Shown here: positions 1 to 28,365 of the stretch, in pieces
How positions within the stretch are numbered: the stretch's first letter is position 1
Layout: every line of letters starts with the position of its first letter
Source of the DNA: a virus
Length of the DNA stretch: 28,365 nt
Virus record (IMG/VR): IMGVR_UViG_3300047668_001718
Span: 1-28,365 of that record
Direction: 5' to 3' (one strand)
Notes under the pieces: generated by a model
The model's input: only the letters and a program-made list of their open reading frames with translations
Database searches by the model: none
Told to the model about the DNA's origin: nothing
Made by a program: the position numbers and the translations under genes

Positions 1-758
1 AATCCGTTGACCGTTAATGACATTCTGTAACGCTTGCCTATGGTTAGACCCGTCACCACTTGATAAATTTGTGAACCATCCCCCGCCGCTGTGGCCACCG
101 CATTACCGCCGGTAATCGTCCAACCCGTGCCTTTTGTCCAACCCGTGTCGGAAGCAAATGTTCCGTTGGTTGTCTTATCCGTCTGCGACCCATACTGGTC
201 GGCGAAATCTATGGAAGCTGATTCATATACCGAGGTTACCTCCGGTTGGGAAAGCGTCTTGTTCCAGAAGCGGCAACGGTAGAATGTGCCGTCGAAAAAC
301 GGAGTACCATCAAAGCGACTGCCGATTTTTGCGTCGGAACAACTGTCAATATTTGATGCGGCTATTGTTAATGTGCCAACTTGGTTGCCATTATCATAGG
401 CAATCGCAGAAGTGCCGTCCACCGTTACAACAACGTGGTGAACTTTCAGATCGCTTAAAAAAGTTGCACCGGAAAATTCCCGTTCGTATGTGTCATATAT
501 AGCCAACTCTTCGTTTATTACCGTTATTGCGAACCTTCCACCATTTCCAAAGTCGGTTAGATATGAATAGCCGGATGCGGGTATTGAATCCGCTTGAACA
601 ACAAACTCAAACGAAAACTTCGTCCCCAAGTCCGGCGGCGATGCAATGTCGATGTTCCCGCTCGTCCCGTTGAAGTGGAGTCCCGCTGAATCAGAAGCAT
701 TTACCAGCGAGCTTGTCACTTCCCCACTTGTGGGGTTCTTTCTATTGATTGTAATCAT
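1..758 (-). CDS. Tail fibre/adhesin with LamG-like and carbohydrate-binding-like domains (partial, 3' end outside window)
   Basis: The frame is open from an ATG at 758 to the left edge (252 codons, no stop), so the C-terminus lies outside the window. Residues about 20-165 (LHFNGTSGNIDIA, then FSFEFVVQADS, VHHVVVTVDG and FDGTFYRCRFWNKTLS) follow the concanavalin-A/laminin-G pattern of phage adhesins. Residues about 195-250 (NGTFASDTGWTKG, GWTITGGNAVATAAGDG, IYQVVTGLTIGKRYRMSLTV) resemble CBM4_9/CenC-type carbohydrate-binding repeats. It lies 9 bases after the gene at 768-1076, at the end of the tail block. Inferred role: binding a host surface polysaccharide at the tail tip. The domain assignment rests on sequence pattern alone. 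Confidence 0.8.
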   Translation of the reverse strand, partial: MITINRKNPTSGEVTSSLVNASDSAGLHFNGTSGNIDIASPPDLGTKFSFEFVVQADSIPASGYSYLTDFGNGGRFAITVINEELAIYDTYEREFSGATFLSDLKVHHVVVTVDGTSAIAYDNGNQVGTLTIAASNIDSCSDAKIGSRFDGTPFFDGTFYRCRFWNKTLSQPEVTSVYESASIDFADQYGSQTDKTTNGTFASDTGWTKGTGWTITGGNAVATAAGDGSQIYQVVTGLTIGKRYRMSLTVNG

Positions 759-767
759 GGCTTGGCC

Positions 768-1076
768 TTATTTGTCGTAGATTGCAACGCAACCGTCGCC
801 GGCCGTTTCGACATCTATAAAAAACTGTGCGTCTGTAAAATAGTTATCTTCGGCGCTTGAGGTGAAAGTCACTTCGTCGCCTGGGTCAAGCGGCACGGCG
901 GCCGTGTCGTTGCCGCTGTTTGGCGAAATCCAAACCTTGCCGGCGTTGTTAGTCCTGGCGGCCTTCAAGCCCAGGAAGGTGACGCTGTGCGCTCGCACGC
1001 CGCCGCCGCCCAATGCCTCCGGCGTGCCTGTCGCCGATACCGTTTTAATGATGCTGCCGAATTGTTGCTGTCCCAT
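768..1076 (-). CDS. Small structural (tail/fibre-associated) protein
   Basis: 102 residues starting at ATG 1076, nine bases after the preceding stop. The text VWISPNSGNDTAAVPLDPGDEVTF followed by a beta-rich end (FFIDVETAGDGCVAIYD) resembles small all-beta phage structural proteins usually found beside tail or fibre genes; this is a resemblance, not a named family. There is no signal peptide or membrane segment. It sits between two fibre-type genes, so a role as a virion decoration or fibre-associated protein is likely. No clear Shine-Dalgarno sequence is visible, and expression probably depends on the upstream gene. Confidence 0.65.
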   Translation of the reverse strand: MGQQQFGSIIKTVSATGTPEALGGGGVRAHSVTFLGLKAARTNNAGKVWISPNSGNDTAAVPLDPGDEVTFTSSAEDNYFTDAQFFIDVETAGDGCVAIYDK

Positions 1077-1085
1077 TGTATTAAA

Positions 1086-1988
1086 TTAAGGTGATATGTT
1101 TATAACAACCCAACGGCTGGCCGCTGCGTCATAAATTAGCATTGCCGTGCCGCGTGCCACTATGTCCACGTTGTTGGCGGTTGTTGTGTAAATTCTATTG
1201 CCTGCCGTCGTCTCGGTGCTGCTGTCGTGCGCCACTCGCAATTCATCCGTGTCGTCGCTGTTGTAGACGATCAGCACGCGGCCGTCGGCGCCGCCACTAA
1301 TGCCAACCAGCACGGCGTCAGCCGACAGGGCGCCAATCTTGATGAAGGTGCCGTTGCCTGGGTTTAACGTGTGGTTGCCGGCCCCTGTGATGGCCGTATC
1401 GTCCAACCGATTGACGAACAACTTGCTGGCGTTGGATAAAGTCAGATTGCCGGCCATTGTGCCGCCCGCCGAGGCCAGAAAATTGGCGTCCGTCTGTGTT
1501 GTCGTGTAGTAACTACTTGTTGGCGAAGGCGAGGAAGCGGCCGCGTCAATGCCGTGCGCCTGGATCGTCACAGACTGCTGCACAGGCGTCAGGCTGTTGC
1601 TGCCGTTGATGTACTCGACTTCAATGGTGCTGCTGGCGCTGGTGGCTGTGCCTGTCAGAAGTCCGTTGATTTCTGTGGTGTTTAGGGCCAGAGTGCAGTC
1701 GGCGTAATAGTCGGAACCATCAGCGGCAATGGACACGGCGCCGGTTGTGGCCAGTTTGACAGGGCTGGCACGGTCAGGCGTGACAATGGCAACCTCAATG
1801 CTGCCGGCAGTTACTAAATCAAAAGGGTCTGTCAGGCCGCCGGATTGGTTGACGGTTACCAGGCGCACGCGAAGCGGCAGCACGTCGCCCTGGAATAGTT
1901 TATCCAGGGTGAAGGTGCTTGAATCGTACCTGCTGGTTACGAATTGCCGGTCGGTCATATTGACCGTCAGTTCCCATTTGTTCGCCAT
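1086..1988 (-). CDS. Tail fibre/baseplate-type structural protein
   Basis: 300 residues. The N-terminal half is beta-rich with a DVLPLRVRLV stretch, like the BppU-type modules that attach fibres to a baseplate. The middle (FLASAGGTMAGNLTLSNASKL) is a motif typical of phage tail-fibre stalks. The C-terminal 100 residues (NPGNGTFIKIGALSADAVLVG, ending ASRWVVINISP) look like the glycine-rich beta domains that close many phage fibres and surface-exposed virion proteins. A small hairpin (GCCGG/CCGGC, 1991-2009) lies just upstream of the ATG and contains the only GGAG nearby, so translation initiation may be structure-sensitive. The family call is inferred from composition and position. Confidence 0.65.
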   Translation of the reverse strand: MANKWELTVNMTDRQFVTSRYDSSTFTLDKLFQGDVLPLRVRLVTVNQSGGLTDPFDLVTAGSIEVAIVTPDRASPVKLATTGAVSIAADGSDYYADCTLALNTTEINGLLTGTATSASSTIEVEYINGSNSLTPVQQSVTIQAHGIDAAASSPSPTSSYYTTTQTDANFLASAGGTMAGNLTLSNASKLFVNRLDDTAITGAGNHTLNPGNGTFIKIGALSADAVLVGISGGADGRVLIVYNSDDTDELRVAHDSSTETTAGNRIYTTTANNVDIVARGTAMLIYDAAASRWVVINISP

Positions 1989-1990
1989 AC

Positions 1991-2009
1991 GCCGGTGCTA
2001 GACTCCGGC
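1991..2009 (-). other. Small hairpin before the 300-residue fibre gene
   Basis: Five-base arms GCCGG (2009-2005 on the minus strand) and CCGGC (1995-1991) enclose a nine-base loop containing CTAG, in the 46-base gap between two large structural genes. There is no U-tract, so it is not an obvious terminator. The only purine-rich GGAG before the downstream ATG (1988) overlaps the 5' arm, so a role in limiting translation is possible. Confidence 0.3.
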
Positions 2010-2034
2010 AGGTCGGGCAATTTGCAAGCGAAGG

Positions 2035-5000
2035 CTAAGCGCTGTGGGTTGTTGCCGCCAGTTCTAAGGCGTACCTGTGCTGCTGCGTGCTGCTGCTGGG
2101 CGCCAGGTTGTGCGTGCCTTGGGAGTATGTCGCTGTTGTGGCGCTGCCGTTGTCCACAAAGCCGGCCGCTGGGTCGCTACTGGATTGAACCAACTGCTTG
2201 GCCAGCGTGGCAATGTTGCCGCTGACGCTGGTGTCATAAAGGTGCAGCGTGATTGCCGATTCGCTGACATGGTGCGCATACCTTATGAATGGGCTTGTAT
2301 CAGTGATAATGGACGAGGAGTAATGTTTGTAATGCTCCAGGGCAATAACTGAAGGGATATTTCCCGCCGTGTTGTTGGCGTGCTGGAGATATTGCGTGTC
2401 GGCTGCCTGTGTAAGGCTTGAGCCTGTCAGGGTCGGCGTTGGATACGGGCCAGTACTTGCGCCGCTGCCAGTTTCCATTCGGGCGCTGCCCTGCAAAACG
2501 TAGCCGCCGCTAGTCGCCTGGCTGAACGATTGGTCAGTGTTGGCTGCGGTTGTGTAAGTATAAGCTAATGATCTTGACCAGCAGACCATTCTAAACTTGA
2601 AGCCGAGGCTGTCGGCAATGGCCATGGCGTTGGTGATTGTTACCCAACGAACGTCTGCCAATTCTGCCTGAATGGCTGTGCTTTGATACGAGGGAAGCGC
2701 CAGCGAGGCCGGGAGGGGCGGACTTGTAACCTCGTTGACTCTCGACAGTTCGCTGACAGTGTTGGGCAGGTTTGCGTCCGTGCTGATTGTTGCACCAATA
2801 TCAGTCCAGGCGGCGGTTGTAGAAGGGGCAGGCGTGTGTTGCCAAAGCGAGTAACTTGTTTTTGGCGCCAACTTGCTGGTTGTGTTGCCGCTTGTGTCAT
2901 ACATTCCTCCGTTGCTGGCTGGCAGTTTTGTTTCCCCAAAATAAACCTGGCCAAAGTCCAACGTGCGAATGCGTTTGACCTTCTTGCAGTAGGTTGCCAG
3001 GTCATTGAAATGTTCCTTCAGCAGGTTCAGCCGAATGTAGGCGCTGCCAAGTATCGTTGACCAATCAAAGGAGGGCGACGTCGTGCGAAGGTCTGCCAGG
3101 TTGGCCGTCAACCAAGTTTCGTTTGATCTGTTGGCGTGGTACTCGTTTGCGCCGTCAGGGATTACAATTGGCAAGGTTGCCTTGTCTGTGTCGCCGCTTG
3201 TGAAGGCCGGAACAGACAAGGCAAACCTGTTGGCCTGGGCCTTAATTGCCGTGTCGGTCAGGGTTTCAATGTCGTCCTGGCCAAAGTCGGCGCCAGCAAC
3301 ACCGACAGGGTCAGCCGTTATGTCGTTGTGCGTGCCGTCGGAATCTTTCGTGCCGTAGCGCCGCACCTTCCTGCCTCCCTCAAAAACTCGATCATGCTGT
3401 TTTATAGGGCCGCTGCCAGAATCGAGCCAGCCGGTAGGCCAGCCTGCGCTACTGAATGACCAACCTGACGGAACTGTGACGGTGTTCAAATGCCAGTATC
3501 GGTTGTAAATCTTGCGGCCGGAACTGTTCAGGTTAAGCCACAACCCTATCATAAAAGACATATTATCCTTTCCGCCGCCATGCACCATTTCTGGGGAGGC
3601 TGTTCCCAAGTACCAGTCCTCAGTCCAGGTCATAATTGGCCCCTCTGTTGTGCTGGTCGTTGTGATTACTGACGCACTAGCCATTTGGTTGTCCTCAATT
3701 GCCATGTCGGCGGCCATGGCTGTGCCAACCTGGGCAACGGTTGTGCTGTGGCCGGCATAGGGTGCGCCGTAAGTGGACGCTGACAGGTAGCCGCTGAAGT
3801 CTATGGTTGCTCCCATCGCGCTACTGTTTGGGCTGGTTGTCGAAACGCTACCGAATGGCGCCCGGTAAAATTCTGTTTCCAGGTCAACGGTTCCATTCAC
3901 CAGGTCAGCCGCCCTGAAGTTGTCGCGGTAGGTGAATAGGTTGGTTTCGTAACCGGCCAGGTTGTGCAGGTTGTTCGTTGTGTCCTGGGCAAGTCTCAAA
4001 TGATTATCGACGGTTGAATTGGTTATGCCGTAGGCCGTCAAAATCGATTGCAGATTTGAAAAGCCCAGGAAGTTAAAATTAGAAGTGGTGAAACCACCGC
4101 CGCTGCTGGCCTGGTATGCCCTAGACCAATTGCCGCGAGTGTATACAAGGTCGCCGGCAATTGTGCTGGACGTTATGGCCGGCAGTATTGATGCGGCCTG
4201 GTAGTCGCTGCCAATGTCAGTCCAAGTGTGCGGGTCAAGGTGGATGAAACCGACGGCGGCCAATTCGTCAAAAAGCTTGTAAAGCCAACTAGGGTTGGTG
4301 ACGTTGTTGGCCTCCATGGTCTGCGCCAGGCTGCCGTCGTGGCTAGTGAACTTCAGGAAACGCGGGTCATCTTTTTTAACCTTCCAAACGTAGGCATAGC
4401 TTGAATCGTACCCACTCGAAACACTATCCCGCCGGACACAACGCTGGCTGTTTTTATCAATGGTGAACGAATGGTGCGGGCCGCTGCCAAAGTTGACTGT
4501 GACGGTTGACTGCGTGAGGTTGTGAATGCGGAAAAAATTGAATTGATTCCAAGAGTCATCAAAGGTGAACGTGCCGGAATGGTCGCCGATTATTATTTCC
4601 GCGACGGCATAGCGCCAAACCTTGCAGGGATGCGGAAGTCGGGCCTCCCACAGGAACAGCGTGTCAGAGCCGACAGCCCTTGTGTGCGCCTTCAACGACT
4701 TCTCCAGGTTCAACGTGTCGGCTGTCTTGGCGTAAAGGTTTGTTGTGTCGGTCGCTGTGATTGTGGCGCCGGCTGCCGCTGTGTCGTAGCTCGCCTGGTC
4801 GTGCGTGGATACTGAAACAACCTTGCCGGAGCCGGCGCCGATTGCCCCGCGAAAGGTCGTGTAGTCGCTGCTGGTATGGTTGGAGGCTGTGAACGAATAG
4901 AACGGCTGCCCAAAAAGTTCGCGGTCGGTATGATCTAAAACCAGAAGGCAGGATTTATTGTCTAACGCCTTGCCCGCTATGGTGTCCATCTCGGCCCACA

Positions 5001-5058
5001 GCGTATTCATTTTGGCCGCTGTGGGCTGTTCGTTCCCTGTGAGGTAATTCAGAGCCAT
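2035..5058 (-). CDS. Large tail protein, probable central tip/host-specificity protein
   Basis: At 1007 residues this is the largest protein in the window. It has no recognisable catalytic motif, signal peptide or coiled coil. It is rich in Ser, Thr, Ala, Asn and aromatic residues throughout, as in beta-rich virion proteins. The N-terminus (MALNYLTGNEQPTAAKMNTLWAEMD) resembles the attachment ends of large tail proteins in environmental phages. It lies after the tape measure and two tail proteins and before the fibres, the place where central tip or host-specificity proteins are encoded. It overlaps the preceding gene by 10 bases. A tip or fibre role is inferred from size, composition and position only; an unrecognised enzymatic domain cannot be excluded. 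Confidence 0.6.
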   Translation of the reverse strand: MALNYLTGNEQPTAAKMNTLWAEMDTIAGKALDNKSCLLVLDHTDRELFGQPFYSFTASNHTSSDYTTFRGAIGAGSGKVVSVSTHDQASYDTAAAGATITATDTTNLYAKTADTLNLEKSLKAHTRAVGSDTLFLWEARLPHPCKVWRYAVAEIIIGDHSGTFTFDDSWNQFNFFRIHNLTQSTVTVNFGSGPHHSFTIDKNSQRCVRRDSVSSGYDSSYAYVWKVKKDDPRFLKFTSHDGSLAQTMEANNVTNPSWLYKLFDELAAVGFIHLDPHTWTDIGSDYQAASILPAITSSTIAGDLVYTRGNWSRAYQASSGGGFTTSNFNFLGFSNLQSILTAYGITNSTVDNHLRLAQDTTNNLHNLAGYETNLFTYRDNFRAADLVNGTVDLETEFYRAPFGSVSTTSPNSSAMGATIDFSGYLSASTYGAPYAGHSTTVAQVGTAMAADMAIEDNQMASASVITTTSTTEGPIMTWTEDWYLGTASPEMVHGGGKDNMSFMIGLWLNLNSSGRKIYNRYWHLNTVTVPSGWSFSSAGWPTGWLDSGSGPIKQHDRVFEGGRKVRRYGTKDSDGTHNDITADPVGVAGADFGQDDIETLTDTAIKAQANRFALSVPAFTSGDTDKATLPIVIPDGANEYHANRSNETWLTANLADLRTTSPSFDWSTILGSAYIRLNLLKEHFNDLATYCKKVKRIRTLDFGQVYFGETKLPASNGGMYDTSGNTTSKLAPKTSYSLWQHTPAPSTTAAWTDIGATISTDANLPNTVSELSRVNEVTSPPLPASLALPSYQSTAIQAELADVRWVTITNAMAIADSLGFKFRMVCWSRSLAYTYTTAANTDQSFSQATSGGYVLQGSARMETGSGASTGPYPTPTLTGSSLTQAADTQYLQHANNTAGNIPSVIALEHYKHYSSSIITDTSPFIRYAHHVSESAITLHLYDTSVSGNIATLAKQLVQSSSDPAAGFVDNGSATTATYSQGTHNLAPSSSTQQHRYALELAATTHSA

Positions 5059-5258
5059 ACTGCCGCCCCGCTGCCGCCGCTGCCGCTGCCGCCAGACATT
5101 CTGCGCGGCCGCTTGACGTCAACGTGCGTGCCGTTGGTAGCTCGGCGCACTCGGACGTCGGCGTTTGCGCGAACCTGAAGGCTGCGAGTGTAGGCCAGCA
5201 ATTGGTTCAACCAGGAGTTGATTCGTTTGCCTTCAGAAAGTTTGATTGGGGGTTGCAT
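5049..5258 (-). CDS. Small tail-region protein with Gly/Ser-rich tail
   Basis: 69 residues. The ATG at 5258 is chosen because it forms a TAATG overlap with the preceding stop, which is typical of coupled phage genes; an upstream in-frame TTG would lie well inside the previous gene. The N-terminal half (GKRINSWLNQLLAYTRSLQV) is probably helical and is followed by a basic beta-like stretch (ADVRVRRATNGTHVDVKRPRR). It ends in a flexible GGSGSGGSGAAV linker-like tail. Comparable short proteins beside fibre genes are common in environmental phages, but I know of no assigned function. A tail-tip accessory or connector role is plausible. Confidence 0.6.
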   Translation of the reverse strand: MQPPIKLSEGKRINSWLNQLLAYTRSLQVRANADVRVRRATNGTHVDVKRPRRMSGGSGSGGSGAAVWL

Positions 5259-6133
5259 TAGCTTGCGATTGAATAGGCCCAGGTTGACCACAATTCAAGT
5301 TTCCATTCCTGGGAGACTGTAACCTTGCGGCGCCCTTCGCTGATTACCCTGGGCGCACCTTTGAGCCAGCCCCATTGGTGCGTGATGCCGTCAATAAGTT
5401 GCTGGCCAGTGCTAGTACTGACGCCGGTTGGCACGCTGTAAGTGTGGATATTTGCCAGGCTTGTGGACATGGCGGCATCCAGGGAAGGCTCGCCGATTGT
5501 CGCATTCGATAACAGTTGCGCCGGCGTCACAATCCTGTTGACGTTGCCGAATGCTCGCTGAATGACTGTTGCGCCGTAGTTGTAGCCCTGGGAGAAGGTG
5601 AACGTGTGGCGCAGCGTCGGCTGTGGACGTTGGAAACTGTCCTGCTCTTTTTCCAGGTGCCGGTAAAGGTTTATAAGGTCAGCAGGACAGGCAGGGCCGG
5701 AGGCAGTCAGGAAGGCCGGTTCCTTTGCGTCTCCGTCAGCGTCCGTCTGGATTGTGCCTTCTAGTTGGCCCTTGATTTCGTTTCTAAATTCTTCGTTGGC
5801 CGTGGTCGTCATGTTGACGGCCTTAATTTTCTGATGCTCCCACAGGCTGAACTCCTGGTCGTTGCCGTCCAGTTCCCAAACTTCAACCGGCGTTTCAGCC
5901 ACTCCGCTGCCGCCCCAAACGTCTTTTGCGTAATTGACGTACAGCTTTGCTGTGGCGCCTTCAGGTTCAAATCGGATACTGCTTGCGCCGCCGTCGCGAA
6001 CGTAGCGGCCAAACAATCCGCGCACAGCCTTGGTTTCACCTTCAAATTCCTTGGTGTAATTAAAGCCGGCAGCTTTGTCCCAGGTGATTGTCGGGTTTTG
6101 CTGGACTAAATGGTATCCTTTAACGTCTGCCAT
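5258..6133 (-). CDS. Tail protein downstream of the tape measure (distal-tail/tip candidate)
   Basis: 291 residues, starting three bases after the tape-measure stop and sharing TAATG with the next gene. The sequence is mixed alpha/beta with many aromatic residues (WDKAAGFNYTKEF, FTFSQGYNYGATVIQRAF, WKLELWSTWAY). I recognise no family. In siphovirus genomes the gene after the tape measure usually encodes the distal tail or baseplate hub protein, and that is the contextual inference here. It could instead be a second tip component. Confidence 0.6.
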   Translation of the reverse strand: MADVKGYHLVQQNPTITWDKAAGFNYTKEFEGETKAVRGLFGRYVRDGGASSIRFEPEGATAKLYVNYAKDVWGGSGVAETPVEVWELDGNDQEFSLWEHQKIKAVNMTTTANEEFRNEIKGQLEGTIQTDADGDAKEPAFLTASGPACPADLINLYRHLEKEQDSFQRPQPTLRHTFTFSQGYNYGATVIQRAFGNVNRIVTPAQLLSNATIGEPSLDAAMSTSLANIHTYSVPTGVSTSTGQQLIDGITHQWGWLKGAPRVISEGRRKVTVSQEWKLELWSTWAYSIAS

Positions 6134-6136
6134 GGT

Positions 6137-7285
6137 CTAAAGTTGGTCGGTTTCGTCGGCGGTTTTCTTTGTGTTTTTGGCGATAGCCTTCAGCAGCGTG
6201 TTGTTGTTTTTCTCAATTGCTATCGGGTCGGCCGACTGACTGACGGCAGCGCCGATACGTTGCAGGCTGTTTAGTTGCAGGCTTGGCTTTGACCAGGCTT
6301 TTGCTGCCGCCGCCTGGTCGCCTTTGTCTTGCTGGCCAACAGACCTGAATCCCAGCCAATTTTCTAGCGTGCTGGCGCTGGTGTCAATTTTGCCGGCCGC
6401 CTTGTTTCGCATCTCTGTTGGTGTTAGCAGTCGGCTTTCGTTGGCTTGGTCAATGATTTCTTGAACCTCTGCCGTTGACAACCTCCCCGCCTTAACAATC
6501 TTGGCAATCAAGGCACCGATTCCCACCGCAGGAACTCCAGGCATTAAAGCGTCCGACACCCCCCCGCCTGGGCCTTGGCTTTCAGAAAACATTGCGAACA
6601 TATCAGCCAATACACCGACGCTGGCAGCACCAGCCGGCAACATTTCCCGCTTCATCCTGTCGAGTTCGTCATTGAACTTGACCAGCTTCTGAATGGTTTC
6701 TTCGTCGATTCCTTGCGGCGCTGATGCCGCCAGGCCGGTGAAGCCAGAAACAAATGCGGGAATCATCGCATTGCCGCCGCGCCCCATTATGTCCTGCAAA
6801 CTCTTGGCCTTGTCCATGGCGCCGCCGGCCTTCTCGATTGCGTCGGCAACCTTCAAAAAAACCTGCTCCGGCGACATGACATTCAGCATTTGCATCGTAA
6901 TGCCAAACGCTTCAAAAGCCCGAATGTGGGTTGTCAATCCCTGCTTGGCCGACTCCATGGCCTTGGCTGTGTTAATGAACGACTTTTCAACGTCGCTCAT
7001 TGTTGCGCCGCTCTGCGTTGCCGCAAAATCGAACTTCTGAATGGTGTCGGTGCTGGCGCCGATCCTTACGGCCGTTTTGTGTACCTGGTCGGCGTGCTGA
7101 ACGATTCGCCTGGTGGCGCTTGTTAAAAAGCCAACAGCAAAAACGCCGCCAATCATGCCAGCCATGCCGCCAGCCATCCGGCCGGCTGCGGCCTTGGTGC
7201 CGGTTTCCATCTTTCGCAGGCCGGCAGCCCAACCCCTGCCGTCCATGCTGGTGCGGCCCTTTACGTTAACGTGCGCCGTCGCCAT
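6137..7285 (-). CDS. Tail tape measure protein (short)
   Basis: 382 residues. The N-terminal 60 residues are Gly/Ala/Met-rich and hydrophobic (RMAGGMAGMIGGVFAVGFL). Helical, charged segments follow (VEKSFINTAKAMESAKQGL, KLVKFNDELDRMKREM), along with the text QVHKTAVRIGASTDTIQKFDFAATQSG that is common in tape measure proteins. It follows the chaperone gene with a 20-base overlap and precedes the tip genes, as expected. Tape measure length sets siphovirus tail length at roughly 1.5 angstrom per residue (established for lambda and relatives), predicting a tail of only about 55-60 nm. No lytic domain is visible. Confidence 0.85.
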   Translation of the reverse strand: MATAHVNVKGRTSMDGRGWAAGLRKMETGTKAAAGRMAGGMAGMIGGVFAVGFLTSATRRIVQHADQVHKTAVRIGASTDTIQKFDFAATQSGATMSDVEKSFINTAKAMESAKQGLTTHIRAFEAFGITMQMLNVMSPEQVFLKVADAIEKAGGAMDKAKSLQDIMGRGGNAMIPAFVSGFTGLAASAPQGIDEETIQKLVKFNDELDRMKREMLPAGAASVGVLADMFAMFSESQGPGGGVSDALMPGVPAVGIGALIAKIVKAGRLSTAEVQEIIDQANESRLLTPTEMRNKAAGKIDTSASTLENWLGFRSVGQQDKGDQAAAAKAWSKPSLQLNSLQRIGAAVSQSADPIAIEKNNNTLLKAIAKNTKKTADETDQL

Positions 7286-7841
7286 CAGTGTTTTCGGTTT
7301 CTCTGTGTCGCTTCAAAAGTTCCTCCGTTGTGGCGTCGTTCAATTTCAAGGCGCCCTTCTGTTCATTCAATGCCAGGTAATCCCACCAAGTCTGCCCAAG
7401 TGGTTGGTTCATTATTTCCTCGGCGCTGAATCCGCCTTCAGACAGTAGGCGCGTGCGTACCAGTTGCGGCCATGGTGCGCCGGCCTTGCTTCCGTTGCCC
7501 TGGCCGCTCGTCCAGAATTTCGGTACCTCCATGGCGGCCCCCAGGTAGTCGGTGAATAGTTGCGCCTTTTCGTCGGCCTCAAACTCGCCGACGTTCTCTG
7601 CCCAGGCTTTAATATCGTCGTCCAGGTCAGAGCGCCGCAGAATGTCCTGCGAAGTCTCGAACGTGTTGGCGCAAACCAGCAGGCCCAGAAGCAAATCGCC
7701 CAGAAGCGGTTCCTTGTCATCAGACAGGAAGGCGCAGTCCAGGCGATTCAGCAACAAGTAGTGTCCTAGACTAAACGGCCGCAACTCCTGCCCCAGGATG
7801 GTGACAGGTTCAGGAATGATGCTGTGCAGGTAGTCATCCAC
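7266..7841 (-). CDS. Tail assembly chaperone-like protein
   Basis: 191 residues from GTG 7841, which follows the previous stop directly (TAATGTG). An in-frame TTG at 7886 would add 15 residues but overlaps the tube gene. The protein is acidic and helical, with features of the gpG/gp14-type chaperones that lie between tube and tape measure: PFSLGHYLLLNRL, LLLGLLVCANTF, then a charged C-terminus (TTEELLKRHRET). The end overlaps the tape-measure start by 20 bases. I see no obvious slippery heptamer or separate downstream frame, so the usual programmed frameshift product is not apparent. The call is mainly positional. Confidence 0.65.
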   Translation of the reverse strand: MDDYLHSIIPEPVTILGQELRPFSLGHYLLLNRLDCAFLSDDKEPLLGDLLLGLLVCANTFETSQDILRRSDLDDDIKAWAENVGEFEADEKAQLFTDYLGAAMEVPKFWTSGQGNGSKAGAPWPQLVRTRLLSEGGFSAEEIMNQPLGQTWWDYLALNEQKGALKLNDATTEELLKRHRETENTDGDGAR

Positions 7842-7842
7842 A

Positions 7843-8310
7843 TTAAGCCAAGTCTTTACTGACGCCAGTGAAGGCCGTGTCCTCAAGGCGCAACAATGTA
7901 AGGCTGGCCGTCATTTCGCTCTCGTTGGAATAGTTCAACGAGTTTCCAGCCAAATAATATTTGCCGTTTAAGTTGTTTGAACCTCCTGAAAAGTTGGCCA
8001 AGGTGATGACGTCGCCAACGTCGCCAATGTCAGTTGATGCTGTCCAGGTTCCGGTTGCGGCAACACAATCAACCTTTGATGAATGGCCGGCCACAGAACA
8101 GGTTCCAGCAGAACAAACAACGTCAACGCTGACTTCCTTTGATTCGTCATAAATGACGTAGCTCATTGCCTCGCCGGTGCTGCCTTTAATTTGCTTGGTT
8201 TCGGCCCTGCTGCCTCCGCTTGCGCTGGTGACGATTGCCTCGCCGGTGAATCCTGTGGTGGCATTGCTGGCAATACCAAAATCAATTGTGGTTCCTTTTA
8301 TTGTGGCCAT
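7843..8310 (-). CDS. Major tail tube-like protein, copy 2
   Basis: 155 residues. The start shares TAATG with the end of its neighbour at 8310-8702. Both proteins open with MATIKGT, have a KxIKGxTG..(M/V)SY motif near residues 38-50, share GKYY near the C-terminus and end in NESEMT.S..LLR, so they are tandem paralogues. This copy has about 25 extra residues in the middle, including three cysteines (CSAGTCSVAGHSSKVDC). The position before the chaperone and tape measure is that of the tail tube gene. Whether both copies enter the tube, or one caps it or forms an initiator ring, cannot be read from the sequence. Confidence 0.7.
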   Translation of the reverse strand: MATIKGTTIDFGIASNATTGFTGEAIVTSASGGSRAETKQIKGSTGEAMSYVIYDESKEVSVDVVCSAGTCSVAGHSSKVDCVAATGTWTASTDIGDVGDVITLANFSGGSNNLNGKYYLAGNSLNYSNESEMTASLTLLRLEDTAFTGVSKDLA

Positions 8311-8702
8311 TATGCTAAATCAGAAAAGCTTGTGCCAGGCATCCGCAGAAGGCTGACGCTCATGGTCATTTCGCTTTCGTTGCTGTGATTGAAGTCGGCG
8401 GTTGTAACGTAGTATTTCCCGTTAATTCCGGCAGCGTCAAAATCTTCCAGTTTCAAAACTGTACCAATCGTCGGCAAAACAACCGTTGCCGCGCAGACAA
8501 CAGTTGCGCTGACTTCTTTTATTTTGTTCGCGATAATATACGAAACAGTATTCCCGGTGTTGCCTTTGATTCGCTTGGTGTCGGCGCTTGCCGTCGCGCT
8601 GGTGCTGGTGACGGCAGCCACGCCTGTTATTGCGGCGCCGGCTGAAGTTTTTAAGCCTCCGGCAATACCATACGCGACATTTGTTCCTTTAATTGTTGCC
8701 AT
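8310..8702 (-). CDS. Major tail tube-like protein, copy 1
   Basis: 130 residues, preceded by a strong GGAGA Shine-Dalgarno sequence about eight bases before the ATG, one of the best in the window and consistent with high expression. It shares the MATIKGT start, the KRIKGNTGNTVSYI motif, GKYY and the NHSNESEMTMSVSLLR end with the gene that follows. It is beta-rich with no membrane segment, as expected for a tube protein. It follows the tail-terminator-like gene with an 18-base gap. With the stronger ribosome site and compact length, this copy is the better candidate for the main tube subunit. Confidence 0.75.
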   Translation of the reverse strand: MATIKGTNVAYGIAGGLKTSAGAAITGVAAVTSTSATASADTKRIKGNTGNTVSYIIANKIKEVSATVVCAATVVLPTIGTVLKLEDFDAAGINGKYYVTTADFNHSNESEMTMSVSLLRMPGTSFSDLA

Positions 8703-8720
8703 TTCTTAAATCTCCAAACT

Positions 8721-9155
8721 TCAAGTGATAGTTGAGGCAGCCGCCAAAACCTCAAGCGAAACTTCGGCAAACCAGGCGCGTTCCTCAACGCCTTTTTCCA
8801 AGGCCGTCGAGATAACAGCGAAAACATGAACAGCTTCGGTGGAGTCGGACAAGGTGCTGGCGATGCCGTCATCCATGAACAGGTCGCGCATCACGGCAAC
8901 GCGCGTCTGGTGCGTTGCCAGAGTCGTGTCGTCCATGGATTCAATCAGTCGCACCGTCAATTCACACTTGAAGTTGCCCAGGCCAGGAATTGATTCCTCG
9001 CCGCTGTTGCAGATTACCAGGCAGCGAGGCAGGGCCAGTTCGTCGTCGTCCTCGCCCTTGCTGACAACGATTGAATAGCCGGCAAAAGTGCTGTCTCCAT
9101 CCAGCACAGCCTTGGCCCTGGTTTCCAGTTTTTCCTCAAGTGAATTGTATCCCAT
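8721..9155 (-). CDS. Tail terminator/completion-like protein
   Basis: 144 residues, starting with a TAATG overlap on the preceding gene. The layout (N-terminal helix EEKLETRAKAVL, then strands YSIVVSK, LPRCLVICNS, FKCELTVRLIESM, a helix RVAVMRDLFM, and final strands) is that of the small alpha/beta proteins of the lambda gpU/HK97 gp10 tail-terminator group. It lies directly before the tube genes, where such proteins are encoded. The family assignment is by architecture and position, not by a diagnostic motif. Confidence 0.6.
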   Translation of the reverse strand: MGYNSLEEKLETRAKAVLDGDSTFAGYSIVVSKGEDDDELALPRCLVICNSGEESIPGLGNFKCELTVRLIESMDDTTLATHQTRVAVMRDLFMDDGIASTLSDSTEAVHVFAVISTALEKGVEERAWFAEVSLEVLAAASTIT

Positions 9156-9823
9156 TAAAAGCCTGCCTTCTTGTAATCCCTGCCCAGTTTCTTCTCTATG
9201 TAAATTGCCATATCAGCCACCGCAGCGGCCATGCCCCTGCTCAACCCTGCCTTGATCTTGCTGATGGCTTGTGGGCTGTTGTTTGTGGCGCTGTTGGCAA
9301 CCCAGGCCTCCGGCTTCAGTTCTAACTTGGCCGGTCTTCCCCAGCCTTTAGTTGCGGCCTTGCCTTTGCTCAAGCCTTTTGGCCATGGGCGCCTGTCTCG
9401 GCGCTCGACTGCGTATGAAAGTTTTTTGATTGCCGGCAGCCAGCCACTTTTCAAAAACTTAACAGCCCTCACCCTCATGTTGATTAGCTTCTGCGCGGCC
9501 TTCTCTAATTCCTGGCCCCATATCATCGGCTGGCCAGCCTTCTTGCGTCGGCTGTTTACGATCCTGGCCGCGAAACTGCTTTCCTTCAGCATTCGTTTGC
9601 CCTTCCTCAATTGGCCGGTTTTCCTGCTCTTAACAACCTTGTTGCCGATGGCGCCGAGTTTGTATTCGATGGCGCTGGCGCTGGCTGCGTCTGTGTGTTT
9701 CAACGCCTGGAAGGCCATGTCCAACGCCTTGGCGTTCACAATGTCCTTGAAGCTGCGCCGGTTCACCTTGGCGTAGCGCCTCAACTGCTGCGTGAATGCT
9801 GTTGAGTTGATTCTTACGCTCAT
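9155..9823 (-). CDS. Basic head-tail/minor tail completion protein
   Basis: 222 residues, very rich in Lys and Arg (KVVKSRKTGQLRKGKRMLKE, YAVERRDRRPWPKGLSKGK) with many Ala-rich helices. It overlaps the preceding gene by four bases (ATGA) and the next by TAATG. Its place between the connector-like gene and the tail terminator matches that of HK97-gp10-type or lambda gpZ-type proteins that complete the head-tail joint. The strong positive charge suggests contact with the packaged DNA end. No diagnostic motif was recognised. Confidence 0.55.
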   Translation of the reverse strand: MSVRINSTAFTQQLRRYAKVNRRSFKDIVNAKALDMAFQALKHTDAASASAIEYKLGAIGNKVVKSRKTGQLRKGKRMLKESSFAARIVNSRRKKAGQPMIWGQELEKAAQKLINMRVRAVKFLKSGWLPAIKKLSYAVERRDRRPWPKGLSKGKAATKGWGRPAKLELKPEAWVANSATNNSPQAISKIKAGLSRGMAAAVADMAIYIEKKLGRDYKKAGF

Positions 9824-10137
9824 CGGTCGGCACTCATTAAACTAAACCGCACTTCAGCAGAGTCGGCCGGTGTTGTTGTGATTTTTTCGATTCGATAGCT
9901 TTGGCCGTCAACGGTGATTTTTGAACCTATAACTGGCAGCGTTGAATGGTCGGCTTTTTTTGCTATTAACGTCAGGTCGAAGTCGTCAAGGAAACCGCCT
10001 TCGCCGGCGTCGTTGCCTTTTGAAATTTCATTGACTGCGCCGGAGGCAAACAGCGTGGCGCCGCTTGCCACAACAAGGGAATAGCCCACCCCCAGGTCGG
10101 CAATCATCTCGTTAATGTCGTCCGTGTATTCGCTCAT
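9820..10137 (-). CDS. Head completion/connector-like protein
   Basis: 105 residues, starting at ATG 10137 directly after the U-tract of a strong terminator. The acidic N-terminal helix (EYTDDINEMIADLG) is followed by beta strands (YSLVVASGATLFASG, FDLTLIAKKAD, VIGSKITVDGQSYRIEKITTTP), a pattern of the small beta-barrel head-tail connectors such as lambda gpFII-type proteins. It has no strong Shine-Dalgarno sequence. The call rests on fold pattern and position between the capsid and tail genes. Confidence 0.5.
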   Translation of the reverse strand: MSEYTDDINEMIADLGVGYSLVVASGATLFASGAVNEISKGNDAGEGGFLDDFDLTLIAKKADHSTLPVIGSKITVDGQSYRIEKITTTPADSAEVRFSLMSADR

Positions 10138-10141
10138 TTAA

Positions 10142-10178
10142 CAAAAAAGCCGACGGCCGCAATTGCAGGCCGCCGGCT
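10142..10178 (-). terminator. Strong rho-independent terminator after the capsid genes
   Basis: On the minus strand, AGCCGGCGGCC (10178-10168) pairs with GGCCGTCGGCT (10158-10148) with a single G.U wobble. The loop is TGCAATTGC and a run of six T follows (10147-10142). It lies between the small gene after the major capsid protein and the connector gene, whose ATG begins five bases beyond the U-tract. It would limit read-through from the abundant capsid message into the tail genes. Confidence 0.85.
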
Positions 10179-10194
10179 GTTTAACTTCTGACTG

Positions 10195-10377
10195 TTAAGC
10201 TGTAAGGCGCCGCCGCTTGAACGGCATTGGTGCTTTGTAAAGCAACACCTCATCAAACCGTTTCTTTTCTGCTTCGACTTCGGCGGCCATGGCAGCAACC
10301 GCTGCCCCAGCATCGCCTCCGGCGTAAAGTGTTTTAAACTTATCGCCCTTACGGCCAAGCGTCATGCTTAACTTCAT
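10195..10377 (-). CDS. Small protein coupled to the major capsid gene
   Basis: 60 residues. Its ATG shares TAATG with the major capsid stop, and it is the last gene before a strong terminator, so it is likely co-translated with capsid protein. The sequence is basic and partly helical (GAAVAAMAAEVEAEKKRFDEV, ending FKRRRLTA). I recognise no family. Position and coupling suggest a head accessory protein, but this is inference only. Confidence 0.6.
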   Translation of the reverse strand: MKLSMTLGRKGDKFKTLYAGGDAGAAVAAMAAEVEAEKKRFDEVLLYKAPMPFKRRRLTA

Positions 10378-11255
10378 TAGGCTGTTATAATGCGCTTTAG
10401 CGATAGCGAACCAACCGACACGCCATAAATCAACGTTGCCGTGATGTACTGTGCGCCGGTCAAACCATCATAGAAATTACGAAGCTGAATTGTCAGGCCG
10501 CTTTCAGGATCTTGGACTGACTCAAGGGCGCCGCTCCAGTTTTCTGGAATGCTCGGCTGGCGTGTTGCCAGAAGTAAAGCCTCCTGCCCGCAAGCGAAGC
10601 CGCCAAGGCTTTCACCGTTGGCATCAAGGCCGCTGTACTCGTAAACATTGAAACCATGTACTCGTGGAATCATGTTTTCACGAATTGCTTCGGTTCCACC
10701 GTATGCGTATGCGGCCTGAATGCCGGCATCTTGCGCCAGCGTTGCGTAATAGCTCGGATTGACAACCAGCGAACGATTAGCACGCGGCACGTTTAGCGTC
10801 GTCATGTCGCCAGCCAGGTCGGCGATGTCGTCGGCAGAAATGGCATCAGTTGCAATTACGGAAGTAACCGCTGTGAACGGGTCTGCCTTAACCAAGTCCA
10901 ACAGGTCGCCAACCATTTTGGTGACAACTGCGTGAACGGCCGGACGAACGAAAGTTCGTTCCAACATAGACATTCCACCCTTTGAGATTTCCAAATCGGT
11001 GAACTTGGCGGTGTAATGGATATGATTATCCAGGGTAATTGTCTTGGCTGTGCTGGTCTGGGCAGCGCCGCCGTATCCACTCGTGGCGCTTACGGCCGTT
11101 ACGGCGCTCGCGATGCGGGTGGTTACTGATTCGCCGACATTAGCAACATCGCTGCTGAAGTCGGTAGTGAATGCTTTCAACACCGGCGTCTCTGCGCTCA
11201 ATGTCTCCAGCGTTTGCTGTGCCACTTGGGCCAGGTTTATTCCATTTATCGCCAT
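10377..11255 (-). CDS. Major capsid protein
   Basis: 292 residues, preceded by a strong AGGAGA eight bases before the ATG. The sequence has the plan of HK97-fold capsid proteins: an N-terminal helical arm (GINLAQVAQQTLETLSAET), an E-loop-like region (SGYGGAAQTSTAKTITLDNHIHYTAKF), a spine-helix region (FVRPAVHAVVTKMVGDLLDLV), then RSLVVNPSYYATLAQDAG and the IPRVHGFNVYEYSGL segment common in such proteins. It follows portal, protease and scaffold genes in the standard order. No separate decoration domain is visible. Confidence 0.85.
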   Translation of the reverse strand: MAINGINLAQVAQQTLETLSAETPVLKAFTTDFSSDVANVGESVTTRIASAVTAVSATSGYGGAAQTSTAKTITLDNHIHYTAKFTDLEISKGGMSMLERTFVRPAVHAVVTKMVGDLLDLVKADPFTAVTSVIATDAISADDIADLAGDMTTLNVPRANRSLVVNPSYYATLAQDAGIQAAYAYGGTEAIRENMIPRVHGFNVYEYSGLDANGESLGGFACGQEALLLATRQPSIPENWSGALESVQDPESGLTIQLRNFYDGLTGAQYITATLIYGVSVGSLSLKRIITA

Positions 11256-11274
11256 TTTATTGTTCTCCTAAAAG

Positions 11275-11682
11275 TTAAAGTTGCGGTTTGATTTCGTTCC
11301 GATAAAAGAGCGTGCGCTCCTTTAAATCTGAAATAGCGGAATAATCATTCCACAGTTCATCGACAGTTTTCGATTTGCTGACTTCCTCGGCAACCTCGGC
11401 CACAGGGTCGGCGCCTTGTCGCGCGACTATCTCGGCAGCCTGGGCGCCAGCCAACTCGGCAACGTCGGCCTGGTTAGCCTTAGCCTCGGAAAGTTCAGCT
11501 TCAAGTAGGCCGCATTTTTCAAGCAAGCCAGCCTGTGCGGCATCAAGTTGGGAAACCTGGGATTTCAACGCGACGACTTCGCCGGCTGCCTGATCGGTGC
11601 CAACAGACGCAGCTTGAAGTTGCGTTTTTAGGTCGGCGTTTTCTTGTGCAATAGTCATCGTTTCAAAAACATCTGCGTTCAT
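11275..11682 (-). CDS. Scaffold-like coiled-coil protein
   Basis: 135 residues, starting one base after the protease stop (TAAGATG). Residues about 10-75 are a continuous Ala/Glu/Leu/Gln-rich heptad region (ENADLKTQLQAASVG, VALKSQVSQLDAAQAGLLEK), followed by an acidic linker and a basic end (LKERTLFYRNEIKPQL). Small acidic coiled-coil proteins between the capsid protease and the major capsid gene act as scaffolds in lambda-like phages (Nu3-type), where the protease removes them during head maturation. The identification is by composition and gene order. Confidence 0.7.
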   Translation of the reverse strand: MNADVFETMTIAQENADLKTQLQAASVGTDQAAGEVVALKSQVSQLDAAQAGLLEKCGLLEAELSEAKANQADVAELAGAQAAEIVARQGADPVAEVAEEVSKSKTVDELWNDYSAISDLKERTLFYRNEIKPQL

Positions 11683-11683
11683 C

Positions 11684-12484
11684 TTACGCCCTGCCTAGTT
11701 TTTGCAAGAGGGAATCTAAACTTTTGGCCTCGCCGTCAATCATGCCAATCTCTGCGGCACGCCGGCCGGTGAATGTCTGGCCCTGCAAATGTTCGTAATT
11801 TAGTTCGGGCCTGAACTTTTTAACGAAGCCGGCAAACTCGTTGTAGGTTTCCATTACTTCAAGTTGCAGGTGCTTTCGCACTTCCTCATTTAAAGGAACA
11901 CCAGGGAAACCGGCGGCCTTGTATTTGCCGCTTTTGAAAATCTCAACCTGGACGCCTTGCTCCTTTAATGCGGCGCTGGTATCCATCACAGGAAGGTATA
12001 CGCCAATGCTGCCAACGTCTGCCGACGGTGCGGCAAATATACCGTTGGCACCTGCCGCCAACCAATATGCTGCGCTGGCCATTTGGCTGTCCGTGTAGGC
12101 GTATATTTTTTTTGTGCCTGACGCCTGCACGGCCTCGACGGTTTCGGCCAACTCCGGCACGCCGGCAACTGTCCCACCTGGCGAATCAATATCCAAAATA
12201 ATGATATCAACTTCGTCGTCGTCGGCTGCCAGTTCAATGGCCGCCATAATGTCAAGCGCATCAACGGCGCCCAACATCTTGGCAACTGGGCCAACCTTGT
12301 GGCCAATGACGCCGGACACAGGAATGATTGCCACGCCTCCGGCCTCGCTGAAGGTGTATTCATCCATTTCATCATGCGGGCCGTCCTCGGCGCCTTCAAT
12401 TATGTTTGCGCTCAGGGCTGCCTGGGCTGCCTCGATAGATGCCGGCAGAATTGCCCACTTTTCAAACTCCTGTTTTATTTTCAT
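11684..12484 (-). CDS. S49-family head maturation protease
   Basis: 266 residues with the SppA/lambda gpC-type protease fold: VAIIPVSGVIG (about 51-61), the conserved DIDSPGGTV (98-106), the catalytic serine in SQMASAAYWLAAGA (Ser 137), PSADVGSIGVY (153-163), and a lysine in FKSGKYKAAG (about 183-192) acting as general base. It overlaps the portal stop by 23 bases and precedes the scaffold and capsid genes. In this family the enzyme degrades scaffold and trims head proteins in the procapsid. Motifs and length agree with a complete enzyme. Confidence 0.9.
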   Translation of the reverse strand: MKIKQEFEKWAILPASIEAAQAALSANIIEGAEDGPHDEMDEYTFSEAGGVAIIPVSGVIGHKVGPVAKMLGAVDALDIMAAIELAADDDEVDIIILDIDSPGGTVAGVPELAETVEAVQASGTKKIYAYTDSQMASAAYWLAAGANGIFAAPSADVGSIGVYLPVMDTSAALKEQGVQVEIFKSGKYKAAGFPGVPLNEEVRKHLQLEVMETYNEFAGFVKKFRPELNYEHLQGQTFTGRRAAEIGMIDGEAKSLDSLLQKLGRA

Positions 12485-13841
12485 TAGGTAATCCGTTTGG
12501 TGTTAGTAATTGAACGCGGTTTGGATCTATGCCGTGCTTTTCGGCCAGGTCTAAAACAAAACGCTGTTCGGTAATTCGTTTCTCCACTTCATCTTCCCAG
12601 TGAAGACCGCGGTCGGCGTATAGTTCCTGCAAGGTTGTCAGGCCTAATTTGTAATCCTCTCGACCGGCAGCCGCATCGCGCCCGCCATCAACTGAAATTT
12701 TGCGCGGGCCTTGGTAGTGCCAGGAATACCAATCGCCGCCCTTGGGTTGTGGTAGCAATCCCAACTTCATGGCTTTAGCCAAGGCGTATCCGTCAATGCG
12801 TTTGGCAATTTTTCGGACAAGCCGCTGGTTTTTCTCGACTGTGCGCTGCGCCTTCGCAGTCACCAGGCGAACAACTGCGCCGCCAATCTTGGTCGGATCA
12901 AGGGACAGGTCGTAAGGCCATTCGAGCGCCTGGAATGCGCTGCGTAAAATTGTATTTTCAAACTCCTGGGCGTTGGCGCCTGGCCGGTTCCTGTCTAGCA
13001 CCTCAATTTTGCTGCCGCTGCCTGCGCGGAAATATCGAATGGCGCCGCCCTCCAAGGTTTCAAGGGTCGTCGTCAGGTTGCCGTCGTCAATCGTCTGGTC
13101 GATGAACGCCTCGGAGTCGTCGGCGTATCCATCTTCGTTGTGTTCAACCAGGGCAATGCTGCTGGCTGCCTTCTGCGCGTTCAGTTCGTACTCGCGTAAT
13201 TCCTTGACGTCTTGCAAGTCGCCGGTGACGGCCGAGAGAGGAGTGACGCCACGCCCCTGGTCAGCCCATTCAGGGAAAAAGCACAGGGCCATGTCGCGGG
13301 CGCTGACTTTGCGCTCGCCGTCAATCATATAGGACACCGCACGGCCTTGCTTGTTTGTGATTACGCCATTGTGTTCGTTTGCGTTCTGGGTTCGGCTGGC
13401 TATGCGGTGAGCAGGTATCATTTGAACGGCTGGATAACCTCCGGCCGTGTTGGTCAGCATCACGCCGACGTCGCCGTCCCTTTTGATTGATAGCAGCGAC
13501 AGGTAAAGAAATTCTTCAAAGTCACAGCGCCCTTGGACGTCCATAATTTTGTGCCAATCGTTCAACCAGGATTCAGCACGCACGCCCCATTCTAAATCCT
13601 TGCCGACATACTGAGGAATAAACGGTTGCACGCTGTAAGTGCATTGCTCAAGCAGGGCGCCGCGAACAGGTGCAAAGTTGCCAAACAACCAGCGGCCGGC
13701 AGAAATCAATTGCTGGTGCGTGCCTGTCGGAATCAGTTTGCGTGTGTCCAGGTTCAGGGAACGCATCGGCCGCCGGTGTCGGTTGCTCTGATATTGTGGT
13801 TCCCAAAGCGAACCGAGTTTTTTTAAGAATCCTTTAAGCAT
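12462..13841 (-). CDS. Portal protein (lambda gpB-like)
   Basis: 459 residues from ATG 13841, which overlaps the gpW-like stop by eight bases. The frame stays open upstream, but that would cover most of the gpW-like gene. The text matches lambda-type portals: a RRPMRSLNLDTR start, the helical region SAGRWLFGNFAPVRGALLEQ, FEEFLYLSLLSIKRDGDVGV, VQMIPAHRIASR, then GAIRYFRAGSGSKIEVLDRNRPGANAQEF and IGGAVVRLVTAKAQRTVEKNQ. It forms the ring at one capsid vertex through which DNA enters and to which the tail attaches. Confidence 0.9.
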   Translation of the reverse strand: MLKGFLKKLGSLWEPQYQSNRHRRPMRSLNLDTRKLIPTGTHQQLISAGRWLFGNFAPVRGALLEQCTYSVQPFIPQYVGKDLEWGVRAESWLNDWHKIMDVQGRCDFEEFLYLSLLSIKRDGDVGVMLTNTAGGYPAVQMIPAHRIASRTQNANEHNGVITNKQGRAVSYMIDGERKVSARDMALCFFPEWADQGRGVTPLSAVTGDLQDVKELREYELNAQKAASSIALVEHNEDGYADDSEAFIDQTIDDGNLTTTLETLEGGAIRYFRAGSGSKIEVLDRNRPGANAQEFENTILRSAFQALEWPYDLSLDPTKIGGAVVRLVTAKAQRTVEKNQRLVRKIAKRIDGYALAKAMKLGLLPQPKGGDWYSWHYQGPRKISVDGGRDAAAGREDYKLGLTTLQELYADRGLHWEDEVEKRITEQRFVLDLAEKHGIDPNRVQLLTPNGLPNENKTGV

Positions 13842-14085
13842 TGCGGAATTTGGCGTAGGTGCGAGTTGAAAGGTAGCCGTATGTTGCAGGGTCTTTCTTT
13901 TTGAGAGCGAAACGGCATTCGCGCAGCACCTGGTCAATCGGCAGCGTAAACTGCTTGGTAGCATTCCGGCCGCCGATGCCGTAGGCCATCAGCGTCTTGC
14001 CTTCCGTAATCAAGGCTTTGGCCTTGGCCAGGATGGTGGTGATTTCGCTGGTAGTGAAATCTAAAAACAAACCTTCAGCCCGCAT
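13834..14085 (-). CDS. gpW-like head-tail joining protein
   Basis: 83 residues. The segment TTSEITTILAKAKALITEGK followed by FTLPIDQVLRECRFALKKK has the helix-hairpin-helix pattern of the lambda gpW family, and it sits directly before the portal gene as gpW does. gpW proteins plug the portal and form the surface for the next connector. The gene is preceded by a 120-base gap with a strong inverted repeat and has no evident Shine-Dalgarno sequence. Confidence 0.75.
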   Translation of the reverse strand: MRAEGLFLDFTTSEITTILAKAKALITEGKTLMAYGIGGRNATKQFTLPIDQVLRECRFALKKKDPATYGYLSTRTYAKFRNA

Positions 14086-14136
14086 TTGGTGAAGATAGTC
14101 AGGGCGGGCGGGAAAACCTCAAGCGAACAATGGAAA

Positions 14137-14175
14137 GCGGCCCTGATCGGGGAAAGAGGAAACCTTCAGGGCCGC
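14137..14175 (-). other. Perfect 10-bp inverted repeat before the gpW-like gene
   Basis: GCGGCCCTGA (14175-14166 on the minus strand) pairs perfectly with TCAGGGCCGC (14146-14137) around a 19-base pyrimidine-rich loop, in the 120-base gap between the AT-hook gene and the gpW-like gene. Only TTT follows, so it is a weak terminator at most. It could be an attenuator, an RNA-processing site or a messenger stabiliser at the head-gene boundary. Confidence 0.6.
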
Positions 14176-14204
14176 AAGCATGACACAAACAAAACCAAAC
14201 TGCG

Positions 14205-14384
14205 TCAGGTCTTGGATTCGTCAAGCGGTTTAGGCGGCCGGCCTCGTGGCCTGCTGCCTGGCTTGGGCGGTTTGCTGGCGTTGGCCCTGGCTGCCAGGGT
14301 CTTGGCCTCGCTGCTTTTGCTGCCAAGGATTTTGCCGATATTGATTGGCTTGTTGCAATGCGGGCAGTTGTGGGTTGTTGTCAA
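14205..14384 (-). CDS. Small CxxC/AT-hook DNA-binding protein (TTG start)
   Basis: 59 residues in a frame different from the longer Gln-rich open frame over the same bases. The TTG start at 14384 overlaps the preceding TGA (TTGA), an arrangement like ATGA coupling, with AAGG about nine bases upstream. The N-terminus carries HNCPHCNKP, a CxxC knuckle; the C-terminus carries SRPRGRPPKP, a canonical AT-hook core (PRGRP) that binds the minor groove of A/T-rich DNA. The middle is Ala/Lys/Ser-rich and helical. Only one CxxC pair is present, so metal binding would need a partner or a dimer. Small proteins with this knuckle-plus-GRP plan occur in many phages without assigned function. Confidence 0.75.
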   Translation of the reverse strand: MTTTHNCPHCNKPINIGKILGSKSSEAKTLAARANASKPPKPGSRPRGRPPKPLDESKT

Positions 14385-14659
14385 ACTTCCCGCCCTTCTG
14401 CATGGGCGATTGCTTTATCAACTAAACCTTGCTCGTATTTCATAAGCGGAACTTCCTTTGAACATTCGGCCAGTTTTTTCAATGCTTCGTACATTTCCGG
14501 CGCACTCGCCATCAAATGCGCGTTGGCCTCCACTTCATCCTCTGGCCGGTCTGTCCGAATGTCTGCAACAACGTCGCTGCCGTCGCCGCCGCCAACCATC
14601 AAACAGTCGTCGCCGTCGATTGTTGTTATTAGCCAAGGGCCGTTTGTGTGTTTTTTCAT
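14381..14659 (-). CDS. Conserved small phage protein with ANAHLMASAPEMYEALK motif
   Basis: 92 residues. The segment EANAHLMASAPEMYEALKKL is the widespread phage motif usually written as NARLIAAAPELLEAL, found in small proteins of unknown function. The N-terminal third (NGPWLITTIDGDDCLMVGG) matches the beta-rich front of the same group. An AGGA lies about ten bases before the ATG at 14659. It belongs to a three-gene unit downstream of the operator-containing promoter. Function unknown. Confidence 0.75.
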   Translation of the reverse strand: MKKHTNGPWLITTIDGDDCLMVGGGDGSDVVADIRTDRPEDEVEANAHLMASAPEMYEALKKLAECSKEVPLMKYEQGLVDKAIAHAEGREV

Positions 14660-14681
14660 TTTGTTTGGTTCCTTTCTTGGT

Positions 14682-14888
14682 TTATGCGGTTGCTTCGAGT
14701 TTGTCCATTAAGGCGTCAACCATCTCGCCGCCGTTGCGTTGCTCGTATTCGTTCAACATTGCAACGCGCACAATCAGTTCCTCTTTTGTAAACTTGTCCC
14801 ATGCTTTGTTGATAACAACCAGGGCGGCCTCGATCTGCGAAGTTGTCAGGGCTTTAATTCTGTTTTGGAGTTTCTGTTTTGCGTTCAT
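14682..14888 (-). CDS. Small helical protein, first gene after the operator promoter
   Basis: 68 residues, highly charged and predicted all-helical (QKLQNRIKALTTSQIEAALV, then WDKFTKEELIVRVAMLNEY). It has no CxxC, HTH or membrane signature that I can identify. It is the first gene downstream of the promoter/operator at 14931-14959. It has no Shine-Dalgarno sequence, only an A-rich leader (AATAAAAAA) directly before the ATG, unlike most genes in this window. Function unknown; a regulatory or accessory role is suggested only by context. Confidence 0.65.
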   Translation of the reverse strand: MNAKQKLQNRIKALTTSQIEAALVVINKAWDKFTKEELIVRVAMLNEYEQRNGGEMVDALMDKLEATA

Positions 14889-14930
14889 TTTTTTATTTGT
14901 GGCTTGGGCTTATTCCCTCGCGCTGGAAAT

Positions 14931-14959
14931 ACAATAAGCGAACAGTTCGCTTATGTCAA
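14931..14959 (-). promoter_or_regulatory. Sigma70-type promoter with palindromic operator in the spacer
   Basis: On the minus strand, TTGACA (14959-14954) and TATTGT (14936-14931) are separated by exactly 17 bases. A perfect 9+3+9 palindrome (arms ATAAGCGAA and TTCGCTTAT around a CAG/CTG centre) occupies 14934-14954, touching both promoter elements. A protein bound there should block RNA polymerase. Transcription would begin near 14924 and enter the 68-residue gene. A related half-site (TTGTTCGCTTGA on the minus strand) occurs at about 14120-14131. Confidence 0.75.
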
Positions 14960-15001
14960 CCCCTTTTGTGAAAATAAATGAAGAAAGTTTTTGCGTATTT
15001 G

Positions 15002-16765
15002 CTAACGTTTTTGGCCTTTTTCAACAATAGTGAAAAAAGTTTCCAAGCATCTGGCCATCATGGCCGCCGCAACCTGCATCCCTTCGCAATCCCAAATGTG
15101 ATTGGCTCGCTTGCCAACCTTGTGCCATTCGTAAACAGGCTGGCCGGCGCGGTCGGCGCGTTCCTTGCGGCGCTCGGAAAACATTTGCAGTTCGTACTCC
15201 TGGCCGGAATCTGGGAGGGCAGTCCAACTGGCGCCCTTGCCTTCGCGCAGGTTGTAAAGTACGTCCTTCACCGTCGGGTTGCTCCAATGGAAAAGCGATA
15301 CAGGGCGCACTCTGCCCTGGGCCTTGGTTCCTATGGCCGGATCGACCAGCACCCTGGGCGAGTAGGCACGGCGCACGTTGGTTCCGTCCTTCAGTTTGTG
15401 CGCGAAGTCGCGTTGCTTGCTGCCCCTCATGCAAGTCCAGCCAAACTTTTTGCAGGCCGCATAGACCTTCTGAGAGTTGTAGGCCGAGTCGATGAACAGC
15501 AGGTGCGGTTTGATGTTGTACTCGATCCGCAAAGCCTCGACGTCCTCCCAGGTCAACGGCTTTGACCAATGCAACAGGCGGCTGTTGCCGTCATTCGACC
15601 AGGCGCGAACGACCAAATAAAATAAATCCTTCTGCACGTCCACAGTTGCGAAGCGGAAGTCCTCGGCAGGCCAGGGCCAGGCGTCATCATGCACCGACAG
15701 TTCTCGCAGTTCGTCGTCGCTCTCCATTTCCTCAATCCATGGCACGCCCAGCGATTCGCATTTGAACGCCTTCAAGGGAACAGTTGTCCCGACGCGAAGC
15801 GCAGCCTTGGCCTGAAGGAACTCCTGGACCAAATCACGCCAGGCAACCCATGGCGGCAGCACGGCCGACCAGCGGAAACTGACTTTCTCGCTAGGCGCCT
15901 GCGGGTTGGTAACTTCCCAAACGCCGGAACAGGCAAACGCCTTGCGTATGTCTTGCCGGTCAACAAACGGCGCCTGGCAGTCTGGGCATTCGTAGCGGAT
16001 TGTTTTTGTCAGTTCGTCGAAGTCCCATTCATCATTTTTGAACGTGTCGGCGTTCGTATCCCACTTTACATTCTCGAAAGCCATTTCGTGGCGGCCTTTG
16101 CAGGCAGGGCATTCGACTTTGTAGATGCGCTGGTCGCCTTCCATGTAGGCACGATGCACATGGTCGTTTTCATGGTCAGGCGTTGAAATCATTATCCGGC
16201 GAGCGTTCCAGAATGCCCGCGTTCGTTTCAGCACCATCTCGTATGCGCCTGGTGGATAGTTGCGCACCTCATCCAGAAACAACCAGCGCACAGGTTTGCT
16301 TTGCAGTTTGCTCTGACTGTTGGCGCCGTTAATTACCAGCGGCATCGAAGCGAAATTGATTTCCAAAGTCGTCTTGGCGTGTCGGTCGGCAGGGAACAGC
16401 CGCGCCACAGGTTCGCAGTTCTCCAGGGTCGGCATCAACCTTGTCCTGGCAAAGGTCTTGGCCTCGTCCTGGGCAGCCATCACCCACATGGCAGGGCCGG
16501 CATCCTCGGCAATGCACCAGGCCAGCAACGTCATCACCATCTGTGTTTTGCCAGACTGGGCGCTGCACATGATGGACAGGTCTTTCACGCGGTTGTCGGC
16601 AAAGCATTCCATTGGTTCCTTCGTCCAGGGCGCGATATTGGAATTGAACTTGCCAGGGAAGGGGCTGGTCTTGTCAACGATGATGTTTTTCTCTGCCCAC
16701 AGCCATGGTGCGTCGGTACTCCTGGGCGCAATGGCTTGGCGTGCGATTTCTTCGGTGTAGGTCAT
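15002..16765 (-). CDS. Terminase large subunit (lambda gpA family)
   Basis: 587 residues. The N-terminal ATPase has a Walker A-like motif CSAQSGKT (67-74) and Walker B WLFLDE (161-166). A zinc-ribbon-like insert carries CPAC (219-222) and CPDC (260-263). The C-terminal nuclease domain has acidic positions in RFATVDVQKD (Asp 376) and HLLFIDSAYN (Asp 426). This is the architecture of the gpA family, which cuts concatemers and drives DNA into procapsids through the portal; gpA-type enzymes usually cut at cos sites. The start overlaps the preceding gene by four bases (ATGA). Length is close to the family norm, with no missing motif. Confidence 0.92.
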   Translation of the reverse strand: MTYTEEIARQAIAPRSTDAPWLWAEKNIIVDKTSPFPGKFNSNIAPWTKEPMECFADNRVKDLSIMCSAQSGKTQMVMTLLAWCIAEDAGPAMWVMAAQDEAKTFARTRLMPTLENCEPVARLFPADRHAKTTLEINFASMPLVINGANSQSKLQSKPVRWLFLDEVRNYPPGAYEMVLKRTRAFWNARRIMISTPDHENDHVHRAYMEGDQRIYKVECPACKGRHEMAFENVKWDTNADTFKNDEWDFDELTKTIRYECPDCQAPFVDRQDIRKAFACSGVWEVTNPQAPSEKVSFRWSAVLPPWVAWRDLVQEFLQAKAALRVGTTVPLKAFKCESLGVPWIEEMESDDELRELSVHDDAWPWPAEDFRFATVDVQKDLFYLVVRAWSNDGNSRLLHWSKPLTWEDVEALRIEYNIKPHLLFIDSAYNSQKVYAACKKFGWTCMRGSKQRDFAHKLKDGTNVRRAYSPRVLVDPAIGTKAQGRVRPVSLFHWSNPTVKDVLYNLREGKGASWTALPDSGQEYELQMFSERRKERADRAGQPVYEWHKVGKRANHIWDCEGMQVAAAMMARCLETFFTIVEKGQKR

Positions 16766-17055
16766 CGCTTTATGAATTTGCGGGCGTATTGCATGAACCT
16801 TTGCAACTCCAGTTTTTCGTATTCGTTTCTTTCAATGCGTAAATTCACAATCTTGCAACCGTAATGAACAGAAGAACGGTCTTGCCCCCAAAACTCTGCA
16901 ATCACGCTTTTTTTGATGCCGGCGTCGTTTGCAATCCACTGACAGTGATGCCGTGGCCTGGTGTAAATGGCCGACCTGTTGGTGCTAGTTAAGCCTTCAA
17001 ACGGCACCTGGTAAAAGTCGGCGGCTGCCTCGGCCAATTGTTTCAGTTTTCCCAT
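16762..17055 (-). CDS. DnaA domain IV-like protein between terminase genes
   Basis: 97 residues. The central part (CQWIANDAGIKKSVIAEFWG, then QDRSSVHYGCKIV) follows the helix-turn-helix and signature of DnaA domain IV, whose usual form is IGxxFGGRDHSTVxHAxxKI. There is no ATPase domain, so it could bind DNA but not act as a full initiator. It lies between the small and large terminase genes, one base after the small-subunit stop. It may bind the packaging site, or host DnaA boxes, to link replication and packaging; that is inference. Confidence 0.65.
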   Translation of the reverse strand: MGKLKQLAEAAADFYQVPFEGLTSTNRSAIYTRPRHHCQWIANDAGIKKSVIAEFWGQDRSSVHYGCKIVNLRIERNEYEKLELQRFMQYARKFIKR

Positions 17056-17056
17056 T

Positions 17057-17542
17057 CTATTTTTTTGTTGCCCATTTGTCTGTCTCGATTGTGCGGAATG
17101 CCTCGGCCAATGCGCCGCGGGTCTTCACCTGAATGTCGGCTGCCTTCATGCCTTCAAGTATTGGCGGCAGTTCGTTTTCTAATGCGGCGTATAGTACGCT
17201 TTTGAATTGGTGAATGATGCGCGTCAGTTCGCTGGCGATTTCTTCCTTGGCAATATACTGCCGCTGCTCGACCTGGTTCTGGAATTTCAGTTTGGCAATC
17301 TGTTCCTTGAGTAGGTCGGCCTTCAGGTCGGTCAGGTTTCGGTTGTCGGCCGCTGCCGGCGTGTTGACTGATGGCTTGGTTTGGAGTCCTTCGGCCGTCA
17401 GGAAGGCAAGCACCTGCTCGACTTCGTAGCCCTTCGGGCCTTTCGGAGGGAAACCAGGGCGCTTGGCGATTTGATAAAGGCGCTGGCGGTTGAAACTTAA
17501 AGCCGCAGAGACGGCCGACAAAGTTGGGTAATGGGTCAGCAT
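17057..17542 (-). CDS. Terminase small subunit (Nu1-like)
   Basis: 161 residues. The N-terminus (LSAVSAALSFNRQRLYQIAK, PGFPPKGPKGYEVEQVLAFL) is a winged-HTH-like DNA-binding region as in lambda Nu1. A helical, coiled-coil oligomerisation part follows (DLLKEQIAKLKFQNQVEQRQ) with the KEEIASELTRIIHQFKSVLY segment typical of this family. It is expected to recognise the packaging site and recruit the large subunit encoded two genes downstream. It follows the longest non-coding gap in the window and has no clear Shine-Dalgarno sequence. Confidence 0.85.
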   Translation of the reverse strand: MLTHYPTLSAVSAALSFNRQRLYQIAKRPGFPPKGPKGYEVEQVLAFLTAEGLQTKPSVNTPAAADNRNLTDLKADLLKEQIAKLKFQNQVEQRQYIAKEEIASELTRIIHQFKSVLYAALENELPPILEGMKAADIQVKTRGALAEAFRTIETDKWATKK

Positions 17543-17761
17543 AAATTTTCGTTTAAGGTTGAATTGCTTTTGTGGGCAGAGTCATGGGGTTTGGAAATAA
17601 AAAGGCCGTGACGGCGCCCACAGACGGCAAGACGGGCAAAACTCCACGAATAGATAATAACGTTGCGGGAATGGACACCTGCGGGAGGCTGTCACATGGA
17701 AAAGATTCCTTACGGGGGGGGGTAGGTCGGCTGTTAATTATCAGTTGCAAACTGTTAAACG
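17543..17761 (-). other. Non-coding gap upstream of the small terminase; candidate packaging (cos) region
   Basis: This 219-base gap is the longest in the window. It holds a run of nine G on the plus strand (17714-17722), repeated GACGG-type motifs (AGACGGCAA followed by GACGGGCAA), two GCGGGA copies, and a short dyad (CAGTT/AACTG) near 17742-17754. In lambda-type phages the cos site lies just upstream of the small terminase gene and G-rich cohesive ends are common, so this is the most likely packaging site. The one open frame across it looks non-coding. No convincing promoter was found. Confidence 0.4.
17595..17615 (-). terminator. Weak rho-independent terminator candidate
   Basis: On the minus strand GCCG (17615-17612) and CGGC (17608-17605) form a short GC stem around a TCA loop, followed by CTTTTTATTT. 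The U-tract is good but the stem is only four pairs, so termination after the replication genes would be inefficient. It lies about 50 bases before the small terminase ATG. Confidence 0.35.
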
Positions 17762-18166
17762 TCACAGCGTTTCCCCCTGCATATCGACAAAGTAATTGCC
17801 AGACTGCATAGCCTCGTCCTTGAGCAGGTGGCCGATCTTAGCTTTCCGTGCAGGAATGTAATCCAAGCCAGCAATGATGACGTCAGGGTCAATCTGAAGG
17901 CCGGCAAAGGTCAGCCAGACTTCAAGCCCTCCACCTTGAAAGAATGTGACAAGCGTCTCAAGGTCTGCCGGCCCATCAAAGGACGTCGGCAGCTTGTAGT
18001 TGCTGCTGTTCTTGTAATATGCCTGTATCATTTCTCCATCAACCTGCCCCTTGTTAGTTATAAATCCAGACGCCTTGGCCTTGCGCCAATCCCTCACGGC
18101 CTGCTCTATCACAGCGCCGGCAAAGTATTGGCCTGCCAACTCAAGGCTGTCGTCAGGATTATTCAC
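17762..18166 (-). CDS. Conserved-looking phage protein of unknown function
   Basis: 134 residues, starting with GTG (18166) inside an eight-base overlap with the preceding gene. The N-terminal helix (AGAVIEQAVRDWRKAKASG) is followed by an alpha/beta region ending in LDYIPARKAKIGHLLKDEAM. There is no metal-binding motif, membrane segment or HTH that I can identify. It is the last gene of the replication block before the packaging-region gap. Function unknown. Confidence 0.65.
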   Translation of the reverse strand: MNNPDDSLELAGQYFAGAVIEQAVRDWRKAKASGFITNKGQVDGEMIQAYYKNSSNYKLPTSFDGPADLETLVTFFQGGGLEVWLTFAGLQIDPDVIIAGLDYIPARKAKIGHLLKDEAMQSGNYFVDMQGETL

Positions 18167-18368
18167 CTGCCCATAATTTATTCCCTTGGCTATCCCAGCC
18201 CTTGAACTTGCCCCTGGCCTTGTATGCCTTCACCTGTGGATGGTCTTGCCACTCGACGGCAGCGGGCCATGTGGCTATACTCTCAACCCAGCCGCCTGGC
18301 AGTTCATCGTCAGGGCTGAAGGTCGCCACGTTCTTGCTTTCAAACATCGCCTTCAGTTTCTCAATCAT
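18159..18368 (-). CDS. Small protein of unknown function in the replication block
   Basis: 69 residues, acidic N-terminal half (MIEKLKAMFESKNVATFSPD), then Trp-rich text (GGWVESIATWPAAVEWQDHP) and a basic end (KARGKFKGWDSQGNKLW). The ATG at 18368 overlaps the stop of the 55-residue gene upstream by ATGA, and its end overlaps the next gene by eight bases. The arrangement supports translation, but no family is recognised. Confidence 0.6.
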   Translation of the reverse strand: MIEKLKAMFESKNVATFSPDDELPGGWVESIATWPAAVEWQDHPQVKAYKARGKFKGWDSQGNKLWAGE

Positions 18369-18532
18369 ATTTTTTCAATTGGTTCCAAAATCCCATACCT
18401 AAAGGTATTTGGAACTATGGAACCAGCTTTCAGCCAGTAAAACCAGGGGTTACCATAAGGCACCAGTTTGCCATTATGGAACCAACCAGGTTTTACCGCC
18501 AAACTGCTGTCATTAAAGGGTTTAAGTTTCAT
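18365..18532 (-). CDS. Short aromatic-rich protein (55 aa), easily overlooked
   Basis: An ATG at 18532 opens a 55-codon frame that fills the space between the primase-helicase stop (18551) and the next gene, ending in an ATGA overlap with that gene. The protein is aromatic- and Gly/Pro-rich (KPGWFHNGKLVPYGNPWFYW, then VPNTFRYGILEPIEKI). The repeated GGAACC-like bases in this stretch are the codons of WF and EP segments, and include the inverted pair GTAAAACC (18437-18444)/GGTTTTAC (18489-18496). No Shine-Dalgarno sequence is visible, so expression may depend on coupling. Function unknown. Confidence 0.6.
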   Translation of the reverse strand: MKLKPFNDSSLAVKPGWFHNGKLVPYGNPWFYWLKAGSIVPNTFRYGILEPIEKI

Positions 18533-18550
18533 TTGTGGAACTAATTGGTT

Positions 18551-20476
18551 TCAGGTGCGAAATTGGCCGAAAGGCATCCAAATGCCGCCCTCCTGCTTGA
18601 ATACAGAATCGGCATCCTTCAGCTTTTTAAGGGAGCGGAAGAAGGATGTTTTGCTGATGCCATGCTCGGCTTTGGCCTTCTCCAGCCAATCGCCAAAGGT
18701 CAACCCATCCTTGGGCAGCAGGTCTAGCAGTTGGTTCTCGTTGTAGGTTTTCTTTCTCCCTGGCTGCCGTATCCCCTCAACGTCCAGGTCGTCGCATGGC
18801 TTGAGTTGTGGGAAGTCCCAGCGCAGGGCAAATGGTGGGATTGCAGGGAAGCAGCGCAGGGTTGCCTCACAAACGTAGCAATCATCCTCTTCATGGTCTG
18901 ATAGTATCAGAATAGCGTCAGGGTCGCGTGATAGCACGCCGCTGCCACTCATGCGGTCAATGGCGAATTTGCCTCCCTGGGCGCCTTTGGCGAAGTGATG
19001 GGCGAACACCAGGGCGCTGCCTGAATCCACCGCTAAAGCCTCAAATTCGTTCATTAGGTCGGCCATATCGCCGGCATCGTTCTCACTCCGGCTGCCTATC
19101 AGCTTGTAAATAGGGTCGAAAATCAGCAGGCTAAAGTCCCTTGATTCAATGGCTTGGGCCAAAATAGGGCGAAGAACAGTCATATCGGCCGCCTGCCCTC
19201 GCAGGTTCAGCACGTGAACGCGGGAAGCATCCTTGCAGTTGCGGGCCTTCAGAATGGCCTCCATACGCTGCCTGAAATTGAACTCCTGAAGCTCAAAATT
19301 GATGTAGAGGACGTCGCCAAGATTGCATTGACGGCCCCAAAACTCGCTTCCTGTGGCCACAGCAGCGGCCAAATCCATCAGCGACCAGGTTTTGCGGCCT
19401 TTGCTGGTTCCTCCCACGATCATCTTCCCGCCCCTATACAGCACGCCATCAATCACTTGTTGTGGTACAACCATAGGCGTGGTTTGCAGGTCGGAATATC
19501 GTTTGATAATTAGGCCAGCCGGCACTTCGTCTGCTGTTTCCTCTGCCTTGACCTTTGGCATTCGCCTGGCCAGCGCCAACCCTGACTTGAGGGCGCTCTT
19601 GCCGTCACGTTTAAGCCAATCGTTTGTGTCGTTGATGTCGTCAGGCACCTTGACCTTGAAAACGTCGCCTGTGGCCATTTCTGCCACCTGGTTGGCCCAC
19701 TTGGCGCCTGCCTCGTCATTCTGTGGCCATATATAAATCTTTTGGCCTGGGTGCAGTCTGCCCTCCAGCTTTCGGGCATTGGATGCGCCCCTGGTAATCA
19801 TGCAGGCGTGGGTTTCAGGCTGCCAGGCGCCGTTGCCGAAGCCTTGGGAATCCATGAAGGCCATTGCATCCCATTGGCTTTCGAAAACGTGCAGATTGTC
19901 GGCGTTATGGCTACCGATTAGCCAAGGTTGATTGCCCCCGCCTGTGATGCGCCAGCCTGACTCTGTGCGAAGGTGCATTCCCTGGTAGGCGCCGCCCTCG
20001 TTGTAAATGGGGAAAGCGATTGACTCACCAACCAAACCAGCCAGGCCGTTTTCTATGAGGCCAACCAGCAGCGTTTTTGAGTAACCGCGCCAGGTTGCTA
20101 AATGGGCCAAGGTCTTGGGATTGCCGGCCAGACTCTCAACAGCCTGGCGCCACTCGCCAGCGTCGGGCAGTTTGCCAATGCTGACGGTTGTTGGTTCGGC
20201 AGGTTGTGGCAGGCCGACCATGTTCTCGTAATGCTTCAGCGCCTCCTTTGTGTCGCAGTTGTGCAGGGCTTTTAGGAAGTCCAGTTCATCGCCTCCCTGG
20301 CCGGTTGCAAAGTCCTTCCAGTGATGGCCCTTGTCGTCCTGGTAAATGCCCCAGCTTGGGTTGTTGTCCTTGCGTAACGGAGAACAACAAAGCTTTTTGG
20401 CATAGTCGCCCAGCCCCATGGCTCGGAGCAGGTCAGGCAACGGCAGTCTTGCCTTCAGTTCGTCAATTGTTGCCAT
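18551..20476 (-). CDS. Primase-helicase (toprim plus RepA-like ATPase)
   Basis: 641 residues. The N-terminal 90 residues resemble a CHC2-type primase front (LCCSPLRKDNNPSWGIYQDD) but keep only part of the zinc ligand set. A toprim-like region follows with VFESQWDAM (198-205) and IYIWPQNDEAG (247-257). The C-terminal half is a RepA/AAA_25-type helicase with P-loop GGTSKGRKTW (355-364), in which Arg replaces the usual second Gly, Walker B LLIFDP (450-455) and the sensor FAHHFAKG (491-498). The final 65 residues look like a winged helix (KTSFFRSLKKLKDADSVF). It should unwind and prime at the phage origin. No DNA polymerase is encoded nearby, so host polymerase is probably used. Confidence 0.85.
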   Translation of the reverse strand: MATIDELKARLPLPDLLRAMGLGDYAKKLCCSPLRKDNNPSWGIYQDDKGHHWKDFATGQGGDELDFLKALHNCDTKEALKHYENMVGLPQPAEPTTVSIGKLPDAGEWRQAVESLAGNPKTLAHLATWRGYSKTLLVGLIENGLAGLVGESIAFPIYNEGGAYQGMHLRTESGWRITGGGNQPWLIGSHNADNLHVFESQWDAMAFMDSQGFGNGAWQPETHACMITRGASNARKLEGRLHPGQKIYIWPQNDEAGAKWANQVAEMATGDVFKVKVPDDINDTNDWLKRDGKSALKSGLALARRMPKVKAEETADEVPAGLIIKRYSDLQTTPMVVPQQVIDGVLYRGGKMIVGGTSKGRKTWSLMDLAAAVATGSEFWGRQCNLGDVLYINFELQEFNFRQRMEAILKARNCKDASRVHVLNLRGQAADMTVLRPILAQAIESRDFSLLIFDPIYKLIGSRSENDAGDMADLMNEFEALAVDSGSALVFAHHFAKGAQGGKFAIDRMSGSGVLSRDPDAILILSDHEEDDCYVCEATLRCFPAIPPFALRWDFPQLKPCDDLDVEGIRQPGRKKTYNENQLLDLLPKDGLTFGDWLEKAKAEHGISKTSFFRSLKKLKDADSVFKQEGGIWMPFGQFRT

Positions 20477-20759
20477 TTATGACTTTGCGAAGGCGTTCAC
20501 GTTCCTTGGCCAGTTCAGGCTCTTGCTTGCACAGGTCGGCGACACGTTGGTGCGCGTAGACTGTGCTTGTGTGGTGCCGGTTGAATGCCGTGCCAACCTC
20601 GGCGCAGGAATAGGGCTGTTCGTAGGCAATCGACATGGCCAGGAGTCGCGGCCAACTGATTGGCCAAGGGCCGCGCCTGGGTTGGGTTAGTTGTTTTTCC
20701 TCCAGGCCGTAGTGCTTGGCTGTTCGTTTTAAAATCTGTTTTAAGGTAGGTTTACGCAT
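20463..20759 (-). CDS. DnaA domain IV-like protein next to the primase-helicase
   Basis: 98 residues from ATG 20759, eight bases inside the preceding gene; it overlaps the primase-helicase start by 14 bases. Residues about 38-75 (RLLAMSIAYEQPYSCAEVGT, then FNRHHTSTVYAHQRV) closely follow the DnaA domain IV pattern ([23 protein letters not shown]). Only the DNA-binding domain is present. Coupled translation with a primase-helicase suggests origin recognition and helicase loading, in the way lambda O does for P, but the binding site is not identified. A second protein of the same type lies at 16762-17055. Confidence 0.75.
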   Translation of the reverse strand: MRKPTLKQILKRTAKHYGLEEKQLTQPRRGPWPISWPRLLAMSIAYEQPYSCAEVGTAFNRHHTSTVYAHQRVADLCKQEPELAKERERLRKVINGNN

Positions 20760-21225
20760 TCGTAAAATTGTGCAGTTGTGACTGCTCGACAATGTATGAC
20801 CATCGGCCGTTCAGTTCGCGGTAGTTTATGTCGGCGAAAACTTCGTCCTTGTAGGCGTAACCGATGACGTCGAAGGCCGGAGGCGTGCCAATAACTAAAA
20901 CATAAATATCTGTCGCACAGTCTTTTTTGTTGGGCGTAACCAAGAGCCGGCCGCCAACGTATCGCGTCGTCTTAACGTCGATGGTTTTGCCGTTGCGTGC
21001 TACGCAGTCATGAGTCAGCGATTGGTTCACAACAGACAGGTCGGGGTGCAGGTTCATGGCCTTGCAAAAAGCCAACTCTGCCGCGAACCCGTCAACGTCC
21101 ATTTGGTAGGATGAATGGCTGCCGATCTTGCGTTCAACAATGTTGCCGGCCCTGTTGCAGGTCGTCCGCATTGCTGCCACCACATTGGCAATTGCCATTT
21201 CGCTGGCTGTCAGTTCAATTTTCAT
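20752..21225 (-). CDS. PD-(D/E)XK nuclease-like protein
   Basis: 157 residues from ATG 21225; an in-frame GTG at 21243 also exists, but the ATG gives an N-terminus matching the neighbouring gene. The order Glu 50 (GFAAELAFCKAM), Asp 73 (THDCVARNG) and the DVK of TIDVKTTRYVGG (83-85), followed by strands (LLVTPNK, DIYVLVIG), is the core of the restriction-endonuclease-like fold. It could be a recombination or host-DNA-degrading nuclease. Its first ten residues (MKIELTASEM) nearly duplicate those of the preceding gene. Confidence 0.65.
   Translation of the reverse strand: MKIELTASEMAIANVVAAMRTTCNRAGNIVERKIGSHSSYQMDVDGFAAELAFCKAMNLHPDLSVVNQSLTHDCVARNGKTIDVKTTRYVGGRLLVTPNKKDCATDIYVLVIGTPPAFDVIGYAYKDEVFADINYRELNGRWSYIVEQSQLHNFTNA
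21196..21225 (-). repeat. Duplicated start segment, copy 2
   Basis: The first ten codons of the nuclease-like gene (MKIELTASEM) match 26 of 30 bases with the first ten codons of the preceding gene at 21575-21604. The core ATTGAACTGACAGC is identical in both. Similarity stops abruptly after the tenth codon. Confidence 0.85.
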
Positions 21226-21604
21226 TTTCCTGGCACAAATCACAGACGCACCTATAAAGGCCGACTCTTTCCCATCCCTTTCCTAAAACGCTGTCCGCTG
21301 CAAAAATTTGCCCGCAGTCGGTGCAGCGCATTGCGCCGCAACTCCAATTTGAGAGATGTATGTTTTCGATTCCATTGGGCGAACTCAACCAAGCCGCCTT
21401 GGTGGCCTTCCCTTTAAGGCTTTCACGGTAGCGCTTTTGGGCCGCCTTTCTTTTAGGGCTGTCTGTGTAGCGTTTTTGGGCAGCCTTACATTCAGGGCTT
21501 TCGCGGTATCTTTTCATTGCTGCCTTGCCTTCGGGGCTTTCGCGGTAGCGCTTATCCCTGGCCTGCTTCGCCGTCATCTCGCTCGCTGTCAGTTCAATCC
21601 TCAT
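21215..21604 (-). CDS. Basic tandem-repeat protein with C-terminal cysteine cluster
   Basis: 129 residues from ATG 21604. After the MRIELTASEM start come four 13-residue repeats (residues 17-68) of the form KRYRESPEGKAAM, strongly basic and probably helical, with a fifth degenerate unit. The C-terminal part holds six cysteines (CGAMRCTDCGQIF, then YRCVCDLC), which could bind zinc. Such a protein is likely to bind nucleic acid, but no catalytic motif (for example HNH) is present. It overlaps the HTH gene by 11 bases and the nuclease-like gene by 11 bases. Confidence 0.65.
   Translation of the reverse strand: MRIELTASEMTAKQARDKRYRESPEGKAAMKRYRESPECKAAQKRYTDSPKRKAAQKRYRESLKGKATKAAWLSSPNGIENIHLSNWSCGAMRCTDCGQIFAADSVLGKGWERVGLYRCVCDLCQENEN
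21401..21556 (-). repeat. Four in-frame 39-bp tandem repeats
   Basis: The bases coding residues 17-68 of the repeat protein consist of four 39-base units, each coding a version of (M/Q)KRYRESPEGKAA. The first two units are most alike (YRESPEGKAA, YRESPECKAA); the third and fourth have diverged (YTDSPKRKAA, YRESLKGKAT). Unit number could vary by slippage or recombination. Confidence 0.85.
21575..21604 (-). repeat. Duplicated start segment, copy 1
   Basis: The first ten codons of the repeat protein (MRIELTASEM) match those of the next gene at 21196-21225 in 26 of 30 bases, ending at the second Met codon. The upstream leaders differ, so the duplication covers coding sequence rather than a ribosome site. 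Confidence 0.85.
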
Positions 21605-21800
21605 GTTCTGCAACTTTATATTTTGCCAGAGCGGTCTTAACGTCAGGCCAATAAAAGCGAACAGAAAAGCCGATTTTTATGTATGGCAATAAACCAAGTT
21701 TCATCCAGTTGTCGATTGTCCGGCTACTGCAGGCCAAGCGTTTGGCTAAATCGGCTTTATTCAGTAAGCCGTCCTCCTGTGGTTCCTTTGTTGTTTTCAT
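21594..21800 (-). CDS. Excisionase/AlpA-type HTH protein
   Basis: 68 residues. LLNKADLAKRLACSSRTIDN, then WMKLGLLPYIKIGFSVRFYW and PDVKTALAKYK, is the HTH_17/MerR-like fold used by excisionases, AlpA-type activators and similar small DNA-binding proteins. It overlaps the resolvase stop by ATGA. With no integrase in the window, a transcription-factor role is at least as likely as excision. It is the only clear stand-alone small HTH regulator here and a candidate partner for the palindrome at 14934-14954. Confidence 0.75.
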   Translation of the reverse strand: MKTTKEPQEDGLLNKADLAKRLACSSRTIDNWMKLGLLPYIKIGFSVRFYWPDVKTALAKYKVAEHED

Positions 21801-22312
21801 CTCGTAGCCTCCAGAATCAGCAGCGCGTCGGCTGTGTAAAGTGTCACGGTCATGTCAGGGAAACGGCGCTGTGCCTCTGCCTTCAGTTTGTTTTTCCATT
21901 CGGTCGGCTTCATTCCTTTGCTGGTGCCAAGCGACAGCCGTTTCTGCCATTGCTGCGGCGTAATCAGTTCGGTTCGAATGTATAGGGCCGACAACAAGCC
22001 CAAGGTAAAACCATGGTTGCGGCCGAAATTGAACATGGCGCTGCCTGGCGCCCCTGGCCCGCCTATGTAACCGCCAACCTTTTCAACGTAGGCAACGGTT
22101 GGGTTGTCGGGATTGTATAGGCGCACAAACAAGTCGCGCAGGTCGCCCTCGGTTGCCGGCATCTTATATGCCTGCACGTTGTCGCCAGGATAGCGCACGG
22201 CAATGCCTCCCTTTTTCCCTGGGTCAATTGCAAACTGGGTTTTACCAGGTCGCAGTGATGCAGTTGGCGGGAGTTCAGACAGTGTGTTGTAAACTTTTTT
22301 TGAGCAGTTCAT
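21797..22312 (-). CDS. RuvC-like Holliday junction resolvase/RNase H-fold nuclease
   Basis: 171 residues from ATG 22312, preceded by GAGG with a six-base spacing; an upstream in-frame TTG at 22324 has no such site. The catalytic motifs of the RuvC superfamily are present: FAIDPGKKGGIAV (Asp 30), VAYVEKVG (Glu 77) and a C-terminal TADALLI (Asp 162). PQQWQKRLSLG and MKPTEWKNKLKAEAQRRFP match the helical part seen in phage RuvC-like proteins. It probably resolves branched DNA before packaging. Confidence 0.8.
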   Translation of the reverse strand: MNCSKKVYNTLSELPPTASLRPGKTQFAIDPGKKGGIAVRYPGDNVQAYKMPATEGDLRDLFVRLYNPDNPTVAYVEKVGGYIGGPGAPGSAMFNFGRNHGFTLGLLSALYIRTELITPQQWQKRLSLGTSKGMKPTEWKNKLKAEAQRRFPDMTVTLYTADALLILEATR

Positions 22313-22433
22313 TTTGTGCCTCAATGTTTATTTCAATGAGTTGCAATCTCATTTCAACCTGCTTCAATTCGGCTAATTCTAAACGAATCAAAAGTGCTTT
22401 TTTCTTTTCCTGAATCTGTTCCTTTTCAGTCAT
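22275..22433 (-). CDS. Short coiled-coil protein (52 aa), easily overlooked
   Basis: The ATG at 22433 lies eight bases inside the end of the preceding gene and the frame runs 52 codons to TGA at 22275, overlapping the resolvase start by 38 bases. The protein is an uninterrupted charged, Leu/Glu/Gln/Lys-rich helix (QEKKKALLIRLELAELKQVE, RLQLIEINIEAQNELLKK) with heptad spacing and no Pro or Gly. Without it there would be a 113-base gap in a tightly packed operon. A small adaptor or dimerising factor is plausible; function unknown. Confidence 0.65.
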   Translation of the reverse strand: MTEKEQIQEKKKALLIRLELAELKQVEMRLQLIEINIEAQNELLKKSLQHTV

Positions 22434-22845
22434 TCGTCAAATCCCGCACAGGTGAAAGTCGGTTAAGCGGCACAACATGAAGCAATGGCCCGCGCCCCTC
22501 GACTGATCTTGGCGTGTATCGCTTGCGTGCTGTGAACTCCTTAATCCAGCCATGAAAAACGATGTACTCGGCACTAATATATTCGGCCAACAACAGTACC
22601 AGGCCGTCGTCAACTGGATCGACTAATTTGGTTGGCACCATCAACCCCAGGGCAGGGTTGTTTGTTACATATATTTTGTAACCTTCAATATCTTCGATGT
22701 TCAGCGCCAACTTCAGCGCCGATTCTGCCGTGTAACGTCGCACCCAGAAATCTGGGCGCAGGTTCTCCCTGGTTTCGTTTGCAGTGACTACCTTGGCCGC
22801 TGACTCAACATGTCGGCGCCAATTTTCCGGCAAATGAACAGTCAT
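22426..22845 (-). CDS. Protein of unknown function in the DNA-metabolism block
   Basis: 139 residues, starting with an ATGA overlap on the preceding gene. It begins with a basic helical region (ENWRRHVESAAKVVTANETR), has a hydrophobic core (LVLLLAEYISAEYIVFHGWI) and ends with a basic loop (TARKRYTPRSVEGRG). No nuclease, HTH or nucleotide-binding motif is evident. It lies between replication and recombination genes. I do not recognise the family. Confidence 0.65.
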   Translation of the reverse strand: MTVHLPENWRRHVESAAKVVTANETRENLRPDFWVRRYTAESALKLALNIEDIEGYKIYVTNNPALGLMVPTKLVDPVDDGLVLLLAEYISAEYIVFHGWIKEFTARKRYTPRSVEGRGPLLHVVPLNRLSPVRDLTND

Positions 22846-23069
22846 TGGCCGGCCCTCTCTATTCCCTCGATGAGGGCGCAGGCGTAGAAGTATTGGTCGA
22901 TTGCTTCGTTCTTCATTTCGGCAGCCAACTGTTCAACGGTCATTCGACCAATGCCTTTTGTGCCGTCAGGGTTGTGTTCCTTGATTCCTGCCGTGAATTT
23001 GGCGTGCGCCTCTGACTGAAACTTGGCCAGCCATTTGTCGCGCAGTTGTTCGTCTGTTTTAAATATCAT
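22842..23069 (-). CDS. Small helical protein (MazG/NTPase-like pattern, tentative)
   Basis: 75 residues. The ATG follows the upstream stop directly (TAAATG), with AAGGAGG at an eight-base spacing, the best ribosome site in this block. The C-terminal half (GRMTVEQLAAEMKNEAIDQY, then FYACALIEGIE) resembles the helix of short phage proteins related to MazG-type nucleotide pyrophosphohydrolases, but the full acidic metal-binding set is not evident. A nucleotide-metabolism role is a weak inference. Confidence 0.6.
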   Translation of the reverse strand: MIFKTDEQLRDKWLAKFQSEAHAKFTAGIKEHNPDGTKGIGRMTVEQLAAEMKNEAIDQYFYACALIEGIERAGQ

Positions 23070-23189
23070 TTATTGTTCCTCCTTGTCGCACCCTGGGCAG
23101 TCGCCGCCGCCGCAATCTTCCTGCGTATATTGCAGGCCACATTCGGCGCATTCGGTCTGCCGTTCGTCGTTTATTCCGTCGTATTCCAT
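23070..23189 (-). CDS. Short zinc-ribbon protein (39 aa), easily overlooked
   Basis: From ATG 23189 to TAA at 23070 the frame codes 39 residues containing CAECGLQY followed by CGGGDCPGC, two cysteine knuckles of a compact zinc ribbon. Its stop is joined to the next gene as TAAATG, and the AAGGAGG serving that gene lies within its last codons. In-frame TTG codons at 23210 and 23222 would add an N-terminus (ITPLNAPTFQ) that also looks protein-like, so the true start may be upstream. Function unknown; phage proteins of this size often bind DNA or host RNA polymerase. Confidence 0.6.
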   Translation of the reverse strand: MEYDGINDERQTECAECGLQYTQEDCGGGDCPGCDKEEQ

Positions 23190-23270
23190 TTGAAAAGTCG
23201 GGGCGTTCAATGGGGTAATCAAAACTAAAACCCGTCGGCGTCTTAATAGCCGATCTGAACCCCTAAATTG

Positions 23271-23945
23271 CTAAATCATCCGTTCAAATACGGCCTGGGT
23301 CATTGCCAGGTCGTTGTATAGGTACTTGATGGCAGCCGGCTTGTCGTTGTGGTATGTCTCGGCAAAATGGGCGCCGCTTGCGCCTCCCTTGCTGCCCACT
23401 CCAAAGTATCGCGCCAACCTGTCCAAGCTGATGCGGTCGCCGTAACCGCCGCCACAAAACATTTCCATAGTGTCGCGCAGGTTCTTGCGATACCACTTGC
23501 CGTCCTTGATGCCTGAAGCGACATTCACGCCCAACTTCCAACTGCGCTTTATTAGGAAGGGCCAATCAAAGTTGTGCGTGTTATGGCCAACCCATTGCGC
23601 CTCATTGTTGTGCCGGAAATATTTCCAGAACTCGCCCAGAAGATATTTTTCGTCGCCTTCAAACACTCCCTGGCCGTCCTTGTCCGATGCAATGCCAATG
23701 GCCAGCACGCGCCCCGTTAGGGGTGACAGTGCGGCCTTGGTGACATACTCCAGGCGTTTCTTCTCAACATAGGCCGCAATCTTCACAGGGTCTTTCCAGG
23801 TTGCAGGCGCTTCAAAAAAAGGCAGGTCGTTTTCCAGTTCCTTTGCCGGCAACGCCTCTGTTTCAATGTCGAAAAAGATTGGCGCCAGGTTGTAGTAATC
23901 AATTGCAACCTTGTGCGCTGGGTTGGGGTTTATTGGGTTGGCCAT
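23271..23945 (-). CDS. DEDDy-type 3'-5' exonuclease
   Basis: 224 residues with all three exonuclease motifs of the DnaQ/PolB proofreading superfamily: FFDIETEA (Asp 26, Glu 28), VGHNTHNFDWPFL (Asp 127) and YLYNDLAMT (Tyr 208, Asp 212). It is the length of a stand-alone exonuclease and carries no polymerase domain. It starts three bases after the SSB-like stop. It may process single-stranded ends during replication or recombination, or proofread in trans with the host polymerase. The catalytic assignment is secure; the pathway is not. Confidence 0.85.
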   Translation of the reverse strand: MANPINPNPAHKVAIDYYNLAPIFFDIETEALPAKELENDLPFFEAPATWKDPVKIAAYVEKKRLEYVTKAALSPLTGRVLAIGIASDKDGQGVFEGDEKYLLGEFWKYFRHNNEAQWVGHNTHNFDWPFLIKRSWKLGVNVASGIKDGKWYRKNLRDTMEMFCGGGYGDRISLDRLARYFGVGSKGGASGAHFAETYHNDKPAAIKYLYNDLAMTQAVFERMI

Positions 23946-23948
23946 GGC

Positions 23949-24533
23949 TCAAAAAGGCACGTCGTCGGCGTCGAGGTTGGCGGCAGGCGCAGGCGCAGGT
24001 TGAACAGGGGCTGGCTGTGCCGGTGCAGGCGCTTGAACGGCTGGCGCAGCTTCCATTGCTCGCCGCGTGTAGGCGCCAGACAATGGCGGGAAAACCTCGT
24101 TTTTGTTTTTTGGGCTGGCCGTTGATATTGCAGTATATTCGCTGCCGGTGTTCTTGCTGACTTTCATGGCCAGAACAAGGTGCGCGTGAACACCTACCAG
24201 TTTGCCCAGTTCGATGTTGTCGCCTGGCGTCAGGGTCTTGCCGCGCCATGCCGACAGGAACTTGTGCAGGCTGCTTTTCTCGTTCAACTGTTGGCCTGGC
24301 TCTGGCAGGTTGAAGCGTTGCGTTCGCACCGTAAACTGGTTGCCTGTCGCCTCAACAAAGCCGGCCGACTCCTTGGCCAGTTCAAAATGCAATTCGCACT
24401 GGTGCTTTTCTCCGAACTCGGTTTCCTGCCGGCCCAAATCCACAACGTCGCAGCACGTTGATTTGTGGATTCCTGTTGGCGCGTTTTCCCAGTTGCCGCC
24501 GCCGCCTTCGCTTACTGTTATTGATAATGACAT
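23949..24533 (-). CDS. Single-stranded DNA-binding-like protein (DUF669-type) with acidic tail
   Basis: 194 residues from ATG 24533, preceded by AAGAGA. An upstream in-frame start would add 18 unlikely residues. The body (APTGIHKSTCCDVVDLG, TEFGEKHQCELHFELA, then LGKLVGVHAHLVLAM) follows the beta-rich plan of phage DUF669/SSB-like proteins. An Ala/Pro/Gln linker (AQPAPVQPAPAPAA) leads to DADDVPF, the acidic tip by which SSB proteins recruit partners. Its place before an exonuclease and a primase-helicase agrees with coating single-stranded DNA. Confidence 0.75.
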   Translation of the reverse strand: MSLSITVSEGGGGNWENAPTGIHKSTCCDVVDLGRQETEFGEKHQCELHFELAKESAGFVEATGNQFTVRTQRFNLPEPGQQLNEKSSLHKFLSAWRGKTLTPGDNIELGKLVGVHAHLVLAMKVSKNTGSEYTAISTASPKNKNEVFPPLSGAYTRRAMEAAPAVQAPAPAQPAPVQPAPAPAANLDADDVPF

Positions 24534-24559
24534 ATCTCTTTTTTGTTTGTTTGTTTTTG

Positions 24560-24745
24560 TTATTGCCAGCCAAAGAGCAACAGCCATCCGATGACTGCCG
24601 CCGCCCCGCAGGCGTAAAATCTGAACACAAACTGGCCGGCGCCGGTCATGTCGGTTACTTCAAAATGGCGGCGCTTTGCTGCCGCCGCCTTCTTACTTGC
24701 GACCAGGTAGGCCGCCCAATGTTGGTTGTTTTTTACTTTGTGCAT
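24560..24745 (-). CDS. Small membrane protein
   Basis: 61 residues with a strong GGAGG eleven bases before the ATG at 24745. The N-terminal half is basic (MHKVKNNQHWAAYLVASKKA, AAAKRRHFEVTD) and the C-terminus is a single membrane segment (FYACGAAAVIGWLLLFGW). It stands alone between the HExxH gene and the SSB-like gene, downstream of the AT-rich region that carries an opposing promoter. Function unknown; superinfection exclusion or host membrane modification is possible but unsupported. Confidence 0.6.
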   Translation of the reverse strand: MHKVKNNQHWAAYLVASKKAAAAKRRHFEVTDMTGAGQFVFRFYACGAAAVIGWLLLFGWQ

Positions 24746-24791
24746 TTAGCTTTATCCCTCCGTAACGGCACTGTGAAACCTAAACCGATTG

Positions 24792-24820
24792 TTGACAAGT
24801 GCAAAAGTGAAGTTTATAAA
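24792..24820 (+). promoter_or_regulatory. Consensus-like promoter pointing against the genome's transcription
   Basis: On the plus strand, TTGACA (24792-24797) and TATAAA (24815-24820) are exactly 17 bases apart. A direct repeat AGTTTATA occurs at 24811-24818 and 24825-24832. Transcription would start near 24827 and run antisense to the HExxH gene; no plus-strand coding frame follows. It may produce an antisense RNA, or it may be a chance match in AT-rich DNA. Confidence 0.45.
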
Positions 24821-24841
24821 AGATAGTTTATAGCATCAAGA

Positions 24842-24863
24842 AGGCGTTGGGTCGGTCGCCTTT
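24842..24863 (-). other. Short inverted repeat after the HExxH gene
   Basis: AAGGCG and CGCCTT pair around a ten-base loop in the gap after the stop at 24888. No U-tract follows on either strand, so terminator activity is doubtful. Three AAGAAGGC-like copies (about 24838, 24870 and 24890) surround it. Confidence 0.3.
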
Positions 24864-24887
24864 GGGTGGCAAGAAGGCTGTGGAGGC

Positions 24888-25202
24888 TTAAAGAAGGCTT
24901 GCCCACCAGCGCAGGGCGCCAGGGTTTGCCTGCCAGAAGGTAGTCAGGCCGGTTGCAAATGTCAGGACGACTTGTTCCTCGGTTTCGTAGTCAACCGACA
25001 TGGCAGCGCCAACAGCGTGCAAAACCTCATGCATGAACGTGTCGGCCAGCGCCTGCCTGCTCTGCCCCTCGGCTAGCACAATTTCCTGCTGGTCAAAGTC
25101 ACACCATCCACTTGCCTCGATGCTGGCCACAAAGCGCACCGTGTAGGTGAGGTTGAGAATCTTCAAGCGCCTTGGCGCAGCTATTTTTCGAGCAGTTGCC
25201 AT
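24888..25202 (-). CDS. Small HExxH (zincin-like) protein
   Basis: 104 residues. DTFMHEVLHAVGAAM places HExxH at residues 58-62, and a downstream acidic stretch (VDYETEEQVV) could supply the third ligand or shape the site. The preceding text (GWCDFDQQEIVLAEGQS) resembles short phage ImmA/IrrE- or SprT-like metallopeptidases. Such proteins are common in phage genomes but their substrates are not known. It overlaps the nuclease gene by 22 bases. It is unlikely to be the endolysin, as it lacks a peptidoglycan-hydrolase signature. Confidence 0.7.
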   Translation of the reverse strand: MATARKIAAPRRLKILNLTYTVRFVASIEASGWCDFDQQEIVLAEGQSRQALADTFMHEVLHAVGAAMSVDYETEEQVVLTFATGLTTFWQANPGALRWWASLL

Positions 25203-25600
25203 GCCTGAAGATAGGGCGCCAGCACGCCAGCAGGCTGGCCAGGCGCCCAGTTGAATTTTGTAACTGTGGCAGATTCAACCGGCAGAACAAAAAAAGCTTT
25301 GTGTTCAAGGCCGACAAAAACCAGGAAATCCGTTTCCTCGCGCGTGTAAAGGTCGTTGGTGCTGCGGCATTTTGGGAAGAAAGAATACCGCCCAACGTGT
25401 TTGCCTGGGTCGATTGCCGGCTTCGCGCAGGTCTTTACCTGGACACGCTGAACCTTGCGGCCTTTGACGGCGGCAATGTCAAAGCTGGGTTGGTGCGGCG
25501 ACATACAGACCTGCCAGCCACGTTGGCACAGTTCGGCGGCAACCAGGTATTCGCCAGTTGCGGAGGTTAGCAGTGTATCATTCAGCAACGACCTTGGCAT
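25181..25600 (-). CDS. PD-(D/E)XK endonuclease-like protein
   Basis: 139 residues. LTSATGEYLVAAELCQRGW supplies the helix with Glu 17, and SFDIAAVKGRKVQRVQVKTC supplies Asp 41 and the QVK variant of the (D/E)xK motif (54-56). A later GRYSFFPKCRSTNDLYTREE segment and DFLVFVGLEHKAFFVLP strands complete the pattern of the PD-(D/E)XK_5-type family, which includes resolvase-like and homing nucleases. It overlaps the o-spanin-like gene by 23 bases. The Gln in place of an acidic residue is found in some active members. Confidence 0.7.
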   Translation of the reverse strand: MPRSLLNDTLLTSATGEYLVAAELCQRGWQVCMSPHQPSFDIAAVKGRKVQRVQVKTCAKPAIDPGKHVGRYSFFPKCRSTNDLYTREETDFLVFVGLEHKAFFVLPVESATVTKFNWAPGQPAGVLAPYLQAWQLLEK

Positions 25601-25844
25601 GGAGTTCGTGCAGGATTTCCTGCATTCTGGCGTCAGGCACGAACCAACCAGGCACAGCCGGCGTGTAGGCTTCAGCCGCCGGCAGACGTTCCACTAGCTT
25701 GTCGGCCGGAATCACTAGCAACCTTGGCGTCGTGGCGCAGCCGGCGCAGAGTAGACTCAAGGCGAGCGTTGACGCGCTCCTGGTTGCCAGTAGCCACGGC
25801 CAGGTCGATTTCAGACAAGGCGTCCAAGTATTCGGCGTTGTCAT
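25578..25844 (-). CDS. o-spanin-like outer-membrane lipoprotein (Rz1-type, overlapping)
   Basis: 88 residues from ATG 25844, which lies within the coding sequence of the i-spanin-like gene in another frame and runs past its end. A hydrophobic segment (WPWLLATRSASTLALSLLC) leads to AGC, a lipobox with Cys rather than Leu at -3. The mature part is short and Pro-containing (TTPRLLVIPADKLVERLPAA, then YTPAVPGWFVPDARMQEI). In-gene overlap with a membrane-anchored coiled-coil protein is the Rz/Rz1 arrangement, in which the two proteins link the membranes and fuse them at lysis. The n-region is unusually long, so the real start may be further in. Confidence 0.7.
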   Translation of the reverse strand: MTTPNTWTPCLKSTWPWLLATRSASTLALSLLCAGCATTPRLLVIPADKLVERLPAAEAYTPAVPGWFVPDARMQEILHELHAKVVAE

Positions 25845-25920
25845 CTTCAAGGCGTTTGATACGCCGCTTGGCGTACCAGGTAACCAGGGCCGCCACTACG
25901 GCCAGAACAACCTCAAGCAT
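25672..25920 (-). CDS. i-spanin-like membrane-anchored coiled-coil protein
   Basis: 82 residues. The N-terminal membrane segment (MLEVVLAVVAALVTWYA) is followed by a basic patch (KRRIKRLEDDNAEYL) and a heptad-rich periplasmic helix (SEIDLAVATGNQERVNARLE, STLRRLRHDAKVA), ending in a Ser/Gly tail. This is the plan of inner-membrane spanins, and most of the lipoprotein at 25578-25844 overlaps it. It overlaps the holin-like gene by eight bases. The length is short for an i-spanin but within the range of small phages. Confidence 0.7.
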   Translation of the reverse strand: MLEVVLAVVAALVTWYAKRRIKRLEDDNAEYLDALSEIDLAVATGNQERVNARLESTLRRLRHDAKVASDSGRQASGTSAGG

Positions 25921-26098
25921 CCTCGGCCGGAGCGGTATCAGATTTGATACCCTTCCTGATGAAAATGCCCATCATGGCCGTCACGGCCAACTGCACGGCG
26001 GCGCCAAGCTCAATCTGGCCTTGCAGGTATAAACCACAGGCGGCTAGTAGGGCGCCAATGCCCGTCATGTAACTTTTTTTTCCTTTTAGTGCGTCCAT
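25913..26098 (-). CDS. Holin-like two-segment membrane protein
   Basis: 61 residues with a good AAGGA seven bases before the ATG. Two hydrophobic segments (YMTGIGALLAACGLYLQG and AAVQLAVTAMMGIFI) are separated by a short polar turn, with an N-terminal GKKSY and a charged C-terminus (RKGIKSDTAPAEDA). This matches small phage holins and holin-like proteins encoded beside spanins. Holins form the lethal membrane hole that starts lysis. No second start for an antiholin is evident. Confidence 0.65.
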   Translation of the reverse strand: MDALKGKKSYMTGIGALLAACGLYLQGQIELGAAVQLAVTAMMGIFIRKGIKSDTAPAEDA

Positions 26099-26099
26099 A

Positions 26100-26246
26100 T
26101 TATTGTCCTTTGTTTTGTATTAAATAATAAATCTTAGCAACCAAGTAACAGAGACAGGCGGTTGATATGCTTAACTGTAGGAGTTGCGAAATTTCAACGT
26201 ACCAGGTGCCGACGCCGACGACGCCGCTGCCGGTTGCTTTGCTCAT
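26100..26246 (-). CDS. Short membrane protein (48 aa), easily overlooked
   Basis: The frame runs from ATG 26246 to TAA at 26100, exactly filling the space between two membrane-protein genes. An in-frame TTG at 26252, eight bases after AGGTGA (which contains the preceding stop), is an equally good start. After a Gly-rich N-terminus (KATGSGVVGVGTWYVEISQL) comes one membrane segment (LSISTACLCYLVAKIYYLI) and a short polar end. A holin, antiholin or lysis regulator is likely from position. Confidence 0.65.
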   Translation of the reverse strand: MSKATGSGVVGVGTWYVEISQLLQLSISTACLCYLVAKIYYLIQNKGQ

Positions 26247-26260
26247 GTCCAATATATCAT

Positions 26261-26515
26261 TCACCTTTCAAGAGGCATTAACTTTGGCCAACTTGCCGGC
26301 GTGGCATTCAGTCTGTTTGTTTGTACTCCAAAAAAACCAACTGCTGGCGGCGCCATTTCTGGATTATAAAATTCCAGTTCCAAACCACCCATGTCCAGGT
26401 CGAATGATTTAATCCTGTTGGTGCTGCAACCGATAGCCAGGGCCGACAGGCAGACGATTATAGACCAGCGTCTAGCGGCGTCTTGTCGGTTGCTGTTGGG
26501 AACGAATAAATTCAT
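26261..26515 (-). CDS. Small lipoprotein, second o-spanin candidate
   Basis: 84 residues from ATG 26515; an in-frame TTG at 26548 lies deeper in the upstream gene. A basic N-terminus (NSNRQDAARRW) and hydrophobic stretch (SIIVCLSALAIG) end at a Cys, giving an imperfect lipobox (LAIGC). The mature part is about 54 residues (STNRIKSFDLDMGGLELEFY, then APPAVGFFGVQTNRLN). It overlaps the preceding coiled-coil membrane protein by 44 bases, an arrangement parallel to the Rz/Rz1-type pair 600 bases downstream. Confidence 0.65.
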   Translation of the reverse strand: MNLFVPNSNRQDAARRWSIIVCLSALAIGCSTNRIKSFDLDMGGLELEFYNPEMAPPAVGFFGVQTNRLNATPASWPKLMPLER

Positions 26516-26768
26516 AATTGGCTTCAGCTTGTTTCTCAAGTCGTGCAAGGCGTTCGCTCACTTCAGCCAGGCGCTTGTCGGTTTGATTGTGGCGCTCGAT
26601 GAGTTTGATGGTGATGCCTTCAAGGGCTTTGAAGGAGTCCTCCATTGAGGCGAGACAGGCCCGCAGGTCGTCCAGCGTGAAATTAACAAGGCGAACCACG
26701 AACCAACCGGCCGCGATGGCTGCCGCCGCCGCAAAACCGTGCTGTTCAAGAAATGCCCCAAAGTCCAA
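26472..26768 (-). CDS. Membrane-anchored coiled-coil protein (holin- or i-spanin-like)
   Basis: 98 residues from a TTG start (26768) preceded by AGGGGG; no ATG occurs in frame before residue 42. An N-terminal membrane segment (GFAAAAAIAAGWFVVRLVNF) is followed by a long heptad region (LEGITIKLIERHNQTDKRLA, EVSERLARLEKQAEANYEF) and a basic tail (PTRRR). This plan fits BhlA/XhlA-type lysis proteins or a spanin. It overlaps a lipoprotein gene by 44 bases. Confidence 0.6.
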   Translation of the reverse strand: MDFGAFLEQHGFAAAAAIAAGWFVVRLVNFTLDDLRACLASMEDSFKALEGITIKLIERHNQTDKRLAEVSERLARLEKQAEANYEFIRSQQQPTRRR

Positions 26769-26789
26769 CCCATCCCCCTGGCGTCCGTT

Positions 26790-27101
26790 TTATTCTGTTG
26801 GCGCAGCTTCTACAACTGGCGCTGCCTCTAAATTTAATTGAGTCAACGCGAGTTGCTGCAGATACGCCTCGTCGCTTGCCGCTGCGTCCGGTGTCCAATC
26901 GCGCCATTTAGGGCCGGTGACTTGGAGTAACTCGGTATGAATTAGTCCGGTCGCCGTAACTGGTTTGCCTTCCTCGTCCGTTAATTGGCGAGTGCTATAA
27001 CATTCCAAGCTGTACTGCATCCCAAACATTTGGGCCGAGTTTAGTTTCACCTCAACCAAACTTGCGTTGAGTGCTTCTGTGGGGACTGTGTTAATAGTCA
27101 T
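26790..27101 (-). CDS. Small protein of unknown function near the fibre genes
   Basis: 103 residues, starting at ATG 27101 six bases after the preceding stop. The sequence is mixed beta (SLVEVKLNSAQMFGMQYSLE, TGLIHTELLQVTGPKWRDWT) with an acidic Ala/Glu/Pro-rich end (EAAPVVEAAPTE). It lies between a fibre-region gene and the lysis cassette. A structural or fibre-accessory role is possible from position; no family is recognised. Confidence 0.55.
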   Translation of the reverse strand: MTINTVPTEALNASLVEVKLNSAQMFGMQYSLECYSTRQLTDEEGKPVTATGLIHTELLQVTGPKWRDWTPDAAASDEAYLQQLALTQLNLEAAPVVEAAPTE

Positions 27102-27107
27102 ATCAAA

Positions 27108-27380
27108 TTATTCGCCGTCTGATTCTTCCGCTGCCGGTTCTGCCGCTGCTTGGCTTGCGACATATGCCGCCACAACTTCATCCGTCCATACTGCTGACGC
27201 AACGGCTTGAACCTTCGCATCCTCGCCGGTTACGTCATCGCCGGGGGCTAATACTTTGCGGTGGAATGAGCGGTTCAATTCTACGCCGTCATCGAGTACA
27301 ACTGTGTCGGTTCGCAATCCGATTGAACCATTTTCGCCAACTTCGATTTGGCCCATTACTGTTTTCTTTTCTAATGCCAT
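27108..27380 (-). CDS. Small protein following a tail fibre gene
   Basis: 90 residues from ATG 27380, eleven bases after the fibre stop; an in-frame upstream codon would overlap the fibre gene. The N-terminal half is beta-rich (KTVMGQIEVGENGSIGLRTD, VELNRSFHRKVLAPGDDV), then helical and acidic (AYVASQAAAEPAAEESDGE). Short proteins of this kind often follow fibre genes in environmental phages. Function unknown; a fibre chaperone is one possibility. Confidence 0.6.
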   Translation of the reverse strand: MALEKKTVMGQIEVGENGSIGLRTDTVVLDDGVELNRSFHRKVLAPGDDVTGEDAKVQAVASAVWTDEVVAAYVASQAAAEPAAEESDGE

Positions 27381-27391
27381 ATTGATGTCTT

Positions 27392-28365
27392 TTAAGCCGC
27401 TTGATATACTGTGGAACACTTGAGCCGATACCCGTCTGCTGCTGGATATAAGTCATTTGACGTTTTAACCAAACTGACTAATCCGGTGCCTATCGTTCCA
27501 GTAATAGAAAATCCTACGGCGGTAACTTCTCTGCCGATCGCGTAGCTGTTATTTGCGCTTCCGGTAAAAGGTAACGTTGCGTTCAGCGTGCCAGCACCGG
27601 TGCCATTAGTGGTTACGGTAATATCGTATGTTGCGCTGACTACTCGCCCCACCCTTGTGTATGTCCCCGTCGCGCTTGCGGTTGTAATCGTTCCAGTAGC
27701 CGATGTAACAGTAGGAGTAAATGTACCAACCTCATACGCATCAAGTGTATACCCCGAAGCGGTAGTTCCCGTACCAGTTGTCGCCGACTGAAACGCAATC
27801 CCCGCCGAGAATGTCGCTAGACCGGAGGTTCCGTCGATGGTGACGCGAGTTGTGTTGTTTGTGCCGATGTATAGCGGGTATGCACCACGAACCGTCACAT
27901 AACCAGTACCACTCCAATTACTCAATCGCAGCGAGTTTTCATTTGCGGTGTTGCCAAGATAAATCGCCGCACCGTTGGTCGCCGACCCGCCTTTGACATT
28001 CAACGCCGTAGAGTAACCGTCTGGGTCGGTTGGTGTTGCGCCAATCCCCACGTTGCCCGAACTTCTGTCGAACGTTATTACTGGGCCGTGCCACGCACCC
28101 GCATAATATCGGTCGATATGCAAATCCTTATTAGCTGCATCCAAACGCAAGCCGAACTCAATAGCATTACCAGCGTCTTTTAAACTAAATCCAACAGTGC
28201 CAACCGTGTCTGATGGTGTCGAAGCTACTTGAACGAGTCCCGCGCTGTCGATGGTCAGTGCGTCTGTCCAAGTGATTGCTCCAGTCGTTACTGCTGTACC
28301 GGCTACTCGTAACTTGTGAGTTCCGTCAACCATTAGGTGCTGACTGCACGCAGCTTCAATCAACC
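27392..28365 (-). CDS. Tail fibre protein, C-terminal part (5' end outside window)
   Basis: The frame is open to the right edge, so the N-terminus is missing; the first possible start (TTG 28363) is only the edge of the window. The text is typical of phage fibres: GNVGIGATPTDPDGYSTALN (a stalk motif), VKGGSATNGAAIYLGNTANE, then YEVGTFTPTVTSATG and GTYTRVGRVVSATYDITV, the common YEEGTWTP..YTKIGR-type C-terminal domain of tail fibres. No S74 chaperone motif is visible. It begins the right-hand gene order of fibre, lysis and replication. It may continue from the left-edge fibre cluster if the genome is circular. Confidence 0.8.
   Translation of the reverse strand, partial: LIEAACSQHLMVDGTHKLRVAGTAVTTGAITWTDALTIDSAGLVQVASTPSDTVGTVGFSLKDAGNAIEFGLRLDAANKDLHIDRYYAGAWHGPVITFDRSSGNVGIGATPTDPDGYSTALNVKGGSATNGAAIYLGNTANENSLRLSNWSGTGYVTVRGAYPLYIGTNNTTRVTIDGTSGLATFSAGIAFQSATTGTGTTASGYTLDAYEVGTFTPTVTSATGTITTASATGTYTRVGRVVSATYDITVTTNGTGAGTLNATLPFTGSANNSYAIGREVTAVGFSITGTIGTGLVSLVKTSNDLYPAADGYRLKCSTVYQAA

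Follow-up and report, generated by a model that had tools for sequence, protein, structure and literature searches.

A palindrome in the promoter of an exchangeable small-gene cassette of marine phages as a likely repressor-type switch

The perfect palindrome found near the end of the large terminase gene in the phage DNA described here is almost certainly a repressor-type switch, situated in the promoter of an exchangeable set of small accessory genes that lies between two packaging genes in a group of marine phages. The DNA is an IMG/VR virus record of 28,365 bp, and we refer to the whole of it as the window. Further, one gene of the set is constant among relatives, and its small protein is a candidate autoregulator.

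The promoter is read on the minus strand. Its -35 element, TTGACA (14,954–14,959), and its -10 element, TATTGT (14,931–14,936), are 17 bp apart, as a first-pass annotation of the sequence alone had reported; the spacing and the conserved positions are those of a sigma70 promoter (16–18 bp), and the pair is the only 10/12 promoter within the surrounding 3 kb. Most relatives have TTGAC at -35, with TGGAC, TTGCA or TTGTA in some, and T1, T3 and T6 of the -10 element are invariant in all 17-bp-spaced copies. We place the transcription start at the A at 14,924 (minus strand), six bases past the -10 element. Of the 17 promoters aligned, 15 have an A at this position, and the other two are copies displaced by a single base.

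The putative operator, ATAAGCGAACTGTTCGCTTAT (14,934–14,954, minus strand), spans the 17-bp spacer and takes in the final base of the -35 element and the first three bases of the -10 element. The annotation had described a perfect 9+3+9 palindrome. The perfection stands, but the size does not: the C and G beside the central T also pair, making a 10+1+10 dyad with the arms ATAAGCGAAC-T-GTTCGCTTAT. It is the sole palindrome in the window with arms of at least 8 and a loop of 0–4, and the site occurs there once, even with two mismatches allowed. In dinucleotide shuffles of the window, arms of at least 10 appear somewhere in about 22%, so the existence of the dyad is by itself weak evidence and must be read together with relatives. 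It gains significance because it falls together with the one 10/12 promoter of the surrounding 3 kb and is conserved in those relatives. By inspection, its core, GAAC-N1-GTTC, differs from the Verrucomicrobia LexA box (TGTTC-N4-GAACA), which agrees with the earlier statement that it is not a standard LexA box. A half-site-like match had also been proposed near 14,120–14,131. We reject it as an operator half-site; it is part of TCGCTTGAG, a backbone element of the relatives that is present with and without the cassette and whose GTTC part is not kept.

Relatives were collected by a terminase search of viral contigs (28 loci), by a leader-sequence scan (21 stretches) and by a scan for the constant cassette protein (28 stretches). 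When viral contigs were scanned with a degenerate promoter/operator pattern, 14 cassette contigs were returned together with four others (L089, L090, L091 and L093) that look like the chance matches expected of such a scan. No DNA-level relatives of the window were found in the cultured phage collection, and an Rfam search of the window gave no match. The nearest terminases among cellular genomes are mostly from Verrucomicrobiota, and the portal protein has its best cultured match in Verrucomicrobia phage P8625, at 25% identity. These facts make Verrucomicrobiota the likely host group.

In the relatives, 19 distinct palindrome-type promoters are read directly after TerL, and the -35 element, the -10 element and the start site are common to all of them. 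The center of the dyad is constant relative to the -10 element and the start; this holds even in L081 and L084, where a single base is inserted beside the -35 element. Three different perfect dyads occupy this same place: AAGCGAACWGTTCGCTT in the window and L002, ATAACCTAACGTTAGGTTAT (with an even center) in L032, and AAACCTAACAGTTAGGTTT in L072 and L078. Other relatives have intermediate dyads with one to three mismatches, and quite imperfect operators are found in L008 (6/9) and L021 (7/9); the consensus is AASCNAACWGTTNGSTT. Across the 17 odd-centered dyad sequences, 85.9% of cells are paired, versus 22–60% in slid registers. The covariation score is 0.172, versus 0.091 for shuffled sequences, and none of 500 shuffles reached 0.172; this control leaves relatedness in, so more weight belongs to the occurrence of three different perfect dyads. 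The first-pass annotation had proposed a repressor-controlled promoter and had suggested looking for the palindrome in relatives. The comparison supports that proposal: the elements of the promoter, its start site and the symmetry of the dyad are retained while the letters of the dyad covary. We thus hold with considerable confidence, from these alignments, that this is a promoter with an operator in its spacer.

The message would begin with a 36-nt 5' leader, AGCGCGAGGGAATAAGCCCAAGCC... (14,889–14,924, minus strand), for which a small hairpin is predicted. As had been claimed, the first gene has no Shine-Dalgarno sequence at a normal distance. A 25-nt portion of the leader, CAGCGCGAGGGAATRARCCCAAGCC, is near-invariant across two groups of phages whose promoter spacers and cargo are different; it is predicted to fold into a small hairpin (GC/GGG-CCC/GC) with purines in an internal loop, and no copy of the leader turned up in the cellular genome collection. 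A separate phage group, consisting of L036, L040 and L043, shares the leader; its spacer is non-palindromic, and its members have neither the dyad nor the constant gene. In L072, L078 and L079, TTGTGCATG or TTGTCCATG follows the -10 element and an ATG falls exactly at the predicted start site. These three loci, which otherwise share the cassette, have a leaderless form of the promoter. The placement of the ATG implies leaderless messages and gives independent support to a start at 14,924.

The accessory cassette as a whole occupies 14,205–15,001 (minus strand), and its right edge, CGCTTGACGA, matches the TerL 3' end of cassette-less relatives. Upstream is the backbone gene for a GpA-type large terminase (15,002–16,765, minus strand). 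The three small genes that had been noted downstream of the promoter are present, all on the minus strand. Variable gene 1 (14,682–14,888; 68 aa) belongs to no family and is replaced by unrelated genes in most relatives; variable gene 2 (14,381–14,659; 92 aa) matches phrog_1273, of unknown function; and the constant gene (14,205–14,384) encodes 59 aa. After the cassette lies a terminator-like, GC-rich inverted repeat with a short T run (14,138–14,175, minus strand) that is also present in cassette-less relatives.

Loci that bear the cassette have the order TerL, dyad promoter, two or more small genes, and the head gene at the gpW position. In the cassette-less loci (L009–L012, L014, L017, L023, L024 and L028–L031), TerL is followed directly by the gpW-position head gene. 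The TerL of these loci ends in ...CGCTTGACGATTC, which is also the end of the last cassette gene in cassette-bearing relatives. The cassette is thus probably gained and lost as a unit through recombination at this short shared sequence. We found no direct precedent in the literature for an accessory hotspot at the terminase/portal position. The cargo genes vary between relatives and recur in changed order, and Pfam and PHROG searches named none of those tested. The cassettes of L018, L039 and L084 include a 69-aa cargo protein, MNTIERPSQADLQGK..., that appears winged-helix-like by eye and has no family match. We suggest only tentatively that the cargo has an anti-defense role.

The constant gene is, like the cassette nature of the locus and the conserved leader, a point absent from the first-pass annotation. 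Its product in the window has the form CPHC...SEAK...PRGRPPK, and in relatives the protein has 55–66 aa and retains the motifs CPxC, SEAK and PRGRP. The gene is present in every dyad-bearing locus complete enough to judge and in no cassette-less locus. Of 2006 ORFs in nine long records, it alone is found in all six that bear the dyad and in none of the three cassette-less ones. This co-occurrence is suggestive of a tie between gene and dyad, but it is confounded by physical linkage and is partly automatic, because the gene and the promoter travel in one cassette. In the cassettes of L008 and L018, the constant gene is second to last. L008 also encodes a second CPxC-type protein, MTEPQKCPHCAKAIDFG..., downstream of the usual constant gene, which may be a second regulator or a cargo copy. 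The constant protein has no recognizable HTH and no Pfam, PHROG or NCBIfam match. An AlphaFold2 model of it comprises two short helices at low confidence (pLDDT 67, pTM 0.22), and a profile search of the PDB yielded nothing informative, its hits being confined to short stretches of engineered repeat proteins and of zinc fingers.

The dyad could instead be an operator for some other protein, either a phage-wide one (HTH_17/AlpA-like or DnaA-domain-like) or a host repressor, a reading that we regard as possible though on the unlikely side. Dyads of this type are usually read by HTH proteins, and candidates exist: HTH_17 proteins occur in eight of the nine long records, and two small proteins of the window (16,762–17,055 and 20,463–20,792, minus) have matches to a DnaA domain IV-like HTH. 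However, HTH_17 proteins are also found in two of the three cassette-less long records (G009 and G010), and the window has no second copy of the site. The first-pass annotation had named a 68-residue HTH protein (21,594–21,800) as a possible regulator. That protein occurs only in the window and a near-identical twin record, and it is absent from a further twelve records that are related or bear the leader, the dyad being present in several of them; its HTH_17 family is also present in cassette-less phages. We therefore reject it as the regulator of the dyad. A host factor of the XRE/LexA type, the other regulator that had been put forward, finds no support, in that none of 388 Verrucomicrobiota genomes has the 17-bp site. 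A host operator is rejected on this count, which applies to that set of genomes, and on the absence of the leader from the cellular genome collection; the true host lineage may be outside the 388.

Another reading takes the inverted repeat as an RNA hairpin, a terminator or a processing site ending the terminase message. Its position, about 50 nt past the TerL stop, is suitable, and in the window and L002 the RNA is predicted to form a 9-bp hairpin (-8.2 kcal/mol), which in L002 is followed by a T run. Yet the T run is missing in nearly all relatives and present only in L002, the RNAs of L008 and L021 fold otherwise and do not form the hairpin, and the mismatches in the dyad are mainly purine-purine rather than wobble. 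Further, the -35 element, the -10 element and the start-site A are conserved around the repeat, and three relatives have a start codon at the predicted start site. An intrinsic terminator would entail a conserved stable hairpin with a T run, and we reject it here. Because the RNA hairpin is not conserved, the dyad is better understood as a DNA operator than as a terminator, and we consider the RNA reading very improbable.

We give about as little credence to activation of the MerR type, in which a regulator on the spacer dyad would twist an over-long spacer and so activate the promoter. MerR-type operators do have spacer-spanning dyads, and the spacers of MerR targets are typically 19–20 bp. 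The conservation seen here, with T1, T3 and T6 invariant, fits a -10 element at 17 bp and not one at 19–20 bp, and the cassette has no MerR homolog. Finally, a chance palindrome with no regulatory role, for which the frequency of long arms in shuffled windows might speak, is contradicted by the covariation, that is, by symmetry held across relatives despite different letters, and scarcely merits consideration.

We return to the reading of the dyad as the operator of a repressor. A DNA operator would thus lie within the core promoter of a mobile "moron" cassette between the large terminase and the next head gene. Soon after the DNA has entered, the promoter would become active and the accessory proteins would be made. 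Transcription of the cassette would continue until a repressor dimer filled the dyad. The binder, a dimeric or tandem DNA-binding protein, would cover the spacer and the edges of the -35 and -10 elements and exclude RNA polymerase. Negative feedback would in this way shut the promoter, as in acr-aca operons, and would also limit read-through transcription into the head genes. The most likely binder is the cassette's own CPxC/PRGRP protein, which is retained as the rest of the cassette is exchanged. The repression itself, its timing and the identity of the binder are what we infer here. In our estimation, there is an even chance that the cassette is a self-repressed accessory operon with acr-aca-like logic and the constant CPxC/PRGRP protein as its regulator. 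A more far-reaching proposal, unlikely in its full extent, is that proteins of 55–66 aa with CPxC, a PRGRP tail and no HTH constitute a new class of cassette-encoded regulator, one that reads the fast co-evolving promoter palindrome of an exchangeable anti-defense cassette in Verrucomicrobiota phages.

The organization of the cassette resembles that of the acr-aca operons (Aca1–Aca10), in which small variable accessory genes stand behind their own promoter (PMC9410906). In the Aca families that have been analyzed, an inverted repeat lies inside the core promoter, the aca gene follows the acr genes, and Aca is a repressor (PMC9410906). Both features recur here: the core promoter contains an inverted repeat, and a constant small gene comes after the variable ones, at or near the operon end. 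Aca proteins, however, have an HTH, whereas the constant protein has CPxC and an AT-hook-like PRGRP tail with no detectable HTH. Further, no known acr was recognized in these cassettes, the cargo proteins are mostly without a family match, and the host group is here probably Verrucomicrobiota. Because the constant protein lacks a recognizable HTH and any anti-CRISPR activity is putative, we do not claim membership in the acr-aca systems.

Other systems share some of these features. Anti-defense genes of archaeal viruses have one conserved early promoter before many different small genes of unknown function (PMC11065993). In both cases, a conserved promoter offers a way to locate accessory genes, but the promoter described here is of the bacterial sigma70 type, has an internal dyad and occupies one genomic site. 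Like the morons of lambdoid and other phages, the cassette is a promoter-gene unit between structural genes that is missing from close relatives; it differs in that the promoter, the leader and one gene are constant while the cargo is exchanged, and in that the operator covaries. The overlap of the dyad with promoter elements is reminiscent of CI/Cro-type lysogeny operators, yet there is here a single site in a late gene region with no divergent repressor gene, and no integrase was recognized among the proteins examined. The general design is thus already known; as judged from the openly accessible literature, novelty appears to lie in the type of regulator, in the phage group and in the naturally occurring series of covarying operators.

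If our reading is correct, phages of a poorly studied host phylum share the control logic of acr-aca operons while using a different kind of regulator. The natural variation of the operator, with three perfect types and intermediates between them, makes the evolution of operator specificity testable. Further, the promoter, leader and constant gene would together flag unknown small proteins, dozens of them, as good counter-defense candidates, and the promoter-leader unit would serve as a handle for finding many new counter-defense genes.

Follow-up and report, generated by a model that had tools for sequence, protein, structure and literature searches.

Two-component spanins, whether Rz/Rz1 of phage lambda or overlapped pairs such as LysB/LysC of P2, have in common a membrane protein gene that is overlapped out of frame by a lipoprotein-like ORF. 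A 2018 survey of spanins records a cysteine in 507 of 528 pairs and thus about 4% without one, combined lengths of 62–300 residues, and a lipobox consensus of [LVI][ASTVI][GAS]C; other topologies are described as possible but lie outside the survey's criteria (PMC6139136). A second layout comes from mycobacteriophages Girr and NormanBulbieJr. Their LysF1b is a single-helix lysis protein in N-out/C-in orientation; four basic residues follow the helix, the helical tail is charged, and the gene is found just after that of the two-helix protein LysF1a (PMC13056207). Similar proteins of 79–145 aa are described from Gordonia phages (PMC9671378).

To compare these systems with a new locus, we analyzed a 28,365-base virus record, the whole of which we call the window. 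A sequence-only reading of this DNA had described six consecutive membrane or lipoprotein genes, and the anatomy it gave is confirmed: six ORFs of interest lie on the minus strand at 25578–26768, two lipoprotein-like ORFs each overlap a short membrane protein gene, and two more membrane protein genes lie between them. We refer to A1 and A2 as pair A and to 'Rz' and 'Rz1' as pair B. The six ORFs are as follows.

A1, 26472–26768, minus strand: TTG start; 98 aa with an acidic N-tail, one N-terminal helix, and a coiled coil; PHROG 18771 relative, putative holin-type family
A2, 26261–26515, minus strand: ATG start, in-frame TTG at 26548; small lipoprotein-like ORF
TM1, 26100–26264, minus strand: GTG start; 54 aa, single helix
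TM2, 25913–26098, minus strand: ATG start; 61 aa, two hydrophobic stretches, putative holin-type
'Rz', 25672–25920, minus strand: ATG start; 82 aa with a short helix, KRRIKR, and a helical tail; candidate i-spanin, atypical
'Rz1', 25578–25844, minus strand: ATG start, in-frame TTG at 25850; o-spanin-like lipoprotein ORF with the motif PGWFVPDARM

On the 5′ side of this cassette are s2 (27108–27419), s1 (26790–27101), and a tail-like protein, and on the 3′ side are PD-(D/E)XK-type and metallopeptidase-like genes. The window carries a siphovirus gene set comprising terminase, portal, head maturation protease, major head protein, tape measure protein, and primase/helicase. Its ends appear to split one tail protein, with the LamG-like start at 3–758 and the end at 27392–28363, and in relative 9370 (L009) a single 644-aa ORF, judged by eye, seems to hold both parts. 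Because both window ends look like pieces of one tail protein, the window is probably a nearly complete small siphovirus genome (~28.4 kb); we looked for an end repeat in the window and found none. Two window ORFs (16762–17055 and 20463–20792) match the DnaA C-terminal DNA-binding domain PF08299, at 2.8e-6 (under the cut-off) and 6.1e-10, respectively. Relative 9370 has a phage integrase (PF00589; L009:5381–6511), flanked by the metallopeptidase gene on one side and the SSB-side genes on the other, and thus the lineage includes likely temperate phages. By eye, an ORF of 2514_004988 (L010:1–747) is similar to this integrase, and the window has none at that place.

In an annotated phage collection, a DNA search returned only short 70–78% pieces, all from outside the six genes. 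In the same collection, tblastn gave no match for A1, A2, 'Rz1', 'Rz', or TM1, nor for a Verrucomicrobiota lipoprotein or a marine A1 (see below), and TM2 alone matched, its relatives being confined to two Synechococcus phages (41.7% over 48 aa). A literature search found no publication on these families. In Ssp-JY42 (PP438432), the TM2 homologue lies in a lysis region, preceded by an annotated D-alanyl-D-alanine carboxypeptidase gene and followed by a gene that encodes a 170-aa Rz-like protein and encloses a lipoprotein-like ORF. The order resembles that of the window in that the TM2 homologue comes before an Rz-like gene accompanied by a lipoprotein-like ORF, here an internal one. Unlike in the window, the endolysin comes directly before the TM2 homologue, the Rz-like protein is 170 aa long, and the remaining neighbors, judged by eye, are not A1, A2, or TM1.

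The reading that we favor, at a probability of roughly 0.5, is that the six ORFs make up one lysis cassette and not two spanin systems. A1, with one helix and a coiled coil and probably in the N-out/C-in orientation, would join TM1 and TM2 as inner-membrane holin-type proteins that time lysis, and the holin-type assignment of these three is itself probable. Pair B would be a two-component spanin of overlapped architecture; with its lipoprotein placed in the outer membrane and its 82-aa protein in the inner one, it would join the two membranes after the wall is cut. A2 would be an extra lipoprotein between A1 and TM1, translationally coupled to both, rather than the outer-membrane partner in a second spanin. 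A supposed double spanin thereby turns into one readable cassette. It is a variation on known lysis cassettes, having an unexplained extra lipoprotein and a spanin-like pair with an atypical inner-membrane half. What the sequences show directly is that the genes are coding, their homology and synteny, and that pair A is optional; the functions, topologies, and lipidation are all inferred from them.

The substitution patterns of the six ORFs indicate that each of them is coding. Both overlaps between membrane protein and lipoprotein genes are partial, with neither ORF fully embedded: 44 nt in pair A (26472–26515) and 173 nt in pair B (25672–25844); A2 in turn overlaps TM1 by 4 nt (GTGA). Against relatives, dN/dS is 0.05–0.38 where computable, save for the lipoprotein frame within the pair B overlap, where it is 0.41–0.69. 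In all four comparisons, pS of 'Rz' is lower inside the overlap than in its own non-overlapping part (L009, 0.18 vs. 0.46; L008, 0.29 vs. 0.45; L022, 0.51 vs. 0.77; L023, 0.72 vs. 0.95). This fall in silent divergence is what translation of both frames would give. The weakest coding case is A2, the fastest diverging of the six, with dN/dS of 0.30 against L009 and a value against L022 that is not computable because silent sites are saturated. Its best coding evidence is the stretch RIKSFDLDMGG[LI]E[LI]E and the C-terminal TP[AT]SWP[KR]LMP, which are common to A2 and L022. Both lipoprotein-like ORFs are predicted to be lipidated, and their lipoboxes, LCAGC in pair B and ALAIGC in A2, are off-consensus at −3.

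Of the two pairs, B is more likely to be a spanin. When viral contigs were searched with profiles, its lipoprotein turned up in seven, namely 46451_001817, which is nearly identical to the window, and six others. A short membrane ORF overlaps the lipoprotein upstream in all six non-identical relatives, down to about 21–24% identity, and the persistence of the overlap at this divergence argues for a functional pair. Spanin genes are expected to be embedded, overlapped, or adjacent, and those of pair B are overlapped with both frames constrained. The combined length of about 117 residues falls within the surveyed range (PMC6139136), and the pair sits in a lysis region, as Rz/Rz1 do. Profile matches are weak, with 'Rz1' reaching PHROG 456 'Rz-like spanin' at 0.0063 in the window and at 0.0023 in L023. 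The lipoprotein has a hydrophobic stretch ahead of its LCAGC, and the corresponding sites in relatives read LTAC, TMGC, and CAGC. The usual periplasmic cysteine is not found in either half: the window 'Rz' tail has none, and mature 'Rz1' has none besides the lipobox cysteine. Since about 4% of the pairs in the survey also have none, a missing cysteine is not strictly defining (PMC6139136).

We compared the membrane proteins of pair B with seven control i-spanins, six of them annotated (lambda, T7, P2, HK97, DLP12, and phiKMV, of which lambda, HK97, and DLP12 have nearly identical N-termini) and one unannotated and assigned by us (Ssp-JY42). A positive-inside count over 15 flanking residues was tried as a topology test; because six of the seven control i-spanins likewise have more K/R after the helix, we rejected plain K/R counting as a discriminator. 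Over the seven residues that directly follow the hydrophobic core, a span chosen post hoc after the 15-residue result, there are 3–5 K/R in all eight pair B proteins versus 1–2 in all seven controls. The pair B proteins have 55–65 residues after the core (65 in the window) versus 83–148 in the controls, and six of the eight have no cysteine, whereas each control has one or two. In the window, KRRIKR comes right after the short helix of 'Rz', and no basic residue comes before it. Thus, where pair B had been called Rz/Rz1-type from its letters, the anatomy holds and the call is plausible, but the membrane half departs from all seven controls in tail length, cysteines, and juxtamembrane charge. 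Because of this mismatch and of a layout like that of LysF1b, we put the chance that pair B is a working spanin pair only slightly above even.

The alternative that survives best is that pair B is not canonical. The 82-aa protein would be a LysF1b-like lysis protein with N-out/C-in orientation that works with the two-helix TM2, and the lipoprotein, by itself or together with an unrecognized partner, would act on the outer membrane. We regard this as possible but less likely than not. In the order of genes, TM2 and 'Rz' resemble LysF1a and LysF1b, where the gene of a two-helix protein is overlapped by the next one, which encodes a protein with a single N-terminal helix; 'Rz', like A1 in general, shares with LysF1b the basic residues after the helix and the charged helical tail (PMC13056207). 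This likeness is one of layout, and the LysF1 proteins come from Gram-positive hosts and have no lipoprotein beside them. The KRRIKR cluster with nothing basic ahead of the helix, the lack of cysteine, and the short tail fit a LysF1b-like protein, and proteins of comparable kind occur in the Gordonia phages cited above; on the other hand, K/R counting does not separate the controls, and spanin pairs without cysteine and as short as 62 residues are present in the survey. The genes upstream of related lipoproteins in Verrucomicrobiota encode proteins of 53–55 aa, of which two of the five measured have an amphipathic start, which also favors this alternative, but the pair B membrane protein compares with these upstream genes at an hhalign probability of only 9%. 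Finally, the lipoprotein overlap kept in all six non-identical viral relatives points to a functional pair, which counts against this alternative.

For A2 alone, a role compatible with the single-cassette reading would be that of a periplasmic lysis-timing regulator or of a superinfection-exclusion lipoprotein housed in the lysis cassette. A2 is coupled between A1 and TM1 through the 44-nt and 4-nt overlaps, keeps the motif IK.[FL]D[LF]..G[LI]E.E[FY] in all three distinct copies, and is optional within the clade, and the integrase of relative 9370 makes temperate phages likely within the lineage. Against these points, A2 has no family match in PHROGs or Pfam and both roles are putative, so that we regard either one as possible but doubtful. 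In one and the same relative of the window, A2 is 49% identical over 57 residues and A1 is 95% identical; because A2 diverges fast while A1 stays nearly constant, the two are unlike a co-evolving pair.

The relatives also differ in whether and where they carry pair A. TM1 is present in four of the six non-identical relatives (9370, 32132, 37191, and 30376), and A1 and A2 are present in two (9370 and 37191); the A1 profile found nothing in 32132, 30376, 49893, and 38451, the last two of which are fragments of ~14 kb. In 32132_000036, TM1 comes directly after s1 and pair A is absent, and in 37191_001407, pair A sits before s1 and not after it as in the window. From its absence in some relatives and its displacement in 37191, we conclude that pair A is optional as a unit and has sat at two different positions. 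In 37191_001407 the cassette also has a further insertion, an additional secreted-looking protein (L022:1207–1581) that separates TM1 from TM2.

Hallmarks of the pair B lipoprotein family are an IP.D-like stretch and PGW[FH]VPDARM, and the family reaches beyond viral contigs. Among 84,980 species genomes, we could confirm a single relative, carried by a MAG titled Akkermansia muciniphila (Verrucomicrobiota; the species label is doubtful), and 11 of 387 Verrucomicrobiota genomes match the family at E <= 0.001. Besides the first place, 18 more were looked at, of which 12 carry an ORF with G[WY].[VI]PD and 6 do not. Viral and Verrucomicrobiota lipoprotein profiles match at 97.9%. Verrucomicrobiota was the sole phylum searched in this way, and therefore a host assignment to it is only suggestive. 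The same 387 genomes gave no match for A1 or A2, an empty result that carries little weight. The lipoprotein family is thus conserved and has remote Verrucomicrobiota relatives, and its membrane partner may break the N-in/C-out rule by which spanins are recognized.

No lysin was found in the window by Pfam scans of 38 ORFs or by PHROG scans of 30 ORFs, and M15 and GH108 profiles built from fetched marine loci found none there either. Just downstream of pair B is a small HExxH metallopeptidase-like protein (24888–25202; PHROG 1233 at 1.5e-15, weak DUF6782) that is kept in 9370 and 32132; when it was folded as an endolysin candidate, mean pLDDT was 57, a model too poor to use. The missing endolysin is either too divergent, part of a tail protein, in a small unsequenced end gap, or this protein. 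One could go further than the LysF1b-like alternative and suppose a lineage, possibly infecting Verrucomicrobiota, that has no canonical i-spanin, in which the single-helix proteins are all N-out/C-in, outer-membrane breakage falls to the PGW[FH]VPDARM lipoprotein, acting by itself or through a C-in partner, A2 is a second clade-specific module, and the wall is cut by an unrecognized enzyme. We consider this combination unlikely.

Evidence on pair A comes mainly from the relatives of A1. A search with three A1 sequences gave 58 loci, of which the 56 that do not belong to this clade are in marine phages, and profile-profile comparison puts the homology of A1 to the marine loci at 97%. The next gene is a TM1 homologue (97.9%, profile-profile) in 34 of the 55 outside loci that could be assessed, one near a contig end having been left out. 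In 47 of 53 outside loci (three near contig ends left out), an endolysin of the M15 or GH108 type is found no more than 1.5 kb after the A1 homologue, and in 17 outside loci the two genes are direct neighbors without a TM1 homologue in the middle; because many of the contigs are near-duplicates, these locus counts are not independent events. Marine cassettes of the order A1-TM1-endolysin, e.g., L105 and L086 on IMG/VR contigs, have A1 and TM1 homologous to those of the window and in the same order. They differ from the window in that an M15 or GH108 endolysin comes next and no relative of A2 or pair B was found. A lipobox ORF at the end of A1 was found in none of 55 outside loci and in both of the clade loci in the same scan, which covered 57 of the 58 loci (L063 was dropped) and used a looser pattern because the strict one missed the L057 copy. 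A large unannotated marine family, A1/TM1, is therefore tied to endolysins and has a testable role in lysis.

For the holin-type reading of A1, then, the adjoining endolysin is seen for the homologues, and in the window no endolysin was recognized. The window A1 matches phrog_18771 at 1.1e-6, and its best holin family is only phrog_689 at 0.038. No holin profile matched A1 above the cut-off; for the marine relative L095, PF10960 BhlA (0.012) and PF09682 (0.051) were both under it, and PHROG 739 'Rz-like spanin' (2.1e-5) outscored any holin family. In all seven A1 proteins tested, two or three acidic and no basic residues come before the helix, and this acidic N-tail suggests an N-out/C-in orientation. 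With A1 homologues standing by endolysins without a lipoprotein in many marine phages, and with this N-tail, the idea of two membrane-bridging systems in one phage is not supported; the alternative that the sequence-only reading itself had offered, namely an unrelated lipoprotein beside a holin-type protein, is better supported by the endolysin neighbors and by the lack of a lipoprotein in the outside loci, and pair A is very probably not a spanin. That A1 and A2 form a second two-component spanin is improbable: A1 is a membrane-anchored coiled coil with an overlapping lipoprotein-like ORF, has one cysteine after its helix, and has the marine relative that matches PHROG 739, but its homologues stand without a lipoprotein at 55 of 55 outside loci and adjoin endolysins, its N-tails are acidic in seven of seven proteins, and A2 diverges while A1 does not. 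Another contig has a further arrangement. In L108:1351–2095, a membrane ORF (1351–1569) is overlapped by a lipoprotein-like ORF (1496–1777), possibly a spanin pair, and directly after it comes an A1 homologue that matches PHROG 18771 at 2.5e-11.
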